Shown here: in pieces, positions 1 through 49,730 of the stretch
Layout of the letters: each line of letters begins with the position of its first letter
Position numbering within the stretch: the first letter of the stretch is position 1
IMG/VR virus record: IMGVR_UViG_3300031918_000041
Coordinates: 1 to 49,730 of that record
Reading direction: 5' to 3' (one strand)
DNA length: 49,730 nt
Source of the DNA: a virus
Position numbers and translations under genes: made by a program
The notes under the pieces: generated by a model
What the model was told of the DNA's origin: nothing
Seen by the model: only the letters and a program-made list of their open reading frames with translations
Database searches by the model: none

Positions 1-148
1 CCCCGCTGTACGCCGACTGGCAGGCCAAGCGTGCCCCGCTGGACGCCGACTACGAGGCCAAGCGTGCCCCGCTGGACGCCGACTACGAGGCCAAGCGTGC
101 CCCGCTGGACGCCGACTACGAGGCCAAGTGTGCCCCGCTGGACGCCGA
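1..148. repeat. left copy of 148-bp terminal direct repeat
   Basis: Bases 1-148 match bases 49583-49730 at 147 of 148 positions; the only difference is base 22 (A here, G at 49604). The copy lies inside the 33-bp repeat array. Joining 49582 to 1 keeps the reading frame of the repeat-protein gene, which supports an assembly overlap of a circular molecule or genuine terminal redundancy. The two cannot be told apart from sequence alone. Confidence 0.9.
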
Positions 149-176
149 CTGGCGGGCCAAGCGTGCCGCGCTGGAC
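1..176 (+). repeat. 33-bp tandem repeat array (second array, distal part)
   Basis: In-frame 33-bp units, each coding one 11-residue unit. The array continues the one starting at 49411 once the terminal overlap is collapsed, giving about ten full units. Units differ only at a few positions (Tyr-Glu or Trp-Gln/Arg, Arg or Cys, Asp or Tyr), always nonsynonymously, and share identical codons elsewhere. Confidence 0.9.
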
Positions 177-257
177 GCCGGGGTGCTGGCGTACATCCGC
201 TCCGTCATGCCCGACTGTGCTTGGAACGGTAAGAAGCTAACCGGAACGGAGGGCTAA
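1..257 (+). CDS. 11-residue-repeat protein, C-terminal part (gene continues from the window end)
   Basis: Open from the left edge in the frame starting at base 3, ending at TAA 255-257. It encodes about five copies of an 11-residue unit (type ADYEAKRAPLD), then a unique tail reading LDAGVLAYIRSVMPDC and a short basic end. If the 148-bp terminal overlap is collapsed, the reading frame that starts at 49192 runs to 49582 and continues here in frame, giving a 215-residue protein. The repeats are Ala-rich and charged with 11-residue periodicity, which suggests a long amphipathic helix or hendecad coiled coil (inference). Function is unknown. The next gene starts 3 bp downstream. A paralogous array lies at 46908-47531. 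Confidence 0.85.
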   Translation, partial: PLYADWQAKRAPLDADYEAKRAPLDADYEAKRAPLDADYEAKCAPLDADWRAKRAALDAGVLAYIRSVMPDCAWNGKKLTGTEG

Positions 258-260
258 CCC

Positions 261-617
261 ATGACCTACAAATATCTACTCGATAGCCTGACCAAGCTCA
301 ACTTGCATCCCCTTGCCGAGACCAACGTGTACGCCGTTACGGCGGACAGGGGGGCTGCCCTTCTGCACTTCGACACGTCAGCCGAGGAAGAAGAGCTGAC
401 AGACCTGAAAGCTGAACTGAAGTCCGCCGAGTCCGACTTCGCCGAAACTGAGGACGAGCTGCATCGGCAGTGGGAGCAACTCCAAACCCATGGATTGCTT
501 GAGGGGCTAAAAACCTTTGCACAGCTAACCGATTCGGACATTCACTGCCTATCTGAAGTATTTAAGGCTCGCGACATAGCACGTGCAGCTATCGCCCAAG
601 TGGAGGGCATCCAATGA
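261..617 (+). CDS. hypothetical acidic coiled-coil protein
   Basis: A 118-residue protein that I do not recognise. The central region (about residues 45-80) is rich in Glu, Leu and Lys and looks like a coiled coil. There is no signal peptide or membrane segment. The ATG is 3 bp after the stop of the repeat-protein gene, and its TGA overlaps the ATG of the next gene (ATGA at 614-617), so it is probably translated from a shared message. Its position between the repeat protein and a lysozyme-like gene gives no firm function. Confidence 0.75.
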   Translation: MTYKYLLDSLTKLNLHPLAETNVYAVTADRGAALLHFDTSAEEEELTDLKAELKSAESDFAETEDELHRQWEQLQTHGLLEGLKTFAQLTDSDIHCLSEVFKARDIARAAIAQVEGIQ

Positions 618-1045
618 AACGCCTCCTCTTAAGCTGCCTACCATTTGGTTTCTGCTTCGCCTACGCCAAACCCGAACCCGTTGACATCGGCAGACTGGTG
701 GACGTGGTAGGCCAAATAGAAAACGCCGAAACAACACATATCGGCGGAGCTGGCGAACGTTCTCGGTATCAGATCACTAAGGTAATTTGGGTAATGTATT
801 CAGATATGGATTTCCATCGAGCTTCTTCGAAAGACCCCATCTGTCTTTACGAAGCTCGCCAAGTGGCATGGGAGCATATTAGGTGGTTAAGCTTAACCCT
901 CGATAGGCCCACGCCCTACCGCATATTTTTAGCCTGGAACGCAGGATTTCATGCCGCGCAATCCGGCAACGTGAGCAACGCCTCCGTGGACTACGCGAAA
1001 AGGGCTAGGAATTTATACGACGAGAAAGACGCAGATTATCCTTGA
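614..1045 (+). CDS. exported lysozyme-like (transglycosylase-type) protein, candidate endolysin
   Basis: A 143-residue protein. It starts with a signal-peptide-like N-terminus (Lys-Arg, then a hydrophobic stretch to about residue 19). The mature part shows a goose-lysozyme/SLT-like layout: a Glu-containing segment (VGQIENAE, about residues 33-40), then GGAGERSRYQIT, where such enzymes have G-GE-G-x-Q-I-T. Near the C-terminus it has FLAWNAGFHAAQSG and VDYAKRARNLY, close to the conserved LAWNAG and YA-RV-NLY ends of phage transglycosylases. The likely role is cleavage of peptidoglycan after Sec export. It is the only peptidoglycan-hydrolase-like gene seen, so it may be the endolysin despite lying near early genes. 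Fold assignment is by motif only. Confidence 0.65.
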   Translation: MKRLLLSCLPFGFCFAYAKPEPVDIGRLVDVVGQIENAETTHIGGAGERSRYQITKVIWVMYSDMDFHRASSKDPICLYEARQVAWEHIRWLSLTLDRPTPYRIFLAWNAGFHAAQSGNVSNASVDYAKRARNLYDEKDADYP

Positions 1046-1076
1046 TACCCGAGCGGATAGAGTTTATCCCCACCCC

Positions 1077-1229
1077 ATGAGTAAACAACTGGCGGATAAT
1101 ATACGTCACTATCTGTCCCTGCTCGGAAGTAAGGGGCGCAAAGTCAACTCCCCGGCACAGCAAGCCGCTGCTCGCCTTAATGGATCAAAAGGCGGCAGAC
1201 CTCTAGGGAAGAAGGGGAGGGGCGAATGA
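1077..1229 (+). CDS. small basic hypothetical protein
   Basis: A 50-residue ORF. It begins MSKQLADNIRHYLSLLG and ends in an Ala-rich segment followed by NGSKGGRPLGKKGRG. This Gly-Arg-Lys-rich tail is common in small phage and plasmid proteins. Its TGA overlaps the ATG of the following HNH gene (ATGA 1226-1229), which supports it being translated. It could bind nucleic acid through the basic tail, but that is a guess. Confidence 0.6.
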   Translation: MSKQLADNIRHYLSLLGSKGRKVNSPAQQAAARLNGSKGGRPLGKKGRGE

Positions 1230-1726
1230 GACGGCCCACTCAAGCGCAACTTATGGAGGTGCTCAGCTATGACCCGACTACGGGAGTATTTATACGAAAG
1301 GTATCCAAGACTAATGCGATAAAATCCGGTACTATTGCGGGGTATATAGACGGCAATGGGTATCGATTAATCCGCGTTTGTGGGCGCACGTATAAGGCCC
1401 ATCGGCTGGCTTGGGTTTATGTCTACGGTAGGTGGCCAAGGAGGCAAATTGATCACATCAATAGGGACCGCACAGATAATCGGATAGTTAATATCCGGGA
1501 AGCCACCCAGCTACAAAATAGTAGGAACTCAGGGCCGAAACCTAACAACACATCGGGTTTTGCTGGAGTATCGTGGCACAAAGCCACAAAGAAATGGATG
1601 GCATCGATAGGTAACGGTAGGAAGATTTACCTTGGCCTTTTCCTCACCCCCGAAGCTGCGAGCGCGGTCTACGAAGCAAAAGCTACGGAACTTTTCGGCG
1701 AGTTTAAGCGCACCCTAACGACATGA
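1226..1726 (+). CDS. HNH endonuclease with AP2 DNA-binding domain
   Basis: A 166-residue protein of the phage HNH-AP2 homing-endonuclease family. The N-terminal domain (about 1-60) has the typical YDPTTGVF start and a KAHRLAW segment. The HNH core (about 65-95) contains QIDHINRDRTDNR and the following NIREAT. The C-terminal AP2-like region (about 105-160) reads NNTSGFAGVSWHKATKKW, with the family ending GLFLTPEAASAVYEAKA. It sits directly upstream of the primase-helicase gene, whose ATG overlaps its end, as expected for a free-standing homing gene inserted beside a replication gene. Paralogues lie at 12049-12552 and 25724-26227. Confidence 0.93.
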   Translation: MRRPTQAQLMEVLSYDPTTGVFIRKVSKTNAIKSGTIAGYIDGNGYRLIRVCGRTYKAHRLAWVYVYGRWPRRQIDHINRDRTDNRIVNIREATQLQNSRNSGPKPNNTSGFAGVSWHKATKKWMASIGNGRKIYLGLFLTPEAASAVYEAKATELFGEFKRTLTT

Positions 1727-4317
1727 ATGACCCAATTTCCGGCACGTATTTCGGCGGCAACGCCTCGAATCTCGGAGTAGTGAAACCGCTCCCCCAAACC
1801 GACTGGCGCACACTCACTAGGGAGGTTTTCGGCCAGGCCATCCTGTTAAACACAACACGTTTACAGTACGCCAACCTCCCCAAGAATGAGCGCGACAGGG
1901 TGAAGAGGGTGCCGTATATCGTACCTTGCGCGCTCAAGAGCGGGGCAACGGAGCGCAAACTGGAAAACATCCTCCACTGTGATTTGATCGCTTTGGATAT
2001 AGACAACCCCCATGACGCTGCTCCGATGGTGTCTAACCCGGAGTTACTGCGAGCCGCGCTGGCCCCCCACCCTTTCGTATGCTTCACAACAGCCAGCTCA
2101 ACTGATGCCTCGCCTCGCGTCCGCATAATAGTATCCGCACATCGAATACCACCGGGGGGATACAAAGACTGTGTGCGATATGTTGCCTCCCGCCTGGGGT
2201 TGACAGAGATCACCCCGGAATCCCTCGTTGCATGTCAGTGTATGTACCTTCCGACATTATTCGCCGGTGAGGACTTGGCTATCCACTCCCCCCTCCTAAT
2301 AGCGGAGGAGGAGGGCGAGCCGGTAACGGCTGATGTGTCGCCAGAGGGCGTCGTCGCTGTGAGTTCTCGTAAGACAAAAGTAAACTCTGGCACGGACCCA
2401 TTAGATTTTCTGACCCCCCGAGTCGGCAATATCACCCTGGCTGAGATTCAAACTGCAATCGGTTTTATTTCCCCAGACTGCGGATACGCAAAATGGCTCT
2501 CGGTCGCTGCGGCATTGCGGCACCAATTTGGGGTCGATGCGGACTCAGATGCCGCAGCGTTTGAAGTCTTCGACAAGTGGAGCAGTGGCGGCACCAAGTA
2601 TACCGGGCAGGAAGAGACGCGGGCCAAATGGCGCAGCTTGGTCGCCAACCCTACATCTCGCGCTCCGGTCACTCTCCGTTCGCTTCTTCATCTCGCTGTA
2701 GAGGGGGGCATGTCGCCTGTGGCGCTTACGCAGAAAACCTTTAAATCAGTGTTGAATTGGATTCAGGGCGACCACTCCTCCGCCGAGCTGATGCGCGACG
2801 GCGTGAAGCTGATCGCCTCCGCTCCGCTACTTGACCCCCTGGAGCGCCTAGTGCTACTGAAACATTTAGGGAAATCGCTGACCGCATTAGGTATGGGGGT
2901 TAGTTTAGCAGACCTAAAAACCAAACTTAAGAAGCTGGAAGCTCGTTTGGGCTACGATCCAGATGCCAAGATTTCGCCACTCCCGGAAGGGCAGTTGCCC
3001 CCGTGGGCGCGAGGCATGACTTACGTGGCAAGCGACAACGAGTTTTTCGTGCGTGCCAGCGGTAGGCATTTCGCACCTAACGTGCTGGATAGCATGTATT
3101 CCGCGCACCTAATGGGATCGGATAAAGAGCCCGGCGACAGTGGTAAACCCGCCACGAAACCCCAGGACTTCCTCCTTAATATCCTGCGTATCCCCCGCGT
3201 GGACAGTACCCGCTACGACCCAGCAAATCCGACCGAGGTTTTCCTATTCGACCAGGGAAAGAGGTTTCTGAACGTCTACATGCCTATTTTTCCGGAGGCG
3301 GATAAAAGTTTAGCCGCAGAAGCCGAAGACCTTATCTCCGGTCACTTGGACCGCCTGATCGTTGAGCCAGAGAACCGCTCCCTCTTCCTAGATTGGTGCT
3401 GTTGTTTGGTTCAGCAACCCGGCAAGAAGATCCGCTGGGCACCACTTCTGCAAGGTGCGCAGGGCTGCGGCAAGACAGTGTTCGCGGAGATGATGCGCCA
3501 GGTGCTCGGGCCGACCAACGTCAAACTGGTGGATGGCGCGACACTGTTCGACAAGTTCACCGGCTGGAGTTCTGGATCGCAACTGGCGTGCGTAGAGGAG
3601 ATCCGAGTGATCGGCACCGCTCGTCACGCGGTGATGAACATGCTTAAACCCCGCATCTCAAATGACCGTATCACCGTGCGCCGGATGAACACCGAAGCCG
3701 TGGAGGAGCCTAACACAACGAACTATCTCCTACTTACTAATCATCAGGACGCTATTGCCCCGAGCGAGGACGAGCGCCGTTACTTTGTATTGTTCTCCGC
3801 ACTACAGACCCGTGAACAGGTGCAGGCGATCCCAACCGATTACTACAAGCGGGTTTACGACATGGTGTTCAACAAAGCTGCTGGCGTGCGCCACTTTCTT
3901 GAGAACCGCAAGATCAGCTCCGCGTTTGACGCCGACGGCCATGCCCCGGTGACGGACTATCTGCTCCAGATGCTAGGTGCCTCCGCTTCACCCCTCGCCG
4001 CCGCTATCCGTGAAGCTCTGGAGGACGGCGACCATCCACTCGTGCAGCCTGACCTCGTGAGCCTGAAGAGCCTGCACTCGCTGCTGGAGACCCAGCGCGG
4101 TATCGGCTTCTTCTCCGACCAGGGGCTCTCCGCCGTCCTCCGTGAGATGGGCTTCGTATCCAACGCTAGGATACGCCTCGGCAACGACAAGACCTCGCAA
4201 ACCCGTCACACCCTCTGGACCCACCTCACCAAGTTCAAAGGCGACGCACAGGATGCCGCCCGCAGCCGCTTGAACGGCAGCACGTTGGACGAGCGCGGAG
4301 CGGTAGTTGAACTTTAA
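1723..4317 (+). CDS. primase-helicase (PriCT-2 and superfamily 3 helicase)
   Basis: An 864-residue replication protein. The N-terminal part contains LIALDIDNP (acidic residues about 92 and 94) and PRVRIIVSAHRIPP, resembling an archaeo-eukaryotic-type primase catalytic region. A PriCT-2-like segment follows (about 248-325; conserved W-S-VAAALR and FDKWSSGG). The helicase domain has a Walker A motif GAQGCGKT at 578-585, an acidic Walker-B-type CVEEI, and a D5/DUF5906-like NYLLLTNHQDAIAPSEDERRYF sensor region. It probably primes and unwinds DNA at the phage fork. Its ATG overlaps the end of the HNH gene. Confidence 0.9.
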   Translation: MNDPISGTYFGGNASNLGVVKPLPQTDWRTLTREVFGQAILLNTTRLQYANLPKNERDRVKRVPYIVPCALKSGATERKLENILHCDLIALDIDNPHDAAPMVSNPELLRAALAPHPFVCFTTASSTDASPRVRIIVSAHRIPPGGYKDCVRYVASRLGLTEITPESLVACQCMYLPTLFAGEDLAIHSPLLIAEEEGEPVTADVSPEGVVAVSSRKTKVNSGTDPLDFLTPRVGNITLAEIQTAIGFISPDCGYAKWLSVAAALRHQFGVDADSDAAAFEVFDKWSSGGTKYTGQEETRAKWRSLVANPTSRAPVTLRSLLHLAVEGGMSPVALTQKTFKSVLNWIQGDHSSAELMRDGVKLIASAPLLDPLERLVLLKHLGKSLTALGMGVSLADLKTKLKKLEARLGYDPDAKISPLPEGQLPPWARGMTYVASDNEFFVRASGRHFAPNVLDSMYSAHLMGSDKEPGDSGKPATKPQDFLLNILRIPRVDSTRYDPANPTEVFLFDQGKRFLNVYMPIFPEADKSLAAEAEDLISGHLDRLIVEPENRSLFLDWCCCLVQQPGKKIRWAPLLQGAQGCGKTVFAEMMRQVLGPTNVKLVDGATLFDKFTGWSSGSQLACVEEIRVIGTARHAVMNMLKPRISNDRITVRRMNTEAVEEPNTTNYLLLTNHQDAIAPSEDERRYFVLFSALQTREQVQAIPTDYYKRVYDMVFNKAAGVRHFLENRKISSAFDADGHAPVTDYLLQMLGASASPLAAAIREALEDGDHPLVQPDLVSLKSLHSLLETQRGIGFFSDQGLSAVLREMGFVSNARIRLGNDKTSQTRHTLWTHLTKFKGDAQDAARSRLNGSTLDERGAVVEL

Positions 4318-4324
4318 TTTCCCT

Positions 4325-4486
4325 ATGAAAAACTCAGAATATACCTGTCTAGTATTTAACCCGAAGGAGATGTCTCTTCTTCGTTGGATAGTCGGCGATG
4401 CGGATATGAAGTATCATCTAACCCATCGGCAACGCACCAGCGTTTTACCGTCGGTGAAAAAGAAAATTCGCAAGCCAAAGAAATAA
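4325..4486 (+). CDS. small basic hypothetical protein
   Basis: A 53-residue ORF starting 7 bp after the primase-helicase stop. It begins MKNSEYTCLVFNP and ends in a strongly basic tail (VKKKIRKPKK). It is not recognised. Tight packing after the helicase and a composition like its neighbours favour a real gene. The basic C-terminus could contact nucleic acid. Confidence 0.55.
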   Translation: MKNSEYTCLVFNPKEMSLLRWIVGDADMKYHLTHRQRTSVLPSVKKKIRKPKK

Positions 4487-4542
4487 TAGCGAATTGCTAT
4501 CGACTCCGAATATAAAATACTTATTGTCAGGAAATCACCCTT

Positions 4543-5082
4543 ATGAAAATCACACCTGAAGGCGTGCGCTTGCTCGCCAATTCACTCCAGCAAGCCTCGG
4601 AAGCCCTGCGCGATATGGCGGCCTTCCTTTCCTCCCTCGCCGTTGAACCTGAGCAGACCGAACTACCGACTACCGGTAACTCGGGCAGTACGACGATCCT
4701 CACCTACCCGAAGGAATTATCCGAGGCGGCGAAAGCAGCGTTGGCTACAATCAGCGGAGGAAACTCCGCGAAAGCCATCGAGGAGATTGCGAAGAAACTC
4801 GCCGAACCTGCGATCGAGCATTCCGCTGAGTACCTCGCCAGCAAGCAGCAGGCCGAACAGGGGCTTACCGGCAAGTGCGTCGAAGTGGCTCCAGAAGCCC
4901 CCAAAGCTCCTGAGATCACCCGTCAGTCCTTGCGCGCCCTCGCTGAGAAGTTGGTCGCCAAGGGTCGCCTGCCGGACGTGAAGGCCGCGCTCGCCAAGTT
5001 CGGCGTCACGACACTCTCCGCCCTCAAGACGGAAAACTATGCAGCGGTGCAGGCCGACTTCATTAAAAACGGAGCGTCATGA
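4543..5082 (+). CDS. hypothetical helical replication-module protein
   Basis: A 179-residue Ala-rich protein. The N-terminal helix pair (about 5-35) is followed by a low-complexity linker. The C-terminal segment (about 125-175) reads LRALAEKLVAKGRLPDVKAA and then KFGVTTLSAL. This resembles the C-terminal helical domain of small phage proteins encoded just upstream of DUF2800 nucleases. Function is unknown; a role as an accessory replication or recombination factor is inferred from position only. The start has an AT-rich leader with no Shine-Dalgarno match. The TGA overlaps the next ATG. Confidence 0.75.
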   Translation: MKITPEGVRLLANSLQQASEALRDMAAFLSSLAVEPEQTELPTTGNSGSTTILTYPKELSEAAKAALATISGGNSAKAIEEIAKKLAEPAIEHSAEYLASKQQAEQGLTGKCVEVAPEAPKAPEITRQSLRALAEKLVAKGRLPDVKAALAKFGVTTLSALKTENYAAVQADFIKNGAS

Positions 5083-5249
5083 GAATACCCGCCCCAAAAC
5101 CCCCCAAAGGATTTCGGTGGTTACGTCCGAATGAGAATGCTCGTCCGACGGATTTTTACCACTCGGAGGATACCGGCAACTGGTATCGGTTCACTAGTTT
5201 CAACTCAATTTACGCCTACCACTACGCTATCCGTAAATTAAAGAAGTAA
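5079..5249 (+). CDS. small aromatic-rich hypothetical protein
   Basis: A 56-residue ORF whose ATG overlaps the preceding TGA and which ends 5 bp before the nuclease gene. It is rich in Tyr, Phe, Trp and Arg, with a Pro-rich N-terminus (MRIPAPKPPKGFRW) and a basic end. It is not recognised. Coupling to both neighbours supports it being real. Confidence 0.6.
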   Translation: MRIPAPKPPKGFRWLRPNENARPTDFYHSEDTGNWYRFTSFNSIYAYHYAIRKLKK

Positions 5250-5254
5250 ACACA

Positions 5255-6436
5255 ATGACCCAAGAACTCTCCGAATTTCTCCGTCCCTCGCGGGCCAAGA
5301 CCTGGGCAACCTGTCTTGCCTCCCCCGGCTTCTGCTTCCAGAACCAGGACCGCCTCGTGCCCTTCTCCACGTCCGACCAGGACGAGGGGACAAGAATACA
5401 CGCCTACGCCGCTGCCGTGCTGAAGGGCATCGACCCGCATGACCCCGACATCCCGCCAGAGCTGTGGGAGTGCGCCATGGGATTCGTGGCTTACGTGCAG
5501 TCTGTGGCTTGCACGATCCCGACTGCGCAGTACACAATGGCAGTCGAATGCACGATCCCTCGGGGCTATGCTCCGGGCACCTGCACGCCAGATGTTGTGC
5601 TTTACGACGAGAGGGCGCAACATCTCCACATCATCGACCTAAAGGCGGGCATAGGTGTAGAAGTGGAGGCGAAAGGGAATTTGCAGCTCCTCCTCTACGC
5701 TTATGCCGCGAACCAGAACTACAACTGGACGCCATCTGCTGTCTCGCTGCACATCTTCATGCCTAGGCATCACCAAGGCGAGAAGCGTGATGTATTTACC
5801 GTCAAGCCGAACGACACAGATTTCCCGGTGCCGGACGTTCACACTGCCGCGAAGAAGATCCTCGCCGATCCATTCAACCAGCCGTTTACGCCTTATGACG
5901 ACGAGGCTTGCCAGTTTTGCCCTAGCCAATCGTTTTGTTCCGCTCGCGCCCGACAGGCTACCGACGACTTGGCCTTGCAAGAGTTGCGGGCGCTCGATCT
6001 GTGGGACTTCGATGTGCTCCCCGATGAAAAACTGGCTCTTATGTATCTCGCGATCCCGAAGGCGAAAAAGTTCTTCAACAAACTGGAGGCGTATGTGGAC
6101 AGCCGCGCTGCTTCCGGCGTGAAGTTCCCTGGGTTGAAACTCGTTGCCGGGAGACAGGGCAACCGCAAGTGGGCGGACGAGAAGAAAGCCTTCAGTCTGC
6201 TCCGCAAACTTTTCCCTGGAGAGTCCTGCCGAGAGATCAGCGTGATCGGCGTTGCTGATGCTGATAAGCTCGTCAAAGGCGCTGTGCAGTTGGACGCTGA
6301 GCTTTACGGAAAGCTGGAGAAGCTGATCGTAAGGGCTGACGGCGCGCCGACACTCGTGCCTGAGACCGATTCGCGTCCCAGCATAGCGGAAACAATTTCT
6401 GCCGACTTTGAGGTTATCCCTCAGACCGGCGAATAA
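5255..6436 (+). CDS. DUF2800 Cas4/RecB-like nuclease
   Basis: A 393-residue protein of the DUF2800 family, related to PD-(D/E)XK nucleases of the RecB/Cas4 type. Visible motifs: GTRIH (45-49), a catalytic Asp in CTPDVV (D113), IDLK with D128 and K130, and a downstream Gln in NLQLLLYAY (Q144). A cysteine cluster C219-x2-C222-x5-C228, with C20 near the N-terminus, could hold an iron-sulfur cluster as in Cas4 and AddB. It is followed by the DUF2815 gene, a pair widely seen in phage replication modules. The likely role is DNA end processing during replication or recombination. Confidence 0.88.
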   Translation: MTQELSEFLRPSRAKTWATCLASPGFCFQNQDRLVPFSTSDQDEGTRIHAYAAAVLKGIDPHDPDIPPELWECAMGFVAYVQSVACTIPTAQYTMAVECTIPRGYAPGTCTPDVVLYDERAQHLHIIDLKAGIGVEVEAKGNLQLLLYAYAANQNYNWTPSAVSLHIFMPRHHQGEKRDVFTVKPNDTDFPVPDVHTAAKKILADPFNQPFTPYDDEACQFCPSQSFCSARARQATDDLALQELRALDLWDFDVLPDEKLALMYLAIPKAKKFFNKLEAYVDSRAASGVKFPGLKLVAGRQGNRKWADEKKAFSLLRKLFPGESCREISVIGVADADKLVKGAVQLDAELYGKLEKLIVRADGAPTLVPETDSRPSIAETISADFEVIPQTGE

Positions 6437-6471
6437 ACCAAACCAACAAAAACAACAAAATAGTTAATATC

Positions 6472-7065
6472 ATGAATGTTATATTGCACAACGTACGCGG
6501 GTCTTTTTTGGCCTGCTTTACCCCCACAGCTGGAGGCGAAAAAGACCCGTCGAAGGCCGTTTTAAAGTATCGATTTACGTCGATCCTGGACAAAAAGGCA
6601 AACGCGGCGGACATCAAGCTCGTCGAGGAGACCATCAAAAAACTCTTGGCTGAGACCTACACGGCCAAGAACAAAGCAATCCCGAAGGATTTCAAAGTTT
6701 GTCTCCGGGATGGCTCTGAATATGAGAAAGACGACGGTACGCCTATGGACGGGTACGGTCCAGACGTGGTATTCATCCCCGCGACGAACAAGACTGCTCC
6801 GGCGATCTTCGATCAGCAGAAGGTTCAACTGACAGTGGAAGACCAAGATAGGATTCAGTCCGGATATTATTTCAATGTCAAATTGGACATCTGGGTTCAG
6901 GACCCCAAGTTGAACCAGAAATTCGATGCCTCCTGGGGCCGTCGCATAAACGCGACCTTCTTGGGGGCTCAGTTGGTCCGCGTTGGACCCACGTTCACGA
7001 AAGCCGCCAAAGCCTCGGCTGATGACTTCTCCGAAGTCCCTGTTGATACAAGCGTACTCGACTAA
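6472..7065 (+). CDS. DUF2815 protein, probable single-stranded DNA-binding protein
   Basis: A 197-residue protein of the DUF2815 family, whose members are thought to have an OB-like ssDNA-binding fold. Recognisable parts are the N-terminal NVRGSFLACFTP, the acidic GPDVVFIPATN segment, and the conserved SGYYFNVKLDIWVQ region, with an Asp-rich C-terminus as in many SSBs. It is placed between the DUF2800 nuclease and DNA polymerase genes. Its leader is AT-rich without a Shine-Dalgarno motif. A strong inverted repeat follows its stop. Confidence 0.85.
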   Translation: MNVILHNVRGSFLACFTPTAGGEKDPSKAVLKYRFTSILDKKANAADIKLVEETIKKLLAETYTAKNKAIPKDFKVCLRDGSEYEKDDGTPMDGYGPDVVFIPATNKTAPAIFDQQKVQLTVEDQDRIQSGYYFNVKLDIWVQDPKLNQKFDASWGRRINATFLGAQLVRVGPTFTKAAKASADDFSEVPVDTSVLD

Positions 7066-7074
7066 CCAACACTT

Positions 7075-7158
7075 ATCACTTTGCCCTTCCCGTTGACGCC
7101 GGGGTAGCGACAAGTCTGTACTCTACGGAGGTGACATCTCCCGCGAGGGCAAAGTGAT
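7075..7158. promoter_or_regulatory. 13-bp inverted repeat flanking a 58-nt insert; possible structured leader
   Basis: ATCACTTTGCCCT (7075-7087) is matched by its exact reverse complement at 7146-7158. The enclosed 58 nt contain a weak inner hairpin (GGAG/CTCC) and a promoter-like pair, TTGACG (7093-7098) and TGTACT (7117-7122), with 18-bp spacing. The element fills the gap between the DUF2815 gene and the gene at 7176. It could be a structured 5' leader, an attenuator, or a promoter within an inverted repeat. Confidence 0.55.
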
Positions 7159-7175
7159 TTGTTAGCCGATTTCTT

Positions 7176-7490
7176 ATGACCAATAAATACAGCAAAACCT
7201 CGGTGGTAATCGAAGACCCGAGCACCGACGAATGGGCCGTGAGCTTCACGTCACACAACCCGGAACGCGAAGACTGCATCGACTGCAAAACCGAAGCCGA
7301 CGCATGGAGACTGAAACGTATCTACGATGAGACCCGAGCGGCGCTCACGAAAGCCAGTGAGAGAATCGCAGATGGCCACCAAACCTACGAAGAAGCAGCC
7401 ACGGCAGAGATGTGGGCTGACCGATTTCTTTCCGAGGCTAACGCCGGAGATGTGGCGCGGCCTGACAGCAATCTCAAACCGAAGGAGTAG
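7176..7490 (+). CDS. hypothetical protein
   Basis: A 104-residue acidic, helical protein that I do not recognise. The first half resembles a small beta domain (VVIEDPSTDEWAVSF). The second half (about 40-90) is a charged helical region. There is no signal or membrane segment. It follows the 7075-7158 inverted repeat, so that element may control its expression. A gene of similar size follows 6 bp downstream. Confidence 0.7.
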   Translation: MTNKYSKTSVVIEDPSTDEWAVSFTSHNPEREDCIDCKTEADAWRLKRIYDETRAALTKASERIADGHQTYEEAATAEMWADRFLSEANAGDVARPDSNLKPKE

Positions 7491-7496
7491 ATTTTT

Positions 7497-7760
7497 ATGG
7501 AACCAACCAACGAAAATACAACTGAAACCAAGGCCGTTGCCACTGGCGACTTGTTAGAGGGTTCGATGATGCGCGTGATCGGCTTCAACGGCCTGCTAAT
7601 GTGGATCGACGCTAAGCGAATCATGTCGATTCAGCCAAACAACGACGGCACGACCCGACTGAACATGTCATGCGAGCGCGAATCCGAAGAGTGGAACGTG
7701 CGCACGCCGCCAACCGTTATAGTTCAACTGCTCGCCCGACTTCATTCCTCTAACCAGTAG
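7497..7760 (+). CDS. hypothetical protein
   Basis: An 87-residue protein that I do not recognise. About residues 20-45 (LEGSMMRVIGFNGLLMWIDA) could form a small beta sheet, and the tail ends in a helix (VIVQLLARLH). This is one of few genes with a Shine-Dalgarno-like sequence (AAGGAG about 11 bp before the ATG), which lies in the end of the previous gene. Confidence 0.7.
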   Translation: MEPTNENTTETKAVATGDLLEGSMMRVIGFNGLLMWIDAKRIMSIQPNNDGTTRLNMSCERESEEWNVRTPPTVIVQLLARLHSSNQ

Positions 7761-7767
7761 ATACGAT

Positions 7768-7780
7768 GACTTGACAAGTC
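7768..7780. promoter_or_regulatory. palindrome overlapping a -35-like hexamer
   Basis: GACTTGACAAGTC is a perfect 6-bp inverted repeat around one central base and contains a consensus TTGACA (7771-7776). The -10 region at 17-bp spacing is weak (AAACAT). The half-site ACAAGTC and flanking bases recur at 7109-7118 within the upstream inverted-repeat element. It may be an operator before the 7806 gene and DNA polymerase. Confidence 0.4.
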
Positions 7781-7805
7781 TGATTTCTAACTCAAACATA
7801 CCGAT

Positions 7806-8078
7806 ATGAGACTATCAAAACAGGGGGTCGAAAATATCCGACGGGGGCTTAAACATTCTTGGGAGAACGGTACACACCGTCGGAAACAGCAGGCTAGGCT
7901 GGTAGACGCAGATACGCTTCGGGATCGCGAGGCATATGATCGTAAGGGTAAATTTGTGGGTTCTTTTGACATCTACCATTCAACGAATCGGAGGGACCAA
8001 TTCGATGTATTCATGGGGGGTAGATTAGTCTTGACTGGGGGACCCCGCGTGATTGCCGAGTGGGTTAAATCGCTATGA
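7806..8078 (+). CDS. hypothetical basic protein
   Basis: A 90-residue protein that I do not recognise. The N-terminal 30 residues are strongly basic and helical (MRLSKQGVENIRRGLKHSW). The middle has KFVGSFDIYHSTN and the C-terminus looks like a small alpha/beta fold. The base composition is more AT-rich than the polymerase gene. Its TGA overlaps the polymerase ATG (8075-8078), so its translation is probably coupled to that of the polymerase. Confidence 0.65.
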   Translation: MRLSKQGVENIRRGLKHSWENGTHRRKQQARLVDADTLRDREAYDRKGKFVGSFDIYHSTNRRDQFDVFMGGRLVLTGGPRVIAEWVKSL

Positions 8079-10117
8079 TCTACTCACTGGATTATGAGAC
8101 ATTCTCTGAAGCCGATCTTGAGGAGGTCGGTGCGGCCCGGTATGCCGAAGACCCGTCTACCGAGATCCTGCTCGCGGGCATCGCTGGGGAGGATGGCGTA
8201 GTCTACGTTTGGGAGAACCCGCGTGTGACCGGCCACCCGGCTGATCCGAAGGCGGTAGAACTGCTGACCGAAGCCTTCACCAACCCTGAGAGCGTCATCT
8301 GGGCCTTCAGCTTTATGTTCGAAGCGTTCATCACGAATGCACGGGCGCTGAAAGACCTCGGACTCCCGCAGCCAAAGCCCCACCAGTGGCGCTGCACGCA
8401 AGCGTTGGCGCGCCGGGCCGCGCTGCCCGATTCCTTGGCTAAGCTCTCCGACGCTTTGGATCTGAAGAATAAGAAGGACGCCAAGGGCAGTGCGCTGATC
8501 AAGCTGTTCTGTATGCCCTACACCCCGCGAAAGAAACGCGGAGGGGCTCCATCGCCCGCACGCCGGGTATATCCGAAGGACGAGCCCGAGAAGTGGCTGG
8601 ATTTTGTTTCCTACAACCGGACAGACGTGCTGGCCGAGCAGGAAGCGCACGCCCGCCTCAAACCTTTCGAGTTCAAGGGCGACCTGCTGGCCGCGTTTCA
8701 AGCCGACTGGCTGATGAACCTGCGGGGCTTCGCAGTTGATCTGCCCGCGCTGGAGACAGCATCCAAGCTGATCGACGCCGAGACAGCAGGGCTGCGGGAA
8801 GAGTTCCTCAAGCGCGCCGGGTGCAACCCCACCCAGCGGGAAGTCGTGCGGACCAAGCTCAAGGAACTGGGGCTCGATCTACCCGACATGACATCCGATA
8901 CGGTTGCGGAAACGCTGAAGACCGTCACCGGTGAGGCGGCTGAACTACTCAAACTTTACTCCCAGCTCCAATACTCAGCGGCAAAAAAGGTGACGTCGAT
9001 GAGGGCTATGGCTTGCGCCGACGGACGCGTGCATGGCGTATTCCAGTTCTACGGTGCCCGGTCGGGGCGCTGGTCGGGCCGCGCCGTGCAGCCGCAGAAC
9101 TTCAAGAAGAACAACGGGGCGGAGAAAGTACCGGATGACGTGTACGACTATTTCCAGAAGCCCACCTTCGACCTGGAGGCGTTCCCGACGCTGTTCGGCG
9201 GGCCATCGGAGCTTGCGGCTAAGCTGATCCGCCGGTTTATCCGCGGCCCATTTTGGGACTATGACTACTCAGCTATTGAAGCCCGTATTTGCTGCTGGGT
9301 CTGTCATCAGGACGACATTCTGGCGGACTTCAAAAACGGTGTGGACGTATACCGCAACATGGCGGCAGCGATCCGAGGGGTGAAGGCGGCGGACATCGAG
9401 GACAAGTCCCCGGATTATATGTTAGGGAAGCAATCTTTTTTGGGCGGCCAATACCAAATGGGCGGAAACAAAGCCTACGGTACGTGGACAAAAAATTATG
9501 GCCTAGTTGTAACCCCTGAAGAAGTAGAAAACGCTATCGCTACTTTTCGCACTCGTTGCGGAAAGATAAAAGAGTCCTGGAGCTGGATCGACCGTGCCGC
9601 GAAAGATGCGGTACGATACCCCGGTCAGTGGTTCTCCGCCAAGCGCCTCCGCTTCATCGTGCAGACCGTCTCCGGCATCCCCTATCTCGTGATGAAACTG
9701 CCCTCCGGGCGCGGCATCCCCTATCGCGTGATGAAACTGCCCTCCGGGCGCGGCATCGTCTACCCTTACCCCGAGATCAAGCGCGTCTACAAGGCAGCGT
9801 TCGAGGACACCGTAGACGAGCTTTCCTTCTGGGGTCAGATCACCGGCAAGAGCTTTTGGGGCCGCATCCCGACCTACGGTGGAAAATTGCTTGAAAATGC
9901 GTGCCAAGGTATCGCTGCTGACGTGATGGCCTACGGACTGGTTAGGGCCACCGCTGAAGGCTTTGAACCTGAGATGCTGGTCCACGATCAGATGCTCGCC
10001 CGCGATCCTCTCAGCCGGGGGGACGAGCTGCTCAAGCAGTGCATGGTGCAGATGCCCCCTTGGGCTGACGGGCTGCCGCTCGCGGTTAAAGGCGGGCTGG
10101 AGGAATTTTACTCTTGA
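8075..10117 (+). CDS. DNA polymerase, family A (with 3'-5' exonuclease)
   Basis: A 680-residue phage replicative polymerase of the Pol I type. The N-terminal exonuclease shows the DxE motif at D6-x-E8 (SLDYETF). Palm motif A is DYSAIEAR (catalytic D397), motif B begins at K452 with Tyr460, and motif C is VHDQ (H637, D638), where Gln replaces the usual Glu. There is no 5' nuclease domain, as expected for phage enzymes. Residues 534-559 are a 13-residue tandem duplication (GIPYLVMKLPSGR, second copy with Arg for Leu) between motifs B and C, from a 39-bp DNA duplication. About 9421-9575, around motif B, is visibly more AT-rich than its surroundings. Confidence 0.95.
   Translation: MIYSLDYETFSEADLEEVGAARYAEDPSTEILLAGIAGEDGVVYVWENPRVTGHPADPKAVELLTEAFTNPESVIWAFSFMFEAFITNARALKDLGLPQPKPHQWRCTQALARRAALPDSLAKLSDALDLKNKKDAKGSALIKLFCMPYTPRKKRGGAPSPARRVYPKDEPEKWLDFVSYNRTDVLAEQEAHARLKPFEFKGDLLAAFQADWLMNLRGFAVDLPALETASKLIDAETAGLREEFLKRAGCNPTQREVVRTKLKELGLDLPDMTSDTVAETLKTVTGEAAELLKLYSQLQYSAAKKVTSMRAMACADGRVHGVFQFYGARSGRWSGRAVQPQNFKKNNGAEKVPDDVYDYFQKPTFDLEAFPTLFGGPSELAAKLIRRFIRGPFWDYDYSAIEARICCWVCHQDDILADFKNGVDVYRNMAAAIRGVKAADIEDKSPDYMLGKQSFLGGQYQMGGNKAYGTWTKNYGLVVTPEEVENAIATFRTRCGKIKESWSWIDRAAKDAVRYPGQWFSAKRLRFIVQTVSGIPYLVMKLPSGRGIPYRVMKLPSGRGIVYPYPEIKRVYKAAFEDTVDELSFWGQITGKSFWGRIPTYGGKLLENACQGIAADVMAYGLVRATAEGFEPEMLVHDQMLARDPLSRGDELLKQCMVQMPPWADGLPLAVKGGLEEFYS
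9674..9751 (+). repeat. 39-bp in-frame tandem duplication inside the DNA polymerase gene
   Basis: Units 9674-9712 and 9713-9751 are 38 of 39 identical; the single difference changes CTC (Leu) to CGC (Arg). A third partial match follows (GGCATC then GTCTAC). Family members normally carry one copy of the LPSGR strand, so this is a recent insertion or an assembly artefact. Confidence 0.9.
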
Positions 10118-10148
10118 TATTAAAAAATAGAAATTCACTATTCCCCTT

Positions 10149-10409
10149 ATGCGAACCAAACCCCCAGGGCCAAAAGCCAAATCCCCGGAAGAGAAGGCCC
10201 ACAAAATTAAGACCACCCCGCTTGCCGGGTACGTCACACTCTTCTACCACCTCCAGAAGCCACGCTCGCAAGTTGAGCTGATGGTCCTGATCGACATGGA
10301 GCTGGACGGCAAACGGCGTGAAGATCTGCTTCGGATGCTCGTCACCCGGCTATTCCAGTTGAAGAAAGATGAGTACCTTAAATCCATCGGAGTGAATCCA
10401 AATGCGTGA
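10149..10409 (+). CDS. hypothetical basic protein
   Basis: An 86-residue protein. The N-terminus is Pro/Lys-rich (MRTKPPGPKAKSPEEKAHK), followed by two predicted helices (about 35-80) with many Leu, Arg and Lys residues. It is not recognised. It lies 31 bp after DNA polymerase with an AT-rich leader and overlaps the start of the VRR-NUC gene by 8 bp. It may be a small DNA-binding replication accessory, by position only. Confidence 0.7.
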   Translation: MRTKPPGPKAKSPEEKAHKIKTTPLAGYVTLFYHLQKPRSQVELMVLIDMELDGKRREDLLRMLVTRLFQLKKDEYLKSIGVNPNA

Positions 10410-10689
10410 ATCCACTTTAGAGCATCGCATTAAAAAGTACGCCGAGTCGAAGGGCTGCTTCTTCTGGAAGTTCGTCGCGCCCGGCACCAAGGGCGTGCCC
10501 GATCGGATTATTATCACGCCGGATGGCGAGGTAGCCTTCCTGGAGGTCAAAGCCCCCGGCGAGGAGCCGCGAGCGATTCAGGAATACCGCATGGTCCAAC
10601 TGCGCGAGCGAAAAGTCGGCGCGCTGTGGACGAGTAATTACGAGCTGGCCGTCGCCTTTATCGACGGGCTTTGCTCCCCGAAGTTATGA
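10402..10689 (+). CDS. VRR-NUC domain nuclease
   Basis: A 95-residue stand-alone VRR-NUC nuclease. The motifs are an N-terminal Glu (ESTLEHRI), then KGVPDRIII (catalytic Asp in PD) and FLEVKAPG (E-x-K), followed by the conserved Q in AIQEYRM. Such proteins are structure-selective nucleases or Holliday-junction resolvase-like enzymes found in phage replication modules, usually beside a SNF2 helicase, as here. The TGA overlaps the helicase ATG (10686-10689). Confidence 0.92.
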   Translation: MRESTLEHRIKKYAESKGCFFWKFVAPGTKGVPDRIIITPDGEVAFLEVKAPGEEPRAIQEYRMVQLRERKVGALWTSNYELAVAFIDGLCSPKL

Positions 10690-12071
10690 TTTTCACCCCC
10701 GACGACTCGAACACTCGTGGCATCGAGTGGCTGATGGGGCGAAAACGGGCTGCCATCTGGTTTGGCGTAGGTGTGGGCAAAACTGTGACGGCTCTAACCG
10801 CCTTCGAAGGAATGCGGGTATTGGGCGAAGTGGAGACCGCGCTCGTGATCGCGCCGATCCGCGTCGGGGCAAAAAGCTGGCCCGAAGAAATTAAGAAGTG
10901 GACGCACTTGAGCCATCTCAGAGTATTGAGTTTGCGTGATGCGGATCTAGCCACGGTGAAGCGTTCGGACGCTGAGGTGTATATAACTAACTACGAGCAG
11001 CTACCACGCCTTGCCGAGCAACTTTTTCCCCGTGAGCCCTTCCCGTTCGATCTGCTGGTCTTCGATGAAAGCACAATGGTAAAGAACCCCAAGGGCACAC
11101 GGGTCAAGGCGTTGCTACCGTATCTGCCGTTATTCTCGCATAGGTGGGGGTTAACCGGGGAGGCGTATCCGAATGACCTCCAAGAAATTTTTAACCAGAT
11201 CAAAGTGCTTGACGATGGTAAACGGTTAGGAAAGAGCTTTTACCAGTTTCGAGAGCGGTACTTCAAACCGATGGATTATATGCGGTATGATTGGAAGATA
11301 CGTGGGGAAACAGAAAAGCAGGAGATCCTAGCCAAGGTCTCCGATCTTGCGCTGACGATCACGAGAGAAGAAGCCGGGGTGACAGGGGAACCTGAAGAAG
11401 CGGACGTGATCGTTGAGCTGCCCTTACTCGCCATGGAAGAGTATGAGAAGCTGGAGAAAGATTTTCTCCTTCAATTAGACGGGGGTAAAATTACGGTCTC
11501 GGCAGCGTCATCTGGCGTGCTGGTCAACAAATTGCGTCAGGTCGCTGGGGGTTCTGTGTACGACGAGAACGGTAAATCCCGAACCATGCACAGTGAGAAG
11601 GTAATAGCCCTGAAGAAGCTGCTCGCAGGACTGCCCGGCAACGCGCTTGTAGCGGCAGAATATAAGCACTTCATCGCTGCCATAAGACAGGCGATCCCGG
11701 AAGCGCGGTACCTAGATCCCGATCAACCCAAATCAGAGCAGTTAAAACTTCTCGCCGATTGGAACGAGGGGAAGGTTAGGGTGCTACTTGCCCACCCATC
11801 CAGCATTTCACATGGGTTAAATTTACAATTTGGCGGTAACAATGTGGTTTGGTTTTCACCAACATGGAGCCGGGAAACCTACCTCCAGTTAAACGCTCGG
11901 CTATCCCGCCGAGGTCAAACACGGACGGTGACAGTGTACCGGATAATTGCTAAAGACACTATAGATGAGGATGTTATTAAGGTGCTTTCCGGGCGCGAAA
12001 AAGCTACGCGAGAGTATAATCAACTCCTCAGGGAAATGCAAAAACGCCATGAACACGTTAACACAAGATGA
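10686..12071 (+). CDS. SNF2-family DNA helicase/translocase
   Basis: A 461-residue superfamily 2 ATPase. Walker A is GVGVGKT (27-33), motif II is DEST (127-130), and motif III is the GLTGEAYPND region. The C-terminal RecA lobe has the SHGLNLQ segment and motif VI as SRRGQTR (about R408-Q411). The ATG at 10686 is chosen because it overlaps the previous stop; a TTG 15 bp upstream is also open. It is compact compared with cellular SNF2 proteins, typical for phages. With VRR-NUC it probably remodels or processes replication intermediates. Confidence 0.92.
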   Translation: MIFTPDDSNTRGIEWLMGRKRAAIWFGVGVGKTVTALTAFEGMRVLGEVETALVIAPIRVGAKSWPEEIKKWTHLSHLRVLSLRDADLATVKRSDAEVYITNYEQLPRLAEQLFPREPFPFDLLVFDESTMVKNPKGTRVKALLPYLPLFSHRWGLTGEAYPNDLQEIFNQIKVLDDGKRLGKSFYQFRERYFKPMDYMRYDWKIRGETEKQEILAKVSDLALTITREEAGVTGEPEEADVIVELPLLAMEEYEKLEKDFLLQLDGGKITVSAASSGVLVNKLRQVAGGSVYDENGKSRTMHSEKVIALKKLLAGLPGNALVAAEYKHFIAAIRQAIPEARYLDPDQPKSEQLKLLADWNEGKVRVLLAHPSSISHGLNLQFGGNNVVWFSPTWSRETYLQLNARLSRRGQTRTVTVYRIIAKDTIDEDVIKVLSGREKATREYNQLLREMQKRHEHVNTR

Positions 12072-12552
12072 ACTGAAAGGGGTGCTGCAATACGACCCGG
12101 AGACCGGAGTTTTACGCTGGAGAGTTTCCCCCGCAGGGAATGTTCCCCAAGGGAGTATCGCTGGGTGCGCCACGGGGGACGGCTACTGGAGGGTATCTAT
12201 TTTAGGACATAGGTATAAAGCCCATAGACTGATTTGGTTGCTCGTGGCTGGTCACTGGCCGGAGAGCGAAATAGATCACATAAATGGCAACGCTACGGAT
12301 AATCGATACACCAACCTCCGAGAGGCGATACGAGCAGAGAATGTGCGTAACACCCGAATGTATAGGAATAATACTAGCGGGTTTAAGGGGGTCGGTAAGA
12401 AAGGAAAAACTTGGCAAGCATACATACGTTTTAACGGGATACGACAGCACCTCGGCATTTTCGATACCCCTGAAGCCGCAAGCGCAGCCTACGAAGCAAA
12501 AGCCGCGGAACTATTTGGCGAGTTCAGACGAAATCGCCCCCCAGGAACATGA
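12049..12552 (+). CDS. HNH endonuclease with AP2 DNA-binding domain
   Basis: A 167-residue HNH-AP2 homing endonuclease, paralogous to those at 1226 and 25724. The N-terminal domain has YDPETGVLRWRVS and KAHRLIW. The HNH core has EIDHINGNATDNR, followed by LREAIRAENVRN, then AP2-like NNTSGFKGVGKKGKTW and the ending GIFDTPEAASAAYEAKAAE. The ATG at 12049 lies within the last 23 bp of the SNF2 gene in another frame. The gene therefore abuts the 3' end of a replication gene, and its insertion may have reshaped the helicase C-terminus. Confidence 0.92.
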   Translation: MNTLTQDELKGVLQYDPETGVLRWRVSPAGNVPQGSIAGCATGDGYWRVSILGHRYKAHRLIWLLVAGHWPESEIDHINGNATDNRYTNLREAIRAENVRNTRMYRNNTSGFKGVGKKGKTWQAYIRFNGIRQHLGIFDTPEAASAAYEAKAAELFGEFRRNRPPGT

Positions 12553-12582
12553 AGCTCAACCAGGGGGCGACCCCTTATGAAA

Positions 12583-12606
12583 CCGAAGGGCACCCCTACC
12601 CTTCGG
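12583..12606. terminator. bidirectional hairpin terminator between convergent modules
   Basis: CCGAAGGG (12583-12590), an 8-nt loop, and CCCTTCGG (12599-12606) form a perfect 8-bp GC-rich stem. It lies between the plus-strand replication module and the minus-strand gene ending at 12610. Short AT-rich flanks occur on both sides but no long U tract, so its strength is uncertain. Confidence 0.65.
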
Positions 12607-12609
12607 AAA

Positions 12610-12939
12610 TTAGTGACCGTTCGGGTTCGAATCGGTTTTCACCACGGGGATCGAGCGCACCTCGATACTGCGGCGAATCCATAAAATGTCGTTTCGCATC
12701 ACCTCAATCTGGGCCAAGCTATGTTCGATTTGAGTGGCGCGACTATCGAGGCTTTTGATTTCCGCCCCATGGAGAGCGTCCGTATTCTGAAGGTTGCTCA
12801 CGGCAAGTGCCGAGGCGATCAGAAGTGTAGAAAAGGCGACAATGGCATACGCCGGAGCGGATACCCAAGTAGATCGGCTGATCTTGATTGGTGGAGTGGA
12901 GTCCGAGGATTCGGATTCGGGGTGACGCGGGTGTGTCAT
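12610..12939 (-). CDS. membrane-anchored hypothetical protein with coiled coil
   Basis: A 109-residue protein: an N-terminal Pro/Ser-rich tail, one transmembrane segment (about 29-46, APAYAIVAFSTLLIASALAV), then a helical region (about 50-92). This layout resembles small inner-membrane spanins or holin accessories, but no diagnostic motif is present. It is the last gene of the minus-strand morphogenesis block, next to another membrane protein, a place where phages often carry lysis genes. Function is not established. Confidence 0.6.
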   Translation of the reverse strand: MTHPRHPESESSDSTPPIKISRSTWVSAPAYAIVAFSTLLIASALAVSNLQNTDALHGAEIKSLDSRATQIEHSLAQIEVMRNDILWIRRSIEVRSIPVVKTDSNPNGH

Positions 12940-12957
12940 AACGGTATGATATTCAGG

Positions 12958-13704
12958 TTAGCTGGACGGATGAAAAATTGACCCCCAGATGCGGGAAAGT
13001 TTCTGCTGGATGCGGCTTGTACCAGAGTCGAGTGCTCCGAGGGCGTCCTTACCCTTCTTAATGTCAGCTGCGATCTCAGCGACCGAGCCGTAGGACAGAT
13101 GGGAGAACTTGGTCCAGAGGTAGAGTGCCGCCAGAACAATAATCCCTAGCCACATACGATTTATGGCGTTCCGAGACGCCAGTGAAGCCGCGGCGGCCTC
13201 TCCGAGCTTCTGGTCTATGGCGTCACGGGCAGCTTCCGCTTTGGCAGATTTGGCCTCGGCGGCGATTGTTCGGTCCCGCAGTGAGGCGCTGTCCTGATAG
13301 GCTAAGGCGTTCAATCGGCGTGCCTCCTCCAAGTTGCCAGTCAAGATGGCGTTTGCCCGACGCTCGGCGGCAAGCTGTTCTACCGGGTCTGGGGCCTCCA
13401 GCTTCGACTGGACGATACTTGCCTCAGAAACAATCGCGGAGCGTGCTGGCGTGTCGGGGAGCGTGCCTGCCACTTGATTTACGACCGCAATGCCAGCGGC
13501 GGCGGACGCGGACTTGGCTTTGAGCGCCTTGACCTCTTCCTCGTGTGCTGTGTTGAGGTTGGTCGTGGCGACCGTTGATGCCGCAGCCGTCTTGCTGGTC
13601 TTATCGAGAAACTTGGGCTTGAAGGCGAGGAATCCGAGGAGCCCGACAACGGCGATATATCCGACGACTAAAAGCGGGGCGATTCCGCGGTTATTGTTTT
13701 TCAT
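12958..13704 (-). CDS. membrane protein with two transmembrane segments and coiled coil
   Basis: A 248-residue protein, using the ATG at 13704. One transmembrane segment is near the N-terminus (about 8-27, APLLVVGYIAVVGLLGFLAF). There is a long Ala/Glu/Lys helical region (about 50-180) and a second hydrophobic segment (MWLGIIVLAALYLWTKF, about 185-203). It is not recognised. It could be a lysis accessory protein or a virion protein inserted in the host envelope. The start lies inside the end of the small gene at 13691-13867. Confidence 0.6.
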   Translation of the reverse strand: MKNNNRGIAPLLVVGYIAVVGLLGFLAFKPKFLDKTSKTAAASTVATTNLNTAHEEEVKALKAKSASAAAGIAVVNQVAGTLPDTPARSAIVSEASIVQSKLEAPDPVEQLAAERRANAILTGNLEEARRLNALAYQDSASLRDRTIAAEAKSAKAEAARDAIDQKLGEAAAASLASRNAINRMWLGIIVLAALYLWTKFSHLSYGSVAEIAADIKKGKDALGALDSGTSRIQQKLSRIWGSIFHPSS

Positions 13705-13867
13705 CGGTAGGAGGGGGCACTGGCGATTTGGGGGTGGGCTGTTCATCGATCCATTGCGCGAGCTGCTGCGCGGCTGCCCGAGCCTGGTCATGGACAGCCG
13801 CGGGAACATGAGCCTGTTCACCGCGATTGTGGATTATCTGGAGGAGTTGTTTTGGGTCTGGGTTCAT
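13691..13867 (-). CDS. small Pro/Gln-rich hypothetical protein
   Basis: A 58-residue ORF between the fibre gene (stop 13872-13874) and the membrane protein, whose ATG it overlaps by 14 bp. It begins MNPDPKQLLQIIHNRGEQAH, has an Ala/Gln helix, and ends in a Pro-rich segment. It is not recognised. The packing argues that it is real. Confidence 0.55.
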   Translation of the reverse strand: MNPDPKQLLQIIHNRGEQAHVPAAVHDQARAAAQQLAQWIDEQPTPKSPVPPPTDEKQ

Positions 13868-13871
13868 AGAG

Positions 13872-16205
13872 TTAAGCGGTTAAAAGATCGTAGGGCGTGC
13901 CGTTAATTTCCACGCGAACCTTGCCAGCCTGTACAGCGATGCCTGCGGTGTATCCGCCAAGTTTCCAAGGTTGGGCGGTGCCACCAGATGGGGCGTACGT
14001 CTTTACTGCACCGCCGATCTCCATTACGCCAGTACCGGGCTGTAGGCTTAAAATATAATCGCCTAGAGCATAGTCATAAATCCTAAATATGTCAGACGAC
14101 GGGAGCATGCCCATCAGCCATTTTGATGCTCCGACAGTATTAAAAACAAACGCCGAGTACGAACCTATTGCTGGCCTATCGAATACCGCAAACGCCGGGT
14201 CGCTTGCAGGAGCGATATGCAGCGCGTATGACGGTGCTACACCAACACCGATACGATTAAAGTTCGGCTTAGAACCCTGTGATGGTAAGCCTATCGCCGC
14301 CCCGTCAATGTCTATGAGAACTATACCGCTTGAGTTTTCGCCAAACTTCCAATTGTGAGATGAGCTTCCAGATGGAGCCGCAGTTCTTAGGTACCCGTTA
14401 CATGAAAGACTCCCATCGTTTTCTATCAGCGCATTTCTTATCCCATTTGTGTAAAACTCAAACCTTCCAGTTCCACCTGCCTTTAGAAATACATTCGAGT
14501 TATTACTATTATCTACATCACCATAGTATAGATTGTTAAGTGTAGACCATAGAAAAGTTCTTCTAGCCACCCCAGCGCTGTCACGGAATGATAGGTCTTT
14601 GTCATTTCCGAAAATAGCCCCAGAAAATTCAGGCCTATCGAACTGCCGTACAACCACACCAGACTTATTGATGACATCGGCTAGTGACCCATCTATGGTG
14701 GCAACGCATATTCCTGCCTTTGGAGTTACATTGTCGTCAGCGTCATAGAATAGCCACGTCTTGCCAAGAGCTTCTATAACGCAAGCATCGGCAACCTGGT
14801 CGATCTCATACCCGGTGCCAGAAAACGAAAGCGCAGGCTTTGGTGTTACGACCGTCCAGTTTATTAAGTCTGACGAGTAGGCGTGGTATATGTTTGTCGG
14901 GAGATTCGGTGCTGAGGTGGAAGCGTGATACCACAAATGATAGTACCCATTAATTTTGTATGGTACAGGAATGTTGGCGCCACCATACATCCCTCCAGCT
15001 ACGATTTGAAGTGAGGATAGCGGATTGCTTGAGTTTAGAAACGACCAAGAGGAGCCGTCCAAACTGGTTAGTAAATATATATTCCATGACGAAGTAGCGG
15101 TTACGAACCCCTCAAGAAGCATATACCACACCCCCGATGGGTCTCTGAAGACAGCGGTATTTGCCCATCCGCCGATACCTGAAATGGCACTGTTGGCCAC
15201 TACGGTAGTAGGGGCTGACCAAACAAGCCCGTCTGTTGACGTAGAGTATTTAAGATTTGCCGCAGGATTTGCGTCGGCAAAGTAAAGCCGGTAAACTCCA
15301 TCAATTTTTATAACCGTTGTGCATCTAACTATTCCCGAAACGCCGCCATGCCCCTGACCGAGAATTGGAGTGGTGCCGTATTTAGTCCATGCAAGTCCAT
15401 CGGATGAGGTTGCGTAAGCTAGCGCCTGGTTCATCCACCCCGCACTGTACCACATCTTGAACACACCGTCTTCAAAGATAACATTAGGTTCCTCCAGGGC
15501 ATTTTCTTCATACGCGAACGACGGAGAAACTACCGGATTTGAGGCGTACTTAACCCATCTACTCTGTTCGGCTATTGTTCCAATTGGCGTAGAGAACAGC
15601 GACGATGGTAATTGAGCACTAGCATTAAGACCGGCTACGCCAAATTGGGTGTTAACGTCGCCAATAGTTTTTAGATTGAACGACCCCGCCCACGTACTAA
15701 GCGCCGTGTTTTCGACGTTTCCCAAGCCCACATCGCTCTTGGTGGGCGCTGAGTACGCCAGCACGCCTGCGCCGTTGTTGTGCAACCAGCCAGTACCATC
15801 TGAAAGGGCACCAAAGGCTGTTAAGTGTGTGTTTAATGGCTGGTAGGTTCCACTTAAATCTGGTATATCGGTCGTCGCCAAAAGCCGGAACGTCGGCGCG
15901 GCGGCTGCCCCGGTAACTGGTCCCGCCCAGACGAGTGCCGAGGCTTGATTAGAGAGGGTAAGGGCGATACCGGTGCCGAGCACCGCTCCGGTGCCGTCGG
16001 TCTGCTGAAAGATATTCGGGGAGGAGAAGTTCCCCCGTACTAGCCAGTCGGGGGAAATATGCCCGCTACCATCCGACAGAACTAAATCGTCGGGCGTCGG
16101 GGTGACGGAAGCGTGGAGCCAGCCGGTGTCGATGAACCCGCTACCGTCGGCTTGGGGGATGCCGATAGGGGTGGGGGTCGGAGTGGCGAAAAGACCGGAG
16201 GACAT
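13872..16205 (-). CDS. tail fibre/receptor-binding protein with glycosidase-like beta-propeller
   Basis: A 777-residue virion protein. The N-terminus has short repeats (DGSG-x-I then WL, about residues 20-55) and a tail-fibre-type segment SDVGLGNVENTALSTW (about 159-174). Residues about 215-505 form repeated blade-like motifs (FKMWYSAG, YATSSDGLAWTK, YRLYFADANP, YYHLWYHAS, TWLFYDADD) typical of five-bladed propellers of GH43/GH32/GH130-type glycosidases. The C-terminus has two related segments (about 625 and 740; APSG, W-K-G). It probably binds or trims host surface glycans. It begins just after the capsid terminator. A related propeller occurs in the protein at 37779-42197. Confidence 0.8.
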   Translation of the reverse strand: MSSGLFATPTPTPIGIPQADGSGFIDTGWLHASVTPTPDDLVLSDGSGHISPDWLVRGNFSSPNIFQQTDGTGAVLGTGIALTLSNQASALVWAGPVTGAAAAPTFRLLATTDIPDLSGTYQPLNTHLTAFGALSDGTGWLHNNGAGVLAYSAPTKSDVGLGNVENTALSTWAGSFNLKTIGDVNTQFGVAGLNASAQLPSSLFSTPIGTIAEQSRWVKYASNPVVSPSFAYEENALEEPNVIFEDGVFKMWYSAGWMNQALAYATSSDGLAWTKYGTTPILGQGHGGVSGIVRCTTVIKIDGVYRLYFADANPAANLKYSTSTDGLVWSAPTTVVANSAISGIGGWANTAVFRDPSGVWYMLLEGFVTATSSWNIYLLTSLDGSSWSFLNSSNPLSSLQIVAGGMYGGANIPVPYKINGYYHLWYHASTSAPNLPTNIYHAYSSDLINWTVVTPKPALSFSGTGYEIDQVADACVIEALGKTWLFYDADDNVTPKAGICVATIDGSLADVINKSGVVVRQFDRPEFSGAIFGNDKDLSFRDSAGVARRTFLWSTLNNLYYGDVDNSNNSNVFLKAGGTGRFEFYTNGIRNALIENDGSLSCNGYLRTAAPSGSSSHNWKFGENSSGIVLIDIDGAAIGLPSQGSKPNFNRIGVGVAPSYALHIAPASDPAFAVFDRPAIGSYSAFVFNTVGASKWLMGMLPSSDIFRIYDYALGDYILSLQPGTGVMEIGGAVKTYAPSGGTAQPWKLGGYTAGIAVQAGKVRVEINGTPYDLLTA

Positions 16206-16206
16206 A

Positions 16207-16242
16207 AGAAAAGGCCCTGCCCCATCTACGGAACAGGGCCTT
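16207..16242 (-). terminator. intrinsic terminator after the major capsid gene
   Basis: On the minus strand, AAGGCCCTG and CAGGGCCTT (positions 16242-16234 and 16219-16211) form a perfect 9-bp stem with a 14-nt loop, followed by TTTTC. It lies between the capsid stop (16264) and the fibre ATG (16205), so it may limit read-through from capsid into fibre. Confidence 0.8.
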
Positions 16243-16263
16243 GAAGTTTCAAGCTACAAACGG

Positions 16264-17448
16264 TTAGTCAACCGCCTGGGTGAGGATCGCGAAACCGATC
16301 TCAGGGCGTACAGGGCGAGCTGCGGCCTGGATGTCCAAGCGGTAGTATCCCTTATTGCCGAGAGGATTGTTCACGTTGTCCTTGTTGTTGATCCACTGGA
16401 GTTCGCCGACGTAGTTGATCGGGTTGAACGCAGCCATACCGAAATTGGTCGGGCCGATCGGACGCACGCGGGCTTCCCACACGTCGTTCGGGAGGATGTA
16501 GGCCACCTCGTAAACCGCCAAGCCGCCACGAGCGACAGTCTTGTAGTCGGGATTCGGGATGCTCTTGTCACCCTTGGATGCGGCGACGTTGATCGTCGGG
16601 TAGATCTTGGTCGTGCCGTTGGCAGCGTACCGGATTGGATACAGATCCATGTTCGGCACATAACCGTTGATCGAGGTATTGATACCACGAGCGGTGAAAT
16701 TCTGGAACGCATCGCCCCAGTTGACGGTATCCCGGATCTTGGTGTCATCCTGCCAGAGGGCGCGCTTTACGCCGGGTCCGCACACGAGCGAGACGAGCGG
16801 CTGACCTTCCGAGTAACCGACTGCGTTGGCTTCCGCGCCCGCCTGCATGAGGAAGTCGTACAGGGGATTGAGGATGTTCCAAGTGAGCGGGCCGGTCGGG
16901 AGATGACCAGCGAGACCAGCGAAGGTCGCGTTGCCGTCAACAGACTGGTAGGTGGCGTCACCGGTGAGCGTGGAGATCTTGGTGCCGCAAGCCTCGATGC
17001 TCTTGATGCGGTACCAGTCAGACCAGACAACCGTGGTGTACTGCTCCAGATTTTTCTGGAGGTTGGCGACCATCTGTTCGGCCTGCCAGTCGAACTGGAG
17101 ATCGGTTAAACAGATCGAGCGGGAGGTCCAGGCGTTCGCTTCAAGATTATAATTACGGTTGATCGAACCGTCGTTGATCTGAGTCGGCGTCACGTCGCAG
17201 GAGTTGCCGGTGCCGTCGGAAAGGGCACCTACGTCATTCCAGCCACTGCCGACATCGCCCGGATAAAGGGTGGGCAGATCAGACGTGGTGGTGACGACCA
17301 TCGGAACGAGACCGTCCATCGGCGTGAACTCAGCGCGGGGAATCAGGCTGATGAAAGGATTGGTGCGCCAGATCCAGTTATAGATCGGCTCCACGAATTG
17401 ATTGACGGCCTGTTCGAAGAAATTGTTGATATTGGCTAGATCGGGCAT
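16264..17448 (-). CDS. major capsid protein
   Basis: A 394-residue protein, using the ATG at 17448 (MPDLANINNFFEQAVNQF). The longer open frame reaches 17583 but its extra residues look non-coding. Size, position after portal and scaffold, the terminator behind it and its leader with a TATAAT box all point to the major head protein. The sequence has the mixed alpha/beta composition of HK97-fold capsids and ends with a segment rich in Arg and Pro (AAARPVRPEIGFAIL). No family-specific motif was identified, so the call rests mainly on context. Confidence 0.78.
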   Translation of the reverse strand: MPDLANINNFFEQAVNQFVEPIYNWIWRTNPFISLIPRAEFTPMDGLVPMVVTTTSDLPTLYPGDVGSGWNDVGALSDGTGNSCDVTPTQINDGSINRNYNLEANAWTSRSICLTDLQFDWQAEQMVANLQKNLEQYTTVVWSDWYRIKSIEACGTKISTLTGDATYQSVDGNATFAGLAGHLPTGPLTWNILNPLYDFLMQAGAEANAVGYSEGQPLVSLVCGPGVKRALWQDDTKIRDTVNWGDAFQNFTARGINTSINGYVPNMDLYPIRYAANGTTKIYPTINVAASKGDKSIPNPDYKTVARGGLAVYEVAYILPNDVWEARVRPIGPTNFGMAAFNPINYVGELQWINNKDNVNNPLGNKGYYRLDIQAAARPVRPEIGFAILTQAVD

Positions 17449-17489
17449 GGTAGGAGAGAGTTGACTGACGTTGGTTCGATTGAACGCAT

Positions 17490-17502
17490 CGCGATAATCG
17501 CG
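17490..17502. promoter_or_regulatory. 13-bp palindrome in capsid leader
   Basis: CGCGATAATCGCG is a perfect inverted repeat around a central A, 42 bp before the capsid ATG. As RNA it would be a short stable stem; as DNA it could be a protein-binding site. Confidence 0.4.
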
Positions 17503-17553
17503 GTGTGTTGCGTTTCTGATCGAAGGCCTACGATCTACTATCCAGCCTTGTGA

Positions 17554-17559
17554 ATTATA
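17554..17559 (-). promoter_or_regulatory. -10 box of a probable capsid promoter
   Basis: The minus strand carries a perfect TATAAT about 105 bp before the capsid ATG, in the gap after the HNH gene. No good -35 hexamer is seen at 16-18 bp. The capsid may have its own promoter, with the terminator at 16207-16242 closing a short transcript. Confidence 0.45.
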
Positions 17560-17600
17560 CGAAGGGCAAGGTCCGGCCCTCATATCCTAGCCAACCTTAA

Positions 17601-18026
17601 TCACAGTTCCTCTCTCGGAGCGGTTTTATAGTCAAGGACTTTCCGAGCTTCCGAAAGTCGGTCATACCTATCCCGAATAGATTCACTCGGACCTAAAGCG
17701 TGGAGTATTGCATCCGCTATCCTAGAAAATTGCCTATAGCATAGCTTCTCGGTTTTCTTCTTACCGGGGTCCAGCTTAAAGGTGTCCATTTTCAAGGCGA
17801 TATGGACTAGTTTGTGGCAGTCCCTACACAGTACCCGCGTATGGTGAGCTTTGGTGCGCGCCCAGGATTTAGGATACCAAACGTGGTGTATGTCGTTATG
17901 GAAATCCTGTTTTAGGCATAACAGGCAGGTGCTATTCCAGTACACCAGAGAAGCCGCCCGAATGGACCGCCACTTCTCTGATTTCAGGAATTTCGATCTG
18001 TAATTTGTTCGTGTTACCAACCCCAC
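17601..18026 (-). CDS. HNH endonuclease (Cys-containing type)
   Basis: A 141-residue protein with a GTG start. It has the HNH signature with paired zinc-type cysteines: CLLC, then NDIHHVWYP, a few residues, and VLCRDCHKLVH (about residues 34-75). This is a different HNH subfamily from the three HNH-AP2 proteins. It sits between the scaffold and capsid genes, separating two genes usually adjacent, as expected for a homing insertion into the head operon. Confidence 0.88.
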   Translation of the reverse strand: MGLVTRTNYRSKFLKSEKWRSIRAASLVYWNSTCLLCLKQDFHNDIHHVWYPKSWARTKAHHTRVLCRDCHKLVHIALKMDTFKLDPGKKKTEKLCYRQFSRIADAILHALGPSESIRDRYDRLSEARKVLDYKTAPREEL

Positions 18027-18029
18027 AGA

Positions 18030-19319
18030 TCACCTCTTTGGAAATGCTTTTTGCAAGAGTGCTTTCATGTCAGGCTTGCCCGTGGGAGCGACTTCCGTTG
18101 GCGCGTTGAAGTTGCCGGGCTGCTTAAGCCCGCGGATCGCCTGAAGTTCTTTCGCCAGGGCATTGCGCTCCGCTACGACAGCAGAGTATCCCTTCTCCAG
18201 AACGGGAACGACGTGCTTAACCATCACATCGAGGTAAGCCGCTTTCGTGGCGACGGTAGCCGCGTCTTCCGGCGAGAGGCGACCGAAGGCATTCTTCTCC
18301 GCCATTGAGCGCGTCTGGGATAGCGCGGCGTTGTACTCGGCGACTTGCGCCTTCTGTTCCGCCGTGGCGTCGGCGGGCGCTTCCTTCGCGGAGATCAGAT
18401 TCTCGAAACCGAGATTGCCGTAAACTTTCTCGAAGGCTTGGGTGCGCTGCTGGGCATCCTTCGCCTCGATACCGGAGCGGAGTTCGCCCGCCTTGGCCAG
18501 CGCCGTGCGTTCATCCCCTGCGAGCTTGTAAGCGTTGCGCATCGCCACCTGGACCGTGCTCGCGTCCATGCTGTTCATATCCTTGGTCATCTCGGCCACG
18601 GCGGCGTTGAAATCTTTCTGAGACTTGCCAAGGAGTGCGGGATCGACTGCGCCCTTGTTATTGTACGCCAGCACTTCACCAGCCTCGACGAGCGCCTTGG
18701 CTTTCGGTTCCGTGTACTGACGGGTAAAGTCGGGGTGATTCTGAAGATCGAGAACAGCCAGTCGATCGAGGGCTTTCTGATGCTCGCCCTTCAGCTTCTC
18801 AACGTCGGCGATGTCGGCAGGCGTGGCCTTACGCAGGGTAGCGAGCTGGGCTTCAGCGTCCGCCAGTTTCTTCTGTGCCGTCGTGATCTCGGTCTCGGCC
18901 TTGGTCTTGAGCGCCTTCCAGCCTTTCTTGCCGGACTCGGAGATTCCCTCGGGCTCTGCGATGTCGGCGAACCGGTCTACCGGCTCAACGGCGATGGGCG
19001 GAACTTCGACCGCAACCGGTGGCGTGGCCACGGCAGCTGGCGGGGGTTCGGCGGCGACGGGCGGCGGGGTAGCGGCAGCCGGTGCGGCCACTGCCGCAGG
19101 GGGCGTGACACCCGAGGCGTAGAGGGCCTTGATCCCGTCTTTCAGGGATGAGTTGATCGGCGAGGCCAAGGGCTTAGCCTTAGAGAAATCTGGGGTAGCA
19201 GCGGACGACGCCGGGCGTGCAGTCGTGGGCGCGGGGGCCGAGATAGGGCGGTTCTGTGAGGTCGGGTTGACCGGAGTAGGGGTGCGCGTGGTTGGCGCGG
19301 CAGGAGGTACGGTAGGCAT
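18030..19319 (-). CDS. head scaffolding protein (probable)
   Basis: A 429-residue protein between portal and capsid. The N-terminal 110 residues are Pro/Ala/Thr low complexity. Residues about 130-205 are a charged helical/coiled-coil region. The C-terminus ends in a short basic segment (MKALLQKAFPKR). This disordered and helical layout with a basic capsid-contacting tail is typical of scaffolds. The call is by context and composition, not by a conserved motif. Confidence 0.7.
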   Translation of the reverse strand: MPTVPPAAPTTRTPTPVNPTSQNRPISAPAPTTARPASSAATPDFSKAKPLASPINSSLKDGIKALYASGVTPPAAVAAPAAATPPPVAAEPPPAAVATPPVAVEVPPIAVEPVDRFADIAEPEGISESGKKGWKALKTKAETEITTAQKKLADAEAQLATLRKATPADIADVEKLKGEHQKALDRLAVLDLQNHPDFTRQYTEPKAKALVEAGEVLAYNNKGAVDPALLGKSQKDFNAAVAEMTKDMNSMDASTVQVAMRNAYKLAGDERTALAKAGELRSGIEAKDAQQRTQAFEKVYGNLGFENLISAKEAPADATAEQKAQVAEYNAALSQTRSMAEKNAFGRLSPEDAATVATKAAYLDVMVKHVVPVLEKGYSAVVAERNALAKELQAIRGLKQPGNFNAPTEVAPTGKPDMKALLQKAFPKR

Positions 19320-19323
19320 AAGG

Positions 19324-19707
19324 TTACGGGGTTATGGGTTTCATGTCGGTGGGTCTCTGAAAGTCTGGGCGACCCGCATCGGGGTAACTCTCTAGGAGTT
19401 GCGCACGCTTGGGCAGCGGGGCCATGATCGGCTGTGCGAGCGCCACTTCCAAGAGTTTCCACCCTTGGAGCTGGTGCAGTCGGTTGATAGCGATCTGCGG
19501 CCCGAGAGCCGTGTCCATCCCGACAGGGAATAGTGACGGGCGCGACAAGCGCACGTTCGCCAGAACTTTCTTCCAAACACGACCTTCAAAAAAGGCGCGA
19601 AGTTCCCCCTTCTCTTCAGGCAGGAGATCCTGCATAATGTCGGGGACGAGGGGTTCGTCGTTCACGCGGGGGGCCAGTGCCGCTTTCAGCCGGGGTGTTT
19701 TAGGCAT
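19324..19707 (-). CDS. hypothetical virion-module protein
   Basis: A 127-residue protein between portal and scaffold, 3-4 bp from each. It begins MPKTPRLKAALAPRVNDEPL; the centre is helical and the C-terminus Pro-rich. It is not recognised. It may be a minor head or portal accessory. Confidence 0.7.
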   Translation of the reverse strand: MPKTPRLKAALAPRVNDEPLVPDIMQDLLPEEKGELRAFFEGRVWKKVLANVRLSRPSLFPVGMDTALGPQIAINRLHQLQGWKLLEVALAQPIMAPLPKRAQLLESYPDAGRPDFQRPTDMKPITP

Positions 19708-19710
19708 AGA

Positions 19711-21936
19711 TTAGCTTCTTCCGTTCGGCATAGGTACGTTCTGCATCGGCGGCAAGCCCAATTGCTGGAGAAGGGCGTTCTTCGGTTCGATGCCTAGGTC
19801 CTTGAAAGAGATACTGATCGACTCACTTGCGGTCTTCTGTGGCTGCTGGGGGGCCTGCTGCTGGGGCTGGCCACTTTGCGGAGCCTGTCCGCCCTGCTGT
19901 TGCTGGGCCTGCATCTTGTTGAGGATGCCGCGGGCGATGCTCTGGACCTGTCGGAAGGCGGGCGTGATCGCCTGCATCTGTTGCTTCTTGGTCTCGTCTT
20001 TGGAAAGGTACTGCATGTGCTCGCCGGTATGCTCGATACCGATAGTAAGCGCGGCCACGGCTTCCGCCGGAATGTTCTGCGTCTTCTGGAACTGCTGAAC
20101 GATTGGGATAAGCGGTTTGAGATGCTCTTGGATATGCTCGTAGTGCGCGTCCTCAGGAGCGACAGGGAGGGGCATACCTTGACCGAAGGAGTTATTCTCG
20201 ATCATGGCCTCTCGACGCTGCATAGGCTCGGAGTCCTGACCTTGCGGGAGAAGAGCTTTCTCCACGGCCTGCGAGCCGTACTTGTAGGCAATCAGACTCT
20301 CTAAGAAATAGCGACCATTGACGCCGGGCATCTGGGACAGTGCCAAGCCCTCTTGGAACTTCTGCGTCATCATCTGGGGGTTTGCCATGCCCGCATTAGC
20401 GGCACATTTCACGCGGATCGGAGTGTTGAAAATAACTTCATCGGGTACCCCGCGTGCGCGGAGGCGCTCGACGAACTTCTTGGCGTCGTCGCACTTGTTC
20501 CCCTTCGTCCGCATCCGGCGTACCTGCTCGGTGTAAATGTTGGAGCCTACTTGCGAGAGGAAGATCGCAGCTTGGGCAACTGAAAGCTGACCTTGCATAC
20601 CTGCCAGAAGTTTAGCCTGGGTTGCCGTATCGGTGCTTTCGATCTGACGCTGCTGTTCGGAGTAGAGGGAATTGTTTTCATCGCGGTTCTTGCTCAACAT
20701 CTGCGTCACTTCCATCGCTTGCTGGAGCTGGGGATACACAGCCACTTGGGTCATCCCGCTCGGGAGCATCGTCATCGGTCCGAAATTCTCCACCGGTGGG
20801 GATTCAGCCGGAAGATTCTCACCCGTGTACTGAAAAGTGAGCCCTGAAGCGATTGCCGCGCCATCGACCATGCGGCACTTCATCCGGTTCAGCAGCGAGG
20901 AGTAGAAGAAATTCTTGATGCCGAACCCTTTGATAGAATGAATCATTCCATCAGTGCCGGTGTCGTACCAAACCGCACCTAACAGATGCCGCCAATCGTC
21001 GGTGTAGGCGTCATCCTCGAAAAGAAACTCCTCCACGCCTTTATTCTGCGGGAAGACGTAACAGCCGATCTTACCGTCAAAATTTTTGACATAGAGCCAG
21101 ACACACGTAATCGGCTGAAAGGGGGTTGTGATAACGATGTCGTTATTGACGAGAAGATCCTGGAATCGTGTGTAATCGCGATAGTCGGGAAACTGCCCGC
21201 TACCTGCCTGCCCCATTTGAACGATAGCAGCCTTGATGGCGTTTTCGTTCCAACCGGCGTATTTGGCTTTACGAGTTGTTTCGGCATCACGGATGTAGCC
21301 ATAAAGTTCTGACGCCCCTACGTCGCGCACGAGAGCCATCACTTCCCACGAGTCAGGGTTCATCGCGGTGTTCTTTGGCCAGTACACACGCTGGACGTTG
21401 ACTGATTTGTAGCGGGGGTCTTCGCTATCCTGCCACTGGGCGATGCCCGGCCCGTACTCGATGAAATTCTTGGAGAGCTTGGTGTACTCAATCTGGTAGC
21501 CCTGCCAGTCTTCATGGAACTCGTCGAAGGACTCGGCGAAAGCCGCCTGCCACTTCTCGCAGTCGGTTGAGGTGGAGGCGATCTTGAAAGCAGCACGATG
21601 GGGAACATCTTCCGTGAGCTGCCAGTACGGGATGGCTACCCGATCGCGGGCGGACTGGGCATCACCGAAATTGATATTGGTCTGCCATGCGGCACCCTGA
21701 GCTTCCAGATCTTCAGGGGAGAAAGGACGCCCACCTTCCAGTTGATTGCGCGTCTGGGCAATCGTGTTCGAGCGCATCACGTTGTCCGTGATGAAGCGAT
21801 TGAAGATCGTGCGCGCACCCCCTACGTCGGCAATGCGACGATACGAGGTGACGCGATCCCAATCGTTCTGTATCGGAGTCTTGGATACCGCTACAGGCTT
21901 TTTTGGGGGTGGGGCTTTGCCTTTGTTATTAGCCAC
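19711..21936 (-). CDS. portal protein
   Basis: A 741-residue protein starting with GTG (MANNKGKAPPPKKP). The size matches large podovirus portals (P22-type about 725 residues). Supporting features are its position downstream of the terminase and before the scaffold and capsid, a helical C-terminal region (about 600-690), and a Gln-rich tail (QAQQQQGGQAPQSGQPQQQA), a common barrel extension. It shares a few bases with the small gene at 21929. Confidence 0.8.
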   Translation of the reverse strand: MANNKGKAPPPKKPVAVSKTPIQNDWDRVTSYRRIADVGGARTIFNRFITDNVMRSNTIAQTRNQLEGGRPFSPEDLEAQGAAWQTNINFGDAQSARDRVAIPYWQLTEDVPHRAAFKIASTSTDCEKWQAAFAESFDEFHEDWQGYQIEYTKLSKNFIEYGPGIAQWQDSEDPRYKSVNVQRVYWPKNTAMNPDSWEVMALVRDVGASELYGYIRDAETTRKAKYAGWNENAIKAAIVQMGQAGSGQFPDYRDYTRFQDLLVNNDIVITTPFQPITCVWLYVKNFDGKIGCYVFPQNKGVEEFLFEDDAYTDDWRHLLGAVWYDTGTDGMIHSIKGFGIKNFFYSSLLNRMKCRMVDGAAIASGLTFQYTGENLPAESPPVENFGPMTMLPSGMTQVAVYPQLQQAMEVTQMLSKNRDENNSLYSEQQRQIESTDTATQAKLLAGMQGQLSVAQAAIFLSQVGSNIYTEQVRRMRTKGNKCDDAKKFVERLRARGVPDEVIFNTPIRVKCAANAGMANPQMMTQKFQEGLALSQMPGVNGRYFLESLIAYKYGSQAVEKALLPQGQDSEPMQRREAMIENNSFGQGMPLPVAPEDAHYEHIQEHLKPLIPIVQQFQKTQNIPAEAVAALTIGIEHTGEHMQYLSKDETKKQQMQAITPAFRQVQSIARGILNKMQAQQQQGGQAPQSGQPQQQAPQQPQKTASESISISFKDLGIEPKNALLQQLGLPPMQNVPMPNGRS

Positions 21937-22081
21937 GAGGAGAGCACGTACAAATCTTCGGGGCGGTTTTCGACTTCGGACTGACGCGGGAGTTGCACAT
22001 CGGAGCGAAAGGCTTGACGCCCTTCACGAAGGTCACGGTCTTGGGCGTCGAAGTTGGACGCGCTTGATGCGGAGATTTCAT
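21929..22081 (-). CDS. small Lys/Pro/Cys-containing hypothetical protein
   Basis: A 50-residue ORF between the 22083 gene and portal. The ATG at 22081 is preferred. It contains two Cys near the C-terminus (KICTCSPRG) and one in FAPMCNSR. It is not recognised; it overlaps the portal start by 8 bp. Confidence 0.5.
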   Translation of the reverse strand: MKSPHQARPTSTPKTVTFVKGVKPFAPMCNSRVSPKSKTAPKICTCSPRG

Positions 22082-22082
22082 G

Positions 22083-22916
22083 CTATTTATAGAAGATGAC
22101 GACATCCGGCGCGGTGCCGGGGGTGCCTGTTGAAGTGGGGGTAGTGCTAGCACCGATGCCGATACCAGTCGCATGGTTAGCTAGGGCAATGTCGCCCACT
22201 GGGATGAAGGCTGCTTGAGAGGCGAGCACTGGAACCCACCAGATTACAGACGTACCAAGGACTGGAGTGCCTGCGGTGTTGTAAAATTGGACGTAGAGAG
22301 TAGCTGCGGTTTTATTGGCGATCGCGAAGCCGTACACACTGCCCGCACTGGCTTTGATGTTCAGAACGGTGAGGCCAGTGGCGAGACCGACCGAAGCCGC
22401 ATTGACTGCCGCTGATGTCGGAAGTCCAGCAGAAGCGACTTTATTCGTGGTGCCGTCAGTCGTTTGGTCAACACCAGTTTTACCGATGATTGCTGAACCG
22501 GCCACAAGAACCGGAGAAGTGGCGATGCTCACTGGAATAGCGCCTTGATCGGTCGCGATGGTGATAGATGTCGAACCCGCTTTCGTAAGCGCCCCGAGTG
22601 CTGGGGTGCGCGCAACTAGGGTTGCAAGATTCCCGCCTTCCGTCGCCGGAGACGCTGGAACCTTGGCATTCATCGCCGCCAGTGTCGTCTGTGTGGCAAA
22701 ATCCTTGGCGGCAACCGTGGCGAGGGTTGTCTGGGTTGCAAAGTCCTCCGCCGCAATCGAGGCCAGATAACCAACGAAACGCTTGGTCAAAGCGATAAGC
22801 GAGAATGCCCCAGTATCCGAGGACGCCACAGTGTCAGAGGGCAGACCGATACAATCGGCAGCGGGGGTGAAATCTGTTGCTAAGCCGTTGGCGTCCTTAA
22901 TTGCGATTTTTGACAT
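22083..22916 (-). CDS. virion-associated hypothetical protein
   Basis: A 277-residue Ala/Thr-rich protein. An internal 15-residue duplication (AAxDFATQTTLA at about 55 and 69) is followed by a beta-rich C-terminal half (about 165-277) resembling small phage decoration or fibre-type domains (YVQFYNTAGTPVLGTSVIWW). There is no signal peptide. It lies in the head operon between terminase and portal. It may be a head decoration protein. Confidence 0.65.
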   Translation of the reverse strand: MSKIAIKDANGLATDFTPAADCIGLPSDTVASSDTGAFSLIALTKRFVGYLASIAAEDFATQTTLATVAAKDFATQTTLAAMNAKVPASPATEGGNLATLVARTPALGALTKAGSTSITIATDQGAIPVSIATSPVLVAGSAIIGKTGVDQTTDGTTNKVASAGLPTSAAVNAASVGLATGLTVLNIKASAGSVYGFAIANKTAATLYVQFYNTAGTPVLGTSVIWWVPVLASQAAFIPVGDIALANHATGIGIGASTTPTSTGTPGTAPDVVIFYK

Positions 22917-22921
22917 AAAAA

Positions 22922-23140
22922 TTACTCCAGTAGGAGATTTACTAGATTAACCGATTGAGCTAGATCCATCGAAAAAGTGCCTCCGCCCTCACGTCCTACT
23001 GCGCCCGTCCCGTCCATGCCGAGGTTTAAACCTATCTGCGGGGTATAGACTGAGAAACGTCGCGGGGTAAACCGCTGCATTAATGCCCGTTGTTGCGGGG
23101 TAGCCCCTACTGACGGAGATTTGTAGGGGCGAAGTTGCAT
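22922..23140 (-). CDS. small hypothetical virion-module protein
   Basis: A 72-residue ORF from the ATG at 23140, which overlaps the stop of the preceding gene (ATGA). It begins MQLRPYKSPSVGATPQQRAL and ends with a leucine-rich tail (SVNLVNLLLE). It is not recognised. Confidence 0.6.
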   Translation of the reverse strand: MQLRPYKSPSVGATPQQRALMQRFTPRRFSVYTPQIGLNLGMDGTGAVGREGGGTFSMDLAQSVNLVNLLLE

Positions 23141-23346
23141 CAGAAGCCAAGTCCGAGCCCAAGCTTCGGAGTGGAAACCACGGGGCAATTGCACTGAAAC
23201 GCATTAGTGGTGTGGATTGGTGCGGGACCGGACATCACATCGTACTGTTGCGGGCGCATCGGAGACGCGACTTTGGGTATGACGGCTTTAGAAAGCTCAC
23301 GGCCATCGCTGGGCGTCAGCCGGGTACGTGGGTTGAGATTGGCCAT
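23140..23346 (-). CDS. small hypothetical virion-module protein
   Basis: A 68-residue ORF from the ATG at 23346 (MANLNPRTRLTPSDGREL). It has a Cys pair (CNC) and a Gly/Leu-rich end. It is coupled by ATGA to the following gene. It is not recognised. Confidence 0.6.
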   Translation of the reverse strand: MANLNPRTRLTPSDGRELSKAVIPKVASPMRPQQYDVMSGPAPIHTTNAFQCNCPVVSTPKLGLGLGF

Positions 23347-23365
23347 GACTTCGTGCCTGACAAAG

Positions 23366-23989
23366 TTATTGCTTTTTTGCAAGGATTTCTAATTGCCAGC
23401 ACCAATGAGGAAATTTTATGTTCCTCCCGGAGTTGGAAGCGATGATCGCGGCGTCAGGCAAATTGACCTTGGACACGAGATCGCAACCGCAGAACTGGCA
23501 CGAGTGAAGACCGGCTATCCTGCGGTCGTCCGGCACCGCTGAGCGGACGAGCTTACCCAAGGAACACGTAAAACACTCGTGCCCTTGGTCCACATTCGCG
23601 GCGCAATTATGACAAATGGTAGCGCGGCGTTGAGCTTCCTCTTTCGCCACGAACTCCCCCCCGCTCTTCAGCCATGTCCAAGCGGCGGTGCTGAATCCGA
23701 TAATCTTCTCCATGCTCATTACGTTACTGTCCTGCGGGGTAGGGACCCAGGGATCGTCCGGCCCTTCGGATATACATTCATTCGAGCCCAGCCGACCGCA
23801 GATCCACCGTTCGATTTCTTTCTGCACGTCGGCCTCGCTGCCGAACGGCAGGCTCTTGTGCTTACGGTGCGCGATCACTTGGCGCGTCAGTTCGCCTAGG
23901 GATCTAGCCGTGAGAATAAGGGCCGTCTCTTTTTGGAGGTACGAGAATCCGAAGGCAGGGGATTCGTTCTTAAATCTTAATAGAGCCAT
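23366..23989 (-). CDS. zinc-ribbon-type Cys-rich protein
   Basis: A 207-residue protein overlapping the end of the large terminase by 20 bp. The first half (about 1-110) is helical. The second has two Cys clusters, ICHNC and ECFTC (about 127-143), then HSCQFCGC (about 164), a probable double zinc-binding unit. Such proteins are seen beside terminase/portal genes in podoviruses, with unknown function. It could assist packaging. Confidence 0.7.
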   Translation of the reverse strand: MALLRFKNESPAFGFSYLQKETALILTARSLGELTRQVIAHRKHKSLPFGSEADVQKEIERWICGRLGSNECISEGPDDPWVPTPQDSNVMSMEKIIGFSTAAWTWLKSGGEFVAKEEAQRRATICHNCAANVDQGHECFTCSLGKLVRSAVPDDRRIAGLHSCQFCGCDLVSKVNLPDAAIIASNSGRNIKFPHWCWQLEILAKKQ

Positions 23990-25724
23990 GTGAAAATTCC
24001 TTGGTGTAGCGTTTCTGGTGAAATTTGGCGCGGGCGCGCATCTGATCCCAGTTGTTGAGTGCAGTGCCTGCGACTTTGCCGCCGAGCAGACCTTTGCGGA
24101 CCATCAGTTCGGCAAATTGGCAGAAGGCATCACCTCCGTCTGGGGACCGACCAATGCGCGCCTTCAAATCCTTCTTCGTTTCTGCGACCATGCGCTTACC
24201 GTCGCTTTCCTGAACCAATGTGTACCGCCTAGCGTCCAAGTCTACAGTAACTTTCGGGTCGATATTATCGAGGCCGCAGAGCATTCCATCGCGAGCCATA
24301 TATGAAGCTCGAAGCCACAGCTCCGTTACGAAGCGTTTAACCTGCTCGTTTGCGCCAAGGGGGTCATCCGTACGGAGGGGTCGATTCGTCGCTTCGCCGC
24401 CGTAGTAGATGCCCTCCACATGCCCGCGTCCCGGCAGCGGGGTCCACTCGTTGCGGAGGATGGCGTACACACCACGGGCATTGCCGGTGAGATCCTGAAT
24501 AAAGTTCTCGGGTTGAATGCCACGCTCTTTGCATAGACGAATACATTCCCGAGCGATCTGGAAATCCTTTTCTGGGAAACCGGGTCCGACCTTCGTTTGA
24601 ATGATGACGGATTCACGGGCGCAACAGCAGGGCTTCCCATCACGCAATGATCCGATTTCTCCGGTGATGAAGAAGCAGTCATCGCTATCGAAAGCAGGAT
24701 CGAGAGTAGCGCATGGGGTGGCGGCGAAGTCGAATGCCTCGGATCGGCGGGCTTTCTCAATGGTATTCGAGGGCCAGATTTTGCTAACCATTCCGTCAGG
24801 GGGAAAAAATCCTCGCCCGAACATCCAGCCACCGGGGGTGGATAGATCAAGGGTCTGCCAAAATTCCCACGTCATTATGTTTTTATTTACCGTCTTTCGC
24901 GCTTTTACGTTCGGGGACTGCTGGCCATCTAGATGGAGACAAACCCCGCGTTTAGTTTCCCAGAATAGCGTTGAGTCTTCGATAGACCCCCAACCCTCTT
25001 TAGGCTTACTCCACTCCCCGTACATTGATTGCCGCTCCACGGGGTTAGTAAGCAGAACCCCCTTGAAATCGCCGCCCGTCATGGCGTTTTCCATAGCGAG
25101 GTACAGAGAATCAGCAACGTCCTGGGCTTCATCGGCCACGATTCGACGGCGCGGTACGTGGTGGCCACGGATCTTGCCCGCATTTTTGTCCCCCTTATCC
25201 AAGGCGAGCCCCTGGATTAAAAATTTGGTATCGGCGGGACTCCCGTTTAGCCAGAATTTCATTTCATTCGTACTACTAACCGTCCGAAAGATAGAATTGA
25301 TGGCGTCCCGTGTACGGGAATTATTTATCGCTATCATAAGGTCGGACCAAAGACGTGTCTTTAGGGCGTCGAACTTGGTCGTCACAAGGGATGTCGCGGT
25401 AGCTTGAGGAGCAGATAGGTAGTCGAGCAGAACGAAATGCGCGGTGTTGTACGTCTTGCCCGCAGACGCATGGCCCATCACCGATATAATTGGGTAGGTA
25501 CACCACGCCCAACACATTAGTTCACTCCAGTCATTCCACTCAAACACGTCTTCTGGCCACATCAAACGAAAGGCGGATTTGAAGTGAAATTCGGTGGAGT
25601 GGTCAGTGGAATAGTTTACCGGATCCCGGTAACATGCCAATTCGATGTTGAGCAAATTAGCGCCTTCGGACTTCTTCCACATGCGGCCATACTTCTCGAT
25701 ATACTCTGAGTCTTTAACGGCCAC
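23970..25724 (-). CDS. terminase large subunit
   Basis: A 584-residue packaging motor with a GTG start. Walker A is GHASAGKT (84-91) and Walker B is VADEAQ (D198, E199). The nuclease domain shows TLDPAFDSDD (D342), FIQDLTGNARG (D411) and SPDGGDAF (D532), the three acidic positions of the RNase-H-like fold. The role is ATP-driven packaging and genome cutting. The start overlaps the stop of the HNH gene by 1 bp. No small subunit lies beside it. Confidence 0.92.
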   Translation of the reverse strand: MAVKDSEYIEKYGRMWKKSEGANLLNIELACYRDPVNYSTDHSTEFHFKSAFRLMWPEDVFEWNDWSELMCWAWCTYPIISVMGHASAGKTYNTAHFVLLDYLSAPQATATSLVTTKFDALKTRLWSDLMIAINNSRTRDAINSIFRTVSSTNEMKFWLNGSPADTKFLIQGLALDKGDKNAGKIRGHHVPRRRIVADEAQDVADSLYLAMENAMTGGDFKGVLLTNPVERQSMYGEWSKPKEGWGSIEDSTLFWETKRGVCLHLDGQQSPNVKARKTVNKNIMTWEFWQTLDLSTPGGWMFGRGFFPPDGMVSKIWPSNTIEKARRSEAFDFAATPCATLDPAFDSDDCFFITGEIGSLRDGKPCCCARESVIIQTKVGPGFPEKDFQIARECIRLCKERGIQPENFIQDLTGNARGVYAILRNEWTPLPGRGHVEGIYYGGEATNRPLRTDDPLGANEQVKRFVTELWLRASYMARDGMLCGLDNIDPKVTVDLDARRYTLVQESDGKRMVAETKKDLKARIGRSPDGGDAFCQFAELMVRKGLLGGKVAGTALNNWDQMRARAKFHQKRYTKEFSHGSIKI

Positions 25725-26227
25725 TAGACTGCCCTCCTAAACTCTCCGAAATACTTCACTCTTGCAGCCTCATACGCGGCACTAGCTTCTTCCGGGGTTG
25801 GGAATAGCCCTAAGTAGGTGTGCCGACCCCCGAGCCCGATATACGCCTCCCATTTCTTTGCGCGTGCTACCCACCTAACACACCTAAACCCGGAGGTATT
25901 ATTAGCGTAGAATTTAGAGTTTCGGTTGTTCTCTATTCGGGTAGCTTCTCGTAGGTTGGAAACTCGATTATCCGTTCGTACCCCGTTTATATGATCCAAC
26001 TGGTCTTTAGGCCATGCACCAGTAACGTAGAGCCATACCAAACGATGAGCTTTATACCTTCGAGGCTCGATTCGTATGCACCTATACCCGTGGCGCTCAA
26101 TATACCCTGCAATGGTGCCTACGGGTTTTCTGTTGGACAGGGAAACCCTCCACCTGAAAACCCCAGTCTCAGGATCATAGCTCAACAACTCTTTCAGTCG
26201 CTCTTGGGTTAATTCAGTTTTTTTCAT
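25724..26227 (-). CDS. HNH endonuclease with AP2 DNA-binding domain
   Basis: A 167-residue homing endonuclease, third member of the HNH-AP2 set. It has YDPETGVFRWRVS at the N-terminus, KAHRLVW, the HNH core QLDHINGVRTDNR, LREATRIENNRN, the AP2-like NNTSGFRCVRWVARAKKW, and an ending GLFPTPEEASAAYEAARV. The ATG at 26227 is preferred; a TTG at 26236 is also open. It is inserted directly upstream of the terminase gene. Confidence 0.92.
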   Translation of the reverse strand: MKKTELTQERLKELLSYDPETGVFRWRVSLSNRKPVGTIAGYIERHGYRCIRIEPRRYKAHRLVWLYVTGAWPKDQLDHINGVRTDNRVSNLREATRIENNRNSKFYANNTSGFRCVRWVARAKKWEAYIGLGGRHTYLGLFPTPEEASAAYEAARVKYFGEFRRAV

Positions 26228-26229
26228 GG

Positions 26230-26258
26230 TTGACAAGGGCCACGCTAGGCCCTGTCAT
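26230..26258 (+). promoter_or_regulatory. promoter with overlapping inverted repeat before the RHH gene
   Basis: TTGACA (26230-26235) and TGTCAT (26253-26258) are spaced 17 bp. Between them GACAAGGGCC and GGCCCTGTC (26232-26256) form an inverted repeat with one bulged base. An operator overlapping a promoter directly before an Arc-like regulator suggests autoregulation. Confidence 0.6.
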
Positions 26259-26430
26259 GGCCACTATGCAAGCGAAAAGACTTAGAGTTCGTTTAGACCC
26301 CGACGTAGGAAAAATCATACGGCAGAAGGCGAAAACCAACTTCCGCTCCATCTCGAAAGAAGCCTCGCAGCAGTTGCGCACGCATTTCGAGAACTTGAAA
26401 ACCCCGGTAAACTCCACATGCACATCTTAA
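26257..26430 (+). CDS. Arc-like ribbon-helix-helix DNA-binding protein
   Basis: A 57-residue protein (54 if the second ATG at 26266 is used). The pattern is an N-terminal basic strand (AKRLRVRLDPDV) then two helices (GKIIRQKAKTNFRSISKEAS and QQLRTHFENL), matching the Arc/MetJ type. It is the first gene of the plus-strand sugar cassette and overlaps the first glycosyltransferase start by 13 bp. It probably represses its own promoter through the inverted repeat at 26232-26256. With a start point near 26265 the mRNA could be nearly leaderless. Confidence 0.75.
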   Translation: MATMQAKRLRVRLDPDVGKIIRQKAKTNFRSISKEASQQLRTHFENLKTPVNSTCTS

Positions 26431-27464
26431 CGCTCACACAACCCCTCGCCGTCGGTGGCTCCATCGGCACGCTTACTCCCGGCGAGTGGCTCATGTCCGA
26501 CCAAAATTCCTTTGAGCTGGCCCTTCTCGCCGAGCGCGGGTCCGCATCCCTAGAACGATTCCCTGAAACCCCGAGTGCCTACAATAGCGATGAAATTGTT
26601 TTCATGCGCTCCGGCGCAATTGGGGATCTCTTATTCCTCACTCCTGCAATTCGCGCATACAAACTCGCGAATCCCCACAGAACGGTCTCCTTAAGTTGCC
26701 GAGTAGAACACCAGTCACTTTTTAAGGGCCTCGATCTTTTCGATGCCCTGTATCCCTACCCACTCCGTATTGAGGCTATCGCTGAGTGCCCGCTTATACG
26801 CTCCCTCGAAAACGTAATGGAACTCGCCCATGACGTTCACGCTACTGATGCCTTTGCAAACGCCCTCGGCGTACAAATATCCGACTACAAGCCCGTCTAC
26901 ATCGTTACCGACGAGGAGAAATCCCTCGCCAAGAACTGGATTCAGAGCAACCGCCCCCGCGTTGGTATCCAGCTCGCCGCGTCGGTCAAGAACCGCAACT
27001 ACCCCCTAGACCTATGGGCAAAAGTGATCTTCGGTCTGGACGACCGAGGCTGGGAAGTCTTCCTCTTCGGGCATCCAGGACAGATACCGGAGTTTGCGCC
27101 GAACATGAAGCGCACCTACGTCCACAACATGACCACGGAGAAGCTGAGCTTCCGGGAATCGGCGGCACTCCTCTCGCAGTGCAACGCATTTGTTGGCGTA
27201 GACTCCTCACTTCTTCACCTCTGCCATGCCCTCGACGTTCCCGCTATCGGTTTGTTCGGTGCGTTCAGTTGGGAGACCCGCACGAGTAAAGCCCCGCTCA
27301 CCCATGCCCTCACCGGGAATGGTGAGTGCAAGAACTGCCGATGGCACGCGAAGAACGGCCTCCATTTCCCCCCGATGCCCTGCCGCCAAGAGCAGTTCTG
27401 CTCCGTCCTCGCGTCGATTACGCCAGAACGAATCGTAGCCAAAGTAGACGCGCTGAAGCCATGA
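26418..27464 (+). CDS. glycosyltransferase family 9 (heptosyltransferase-type)
   Basis: A 348-residue protein. After a variable N-terminus (about 1-60) it has the GT9 nucleotide-sugar domain: MRSGAIGDLLFLTPAIRAYK (about 64-83), VGIQLAASVKNRNYP, a SFRESAALLSQCNAFVGVDS segment, and LCHALDVPAIGLFG (about 275-288). Family members transfer heptose or other sugars from ADP-linked donors to LPS core or glycans. Several Cys near the C-terminus (CKNC, CRQEQFC) could bind metal. It starts a four-enzyme cassette. Confidence 0.85.
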   Translation: MHILTLTQPLAVGGSIGTLTPGEWLMSDQNSFELALLAERGSASLERFPETPSAYNSDEIVFMRSGAIGDLLFLTPAIRAYKLANPHRTVSLSCRVEHQSLFKGLDLFDALYPYPLRIEAIAECPLIRSLENVMELAHDVHATDAFANALGVQISDYKPVYIVTDEEKSLAKNWIQSNRPRVGIQLAASVKNRNYPLDLWAKVIFGLDDRGWEVFLFGHPGQIPEFAPNMKRTYVHNMTTEKLSFRESAALLSQCNAFVGVDSSLLHLCHALDVPAIGLFGAFSWETRTSKAPLTHALTGNGECKNCRWHAKNGLHFPPMPCRQEQFCSVLASITPERIVAKVDALKP

Positions 27465-28147
27465 GAACCACTATCTCGATCGTCACGTACACCCAACTAG
27501 AGAAAGCCAAGCTCTGTATAAAATCCATACTGAACGGTGGCGGGCAATTCGACCTAATCCTAACCGCCAATGGTAATATCGAGGCAGCGGCGTATTTCCA
27601 GATCCTCGCGGATACCTACACCAATGTCCGCATGGTCGTAAACGAAACAAACGAAGGCTTCATCGAACCCAACAAACGGGCACTGGGGATGACCGATACC
27701 CCGCTGTTCGCTATGGTGAATGACGACTGTATCTTGCCACTGGGTTGGCTGGGCAAAATCAAACGGCAGTTCGCGATCAACCCAAAAGCGGCTGTTGTCG
27801 GGCCGAGAGGCTGTAGGCTGCGGGACAATTTCGTAGGTGGGCTGGAGGGAAGTGTGGTGGAGTACATCGAGGGCGTTTGTCTCGTGGTACGCACTGACCT
27901 TGTGAAGAAGCATGGGCTCTTCGACCCGAACTTAAAATGGGCTTACGGAGAAGATGCAGAATTGTGCATACGGATGCGTTCGTTAGGCTACACCATCCAT
28001 CTTGCCGATTTCCCGATCCACCACAAACCAGGAAGCACGAGTTACCTCGTTCCCGAGGTGAAGAAGTTCTTCGCCACGAACCACAATTATCTTCGCCAGA
28101 AGTGGAGTGATTACCTCAAAACTCATCGGTTCGCCCACGAGACATGA
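27461..28147 (+). CDS. glycosyltransferase family 2
   Basis: A 228-residue GT-A-fold enzyme; the ATG overlaps the GT9 stop (ATGA). It has the N-terminal TISIVTYTQLEKAKLCIKSI, NDDC (metal-binding DxD-type, about 89-92) and the acceptor-site region YGEDAELCIRMRSLG (about 174-188), like rhamnosyltransferase-type family 2 members. It probably adds a sugar to a host or phage glycan. Confidence 0.85.
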   Translation: MRTTISIVTYTQLEKAKLCIKSILNGGGQFDLILTANGNIEAAAYFQILADTYTNVRMVVNETNEGFIEPNKRALGMTDTPLFAMVNDDCILPLGWLGKIKRQFAINPKAAVVGPRGCRLRDNFVGGLEGSVVEYIEGVCLVVRTDLVKKHGLFDPNLKWAYGEDAELCIRMRSLGYTIHLADFPIHHKPGSTSYLVPEVKKFFATNHNYLRQKWSDYLKTHRFAHET

Positions 28148-29445
28148 AACTCACCCTCGTTACCACGGCTTGCTTTCGCCCCGAAGCCTGGGCACTCTGC
28201 GAAAAATACGTTTCCCAGCAAACTCGTCAGCCCGACCAGTGGCTATGCCTCGATGACGACGAGAACCAAACTGTCTGTACCAAAAATCAGGAATATCACT
28301 ACTGGCCAGAGTACAGAGGGAAAGGCAGTCTCGCCGCGAAGATCCGGCGCATGGTCAAGGATAATCTCGTAAAGGGCGATGCTGTAGTAATCCTCGAAAA
28401 TGACGATTATTATGCCCCTACTTATCTTGAGAACGTAGAGAAGTGGCTTGGCTCTGCCGATTTGGTCGGCGAACAAGATGCACTCTACTACAACGTCAAC
28501 ACGCGCACCTGGTTCTCGCATCGCAACTCCCAGCACTCCAGTTTTTGCTCAACGGCATTTAAAGTTTCCCTCTTCCCACAACTGCTGCGCGCCGCCGCCA
28601 CGGATTGCCCGTACATCGACATCCGGCTGTGGAGCTACGTCCAAGCCCCGTTCAAGAAGCTCGTCGTCCGACCGCAGGACTACCCACAATCCACTCGCCT
28701 CGTGGTGGGCATCAAGGGTATGCCGGGCAAGTTCGGCTACGGGGCAGGGCATATCATGCCCCCTGGACGCGGGGTACAACTTGACCCTCAACTGACGAAA
28801 CTCACCGCTATGCTCGGCCCGAATGCCGAGGCATATCGCATCTTCGGAGAACCTAAACCAATCGAAATACCTATGAGCACACAACCCGCACGTCTGTCTG
28901 AAACTGATGAAGTCCACGGCCCCAAGTGGGAGCAGTGGCTTACCCACCTAAAGGGGAAACCCGCTGTCGGTCTTGAGATCGGCACCTGCCGCGGCGAGTC
29001 CGCCGAGTCGATGTGTACGCGCATCTTCACCGATCCGAAGTCCCTCTACTACTGCGTGGACACGTTCGAAGGCTCGCCCGAGTACGACAAGGCGATCAAG
29101 TTCTCCGAGGTGGAAGCCGCCGCCCGCGAGCGCCTGAAGGGCTTCAAGCAAGTCGCCATCCTCAAGGGCACCTCGGCAGAAGTGCTGAAGAAGTTCAAAA
29201 CCCCACTGGATTCCGTCTATATCGACGGCGGGCATGATTCCCTCAACGTCATCCGAGATTCGGTCATGGCTTTCGACCTGCTGAAGGTAGGCGGGGTGAT
29301 GATCTGGGACGACTACGGCTGGACCCTCATGCCGAACGAGATTGATCGGCCAAAGTTCGCTATCGACTTCTTCCTCAAAACCTACGCCAAACACCTCAAC
29401 GTACTGCACAAAGCTTGGCAGGTGGCAGCGGTGAAAACGTCATGA
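28144..29445 (+). CDS. glycosyltransferase-methyltransferase fusion
   Basis: A 433-residue two-domain protein. Residues 1-240 look like a GT-A glycosyltransferase: LVTTACFRPEAWALCEKYVS, LDDDEN, and ENDDYY as metal-binding motif. Residues from about 259 form a class I SAM-dependent methyltransferase: GLEIGTCRGES (motif I, about 276), DSVYIDGGHDS and GGVMIWDDYGW, as in the Methyltransf_24 group. An internal Met244, preceded by an AT-rich CCT-ATG context, could also start a stand-alone methyltransferase. A possible role is adding and capping a methylated sugar. Confidence 0.8.
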   Translation: MKLTLVTTACFRPEAWALCEKYVSQQTRQPDQWLCLDDDENQTVCTKNQEYHYWPEYRGKGSLAAKIRRMVKDNLVKGDAVVILENDDYYAPTYLENVEKWLGSADLVGEQDALYYNVNTRTWFSHRNSQHSSFCSTAFKVSLFPQLLRAAATDCPYIDIRLWSYVQAPFKKLVVRPQDYPQSTRLVVGIKGMPGKFGYGAGHIMPPGRGVQLDPQLTKLTAMLGPNAEAYRIFGEPKPIEIPMSTQPARLSETDEVHGPKWEQWLTHLKGKPAVGLEIGTCRGESAESMCTRIFTDPKSLYYCVDTFEGSPEYDKAIKFSEVEAAARERLKGFKQVAILKGTSAEVLKKFKTPLDSVYIDGGHDSLNVIRDSVMAFDLLKVGGVMIWDDYGWTLMPNEIDRPKFAIDFFLKTYAKHLNVLHKAWQVAAVKTS

Positions 29446-29606
29446 AACCCCGTCCAACTAAAGAGGAGGTTGCCGAGGCGATTGCACGCCTAAAAGAATC
29501 CTTCCCCGAGGAGAAGCACGAAGGACATTGGGAATCCCGGGTATTTGAAGACGAGGTAGCTGCCATCCACACTTTAATCGCGCTAGCGGACTACTATGAA
29601 AACTGA
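29442..29606 (+). CDS. small acidic hypothetical protein
   Basis: A 54-residue ORF (MKPRPTKEEVAEAIARLKES...). It is charged, with two helices, and not recognised. It overlaps both neighbours (4 and 11 bp), so it is probably translated as part of the sugar cassette. Confidence 0.6.
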   Translation: MKPRPTKEEVAEAIARLKESFPEEKHEGHWESRVFEDEVAAIHTLIALADYYEN

Positions 29607-30345
29607 AGTTCACATTTTAAGCTGGTGTGAGGCAGAGATTCTTCCCTACACCATCAGGCATTATAAAACCTTCTGCTCGCGTATTGTTGTCCATGACGAC
29701 CAGAGTACCGACGGCTCCCGCGGGATCATCAAAGCGGCTGGCGTGGAGCTGGTCGATCGGCACACGGGCGGCGTCGTTGACGAGCACGAGTATTGCCGGG
29801 TGAAGGACGAGAGCTGGAAGGGCACCACGGCAGACTGGGTGATCGTCGTCGATGCTGACGAGCTGATCTACTTCCCGAAAGGGGCCGAGCAGACGATCGC
29901 GGAATACGAGCGTCAGAGCGTGAACGTGGTGAAGCCCTATGGGTTCGAGATGTTCACCGATACGTTCCCGACGACTGAGGGCCAGATCTACGATGAAGTG
30001 AAGAGGGGCGCGCCGGAGTATCAGTGGTACTCCAAACCGGCGATGTTCTCAGCGAAACGAGTGAAGGAGATCCACTACGGACTCGGCGCGCACGGATGCT
30101 CCGGGAAGCTCATTTCCGGGGCGGCGTTCTCGAACCCTACTGCTTACTCGATCCCGGAGACTTACCTGCTCCATTTCAAGCATCTCGGCGGCGTAGAGCG
30201 GCTGGCGAAGCGATACGACGAGGTGTACGCACGCCAGTTGCCGATCAACCACAAAATGGGCTGGGGGCATCAATGTGACGGGCATACCGCTAGTATGAAT
30301 AAACGGAACGGGATTCTGCCGAACTTACGGCAGGTTATTTTTTGA
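29596..30345 (+). CDS. glycosyltransferase family 2 (GT2_4-like)
   Basis: A 249-residue enzyme of the group with N-terminal HILSWCEAEILPYTIRHYKTF, then VVHDDQSTDGSRGI and IVVDADELIYF (DAD metal motif, about 87-95). The end carries HFKHLGGVERLAKR and a His-rich segment. It ends in an overlap with the convergent gene at 30335. The terminator sits inside its last codons. Confidence 0.85.
   Translation: MKTEVHILSWCEAEILPYTIRHYKTFCSRIVVHDDQSTDGSRGIIKAAGVELVDRHTGGVVDEHEYCRVKDESWKGTTADWVIVVDADELIYFPKGAEQTIAEYERQSVNVVKPYGFEMFTDTFPTTEGQIYDEVKRGAPEYQWYSKPAMFSAKRVKEIHYGLGAHGCSGKLISGAAFSNPTAYSIPETYLLHFKHLGGVERLAKRYDEVYARQLPINHKMGWGHQCDGHTASMNKRNGILPNLRQVIF
30316..30343 (+). terminator. intrinsic terminator of the sugar cassette
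   Basis: CTGCCG (30316-30321) and CGGCAG (30328-30333) form a 6-bp stem with a 6-nt loop, followed by GTTATTTTTT. It lies within the 3' end of the last glycosyltransferase gene and reaches into the end of the convergent structural gene. Confidence 0.8.
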
Positions 30346-33300
30346 CCGAAGTATCTTCCTTTAGCTTGAATCCAGTGGTGCCCATCAGCGCGGCGGTAGA
30401 AAGTCCGTCAATCCAATGCTGCATGGTGGTCTCGCCTACCCCCTGCTTTTTCCACACTTCACGCACCGCTTCCTCAGCGAATAGAGGCAGAAAATGAGTG
30501 GTGGCGTATTCGGTATACGTGTATTTTCGCTCCTCTTGACGGAGCATATTCAACGATACTTTCCCGCTCGCCGGAAGCTCCATATCCGTCCAGGGCATCT
30601 GGCGTCCTACGGCGTCCGCCCCCATTGCGACATCGGTGGATACCCCAGCAAAAGGACTGAGACGCCCGCGAGCGTACTCGCCTACTTTCTGAGTGGCTTC
30701 CCCAAATTTGGTGTCCCGCTTCTCGAACTTATCACGAGTGCCCATCGTGATGTGGAACAGATTCGCCGCGAGACGAACCAATCCAAGCATCGGACTGACC
30801 GGGCTGAGTTCTTTACCCCCGGCTTTGAAGTTCAGGAAATCCGGTTTCATCGGGTCGGTAAAATTGATCTTCTGCTTACTGTCTGAGGCCGAAAGAAGCC
30901 CTTGGTTCGCCGCGAGCAGCCCCATATACGTACCGACGATCGCAGCCTTATGCTTCAGCTCGCGTAGAGCAAACTGGCGTTCACCGTAGGTCGTATCCTT
31001 GCCCGACGCCCAACGGGTGAATATCTCGCCCGCTTTGGCGGGGTCTTGGATCATCCAAGCCCAACGGGAACCCTCCAAGCGAGCGGAGAAGAATGTGTAC
31101 TGCGTCCAACCGGGCAATCGGGTGCGAATACTACCCGTGGCGTGGTTGATCGCATCGGCTAAAAGTTTCGCGTCATCGAGAGATCGGAGTTCAGGGGAGT
31201 ATTTTTCCCAGGCGTTATTGAACATGGCCTGACGCATGATCTTGATCGCATCCATGCCCCGATTGCCCATCAAACCGATCTGGCGGAGATAATGGGTCGT
31301 CCAAGCACTCTGAAAGTCATCGGTGACACGATGCGGACTATTATTGAGCCCGGCGCGGGAGGCGAAGTCGAACAAGGGGTCTGCCTCCAACTGCTGCATC
31401 ATGCGTTCGTGGTACGCCCCGCCGTCATGGACGCCCATAAGTTTGAACTGGCGTAGGAAATTCGGCCAGTACGTGCTCCATTCGAGGGGATTGAAAATGT
31501 TAATTGCACCATGGGTTACACCGAACACTGTTCCATGCAGGGCAGTAGCTACACGAAACATCGCATTTGGAAGCAGTTTTATCGCTTTGATGTAGCCGGG
31601 GGTCTGCTGGTCTTTCACCCAATCTTGGGCCTGCCGAACGAGGTTACGCCGGTCCGCCATTTTGCGGTACATCTCGTCCGTCATCGTGCGGACTTCTTTC
31701 GGCCCGGCGAGAATCTTGTGAACTTGCTCCTCGGGGAGCCCGGTATCTGTGGCGATCTTGTTGACGATAGACGGATAATCATCTTCGCCTTTTTCCAGCA
31801 AGTCTTTCGCCCGCATCCATACATCCTGGGTGGCATTCTTCTCCTCATTCGCTGGGATGGCTTTGCGCGCCTCAGCGATCTGGCGATTCACGTCTTCCAG
31901 TTCTTGCTTTGCTTTCTCGATAGCCTCTGGTTGGGGTCGGTTGAGTTCTTTCGGTTTCGCTTCAACATCGCCAGATGCGAGGGTGGCTCTCTTCTCCTCA
32001 ATCTGCTTATTGATGGCGTCCACCTTGCGCTGCACCAGTTCGGCCTCGGTCGGCTTCGCCGCTTCCTTGCGCAGATCGGAGAGCTGTTTGTTCAGGGCGT
32101 CACGCTGTTGAATTAGCGGCTCAATCGTCTCAGTCGCCGGACGGTTCGCTTTCTTCGGTTCGGTCGAAAGGTCCCCGGCTTTGATCTTCTTCTCCAGCTC
32201 CGTCACGCGATCAGTAAGTTGGACGCGCCGGGCTTCGAGAGCCGCCGCGCTTTTCGTCTCGTAGGCAGACTGGATCGCCTCATTCGCCTTCTGTAGAATC
32301 GTATCGAGATGGGGCTTCACCCAGTCACCGAACTCTTTTCCAAGTTCTACCCCGGCATCGAGACCTCGGGCTAAATGGTCCGCCGCAATGGTAGCCAGAT
32401 CGGATAAATTCTCTGTGCTGAGAAGCCCACCCGTGTTTTCCCACTCGACTACACTCTTGGATACGAGTTTTCCTAACCGGTCTGACACTCGGGCGCGTGC
32501 CTCTGCGGCGGAGTCTTTGAAATAGTCCCCAAGCCCCAGCCCCTTCTTGGCTGGTTTCGCTTTTTCGGCAGCGGCTTTTTTCACCCCTTCAAGGACCTTC
32601 TGTTTCAATGCCTCTACTTGATCCCGCAATCCTGCCGCTTGGTCTGAAAGGTCCTTTGCCTCTTTTGCCTGTTTCGGGTCCAACTCCTCCCCCGTTACGG
32701 CATGAACGGCTTTCGCCAACCCATGGTAAGATTCAGTATCTATATCGGTCTCGCCCTGCATCGCCATGCCCTTCTTATGCCATGCGGTACGCATCGGCTG
32801 GATGACGTTCTGTTGCCAGTCAAAGTCCGCTTTCTTCGCCGCAGCGTATTCCGGTGAATCTACACCGAACTTATCAGCAGCAGCTTTTGCTGCCTGTGCA
32901 AGATCTTCGCCGTGAGCACGCGCAATCGCTACGTCTTCGGGGCTGGAAGCTCCGGTATTGCGCACCCGGTCTGCCACGGCTTGCGGGTCTGCCCCCTTGG
33001 CGATTAAATCGCGACCCTGCTGAATGATCTCTTGCGGCGTCGTTCCTTCGCCGGGTTGGATTGGTTCGATCTTGCCCGCTTTCGCACGAGCCGCACTGAC
33101 ACGAGCAGCGATGCCATAAGTTTCACCGCTTGAAGGATCTTGAATTACATTTCCGTCTTTATCCGTGCGTATTATGATGCCATTCGCCCTATTTCGGGCT
33201 GCTTGTTCGGCGGTAATATCTGGCGATTCAGTTTTCGCCGCCCTCACCTCCGGTGGTTCCCAAGCGCCCGCGCTCGGGGTCTCGCCTTCCGTCTCCACGA

Positions 33301-34723
33301 GTTTCTGCATTCCGTCGAGAGAGAAGTCAGTAGCCACCGTGCCTTCCCCGGAGGGATGCTCTTGAAGCAGGACATTATACCCTGCGGCCTTTGCCTGTTC
33401 AGGCGACCCATGAAATTCATGCGCGGGCTCATTGATATTGGGCGAGCGGGATTCCCCGCCTTCTTTTCCCGGTATAGTAATGGTTGGGGTGCCGATTTCC
33501 CCTTCTTTCGGGATACTGATCTGCGCGTTCGCCGGGAGGGGCTTCAACAAGCGTTGGATCTGCTCGCCCTTGGCGCTGGCGGCTTCCCCCACCTCGTTCA
33601 TCACCGCATCGTGCGAGATGCCTTGAGTTTCGGCTAGAGCGTCCACTTTTGCCTCATTGGAAAGCAACGGGTCAGACGCGATGCTCCGCACTTCTTTTGA
33701 GAGATGGTTAAGCGAAAGATACGACATACCGACCGACACGGCAGCATCGGTGGAAGCAGCAAACTTCTGCGCCGTCGTCTTGTTCGGGTCTCGTAGGATG
33801 CCGGGCAAAGCGTCAAACTGTTGAATCGCTCCTTCGGTCATGCCCTTTGAGAAAATAGCGGTAGCTGCTGTTTCGGCGGGGGTGATCGCAGCAGTAGCCC
33901 CCAATGCTTCTGTTCCGGCTTTCGCTGCGGCAACCTCAGTGCCTGCTCCAGCAGTCAGAAGACCACCCGGACTCGTCACCATATTCCAAACTTTGGCGAA
34001 AGGCTGGTAGACGGCTTTGATCGAACTCAGTTTAACCGAACCCATCGTTCCGATAGGAATCTCTACATTTTCGTCTTCCTTGGTGATCGGTTTCGCCAGA
34101 GGCGTCATCGCGTTCTGTTTGCCAATCTCTTGTCCCGGAGCCCAGAGTGGTAGCGCCAGTGGGGATTTGTCCGAACCGAAAAGTTGCTCCTCACCGGAAG
34201 TCTCGCCTATGGCACGACGCATCTGACCCGTGGTTAACGGCGTCCCATCATCCTTTTGTTTTTGAGTCTGCTCTTGCGGGGATAAGTTCTGAGTAAACCC
34301 CGGCCCGAGTTTTGCTTCTTGGTCGCGCTGATCGCGTGCCTGCTCGCCAGGAGATGGGCGAAGAATCGCCGCAGCGCCGTGAACCAGACCCCAGCCACCG
34401 ATCGCATCGAGAGTAGGGGTAGCCGCCATCGCCTTGTTGGCCTCAGTCGCACGTTCGGAGATCGCTGTACCCAGTTCCTGGATACTACCAGTCACTTTAT
34501 GCCAAGACCGCTCCAGCCAGTTGGGCTCCTGCATATCCTCTGACGTAGCAGCGCGCAGTTGCGGCATCTCGTCGGGTTTGCTCAGACTCGCCACCTCGGG
34601 CGGAGTCCATGCGGGTTTTGCTTCAGCCACTTCGGGGGGCTGCCAAGTGGTCTGAGTTCCGGTATCCGGCGCTTGCCCTATTGCCGAGACTTCAGGTGGG
34701 GTCCAAGTGTCATTGGCGGGCAT
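30335..34723 (-). CDS. giant internal virion/ejection protein (probable)
   Basis: A 1462-residue protein at the end of the tail operon, the place and size of T7 gp16-like ejection proteins. The N-terminus has repeated W-x-PPEV motifs (residues about 7, 25, 37, and again about 490). Long Glu/Lys/Ala helical regions follow (about 600-960), with repeated A/R-x-x-xNRPxxE-x-I segments. The C-terminal third (about 1050-1462) is less repetitive. There is no signal peptide. No lytic transglycosylase motif was recognised. It probably forms part of the trans-envelope DNA ejection channel. Confidence 0.65.
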   Translation of the reverse strand: MPANDTWTPPEVSAIGQAPDTGTQTTWQPPEVAEAKPAWTPPEVASLSKPDEMPQLRAATSEDMQEPNWLERSWHKVTGSIQELGTAISERATEANKAMAATPTLDAIGGWGLVHGAAAILRPSPGEQARDQRDQEAKLGPGFTQNLSPQEQTQKQKDDGTPLTTGQMRRAIGETSGEEQLFGSDKSPLALPLWAPGQEIGKQNAMTPLAKPITKEDENVEIPIGTMGSVKLSSIKAVYQPFAKVWNMVTSPGGLLTAGAGTEVAAAKAGTEALGATAAITPAETAATAIFSKGMTEGAIQQFDALPGILRDPNKTTAQKFAASTDAAVSVGMSYLSLNHLSKEVRSIASDPLLSNEAKVDALAETQGISHDAVMNEVGEAASAKGEQIQRLLKPLPANAQISIPKEGEIGTPTITIPGKEGGESRSPNINEPAHEFHGSPEQAKAAGYNVLLQEHPSGEGTVATDFSLDGMQKLVETEGETPSAGAWEPPEVRAAKTESPDITAEQAARNRANGIIIRTDKDGNVIQDPSSGETYGIAARVSAARAKAGKIEPIQPGEGTTPQEIIQQGRDLIAKGADPQAVADRVRNTGASSPEDVAIARAHGEDLAQAAKAAADKFGVDSPEYAAAKKADFDWQQNVIQPMRTAWHKKGMAMQGETDIDTESYHGLAKAVHAVTGEELDPKQAKEAKDLSDQAAGLRDQVEALKQKVLEGVKKAAAEKAKPAKKGLGLGDYFKDSAAEARARVSDRLGKLVSKSVVEWENTGGLLSTENLSDLATIAADHLARGLDAGVELGKEFGDWVKPHLDTILQKANEAIQSAYETKSAAALEARRVQLTDRVTELEKKIKAGDLSTEPKKANRPATETIEPLIQQRDALNKQLSDLRKEAAKPTEAELVQRKVDAINKQIEEKRATLASGDVEAKPKELNRPQPEAIEKAKQELEDVNRQIAEARKAIPANEEKNATQDVWMRAKDLLEKGEDDYPSIVNKIATDTGLPEEQVHKILAGPKEVRTMTDEMYRKMADRRNLVRQAQDWVKDQQTPGYIKAIKLLPNAMFRVATALHGTVFGVTHGAINIFNPLEWSTYWPNFLRQFKLMGVHDGGAYHERMMQQLEADPLFDFASRAGLNNSPHRVTDDFQSAWTTHYLRQIGLMGNRGMDAIKIMRQAMFNNAWEKYSPELRSLDDAKLLADAINHATGSIRTRLPGWTQYTFFSARLEGSRWAWMIQDPAKAGEIFTRWASGKDTTYGERQFALRELKHKAAIVGTYMGLLAANQGLLSASDSKQKINFTDPMKPDFLNFKAGGKELSPVSPMLGLVRLAANLFHITMGTRDKFEKRDTKFGEATQKVGEYARGRLSPFAGVSTDVAMGADAVGRQMPWTDMELPASGKVSLNMLRQEERKYTYTEYATTHFLPLFAEEAVREVWKKQGVGETTMQHWIDGLSTAALMGTTGFKLKEDTSVKK

Positions 34724-35638
34724 TTATTTTTTGGTTATTTCCTGCCCGTTCCACCAGTATTTTGACCCTGAAGGGATTTTCGCGTACTCTTCGGGGGTGA
34801 CGTTTTTCTGATGTGAATCAGAAGCCGAAGCCGAACCCTTGAGAGTGTTCTCGGCTTCGGTGCGTAGGGTTTGTGCTTTTGCGATACGCGCCTTATACCC
34901 TTCTTCATCGCCAGTGAGTTTTAACATCGCGGCATTCTTCTCTTCGCTATCCGCTAAAGAAGTGTACGCCTCCGCCACTTTAATGGGGGTCATACCGCCA
35001 GCGATCAAAGATTTAGTGTTACCCCGCATCGTCTCCAGCTCTTTTGCTGCGGTTGCTTTCTTATCCTCAACGCTCAAAGCCGTTTCAGCCTTACCCGCAG
35101 CGATATTTTCCGCCGTGTCTCCTCTCATCCCTTGGACGGTCTGGCGACTAAGGCTATTCGCTTTGGCCACTTCTATATCCCCGGTGATCTTCATGTCGGC
35201 CATTTTCCCTTTGTAATTCTCTACTCGGGCTCCATTTACCGCCTCCACGAAAGGTTTATACGCCGGAAGTTGGCCTAACCAAGCGGTTTTAGCCTGAAAA
35301 GAAGAGAGCGCACGATCCTTCTCGTCGTAGTCCTCCAGTTGCATGATGTCTTGAAATTCAGTATTCAGATCCCCGGACGCCTGTGCGGCCTTGGTCATCA
35401 AGTTCTGCGTCTGGACAACGTGATTGATCGTGGCATTGGCCGTAGCAATATCGGCCTGATTCTTTGCCTGAAGAACCGGCATCGCGGCTTGGAAGATCGC
35501 CTTCTGCCGTTCCTCTTGCGCCCCGCGCTGCTCCATCTGTTGGGCACGTTCCATCATGGACATACCTGAATTTTGCCCGGCGTTAAACGCCTGACCAGCA
35601 TCCCCCCCGCCTTCAAATTGTGGTGCGATAAAAGGCAT
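34724..35638 (-). CDS. internal virion protein (probable)
   Basis: A 304-residue protein, mainly alpha-helical with Gln/Ala/Lys-rich regions (about 15-200). It starts MPFIAPQFEGGGDAGQAFNAG and ends in a short G-x-KYWWNG segment. It lies directly before the giant virion protein with no gap, like the T7 gp15 position. The call is by context. Confidence 0.6.
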   Translation of the reverse strand: MPFIAPQFEGGGDAGQAFNAGQNSGMSMMERAQQMEQRGAQEERQKAIFQAAMPVLQAKNQADIATANATINHVVQTQNLMTKAAQASGDLNTEFQDIMQLEDYDEKDRALSSFQAKTAWLGQLPAYKPFVEAVNGARVENYKGKMADMKITGDIEVAKANSLSRQTVQGMRGDTAENIAAGKAETALSVEDKKATAAKELETMRGNTKSLIAGGMTPIKVAEAYTSLADSEEKNAAMLKLTGDEEGYKARIAKAQTLRTEAENTLKGSASASDSHQKNVTPEEYAKIPSGSKYWWNGQEITKK

Positions 35639-35639
35639 A

Positions 35640-36488
35640 TTATTTCCCGTTTTTATTCATCGCCGCGAGCATATCATTAAGCGAACCGTTCGCGCTCATA
35701 TCGGCTCCCGAGGGATTAGAGTTAGAGGTTGAATTATACGCCCCTATACCGGCGCTAATCGCCCCACTAGCAGCACTACCGATCTGCCCCCACATATTTG
35801 CATTCGTCTGAGAATTTGCATTCTGTGCTGCAGCATTAGCGTTAAGTGTGCCCTGCTGCATCGCCTGATTAGTCTCAGAAGCCTGGGTTTGCTGGCCAGG
35901 TGTGACGTACATCGACATCGGCGACATCGGATTCACCTTCGGGGCAATGGACGAAAGGAGGCTGGTCAACCCAGAGGCGGACTGAAGATTAGACTGCCCG
36001 TACTGAAGTTCGTTTACCCCTAGGTCGCGGAGGAGAGAGAACTGTCCTGCTTGCCCGGTACGCCCCGTAGAAACTCCTTTCTCGGCGGCAAGCCGTTGAA
36101 GATTATCCTGCACGTCTTGTGGGACAGCGTAGGGGTTATCCGCTAACTTTTGCGCCTGAGATGTGAGAGAGGAGGATAAGGCTTTATACCCTGGCATTGC
36201 CTGCTCCATGAGGCTATTCGCCTGGGATTGATTAAACGTATTGGTGCTACTTGTCAGCTTCTCGATATCCGCTTGGTTGGCTAAATTGCCCTTAACCGCT
36301 GCTGCCTGATCGGCCTGTGGGTCAATTGCCGCTGCCTGACCTGGGGCGACTTTCTTATTTTTGGAAGCAGAATAAACCGCAGTGCCCGCGGCCACGACTG
36401 CACCAGCGACCGCTGCCCACACGTACCTGGGTTGCGGGATTAACTTTAGGGTATTTCGGCCCCCGAAAAATTCAAAGTTCGGTATCAC
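35640..36488 (-). CDS. membrane-interacting internal virion protein (gp14-like, probable)
   Basis: A 282-residue protein. The GTG at 36488 overlaps the TGA of the cupin gene (GTGA); a TTG at 36521 is open but weaker. A hydrophobic, glycine/alanine-rich segment (VWAAVAGAVVAAGTAVYSA, about 23-41) is followed by a Gln/Asn/Ala-rich helical body and a Ser/Gly/Asn-rich end. This layout, and its position before two other helical virion proteins, resembles small ejection proteins that insert into the host membrane. Confidence 0.65.
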   Translation of the reverse strand: MIPNFEFFGGRNTLKLIPQPRYVWAAVAGAVVAAGTAVYSASKNKKVAPGQAAAIDPQADQAAAVKGNLANQADIEKLTSSTNTFNQSQANSLMEQAMPGYKALSSSLTSQAQKLADNPYAVPQDVQDNLQRLAAEKGVSTGRTGQAGQFSLLRDLGVNELQYGQSNLQSASGLTSLLSSIAPKVNPMSPMSMYVTPGQQTQASETNQAMQQGTLNANAAAQNANSQTNANMWGQIGSAASGAISAGIGAYNSTSNSNPSGADMSANGSLNDMLAAMNKNGK

Positions 36489-36970
36489 CGTAAAAGGACT
36501 CCTTTGGTCAGATCCACCCAACGAAGTTTTTCCTCGTCAGTCAACAGATCATTCTCGCGCTCAAAGATAATGTCATTGGCGATTTCGGCCAGATCGGTTT
36601 TCTCCGTCGCATAGAAGGCCACCCAGACGGTATCCTTAAGTGTTTCAACTAGCCGCTTCACACCCGGCTCGTTCACCCCATGAAAAGGGGCTTTGATGTG
36701 GGTGATGCCGTGGGAATCCCCAACCAACACTTCACCCTCAAGAATGGAGAACGGGCTCGGAACTTTGTGAATGCGAGAGGTGAGAATTGTACCCTTCGGG
36801 ATGAAGATTTCCCTGATGTACATCTTCATATTCGGCGAAGAAATGAAGTGATGGTGGATCGGCATCTCCACGGGAGCGAACCGCTGCACAATCTCAGCCT
36901 CCGCCCGGTCAAACTTCTGGTAGAGGGGTTCGTTCTCGGCGAGACAAGAGGGGGTAGACTCTACGATCAT
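36485..36970 (-). CDS. cupin-fold protein
   Basis: A 161-residue protein, with the ATG at 36970 overlapping the upstream stop (ATGA). The core (about 40-100) shows the cupin pattern: MPIHHHFISS, IREIFIPKGTILTSRIHKV, SILEGEVLVGD and a later PFHG with His. No metal-ligand set is certain. Cupin-like proteins occur in phage virion operons with unknown role. It is placed between the collar fibre and internal proteins. Confidence 0.65.
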   Translation of the reverse strand: MIVESTPSCLAENEPLYQKFDRAEAEIVQRFAPVEMPIHHHFISSPNMKMYIREIFIPKGTILTSRIHKVPSPFSILEGEVLVGDSHGITHIKAPFHGVNEPGVKRLVETLKDTVWVAFYATEKTDLAEIANDIIFERENDLLTDEEKLRWVDLTKGVLLR

Positions 36971-37734
36971 AATTTCTGGATCGTGTAAAGGAACCAAGTG
37001 GGCTGCATGACGTTGAACGCAGTTCCACCGCCGACGGCATCCGTGCTGCGGGCAACCGGGGTCTCGCCGCCTGAACCGTCCTTCCACACATCGATACCGA
37101 GGTTGTTTCGACTCATACGCTCCGTATAGAGGCCAGAAATAGGGTGGGAGTGGGATACCAGTTCATCGACAGTCTGAAGATGCTCTTCTTCTCCGAGGTA
37201 GGTTTCAGGAACGCGATCTGAGAAGCCATGGGTCGAACCCGTACCGGCCACGCCAAACGTACAGCCGACGGCATCCGTAACTTGAGCCCAGCCGGGGTAC
37301 TTCGCCAAGATAGTTGCAAGCGTGGTACCGCGCACCATACGGATCTCACCCTGCCGCCCATCTGCCGTCACCCAGGCAGTGCCATTCCAGATGCAGAGGC
37401 CCGCGCCGTCGGTGGCGAAGTACATCTGCCCGACACCGATCGCAACGGGGGCAGAGGCGAACGTGCCGGACTGCGGAAGGACTTGCACCCGATCCCAGAT
37501 GGAACCGGTCCAGGCGTACCAGCCAATGCCGTGGAACGAACCATCAGTACGGAACCAAGGTTTGTTCTGGTCGGCGGTGGCGGGGGTCGTGGGGCCGTAA
37601 TTGATGCCGGAGAAATTCTCGTCCCCCGTGATCGCCAGATACTCCGCGATCAAGTTCTCTAAGTCCTGCATGGTGCCGGGGAACTCCGTACCCGAGGGTA
37701 AAGTCAGTGCCTGAAGTTGGAGGTTAAGACCCAT
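36967..37734 (-). CDS. tail fibre/collar-domain protein
   Basis: A 255-residue protein. The middle has FATDGAGLCIWNGTAWVTAD and the C-terminal region has VSHSHPISGLY (His-containing, about 200), followed by the end FNVMQPTWFLYTIQKL. This is the phage tail-collar/fibre-tip pattern (HxH, then NxxPxxxL). It is probably a short fibre or head-fibre tip. It overlaps the cupin gene. Confidence 0.75.
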   Translation of the reverse strand: MGLNLQLQALTLPSGTEFPGTMQDLENLIAEYLAITGDENFSGINYGPTTPATADQNKPWFRTDGSFHGIGWYAWTGSIWDRVQVLPQSGTFASAPVAIGVGQMYFATDGAGLCIWNGTAWVTADGRQGEIRMVRGTTLATILAKYPGWAQVTDAVGCTFGVAGTGSTHGFSDRVPETYLGEEEHLQTVDELVSHSHPISGLYTERMSRNNLGIDVWKDGSGGETPVARSTDAVGGGTAFNVMQPTWFLYTIQKL

Positions 37735-37778
37735 GTGAGTTGGAGATAAGACGGTTTAATGGGGATGTCACGCGCAAA

Positions 37779-40700
37779 CTATCTGCCTAAGGGGGTGATT
37801 AGGTAGGTGTTCAGGGTGTTGTAAAGATCGAGAGCCTCCGCAGTAGATAGAGTCCCATCGGTAACGACTGCGGCTAAGAAATTCGCACGATAAGGGTAAT
37901 ATGCCCCACCTTGATACTGGGCGGCAAAAACAAGCGGGTTCGTCGTCGGTGTAGCATCCGAAGCCGATCCGGAGGCAATTAAACTGCCGTTTTTGTAAAG
38001 TTCAAGTGATGTGGAGTTGATCCTCTGCCCATAGTAAAACCCTGAGGTAACTCCCGCCCCACTGTCGGTAACGGCGGTATCGGAACCCCAGCGGAACGCG
38101 GTAAAAGTATCTGATAATTTAAGGGCAAAAGTGGTACTTCCGTCCCGAGTATCAAGGACTTCATCCCCGAACCCGGCTGTCGGGAGGACCGGAGACTTGA
38201 GGAACACACCAATACCGCCTTTGCTTGTTCCGCCATTTGTATCCGCAGGTGAAACGGGAAGGGTAAGACGTTTGTCTGAACTGCCGTCATTAAGCAGTCC
38301 CCCGGTTTTCGTTAAGTCAGAGTCAACAAAACCCGACTTGGCGCTCTTACCTTTAGATAGTTTGTCGATCAGGGGCACCGTAGCGGTATCCAGCATCTCT
38401 GGGAATAGTGGTAGTAGATAGATCAGCTTGCCGTAATAAGACTTGCCCAGCAACTGAACCAACAGCGTATTGGCGATGGCGATGTCAGCGTCATTAACCA
38501 GTCCACCTGAAGCAATCAGGGTGTTGACCCAGGCTACTGTCGCTATGTTGAGCGTCGGGGATAGGGTTAGGCTGAAAGGCCACGCCCGACCGAGTAAACC
38601 ATTAGCAAGCAGGAACGATTCCAGGTCCGTAAGAGGGCGCTTCCAGTAGCCGAGGCGTTGAACCCGGCGCGTCGAGGGATTACTTGTAGCTGTTCCACCA
38701 ATACGAAGAGGGGCTGTGCCCCAGCTTTGGGGGAGGTGGGGGTAAGTAAACGTTTTCTTTGCCCCTTGTAGCCACATCGTCAGCGTCTTGGTGGTTATAT
38801 CCCACATGACGATAAAGAATATCCACTGGTTATTGACTGGTGTGATACCGGTGTCGAAAGCCGCGGTAACATTTCCCAACTGCCCATAAATCGAAAGCGA
38901 TGGAGTAGTGGTTAGCTGAATCTTGAACTGGTCAATCCCTGTATCGGATTTAGAGATTACAAAAGGTTGGGAAGAAATATCACTGGAGTTTATAAACGCA
39001 GCGTAGGTAAACCCATGCGCTCCCATCTGGATCTCCTCCTGAGACGCCCGAGAGAGATATTGAGCGCCCGTAAACTGTGCGGCCAAAGCCCCATCAACCC
39101 CGGTTGTGCTGCCAATAGTGCCCCCACTCTCGGACAGGGTTAAACCCAGGATGGAACCCGCACGAGGACCGGAGGCTTCGCCTAGATCCCAATACTCAAC
39201 CGGGTCAGAACCGGTAACACGTAAAGGCTCTAGGGGTGCCTGTACAAGAATCCCCGCGGCCACAAGAGTTTCTAGCGTACCGTTAAAAATGTAGGCACCG
39301 ATTAGATTATACTCAAACGCTCCGGGATTAGAATCAGCTGCTCCGTAAAATAATATAACGTTTCCGTCGATTTCAACCAAACTCGGATCGCCGCTTTGAC
39401 CGTTTTCAAGTTGTGGCGATTCGTGGCCAATAATCAGTCCGTTCTTGGCCCAATTGGTTAGATCGGTTGACTGCGCCCAGTAGGTGTTGGTTGGTAGAAC
39501 CCCGGCGTTAGGAGCAGCATGATACCAAACGTAATAAACCCCACTAATCTTTTGCAGGAAGGGTCCGCCGAACATTCCACCACTGGCGACCTCAAGATCA
39601 TAGAGTGGGTTGCCGCCGTTCATAACCGTAAAGGACAACCCATCGGTACTGCTAAAAATAAATATTCTCCAGATGTCGCCCGTGTCTAACCCCTCGGCCA
39701 TCATATACCAAGTTGCCCCCTCTTTTATCAGACTGGTGTTAGCCCAGCCGGTTACGCTAAGTTGGGGGGAAAGGATGATTCCATCGTCAACCCACGTCAG
39801 ACCATCGGAGGAATGGTAGCGATTCAGGGTACCGAGGCCCGAAGGGTTAGGGGTTCCGATTAGATAGTAGGTGCCCTCTATCTTCTGGACGCTAATATGC
39901 CAGAATTGTCCGACAACGCCACCATAGCCAAGACCAATTAGTGGGGTTGAATTCTTAACCCAAGTCTTACCCTTATCAGTCGAGGTAGCATAGCCAACGG
40001 CACTCTCCGTAAATCCGAAGTTATACCACATCCGAAGCAGACCACTATCGTTGAGAACATTACATTCCCCCATGCTAATTTCTTCAAAGCTCAACGAGGG
40101 AATAAGCACCGGATTACGCAGATCTAGTGGGAGTGTGGAGGTATATACCCCAACGGTGATCGGACTGTCGGTAAGCCCTGACTTAAATGCGATAGCCTTG
40201 AGGGTGGTTGTGTCTGTCAATACCACTGGGACCGTATAGAGCGTTCCCACAGTTGAACTAGGATCACTCCCATCGGTTGTGTAGCGTATGGAGGCCCCCA
40301 CGGTGATCGTTGAAATGGCTATGCTCCGCGGCATCGAATACGACCCGGGAGCCGGTTCGAAAACGGGAGCCACTACGATCGTGGGCGAAGGTACTCCATC
40401 CCCCAGGGGTATTTCATACCGCAGTTCATTACCCGTCACGTCATTAGCGATACACGTTGGTTCCTGCCCTTCGCGTTCCACGTAGTCCGGGTTATCCACT
40501 GCCTGCGCCCAGATCGCCACGCGCTCGATCTTGACCGAGCCCGTCCAAGCGAGTCGGATCTGGAATCCAAACCCCGTCGCCAAAGCGTAGGTCGTCACGT
40601 CATCAAACGTGTCGGGAATGGAGAAAGACTTCACCAGCGGGCGCTGTTCGGGTAACAGATTCTTCCAGACATGCGGCGTTGCTGTGGCCGCATCCTGCAT

Positions 40701-42197
40701 GATTGCGCAGTGTGAAGTTTCATCCCAGAGCGTCCACTTCTGATTGTTGTCGGGACGCCAGTAGACGGTAAGATCGACCTGCCCGGTGAGGTTGGATAGC
40801 CACACGTCACATCGGGTAAGGCGCTTCCGGCGCTTAGGGTCACCGAAGTCGATACGGGGGTACTCCACGAAACACTCGATAGGGGAAAGTGCGACCGGGA
40901 GTGCCGTCCCATCCGTCATAGCAGTGCCGTCAGAAATATACACGTCATCGACCTGCCCACTGTCGAACTCCCACAACCGATTGAAGCCATCCTGATCGGA
41001 CGAGATGCCGAAAGCTCGACTCTGGCCGTTAAACTCGCCCTTTACCAGCTGCGTCCAGTCCACACCCTGCCAAGTGCCGTTGTACGCGGGCGGGGACTGC
41101 CCTTGCATAGTGGAGACAGGGGCGAAATCCAGACTGACTAGATCCCGATGCGAAACCCCGCCTTGGGTATTGAGGAAAGGCGAACTAGTCATCAACAGCC
41201 GATTGTCAAAATAGACGCCCGACGAGAAGCCGAGAAGTTGCTGGCTGTCGAACTCCACCAGACGACTTACCTCACGGGAGATCGGTACGTTGGCGTCCGA
41301 CTGCGCCCCGCGGTACTGCGCATAATAGGCGTTGGAAAGTGATGTATTCAGCGAACGGATACCTCCAAGCGCGTCTCGGAACATGAGGTCTTGGTTGACC
41401 TGTACGATGGTCCGACCCGAGGGCGTGCCTACGTTACGCATGGCGTTCGTCACGAAGCCTGGGTACGAGGCCCAGGAGTCGCGCTGGGTGATGTCGGCAC
41501 GGATGGTATCCACGTAGTTGCGACCGAGCGCCACCAAGGCACCATAGTCACTCGTGCCCGTGACGGGGATGAAGGACAGACCGGTGATGGCATCGTTGAA
41601 GACGAGCGCGCCGCCGCCGGAGAGATACTGGTTCTCGGTGAAGAGCAGCTCCGTCCCGGCGTCCGCGGTGCGAATGTCGCCCGCCACGAGTTGGTTGCCC
41701 TGAATCGCCACCCAGAGCCGCCCGTTTCCGTAAGCCATCTGCAGGCCGATCGGAACCTCAGTCTTGAGCCGATCCGCCCGGCGCGCCGTGGAGCCGTCGT
41801 AGATGATGGCGTCCGATTGGCCGTCTTGAATGAGAAAAGACTCAACCGTTTGGCACATCCAAACCTGCTTGATGATCGGGCTGTTGTAGAACGGAAGAAC
41901 GATCGGCTCGTAGGAGAAGTCCCCGTTGCGGATACCGATGCGCAGACGGTACGGAACGCCACCGATCATGGCGACCAGCATACCCCCTTGAATGTTGAAG
42001 TAGCCCACTCCTTGCACGAGGCCGGAGGGCAGGTACCTGCGCTGATGGATGTTGGGCCGCGTGTGGATCTTGGTGCCCCGGAAGCTGACGTTCATCCCCC
42101 AGGCGGTCTGGTTGGCCGGAAGCAAATCCGGCGAGACGGCGGACGACACGCCGCCGGAAAAAGTCTCAAGATTATACGGCTGCCAGGTTTGGTCCAT
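37779..42197 (-). CDS. tail nozzle fused to beta-propeller and LamG-type domains
   Basis: A 1472-residue virion protein. The N-terminal about 600 residues resemble podoviral tail-tube/nozzle proteins (start MDQTWQPYNLETFSGGVSSAV, and a position after the adaptor). About 608-686 is a chitobiase/hexosaminidase C-terminal-type module (SIRYTTDGSDPSSTV). About 694-976 is a five-bladed glycosidase-like propeller (RMWYNFG, YHSSDGLTWVDD, YYVWYHAAP, VILFYGAADS). About 999-1200 is a concanavalin/LamG-like domain (YWDLGEASG, FTYAAFINSSD). The end (about 1316-1472) is unassigned. It is an unusually large nozzle carrying adsorption or enzyme domains. The propeller is paralogous to that in the fibre at 13872. 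Confidence 0.78.
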   Translation of the reverse strand: MDQTWQPYNLETFSGGVSSAVSPDLLPANQTAWGMNVSFRGTKIHTRPNIHQRRYLPSGLVQGVGYFNIQGGMLVAMIGGVPYRLRIGIRNGDFSYEPIVLPFYNSPIIKQVWMCQTVESFLIQDGQSDAIIYDGSTARRADRLKTEVPIGLQMAYGNGRLWVAIQGNQLVAGDIRTADAGTELLFTENQYLSGGGALVFNDAITGLSFIPVTGTSDYGALVALGRNYVDTIRADITQRDSWASYPGFVTNAMRNVGTPSGRTIVQVNQDLMFRDALGGIRSLNTSLSNAYYAQYRGAQSDANVPISREVSRLVEFDSQQLLGFSSGVYFDNRLLMTSSPFLNTQGGVSHRDLVSLDFAPVSTMQGQSPPAYNGTWQGVDWTQLVKGEFNGQSRAFGISSDQDGFNRLWEFDSGQVDDVYISDGTAMTDGTALPVALSPIECFVEYPRIDFGDPKRRKRLTRCDVWLSNLTGQVDLTVYWRPDNNQKWTLWDETSHCAIMQDAATATPHVWKNLLPEQRPLVKSFSIPDTFDDVTTYALATGFGFQIRLAWTGSVKIERVAIWAQAVDNPDYVEREGQEPTCIANDVTGNELRYEIPLGDGVPSPTIVVAPVFEPAPGSYSMPRSIAISTITVGASIRYTTDGSDPSSTVGTLYTVPVVLTDTTTLKAIAFKSGLTDSPITVGVYTSTLPLDLRNPVLIPSLSFEEISMGECNVLNDSGLLRMWYNFGFTESAVGYATSTDKGKTWVKNSTPLIGLGYGGVVGQFWHISVQKIEGTYYLIGTPNPSGLGTLNRYHSSDGLTWVDDGIILSPQLSVTGWANTSLIKEGATWYMMAEGLDTGDIWRIFIFSSTDGLSFTVMNGGNPLYDLEVASGGMFGGPFLQKISGVYYVWYHAAPNAGVLPTNTYWAQSTDLTNWAKNGLIIGHESPQLENGQSGDPSLVEIDGNVILFYGAADSNPGAFEYNLIGAYIFNGTLETLVAAGILVQAPLEPLRVTGSDPVEYWDLGEASGPRAGSILGLTLSESGGTIGSTTGVDGALAAQFTGAQYLSRASQEEIQMGAHGFTYAAFINSSDISSQPFVISKSDTGIDQFKIQLTTTPSLSIYGQLGNVTAAFDTGITPVNNQWIFFIVMWDITTKTLTMWLQGAKKTFTYPHLPQSWGTAPLRIGGTATSNPSTRRVQRLGYWKRPLTDLESFLLANGLLGRAWPFSLTLSPTLNIATVAWVNTLIASGGLVNDADIAIANTLLVQLLGKSYYGKLIYLLPLFPEMLDTATVPLIDKLSKGKSAKSGFVDSDLTKTGGLLNDGSSDKRLTLPVSPADTNGGTSKGGIGVFLKSPVLPTAGFGDEVLDTRDGSTTFALKLSDTFTAFRWGSDTAVTDSGAGVTSGFYYGQRINSTSLELYKNGSLIASGSASDATPTTNPLVFAAQYQGGAYYPYRANFLAAVVTDGTLSTAEALDLYNTLNTYLITPLGR

Positions 42198-42198
42198 G

Positions 42199-42660
42199 TT
42201 AGTTTACGATCCAGATCGCGTAAAGCCCGTCGAGCAAAGTGATCGGTGCCGGGTTTATGTTCGTAGCAAGGATGTTAATGAACCCCGCCGCAACCACTTT
42301 CGCCAAGAGTACCACGTAGTCCCCGAGCGCCACGTTCTGCACGAACACCACACTGTCGAGCGTCACACCGGGTACGACCACGCCTTGAGTCGTGGACTCC
42401 AGCGGGCGAAGGTCATGCTCCGCCCAGAGGACCTCGGCGCTGACAAAAGTGACCGAGCCCGCGGGGGCGGGTAGATCTGCGGGGATGAACTTCTTCCCGT
42501 TCCAGACGGGCACTTGGCCGACCTTGAAGCCCTTACCGGTAAGACTGCCCATGTCCACACCAGAGGGCGGCGTTGTCGGCAGGTTGGCAGCGGAGATGAC
42601 GCCGATGATCCCACTTGCGGGAACCTGGGCCGCCCAATCGCTGCGACTTACCTTACTCAT
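42199..42660 (-). CDS. virion hypothetical protein
   Basis: A 153-residue protein. The N-terminus has a fibre-like GKGFKVGQVPVWNGKKFIPADLPAP segment. The C-terminus ends in a beta-rich domain (VFVQNVALGDYVVLLAKVV and a final YAIWIVN) seen in small phage structural proteins. It is coupled to the adaptor gene by a 4-bp overlap at 42657-42660. It may be a head or tail decoration protein. Confidence 0.65.
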   Translation of the reverse strand: MSKVSRSDWAAQVPASGIIGVISAANLPTTPPSGVDMGSLTGKGFKVGQVPVWNGKKFIPADLPAPAGSVTFVSAEVLWAEHDLRPLESTTQGVVVPGVTLDSVVFVQNVALGDYVVLLAKVVAAGFINILATNINPAPITLLDGLYAIWIVN

Positions 42661-43706
42661 CGGAGGGCAGCGATGTTACTGCCAATCGCAAAACCCCTTT
42701 GAAAAGTAAGACCCGGTATCCTGGACTTGCCCCGGTAGGCTTCCGCTTCCTTGTTCATCAGCGAAATAGCGGTCTGCTTGTGCGCCATGTAACTCTGGAG
42801 GCTGTCGGCGTCCCGCTTCCACTGCGCGATCACCATCTCCTTCAGCGCGGGCAGGTTCGAGATGATAAGTACGTCCGTGTCCTCAGCAACCGGGACAAAC
42901 CGCTTGCGGCAGCGCGCCCGCACAACCTTGGCGGGGGTCGTGTCGTAGTGGGTGAGGGTTCGAAGCCAGTCCGAGAAGTAATGATGGTACGAGGGCGTGG
43001 TGTCGGAGAAAAGGTAGTTGGAGAGTACCGTCTCTGTGGTGCCGTCCCACGCGGTCAGCTTGATCGGCCCGCGGGTGACAGGCTTGGTGAAGGCGGAGAG
43101 GGTGCTGAACTGCTGGGTTGTCTCGGTATAGGGCTGCGCAAAGTCCATCTCCAGGGGCTCACCGTTGGTGTAGTCCGCGGTTCCGTTGGACGTGCGGATC
43201 ACTTGCCCGCTACCGTCGGTGCCCTGAAGTACGCACTCCGGGGGAACGGCGGTGCCGTTGGTAAGGATGTTCTCGTCAACCGCGGTGTAGACGCGAAGGT
43301 TCCACGGGCCACCGGTCTCGGGCAGACGTACTTGCGTGGGGAACTCCCCCCAATCCACAATCATGCGTTCGTCTACCCAATACCGGTTGAAGTCCGTTTG
43401 CGGGCAGTCGGAGGGCGTGCCGGGACCGTATGCACAAAACTGATACCAAGGGGAACTGATCGTCTGCGGGACGCCCTTGATGTTGATCTGCATCAATCGA
43501 TCGAGGAAGGATGGGAGGACCAGATGACCATCCGTGGCGACGATATGCCACCGGTCTACGACGTTGGGGAACTCGCCCTCGTTTTGAAGCTCTTGGATGG
43601 CTGCATTGGTTCGGACCAGCACGCGAGGATCGGTGACGGCCATGCCGCTAACGCCGCACACGCGGGCTATTTCTGCTTTGGCGTTCCCGTACGTTATCTG
43701 TATCAT
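42657..43706 (-). CDS. head-tail adaptor (tail tubular protein A-like)
   Basis: A 349-residue protein preceding the nozzle gene, the position of T7 gp11-type adaptors. The N-terminus is helical (KAEIARVCGVSG, AAIQELQNEGEFPNVVDRW). The middle is beta-rich. The C-terminal helix (LPALKEMVIAQWKRDADS) matches adaptor-type tails. Assignment is by order and overall pattern. Confidence 0.65.
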   Translation of the reverse strand: MIQITYGNAKAEIARVCGVSGMAVTDPRVLVRTNAAIQELQNEGEFPNVVDRWHIVATDGHLVLPSFLDRLMQINIKGVPQTISSPWYQFCAYGPGTPSDCPQTDFNRYWVDERMIVDWGEFPTQVRLPETGGPWNLRVYTAVDENILTNGTAVPPECVLQGTDGSGQVIRTSNGTADYTNGEPLEMDFAQPYTETTQQFSTLSAFTKPVTRGPIKLTAWDGTTETVLSNYLFSDTTPSYHHYFSDWLRTLTHYDTTPAKVVRARCRKRFVPVAEDTDVLIISNLPALKEMVIAQWKRDADSLQSYMAHKQTAISLMNKEAEAYRGKSRIPGLTFQRGFAIGSNIAALR

Positions 43707-43712
43707 AAAAAT

Positions 43713-44018
43713 TTACACTGGGTCGGATTCAAATGGATCACCGAGCACCGCAACAACTCGATCCTCCAGAGTGAAATACTGAACGTCCTCGCTGCCGACC
43801 TTGACCTTCATCACGGCATTCGAATTGAGGAGAACACGGTCGCCCTTTTTTATCTGCTCGCACTTCGGCCCGACGGCGAGGACGTTGGCTTCCAAGAATG
43901 GGGGGAGTTGGGTGCTGCCGGGGAGGACGATCTTACCGGGGGCGTAAGTATCTTCCAAAGAAACGTCGAGCCAGACCGAGCTGGCGACGGGGGTGTAGAC
44001 TTTTTCGCGGAGTTTCAT
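43713..44018 (-). CDS. GroES-like co-chaperonin
   Basis: A 101-residue protein of the Cpn10 fold. It has the beta-rich core and GDRVLLNSNAVMKVK segment (about 60-74), the VLAVGP motif (about 46-51) preceding it, and a mobile-loop-like stretch at residues about 22-35. The expected size of 90-100 residues fits. Phage co-chaperonins (as T4 gp31) partner with host GroEL to fold the capsid. It heads the tail operon rather than lying beside the capsid gene. Confidence 0.78.
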   Translation of the reverse strand: MKLREKVYTPVASSVWLDVSLEDTYAPGKIVLPGSTQLPPFLEANVLAVGPKCEQIKKGDRVLLNSNAVMKVKVGSEDVQYFTLEDRVVAVLGDPFESDPV

Positions 44019-44023
44019 AGAAA

Positions 44024-44221
44024 TTATTCTTCGCCGGAGGTGAGTTCCATCCGGTGTTCGGTGGCGCTCTCGGTCTTCTCCTCGAGCAGCGTATCCAACC
44101 GGTGCATACCGGGATTCGGATGACGGGGATGGTTGGCCCTCGACAGAGCTTCCATCTTCTTGACCTGTTCCGACTGATAGGGCTTCCCTTGCGGACGCCG
44201 GTAAGGCTTGTAGGTGCTCAT
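44024..44221 (-). CDS. small charged hypothetical protein
   Basis: A 65-residue ORF from the ATG at 44221 (a GTG at 44230 is also open). It begins MSTYKPYRRPQGKPYQSEQV, has a basic N-terminus and a Glu-rich end. It is not recognised; 5 bp separate it from the GroES-like gene. Confidence 0.55.
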   Translation of the reverse strand: MSTYKPYRRPQGKPYQSEQVKKMEALSRANHPRHPNPGMHRLDTLLEEKTESATEHRMELTSGEE

Positions 44222-44272
44222 GATTCTCACTGCCCCGTTACCCGCGAGGAGTCAATTATTTTCGGGGGTGGA

Positions 44273-44479
44273 TTACTTGATCCGTGACGCCTGGAAGCCC
44301 CGACTTTTGATCTGACTGTGGAGAAATGCGCCTCTGCTGTCGCTGGAAAGAAAGGCTTGGGCGGTGTCGGGCGGTACGTCCCGGTAGGCGTATGTCGCGC
44401 CACTGTGGAATGTCACCGTCAGAACTTTTGTCGCTTCGTCGTAGTTAGCGTCGGCGATGGTGGAGGAAGGGGGATTCAC
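44273..44479 (-). CDS. KTSC-domain protein
   Basis: A 68-residue protein with a GTG start. It has the KTSC pattern: ATKVLTVTFHSGATYAYRDV, then a helix, FLSSDSRGAFLHSQIK. This small domain is often next to phage or bacterial nucleic-acid enzymes; its role is not established. It is the first gene of the tail operon downstream of an about 370-bp gene-free stretch. Confidence 0.8.
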   Translation of the reverse strand: MNPPSSTIADANYDEATKVLTVTFHSGATYAYRDVPPDTAQAFLSSDSRGAFLHSQIKSRGFQASRIK

Positions 44480-44852
44480 GGGCTTATGTGGTACTGCGGA
44501 GAAGTTTCTTACTAGCTTTTCAAGTACCCTGACGAAAGTTCCGTTACATGTGAAGCAGATTTGTTATCCACCCTATCGTAGTAATCGACCGGCCACCGGA
44601 TCGGGAGGGTGGGGGCTACCGCCGGGTGGTCATCCCTTCTGCACGTATGCTGCTAACCTATGCACAACGTATCCACTTCATCACTACAGTACAGTCTCAA
44701 TAAGACTAAGGCAATCGACTGCACGTAAGCAGAGCAATAGAGCAAATCGGATTCGATGCTACTAATCATGTAGTTGCAGAACAAATACGCACTAGATAAC
44801 ATATGTCTAATCAAGCTGTATTTGTGTGCTTAAACAACTGATACACAATAGA
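44480..44852. other. gene-free stretch, 373 bp
   Basis: No convincing gene. The left part is GC-rich and has a G-rich motif (44603-44626: runs of 3, 3, 5 and 3 G with loops of 1, 1 and 8) that could form a quadruplex. A CCGG-CCA-CCGG hairpin lies just upstream (44589-44599). The right part is AT-rich. It could contain the promoter for the minus-strand tail operon, but no strong -35/-10 pair was found. Plus-strand ORFs here look spurious. Confidence 0.5.
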
Positions 44853-45455
44853 CTAACTAATCGCAATCGGTGCAGAAGGGGTGACGTTCTTCTCTGCTTT
44901 CGTTGCAGCCGGAGTGGCGAACACAAACATATTAACATTCGTAGAGCTGCCGGATTGCTGTTCAACTTTGGCATCCATACCTCTGCAAGTACGTGATACG
45001 CCAATGAGATTGCGAACTGCACCAGAGGCCGCTTGCGCGATTTTGGCGCGAGATTCCATCGTTCTCAGCTTCTTTTCGATGGGTAAACTCTCAAATTCTG
45101 GCGAGCCTGGAGCTAAGCTTCCCCTAAGAAGATTAAGTGAGCCTAATGTTAGCTCTTCAGACTCAACAGCAATCCTTTGGGAGACTTCGGCTAAATCTTT
45201 CTCGACGATAGCAGTCACAGTAGCTTCGGCTTTCTCCCATTTCTTGCCACGAATCTTTGCCCATCCTGCATTCGTGATAAGCATCTTGGTGGCCTTGTAA
45301 TTACATCCAAGCTGATCCGATATCTCTTTAGGACCTAGATTACCGACCAAATAGAGTGTACGAATCTTAATCTTCTGATCCACACTAAGGTATCCTTGCC
45401 CGCTCATATATTGCCTGGGACGAAGAACTGCCGGACTTTCAACGGTTGCTACCAT
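44853..45455 (-). CDS. helix-turn-helix protein, candidate terminase small subunit
   Basis: A 200-residue protein from the ATG at 45455 (an upstream TTG at 45491 is also open but crosses the parS-like site). The N-terminal third has a HTH segment (VDQKIKIRTLYLVGNLGPKEISDQLGCNYKAT). The middle is helical (about 80-150), and the end is Ala/Thr-rich. The HTH plus oligomerising helical body layout is that of small terminases, but it lies far from the large subunit, so a regulator is equally possible. It is more AT-rich than its neighbours. Confidence 0.55.
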   Translation of the reverse strand: MVATVESPAVLRPRQYMSGQGYLSVDQKIKIRTLYLVGNLGPKEISDQLGCNYKATKMLITNAGWAKIRGKKWEKAEATVTAIVEKDLAEVSQRIAVESEELTLGSLNLLRGSLAPGSPEFESLPIEKKLRTMESRAKIAQAASGAVRNLIGVSRTCRGMDAKVEQQSGSSTNVNMFVFATPAATKAEKNVTPSAPIAIS

Positions 45456-45467
45456 ACCGATACCAAT

Positions 45468-45483
45468 GGTTCCACGTGGAACA
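45468..45483. promoter_or_regulatory. parS-like centromere site
   Basis: The minus strand reads TGTTCCACGTGGAACC, with a perfect 14-bp palindrome at 45469-45482. This fits the bacterial chromosomal parS consensus (GTTnCACGTGnAAC) bound by ParB. It lies 13 bp before the ATG of the HTH gene, in the divergent region between early and late modules. No parA or parB gene was found in the window. Confidence 0.75.
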
Positions 45484-45566
45484 ATTGTCAATTCCAGTCA
45501 TTTTCCGCGCAAATCAGAAACTAATTTCACCTCTAACTCCTTAGTTCTCAGGCTACTTACAACTAA

Positions 45567-45581
45567 ATAGGAAATTTCTAT
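45567..45581. promoter_or_regulatory. near-palindrome in the early divergent region
   Basis: A GAAATTTC core (perfect 8-bp palindrome, 45571-45578), flanked by ATAG and TAT, lies 35 bp before the first early ATG. A possible operator; no clear -35/-10 pair was found. Confidence 0.3.
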
Positions 45582-45615
45582 TGATTGTTTTAGAGGGAAA
45601 GACGATATTAGCGGC

Positions 45616-45777
45616 ATGGAAACAACCGAATCTAAACCCTCCATCGCTTACGGTCCTTCACTTGAGCGCCTTAACCCGGCGTTCAATCCCTCTTCCACTC
45701 CGAATCCCGCCAAAGATATGGCAGACCTTCAGGAGTTAATCGAAAAGATGGCTCGCGCCGAAATACCCTCCCCCTAG
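45616..45777 (+). CDS. small hypothetical protein (first early gene)
   Basis: A 53-residue ORF (METTESKPSIAYGPSLERLN...), Pro/Ser-rich at the N-terminus with a short amphipathic helix (KDMADLQELIEKMARAE). It is the first plus-strand gene after the divergent regulatory region. It is not recognised. Confidence 0.5.
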   Translation: METTESKPSIAYGPSLERLNPAFNPSSTPNPAKDMADLQELIEKMARAEIPSP

Positions 45778-45840
45778 CAAAACCCGCCACCCCTCCCCAT
45801 TTCTCTCATTCTGCACGTCAACCCTTCAACGTATATTCAA

Positions 45841-46269
45841 ATGAGCCCTTCAGAAATCGACATTACCGCTCTAGTGAGCGACACAGCGTTCGACCCTTGG
45901 AATCTGTCCAATAGCCGGGCTAATCTAGGCGATAACGCGGGAACACTTACCTGGAACGCTTCCAAAGCGGTCGCACGCGATACGAAGCCCTGCCCATTGC
46001 CTGAAGCGAGCGAAGACGATTTCAAATCCTTTGTGCGCGGATCCGGCGGATGGGATGACGAAGAAATAGCTGCGTGGTCGCACGAAGAACTTGTCGCTCT
46101 ATTTGTCCAATGGGTAGCTGGCGACATTCAAGATGCGTTCGGCCACGACCTTGACGAGGATTTCAACGCTTGGGATTGGGCGCAGTATGAAATCGACGCG
46201 GAGAACGGTCGAGTTTCTTCCCGGCTCTTCCGCTCTGAAGGCAAACTCTACTTCTCAATTTCCAACTAA
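45841..46269 (+). CDS. hypothetical acidic protein
   Basis: A 142-residue protein. It contains FDPWNLSNSRANLGDNAGTLTWNAS (about 18-42), a pattern that recurs in small phage/plasmid proteins of unknown function, and an acidic, Trp-rich body. There is no signal peptide. Its leader has GCACGTCAACCC (45813-45824), 16 bp before the ATG, a motif also found before the gene at 46908. Confidence 0.7.
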   Translation: MSPSEIDITALVSDTAFDPWNLSNSRANLGDNAGTLTWNASKAVARDTKPCPLPEASEDDFKSFVRGSGGWDDEEIAAWSHEELVALFVQWVAGDIQDAFGHDLDEDFNAWDWAQYEIDAENGRVSSRLFRSEGKLYFSISN

Positions 46270-46336
46270 AAACCACACGTCACCCCGTCATAACTTTATC
46301 CCCTCAGCTCCTCCAACGTTCACAAATTATAATCTT

Positions 46337-46747
46337 ATGAAAATCACAAACGTTCACGACACACGCATTCCGGCATTAACCGAATCCGTCCTCTCCCAGC
46401 TGGGGATTGCTTTCAACGGCGAGGGCATTTCCACTCTCGAAGACATCGCACGCAATTCTGCCGATGCGGGCTGGTCTGGTTTCACCTATTACACCGACAC
46501 GCTGGAGTTTTATGCCAACAACCGAGACAGCATCCTAAAGTTGGCTGAGGAACTAGCTGCCGACCTAGGCGAGGACATGCTCGGCATGATCGCCAATTTC
46601 GGATGCCTAAAAAGCGACAAACTCTCGCCCACTACTATTGCCGCAGCGCTCTATGAAGGCAAAGGCGAAGACGCAACCAACGTACGCAACGCTATGGCAT
46701 GGTTCGCACTCGAAGAAATCGCACGCGAGCTTTGCCCTGACGTATAA
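46337..46747 (+). CDS. hypothetical protein
   Basis: A 136-residue protein using the ATG at 46337 (MKITNVHDTRIPALTESVL); the longer open frame reads through shadow sequence. It is acidic and alpha/beta, with FTYYTDTLEFYANNRDSIL and a helical end. It resembles small phage proteins of unknown function. It has an AT-rich leader without a Shine-Dalgarno motif. Confidence 0.7.
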   Translation: MKITNVHDTRIPALTESVLSQLGIAFNGEGISTLEDIARNSADAGWSGFTYYTDTLEFYANNRDSILKLAEELAADLGEDMLGMIANFGCLKSDKLSPTTIAAALYEGKGEDATNVRNAMAWFALEEIARELCPDV

Positions 46748-46768
46748 ACCCCCACCAACGTGCACGCC

Positions 46769-46906
46769 ATGCTAACCCTTGCCCTTCTCCTGGTCTGTTC
46801 GCATCCCCACGCCAATAACGCCGTCTACACGTTCAACGCCGTTCCCTGGAGCTGCGACCGTGCACACCGAATCCTTTCGCACGTCAACCCAACTTATTTT
46901 GTTTAA
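46769..46906 (+). CDS. small ORF with hydrophobic N-terminus
   Basis: A 45-residue ORF beginning MLTLALLLVCSHPHA, like a short signal or membrane segment with a lipobox-like Cys (LLVC). It ends 1 bp before the repeat-protein ATG, which suggests coupling. It could be a small membrane or secreted peptide, or only a leader. Confidence 0.4.
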   Translation: MLTLALLLVCSHPHANNAVYTFNAVPWSCDRAHRILSHVNPTYFV

Positions 46907-46907
46907 T

Positions 46908-47531
46908 ATGAAAACCCCCATCTCAACTCTCGTTAAACTCGGAGCCTGTCACGACGCACTTGCCTGGTGCCGCACAAACTCCATGCCCGATCTAGAAACC
47001 GCGTGGCTTAAATGTCCCCGTGGCGAATGGATGGAATGGCTCGCGGCCAAACGTAATGTGGACCCAGCGAAACTCGCCGACTACGAGGCCAAGCGTGCCC
47101 CGCTGGACGCCGACTACGAGGCCAAGCGTGCCCCGCTGTACGCCAACTACGAGGCCGAGTGTGACGCGCTGTACGCCAACTACGAGGCCGAGTGTGACGC
47201 GCTGTACGCCGACTACGAGGCCAAGCGTGCCCCGCTGGACGCCGACTGGCAGGCCAAGTGTGCCCCGCTGTACGCCAACTACGAGGCCGAGTGTGACGCG
47301 CTGTACGCCGACTACGAGGCCAAGCGTGCCCCGCTGGACGCCGACTACGAGGCCAAGTGTGCCCCGCTGTACGCCGACTACGAGGCCAAGCGTGACGCGC
47401 TGGACGCCGACTACGTGGCCAAGCGTGACGCGCTGTACGCCGACTGGCAGGCCAAGCGTGCCCCGCTGGACGCCGACTGGCGGGCCAAGCGTGCCTGTCT
47501 GATGCGCGAAATATTTCCTGCACTGCCCTAA
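46908..47531 (+). CDS. 11-residue-repeat protein with conserved N-terminal domain
   Basis: A 207-residue protein using the ATG at 46908. Residues 1-56 have LVKLGACHDALAWC and AWLKCPRGEWMEWLAAK, a small domain common at the start of phage and bacterial proteins (A-W-x-x-C-x-R-G-x-W). Residues 57-199 are thirteen perfect-length 11-residue repeats, each variable at about six positions (Asp/Asn; Tyr-Glu or Trp-Gln/Arg; Lys/Glu; Arg/Cys; Ala-Pro or Asp-Ala; Asp/Tyr). The short end is REIFPALP. An amphipathic helical rod is likely. The function is unknown. Confidence 0.85.
   Translation: MKTPISTLVKLGACHDALAWCRTNSMPDLETAWLKCPRGEWMEWLAAKRNVDPAKLADYEAKRAPLDADYEAKRAPLYANYEAECDALYANYEAECDALYADYEAKRAPLDADWQAKCAPLYANYEAECDALYADYEAKRAPLDADYEAKCAPLYADYEAKRDALDADYVAKRDALYADWQAKRAPLDADWRAKRACLMREIFPALP
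47076..47504 (+). repeat. 33-bp tandem repeat array, 13 units
   Basis: Thirteen in-frame 33-bp units (residues 57-199) with identical codons at every invariant position. All differences among units are nonsynonymous. The units are free of stop codons in other frames, including two on the opposite strand. Confidence 0.95.
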
Positions 47532-47553
47532 AATAGTTAAGCCCTTATTGAGA

Positions 47554-47570
47554 CTTAGAATCATTCTAAG
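47554..47570. promoter_or_regulatory. 7-bp inverted repeat after the repeat gene
   Basis: CTTAGAA (47554-47560) and TTCTAAG (47564-47570) flank TCA. No T-run follows, so it is more likely a binding site or weak hairpin than an intrinsic terminator. Confidence 0.35.
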
Positions 47571-47766
47571 GAAAAGTGCGCCGTTTTAACCATGCGTGAC
47601 CGGCCTCCCGAAGGCTTACACCCCTGATTGTTCAAGCAAATCGACCACTGGCCACCTCTGAAGAATCTTAACCCCACCTAAAAAGGACTAAACGCTTTCC
47701 TTCACATAGCACGCACGCATAACAACTTCCCAATTTGCTAACCACCGAACTAATCGAAAGGTTTTC

Positions 47767-47844
47767 CTCTGGCCAAAACTCAACCTCCGCAACCGTACAA
47801 ACCCACAACAACTTGCATAACTGCACCCCCCCCTTTGGCCAGAG
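47767..47844. repeat. 11-bp inverted repeat around a 56-nt spacer
   Basis: CTCTGGCCAAA (47767-47777) and TTTGGCCAGAG (47834-47844) are exact reverse complements. The geometry (11-bp arms, 56-nt spacer) is similar to the 13-bp/58-nt element at 7075-7158, though the sequences differ. Confidence 0.6.
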
Positions 47845-48219
47845 AGTAGACCAGACCCCCCTATCTATATTATACTTCTCCCCTTTTCGTTACCACTTAC
47901 ATCTATATATTTCCACTAATTTCCTCAGTTGTAGTTTTCATCTGGTATTAAGGACAGAATCACGTAACCCATTGACAGAGCATTCGAGCATAACCAATTG
48001 ATATGTTTCTTGCCTGGCCATAACCCGGCCAAAATCACATAATGGTCTCTAATAGCACCAACAGCCACTTTTCCACAAACATGGTAAACTGCGCCACTTA
48101 CACGACACCCCATTTCCCCATCTAATATCTGCCCCGCCGCCAACTTTCGATCTTGAGGCAAAAACACGAAGAGATATCACAAACCCATCGCACCCCATAG
48201 CCCTCAAGTTTATTTCAAA

Positions 48220-48753
48220 ATGTCTAAAATCACCCAAAAGTACCTCAAAGAAATTCTTCACTACGACTCCGAGACAAATCGGTTTACTTGGATCAGCCCT
48301 CCAGGGCGTCGTTTGAAGCCTGGCGCGACTGCGGGCTGTGCTGGCACCGGCGCCCACTGGCAGATCAAGATCGATGGGGTTGTCTACCCGGCGCACAAAC
48401 TTGCCCGCCTCTATTTACATGGGATCTGGTCGGATGCTGAGACTTCCCCCTTCCTGCCTCGCGACCGAACACCGCTTGCACACCAGCTCGCCATCTTACG
48501 TGCTGCGCTGCCCGCGACCCCGCCTACAGACCTCCCCGGACGCACGGCACTCCTTCACCAACAGAACGCCATCGACCGACTGGAACTGCGCCTACAGCTA
48601 CAGAACGACCGCGCAGAGGCCCGCGAGCGTTGCCAGCGGGAGATCCGCGGCCTCGACTATGACTACCGGGAAGCGGTTAAGAACCTTACCCAGTTCCGCC
48701 GCTTGGCTGAAGAGGAACTGAACAAACTCGCCTGGACGGCCCTCAACCCCTGA
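48220..48753 (+). CDS. HNH-AP2-derived N-terminal domain fused to a coiled coil
   Basis: A 177-residue protein. Residues 1-70 match the N-terminal domain of the HNH-AP2 proteins (KEILHYDSETNRFTW, GATAGCAGTGAHWQIKIDG, YPAHKLARLYLHGIW), but the HNH core (DHINxxxxDNR) and AP2 parts are absent. Residues about 85-177 are an Arg/Leu/Gln helical region. The fusion may be a nuclease remnant reused as a DNA-binding or regulatory factor. It starts after the 688-bp gene-free stretch. Confidence 0.75.
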   Translation: MSKITQKYLKEILHYDSETNRFTWISPPGRRLKPGATAGCAGTGAHWQIKIDGVVYPAHKLARLYLHGIWSDAETSPFLPRDRTPLAHQLAILRAALPATPPTDLPGRTALLHQQNAIDRLELRLQLQNDRAEARERCQREIRGLDYDYREAVKNLTQFRRLAEEELNKLAWTALNP

Positions 48754-48757
48754 TTTT

Positions 48758-49054
48758 ATGACACCAACACAAGAAATGCTGAAACGCCTGTTAGAGTACC
48801 GCCCGGAGACCGGCCTGTTCTTCTGGCGTAGCCCCACCCCGGATTCTGTCCGTTGCTGGAGACGTGCAGGCCACACGGACCGCCAGGGCGTTATGCGGAT
48901 CACCGTCGCCGGAGAGAACTGCAAGGCTTCAGACTTGGTGCAGATCTACCTGCACGGCGACCAGCCCGCCCCGGACCCCTGGGAGATCGAGAAGGCGAAA
49001 GCCAAGGCGCGCAACGATGCGTATTACGCTTCCCTGAAATCCCCGAAGAAGTGA
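48758..49054 (+). CDS. second HNH-AP2-derived N-terminal domain protein
   Basis: A 98-residue protein. Residues about 1-70 again match the N-terminal HNH-AP2 domain (LLEYRPETGLFFWRSP, then AGHTDRQGVMRITVAGENCKASDLVQIYLHG), with no HNH core. The end is basic and helical (EKAKAKARNDAYYASLKS). It follows the related gene by 4 bp, so the pair probably arose by duplication. Confidence 0.72.
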   Translation: MTPTQEMLKRLLEYRPETGLFFWRSPTPDSVRCWRRAGHTDRQGVMRITVAGENCKASDLVQIYLHGDQPAPDPWEIEKAKAKARNDAYYASLKSPKK

Positions 49055-49058
49055 GGCC

Positions 49059-49202
49059 ATGAAAATCCGCACCCTCTTCCGCTCGCTTGAAGAACTGGAC
49101 GCCTACTGCTGGCGCAACCCCGACTTTCCAGCCCACTGCGGCTGTTCCAACCCCGTTCAACTTTGGGCTCTAAACTTAGAAATACCTTCTTATGACAACT
49201 GA
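49059..49202 (+). CDS. small Cys-containing hypothetical protein
   Basis: A 47-residue ORF (MKIRTLFRSLEELDAYCWRN...), with Cys residues in AYCW and HCGCS. It lies 4 bp after the previous gene and its end overlaps the next ATG (49192) by 11 bp. It is not recognised. Confidence 0.5.
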   Translation: MKIRTLFRSLEELDAYCWRNPDFPAHCGCSNPVQLWALNLEIPSYDN

Positions 49203-49730
49203 AACATCCAACGCCCTCTTCCCCGGACGCCCCAACTACACCGGCCCCACTTCCGGCTGGTTCGGTCTACTCCATCACTCCGAGCTGTTCGAAACCTCGC
49301 ACGACGTGAACGAGCGTGTTGCCTACGTGAAGGCGAACAAGCCTAAACGCGAGGTGGCGCTCCGCCTGCACAACATGGCCTACCTCGGCGCTATCGCCTC
49401 AACGTGCGACAAGCGTGCCCCGCTGTACGCCGACTACAAGGCCAAGCGTGCCCCGCTGGACGCCGACTGGCAGGCCAAGTGTGACGCGCTGTACGCCAAC
49501 TGGCAGGCCAAGTGTGACGCGCTGTACGCCAACTGGCAGGCCAAGTGTGACGCGCTGTACGCCGACTACGAGGCCAAGCGTGCCCCGCTGTACGCCGACT
49601 GGCGGGCCAAGCGTGCCCCGCTGGACGCCGACTACGAGGCCAAGCGTGCCCCGCTGGACGCCGACTACGAGGCCAAGCGTGCCCCGCTGGACGCCGACTA
49701 CGAGGCCAAGTGTGCCCCGCTGGACGCCGA
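49192..49730 (+). CDS. 11-residue-repeat protein, N-terminal part (gene continues at the window start)
   Basis: Open to the right edge. Residues 1-73 form a unique domain (MTTETSNALFPGRPNYTGPT, then HDVNERVAYVKANKPKREVAL, MAYLGAIASTC). From residue 74 the 11-residue repeats begin. Collapsing the 148-bp terminal overlap joins the frame to 1-257, giving a 215-residue protein. Its N-terminal domain differs from that of the paralogue at 46908, so the repeat module is shared between two different heads. Confidence 0.85.
   Translation, partial: MTTETSNALFPGRPNYTGPTSGWFGLLHHSELFETSHDVNERVAYVKANKPKREVALRLHNMAYLGAIASTCDKRAPLYADYKAKRAPLDADWQAKCDALYANWQAKCDALYANWQAKCDALYADYEAKRAPLYADWRAKRAPLDADYEAKRAPLDADYEAKRAPLDADYEAKCAPLDA
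49411..49730 (+). repeat. 33-bp tandem repeat array (second array, proximal part)
   Basis: Units of the same kind as 47076-47504, including two identical consecutive ANWQAKCDALY units, continuing into 1-176 after the overlap is collapsed (ten full units plus a partial first one). Confidence 0.9.
49583..49730. repeat. right copy of 148-bp terminal direct repeat
   Basis: Matches bases 1-148 except at 49604 (G here, A at 22), which changes an Arg codon (CGG) to Gln (CAG) in the repeat protein. Confidence 0.9.

Follow-up and report, generated by a model that had tools for sequence, protein, structure and literature searches.

A Pseudomonas-type parS sequence beside a putative terminase gene in a phage without detected ParA or ParB, with similar sites in further phages

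We have found that a phage genome in which neither ParA nor ParB was detected carries, between its early and late genes, a 16-mer letter-identical to parS1 and parS4 of Pseudomonas aeruginosa (PMC4368675 Table 1; PMC5098823). In our judgement the balance is about even that this 16-mer is a host ParB loading site marking the phage DNA and maybe dampening the terminase-side promoter, a reading drawn from sequence comparison. Far better support than for this one site, from which the analysis started, exists for the recurrence of host-type parS sites in ParB-less phages, which was followed in a survey of viral contigs and in a group of Pseudomonas phages with known hosts.

Results

A parS-type site in front of a putative terminase gene

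The window (the whole stretch of 49,730 nucleotides that was analysed, from an IMG/VR phage record), read directly, has TGTTCCACGTGGAACC on the minus strand and GGTTCCACGTGGAACA on the plus strand at 45468-45483, and the core of this 16-mer is the perfect 14-bp palindrome GTTCCACGTGGAAC (45469-45482). The first-pass annotation of this DNA had given the sequence, coordinates and palindrome exactly, and its proposed fit to the chromosomal parS consensus (TGTTYCACGTGRAACA / TGTTCCACGTGGAACM) is borne out and goes beyond mere likeness, the 16-mer being that of a proven P. aeruginosa ParB site. The elements of the region are as follows.

45468 to 45483, minus strand: parS-type 16-mer TGTTCCACGTGGAACC, with the letters of P. 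aeruginosa parS1/parS4 and proposed as a loading site for host ParB
45464 to 45487, no strand assigned: interrupted palindrome CAATGGTTCCACGTGGAACAATTG of 24 bp that holds the 16-mer, 22 of 24 positions symmetric
44853 to 45455, minus strand: putative terminase small subunit, start codon ATG at 45455, weak match to PHROG 1206 (E 6.5e-4)
45560 to 45611, no strand assigned: conserved noncoding stretch lying between early genes and late genes; the relative G002 has it at about 91% identity
45841 to 46269, plus strand: first gene of some size across the divergent region, of unknown function (PHROG 24784)

The site is the sole match in the window to TGTTCCACGTGGAACA at up to three mismatches, a loose cut-off at which shuffled windows average 0.19 matches. 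With a first-order Markov model, the exact 16-mer is expected 1.2e-5 times per window on one strand, the 14-bp core 2e-4 times, and sites at no more than one mismatch from TGTTYCACGTGRAACA 0.0017 times. The 14-bp palindrome alone is unremarkable, because the window has another perfect one (885-898) and about three are expected. The rarity of the 16-mer that had been claimed for a genome of this size therefore holds for the window, with an expectation of about 1e-5, but many exact copies in other viruses turn out to encode the peptide G-S-T-W-N.

No match to ParB_N or HTH_ParB was found in the window, and the families listed for 56 ORFs include none of ParA or ParB type, in agreement with the earlier statement that neither protein is encoded; the ParA and ParB genes of a complete ParABS system are thus not present among these ORFs. 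The segregation of a circular form had also been suggested, and we found no evidence for a plasmid state. Prediction of the host through the polymerase, helicase and primase was abandoned, the matches being too distant.

A gap of 12 nt separates the end of the site from the downstream ATG of the minus-strand gene 44853-45455, which is probably the terminase small subunit (TerS). This gene had been described simply as an HTH gene, and the structural model, of low confidence overall, does show at the N-terminus a helix-turn-helix predicted with confidence, after which come long helices; what changes is the probable identity of the gene. The N-terminus MxATVESPAV is common to this protein and that of the relative, and fixes the start codon at 45455. 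The region had been called the only divergent one in the genome, which does not hold, as the ORF calls have a second minus-to-plus junction near 26.4 kb. The large terminase (TerL) is probably encoded at 23970-25724, where Walker-type motifs (GHASAGKT and IVADEAQD) were read by eye and no named PHROGs matched. Slightly downstream of the small subunit in the late operon there is a GroES-like Cpn10 gene (43713-44018, minus), and glycosyltransferase/heptosyltransferase and methyltransferase-like genes (26418-30345, plus) are inserted among the late genes, in a block whose nucleotide identity to the relative reaches about 90%. Repeats of about 33-bp period are found at 1-190, 47075-47495 and 49402-49730, i.e., at both contig ends and in an internal gene. 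The ends of G002 have them too, and it is probable that the two contigs break within this repeat.

Palindrome, hairpin and coding motif

The 16-mer is nested in a longer palindrome with a single mismatched pair and lies close to the start codon. These features would also suit control of the terminase gene by a different dimeric protein, such as a repressor of phage or host origin that reads this palindrome, or by a hairpin in the leader transcript. Alone, the 24 nt fold as RNA at -7.6 kcal/mol, better than shuffles (z -2.38). However, the complete 61-nt terminase leader folds no better than its shuffles (z -0.55), no comparable hairpin is found in the leader of G002, no further copy of the 24-bp palindrome exists in the window, and the core letters are those of parS and not of an arbitrary palindrome, so that we give this alternative a small probability. 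No sigma-70-like promoter was detected at the site at the scan threshold, and neither RNA families nor tRNAs were found in the window.

A second alternative is that the site is a remnant of coding sequence, the codons GGT-TCC-ACG-TGG-AAC for G-S-T-W-N being common in tail- or adhesin-like phage ORFs. The plus-strand frame from 45468 does read T-N-G-S-T-W-N-N, resembling many of the viral copies. Against this, no plus-strand ORF of at least 60 aa covers the site, for which reason the explanation does not apply to the window copy; the frame lies on the strand opposite the conserved terminase start and meets a stop codon after a short distance, and the sequence of G002 at this place is unrelated. 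As far as sequence can, these observations refute a coding motif at this position, which keeps hardly any probability.

Conservation in relatives

Only two IMG/VR records have the terminases of this phage. One is a contig that carries the site and is 99.97-100% identical to the window over the parts compared, essentially the same virus, and therefore it gives no independent support. Searches with the window DNA and TerL against phage isolates gave no match, and no relative of this phage was found in GTDB genomes. The sole informative relative is G002 (50.4 kb), which is syntenic with the window nearly throughout (TerL 83% and TerS 62% identical). Conservation in close relatives had been put forward as a check of the parS reading, and it is also a mark of chromosomal parS; in this one relative the site is absent from the whole genome, even at up to three mismatches. 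In its terminase leader the TTGAC-to-ATG spacing is kept, and 2 of the 14 core bases are shared in a hand alignment.

At a distance of 77 bp from the site there is a block of 53 bp in which the window and G002 are about 91% identical. As the block is kept and the site is not, the conserved regulatory element of this region is probably the block, and the site is lineage-specific. Within the block (45560-45611) an arrangement resembling a promoter, TTGATT-17-GATATT, was seen by eye and falls below the threshold of the promoter scan; it is a probable promoter or regulatory element, separate from the parS-like site.

These data bear directly on whether the site could be a chance or neutral palindrome in the fast-evolving TerS leader of one lineage, with no ParB role. 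Its absence from G002 next to a conserved block and its single copy in the window count against function and would be expected by chance, and many windows and many known motifs were in effect searched, so that rare matches get reported. On the other hand, the window expectations are between 1e-5 and 2e-3, such sites are in strong excess over two control palindromes in viral contigs, and a similar patchiness exists in Otagovirus-type phages, where chance is excluded. Altogether we consider chance the main alternative, though less likely than a ParB role. The absence from G002 refutes little, because the presence of sites is patchy within that phage group.

Recurrence in viral contigs

We scanned 2.9 million viral contigs with GTTCCACGTGGAAC and with the exact 16-mer. 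The core was found at at least 120 loci and the exact 16-mer also at at least 120, whereas complete scans with two control palindromes of matched composition gave 42 and 81 matches. Fifteen of the 120 listed core loci were also among the listed 16-mer matches, and if both scans ran in the same order, the core may, by rough extrapolation, have about a thousand occurrences. Raw counts of the 16-mer overstate parS, because about 40% of the exact copies (48/122 among the matches listed) have the GSTWN reading, either inside a long ORF or in the same frame, and we have rejected such counts as proof of parS; L020, L116, L118, L173 and L180 are among the loci where the 16-mer codes for G-S-T-W-N in long ORFs. 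This coding motif is a trap for motif counts of parS in phages. The excess over the control palindromes persists after these copies are removed.

Other properties of the viral sites were compared among the matches listed. T..A flanks were present at 60 of 121 core sites, and 34 of 121 core sites were intergenic vs. 18 of 123 control sites (p 0.012). No ParB was found in 49 of 50 and in 23 of 23 tested viral records with sites. Some sites were clustered in groups of two to four that mixed the GTTCC and GTTTC versions, as would be expected from ParB binding, and unlike what one arbitrary palindrome would give.

Three related contigs have parS-type sites, L204 (6278, 7334, 8201), L269 (2267, 3264) and L246 (1454), of both the GTTTCACGTGAAAC and GTTCCACGTGGAAC versions, within repeated intergenic elements that also contain AT-rich inverted repeats and GGCGCC. 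Terminase or portal genes, present in two of the three contigs, mark this family as phage. Among the control loci, which amount to 1.12 Mb together, exact TGTTTCACGTGAAACA was found in three, L294:9311, L328:37 and L354:763, far above chance, and these records had no ParB match.

Sites near terminase genes

Of 54 records with intergenic viral sites, 6 had such a site no more than 150 bp from a large-terminase gene, where 2-4% would be expected (p 0.001-0.03). The result is exploratory and post hoc, as the pattern was noticed before testing. Unrelated contigs with intergenic sites beside large-terminase genes are L109, L066, L181/L241, L047, L077 and L250. Positions near such genes include L109:311 and 335, L066:1722 and 1973, L181:3449, L241:2547, L053:7113 and L059:5027-5233, and these loci have one to three parS-type sites each, upstream or nearby. 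Contig L066 has two sites upstream of its terL; its relative, phage DSL-LC04, has none. Adjacency to a terminase was rejected as a defining context, the enrichment being modest and post hoc; the terminase-side position of the window site matches the pattern.

The same enrichment, and the fact that the window site adjoins the small terminase gene, would fit a role in the initiation of packaging, as a portion of a pac/cos site that TerS recognises. Such a site would be expected to be conserved in close relatives, yet it is lost in G002 at the terminase identities given above, and with an enrichment of this kind we regard a packaging role as very improbable.

Otagovirus-type Pseudomonas phages

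Contig L074 led us to a group of Pseudomonas phages of about 97-107 kb, several of them classified as Otagovirus. We scanned 11 genomes of this type (1.09 Mb) with TGTTYCACGTGRAACM at no more than one mismatch and found sites in eight, with 1-6 in each and 30 in total, vs. about 0.04 expected; KoPa-4 (vB_PpuM-KoPa-4) has three, around 61-66.5 kb. The carriers are as follows.

Phages: ventosus, UAVern, KoPa-4, Amme-3, vB_PpS_SYP, REC, Ep020, Pyxpy01
Accessions: PP179310, MG018930, MZ605293, PP496414, PP496413, OQ183418, MZ826353, OQ603351 (loci L362-L366, L371-L373)

VCM, Psxphi15 and Kremar, of the same type, have no sites, and neither do thirteen other phages of Pseudomonas, enterobacteria and Bacillus (1.33 Mb). 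Most of the sites form clusters that span about 6-8 kb, and of those mapped 10 of 12 are intergenic, six of these lying 0-6 bp past a stop codon. ParB_N was not found in the five phages of the group tested with it, nor HTH_ParB in any of the eight carriers. The positions of the sites differ among relatives, and the comparison shows that gain, loss and relocation of sites are normal in a group in which chance is excluded.

Like the window phage, these phages have host-type parS sites, mostly intergenic and patchy, with no ParB_N or HTH_ParB match. They differ in usually having several sites and known Pseudomonas hosts, and they are unrelated to the window phage.

Discussion

In P. aeruginosa, parS1 and parS4 are occupied in vivo by ParB, as seen by ChIP-seq, and one site of this class is enough for chromosome segregation (PMC5098823). 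The intergenic parS4 has exactly the letters of the window site, and genes adjoining parS3 and parS4 are repressed by native ParB (PMC5521831). The window site therefore resembles parS1/parS4 in its letters and parS4 also in being intergenic (PMC4368675, PMC5098823, PMC5521831). In contrast to them, it is a single candidate on a phage without ParA or ParB, away from a bacterial origin.

A close parallel is the mobile element SGI1, which carries parS-like DNA only and uses the ParABS system of the IncC plasmid for its stability and for displacing that plasmid (PMC10954446). Both carry parS-like DNA and have no ParAB of their own, and the window phage may likewise rely on the ParAB of another replicon (PMC10954446); SGI1 mimics a plasmid parS, has two copies and its ParB binding has been demonstrated, whereas the window has a single candidate of chromosomal type. 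Measured against SGI1, the window has no ParAB and an exact Pseudomonas-type parS, a candidate match to the parS of its host. Phage-plasmids and extrachromosomal mycobacteriophages are also phage DNA with a centromere-like site, but they encode their own partition proteins (PMC7157519), of which none was detected in the window. We found no published description of host-type parS in ParB-less phages, in a search that barely covered subscription papers and preprints.

We propose that the host ParB binds the 16-mer, closes into a CTP-dependent clamp and spreads over the adjacent phage DNA. We infer a host ParB of matching specificity, its binding at this site and all the downstream effects. Loaded 12 nt upstream of the TerS gene, ParB would dampen or time the packaging or late-side expression, which is the simplest local effect because ParB represses the genes beside parS4 (PMC5521831). 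A wider benefit is possible, the phage genome being marked as host origin DNA or competing with it by titration or positioning of ParB.

The recruitment of host ParB that the first-pass annotation had proposed is thus strengthened by the proven function of the 16-mer elsewhere, by the lack of ParAB and by the recurrence in phages, and weakened in what it said of circular-form segregation and conservation. Judged from the window alone, a host-ParB function, for which we see about even prospects, and chance, which we take to be the less probable, are not far apart.

Tentatively, the whole of the data could reflect a widespread and undescribed strategy by which ParB-less phages carry copies of the host parS in clusters and recruit or titrate host ParB, perhaps also SMC. 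Its effects would be the silencing or timing of phage genes, the positioning of replicating DNA, or the disturbance of the host chromosome, and the window would be an example with just one site, placed at a terminase promoter. So far, the spreading of ParB, the loading of SMC and gene silencing around parS have been studied as functions of the host chromosome. If phages copy parS, ParB would be a host factor exploited by phages, with effects on infection that can be tested, and the Otagovirus-type phages are a ready system for this, with culturable hosts, known parS and site-less relatives as natural controls.
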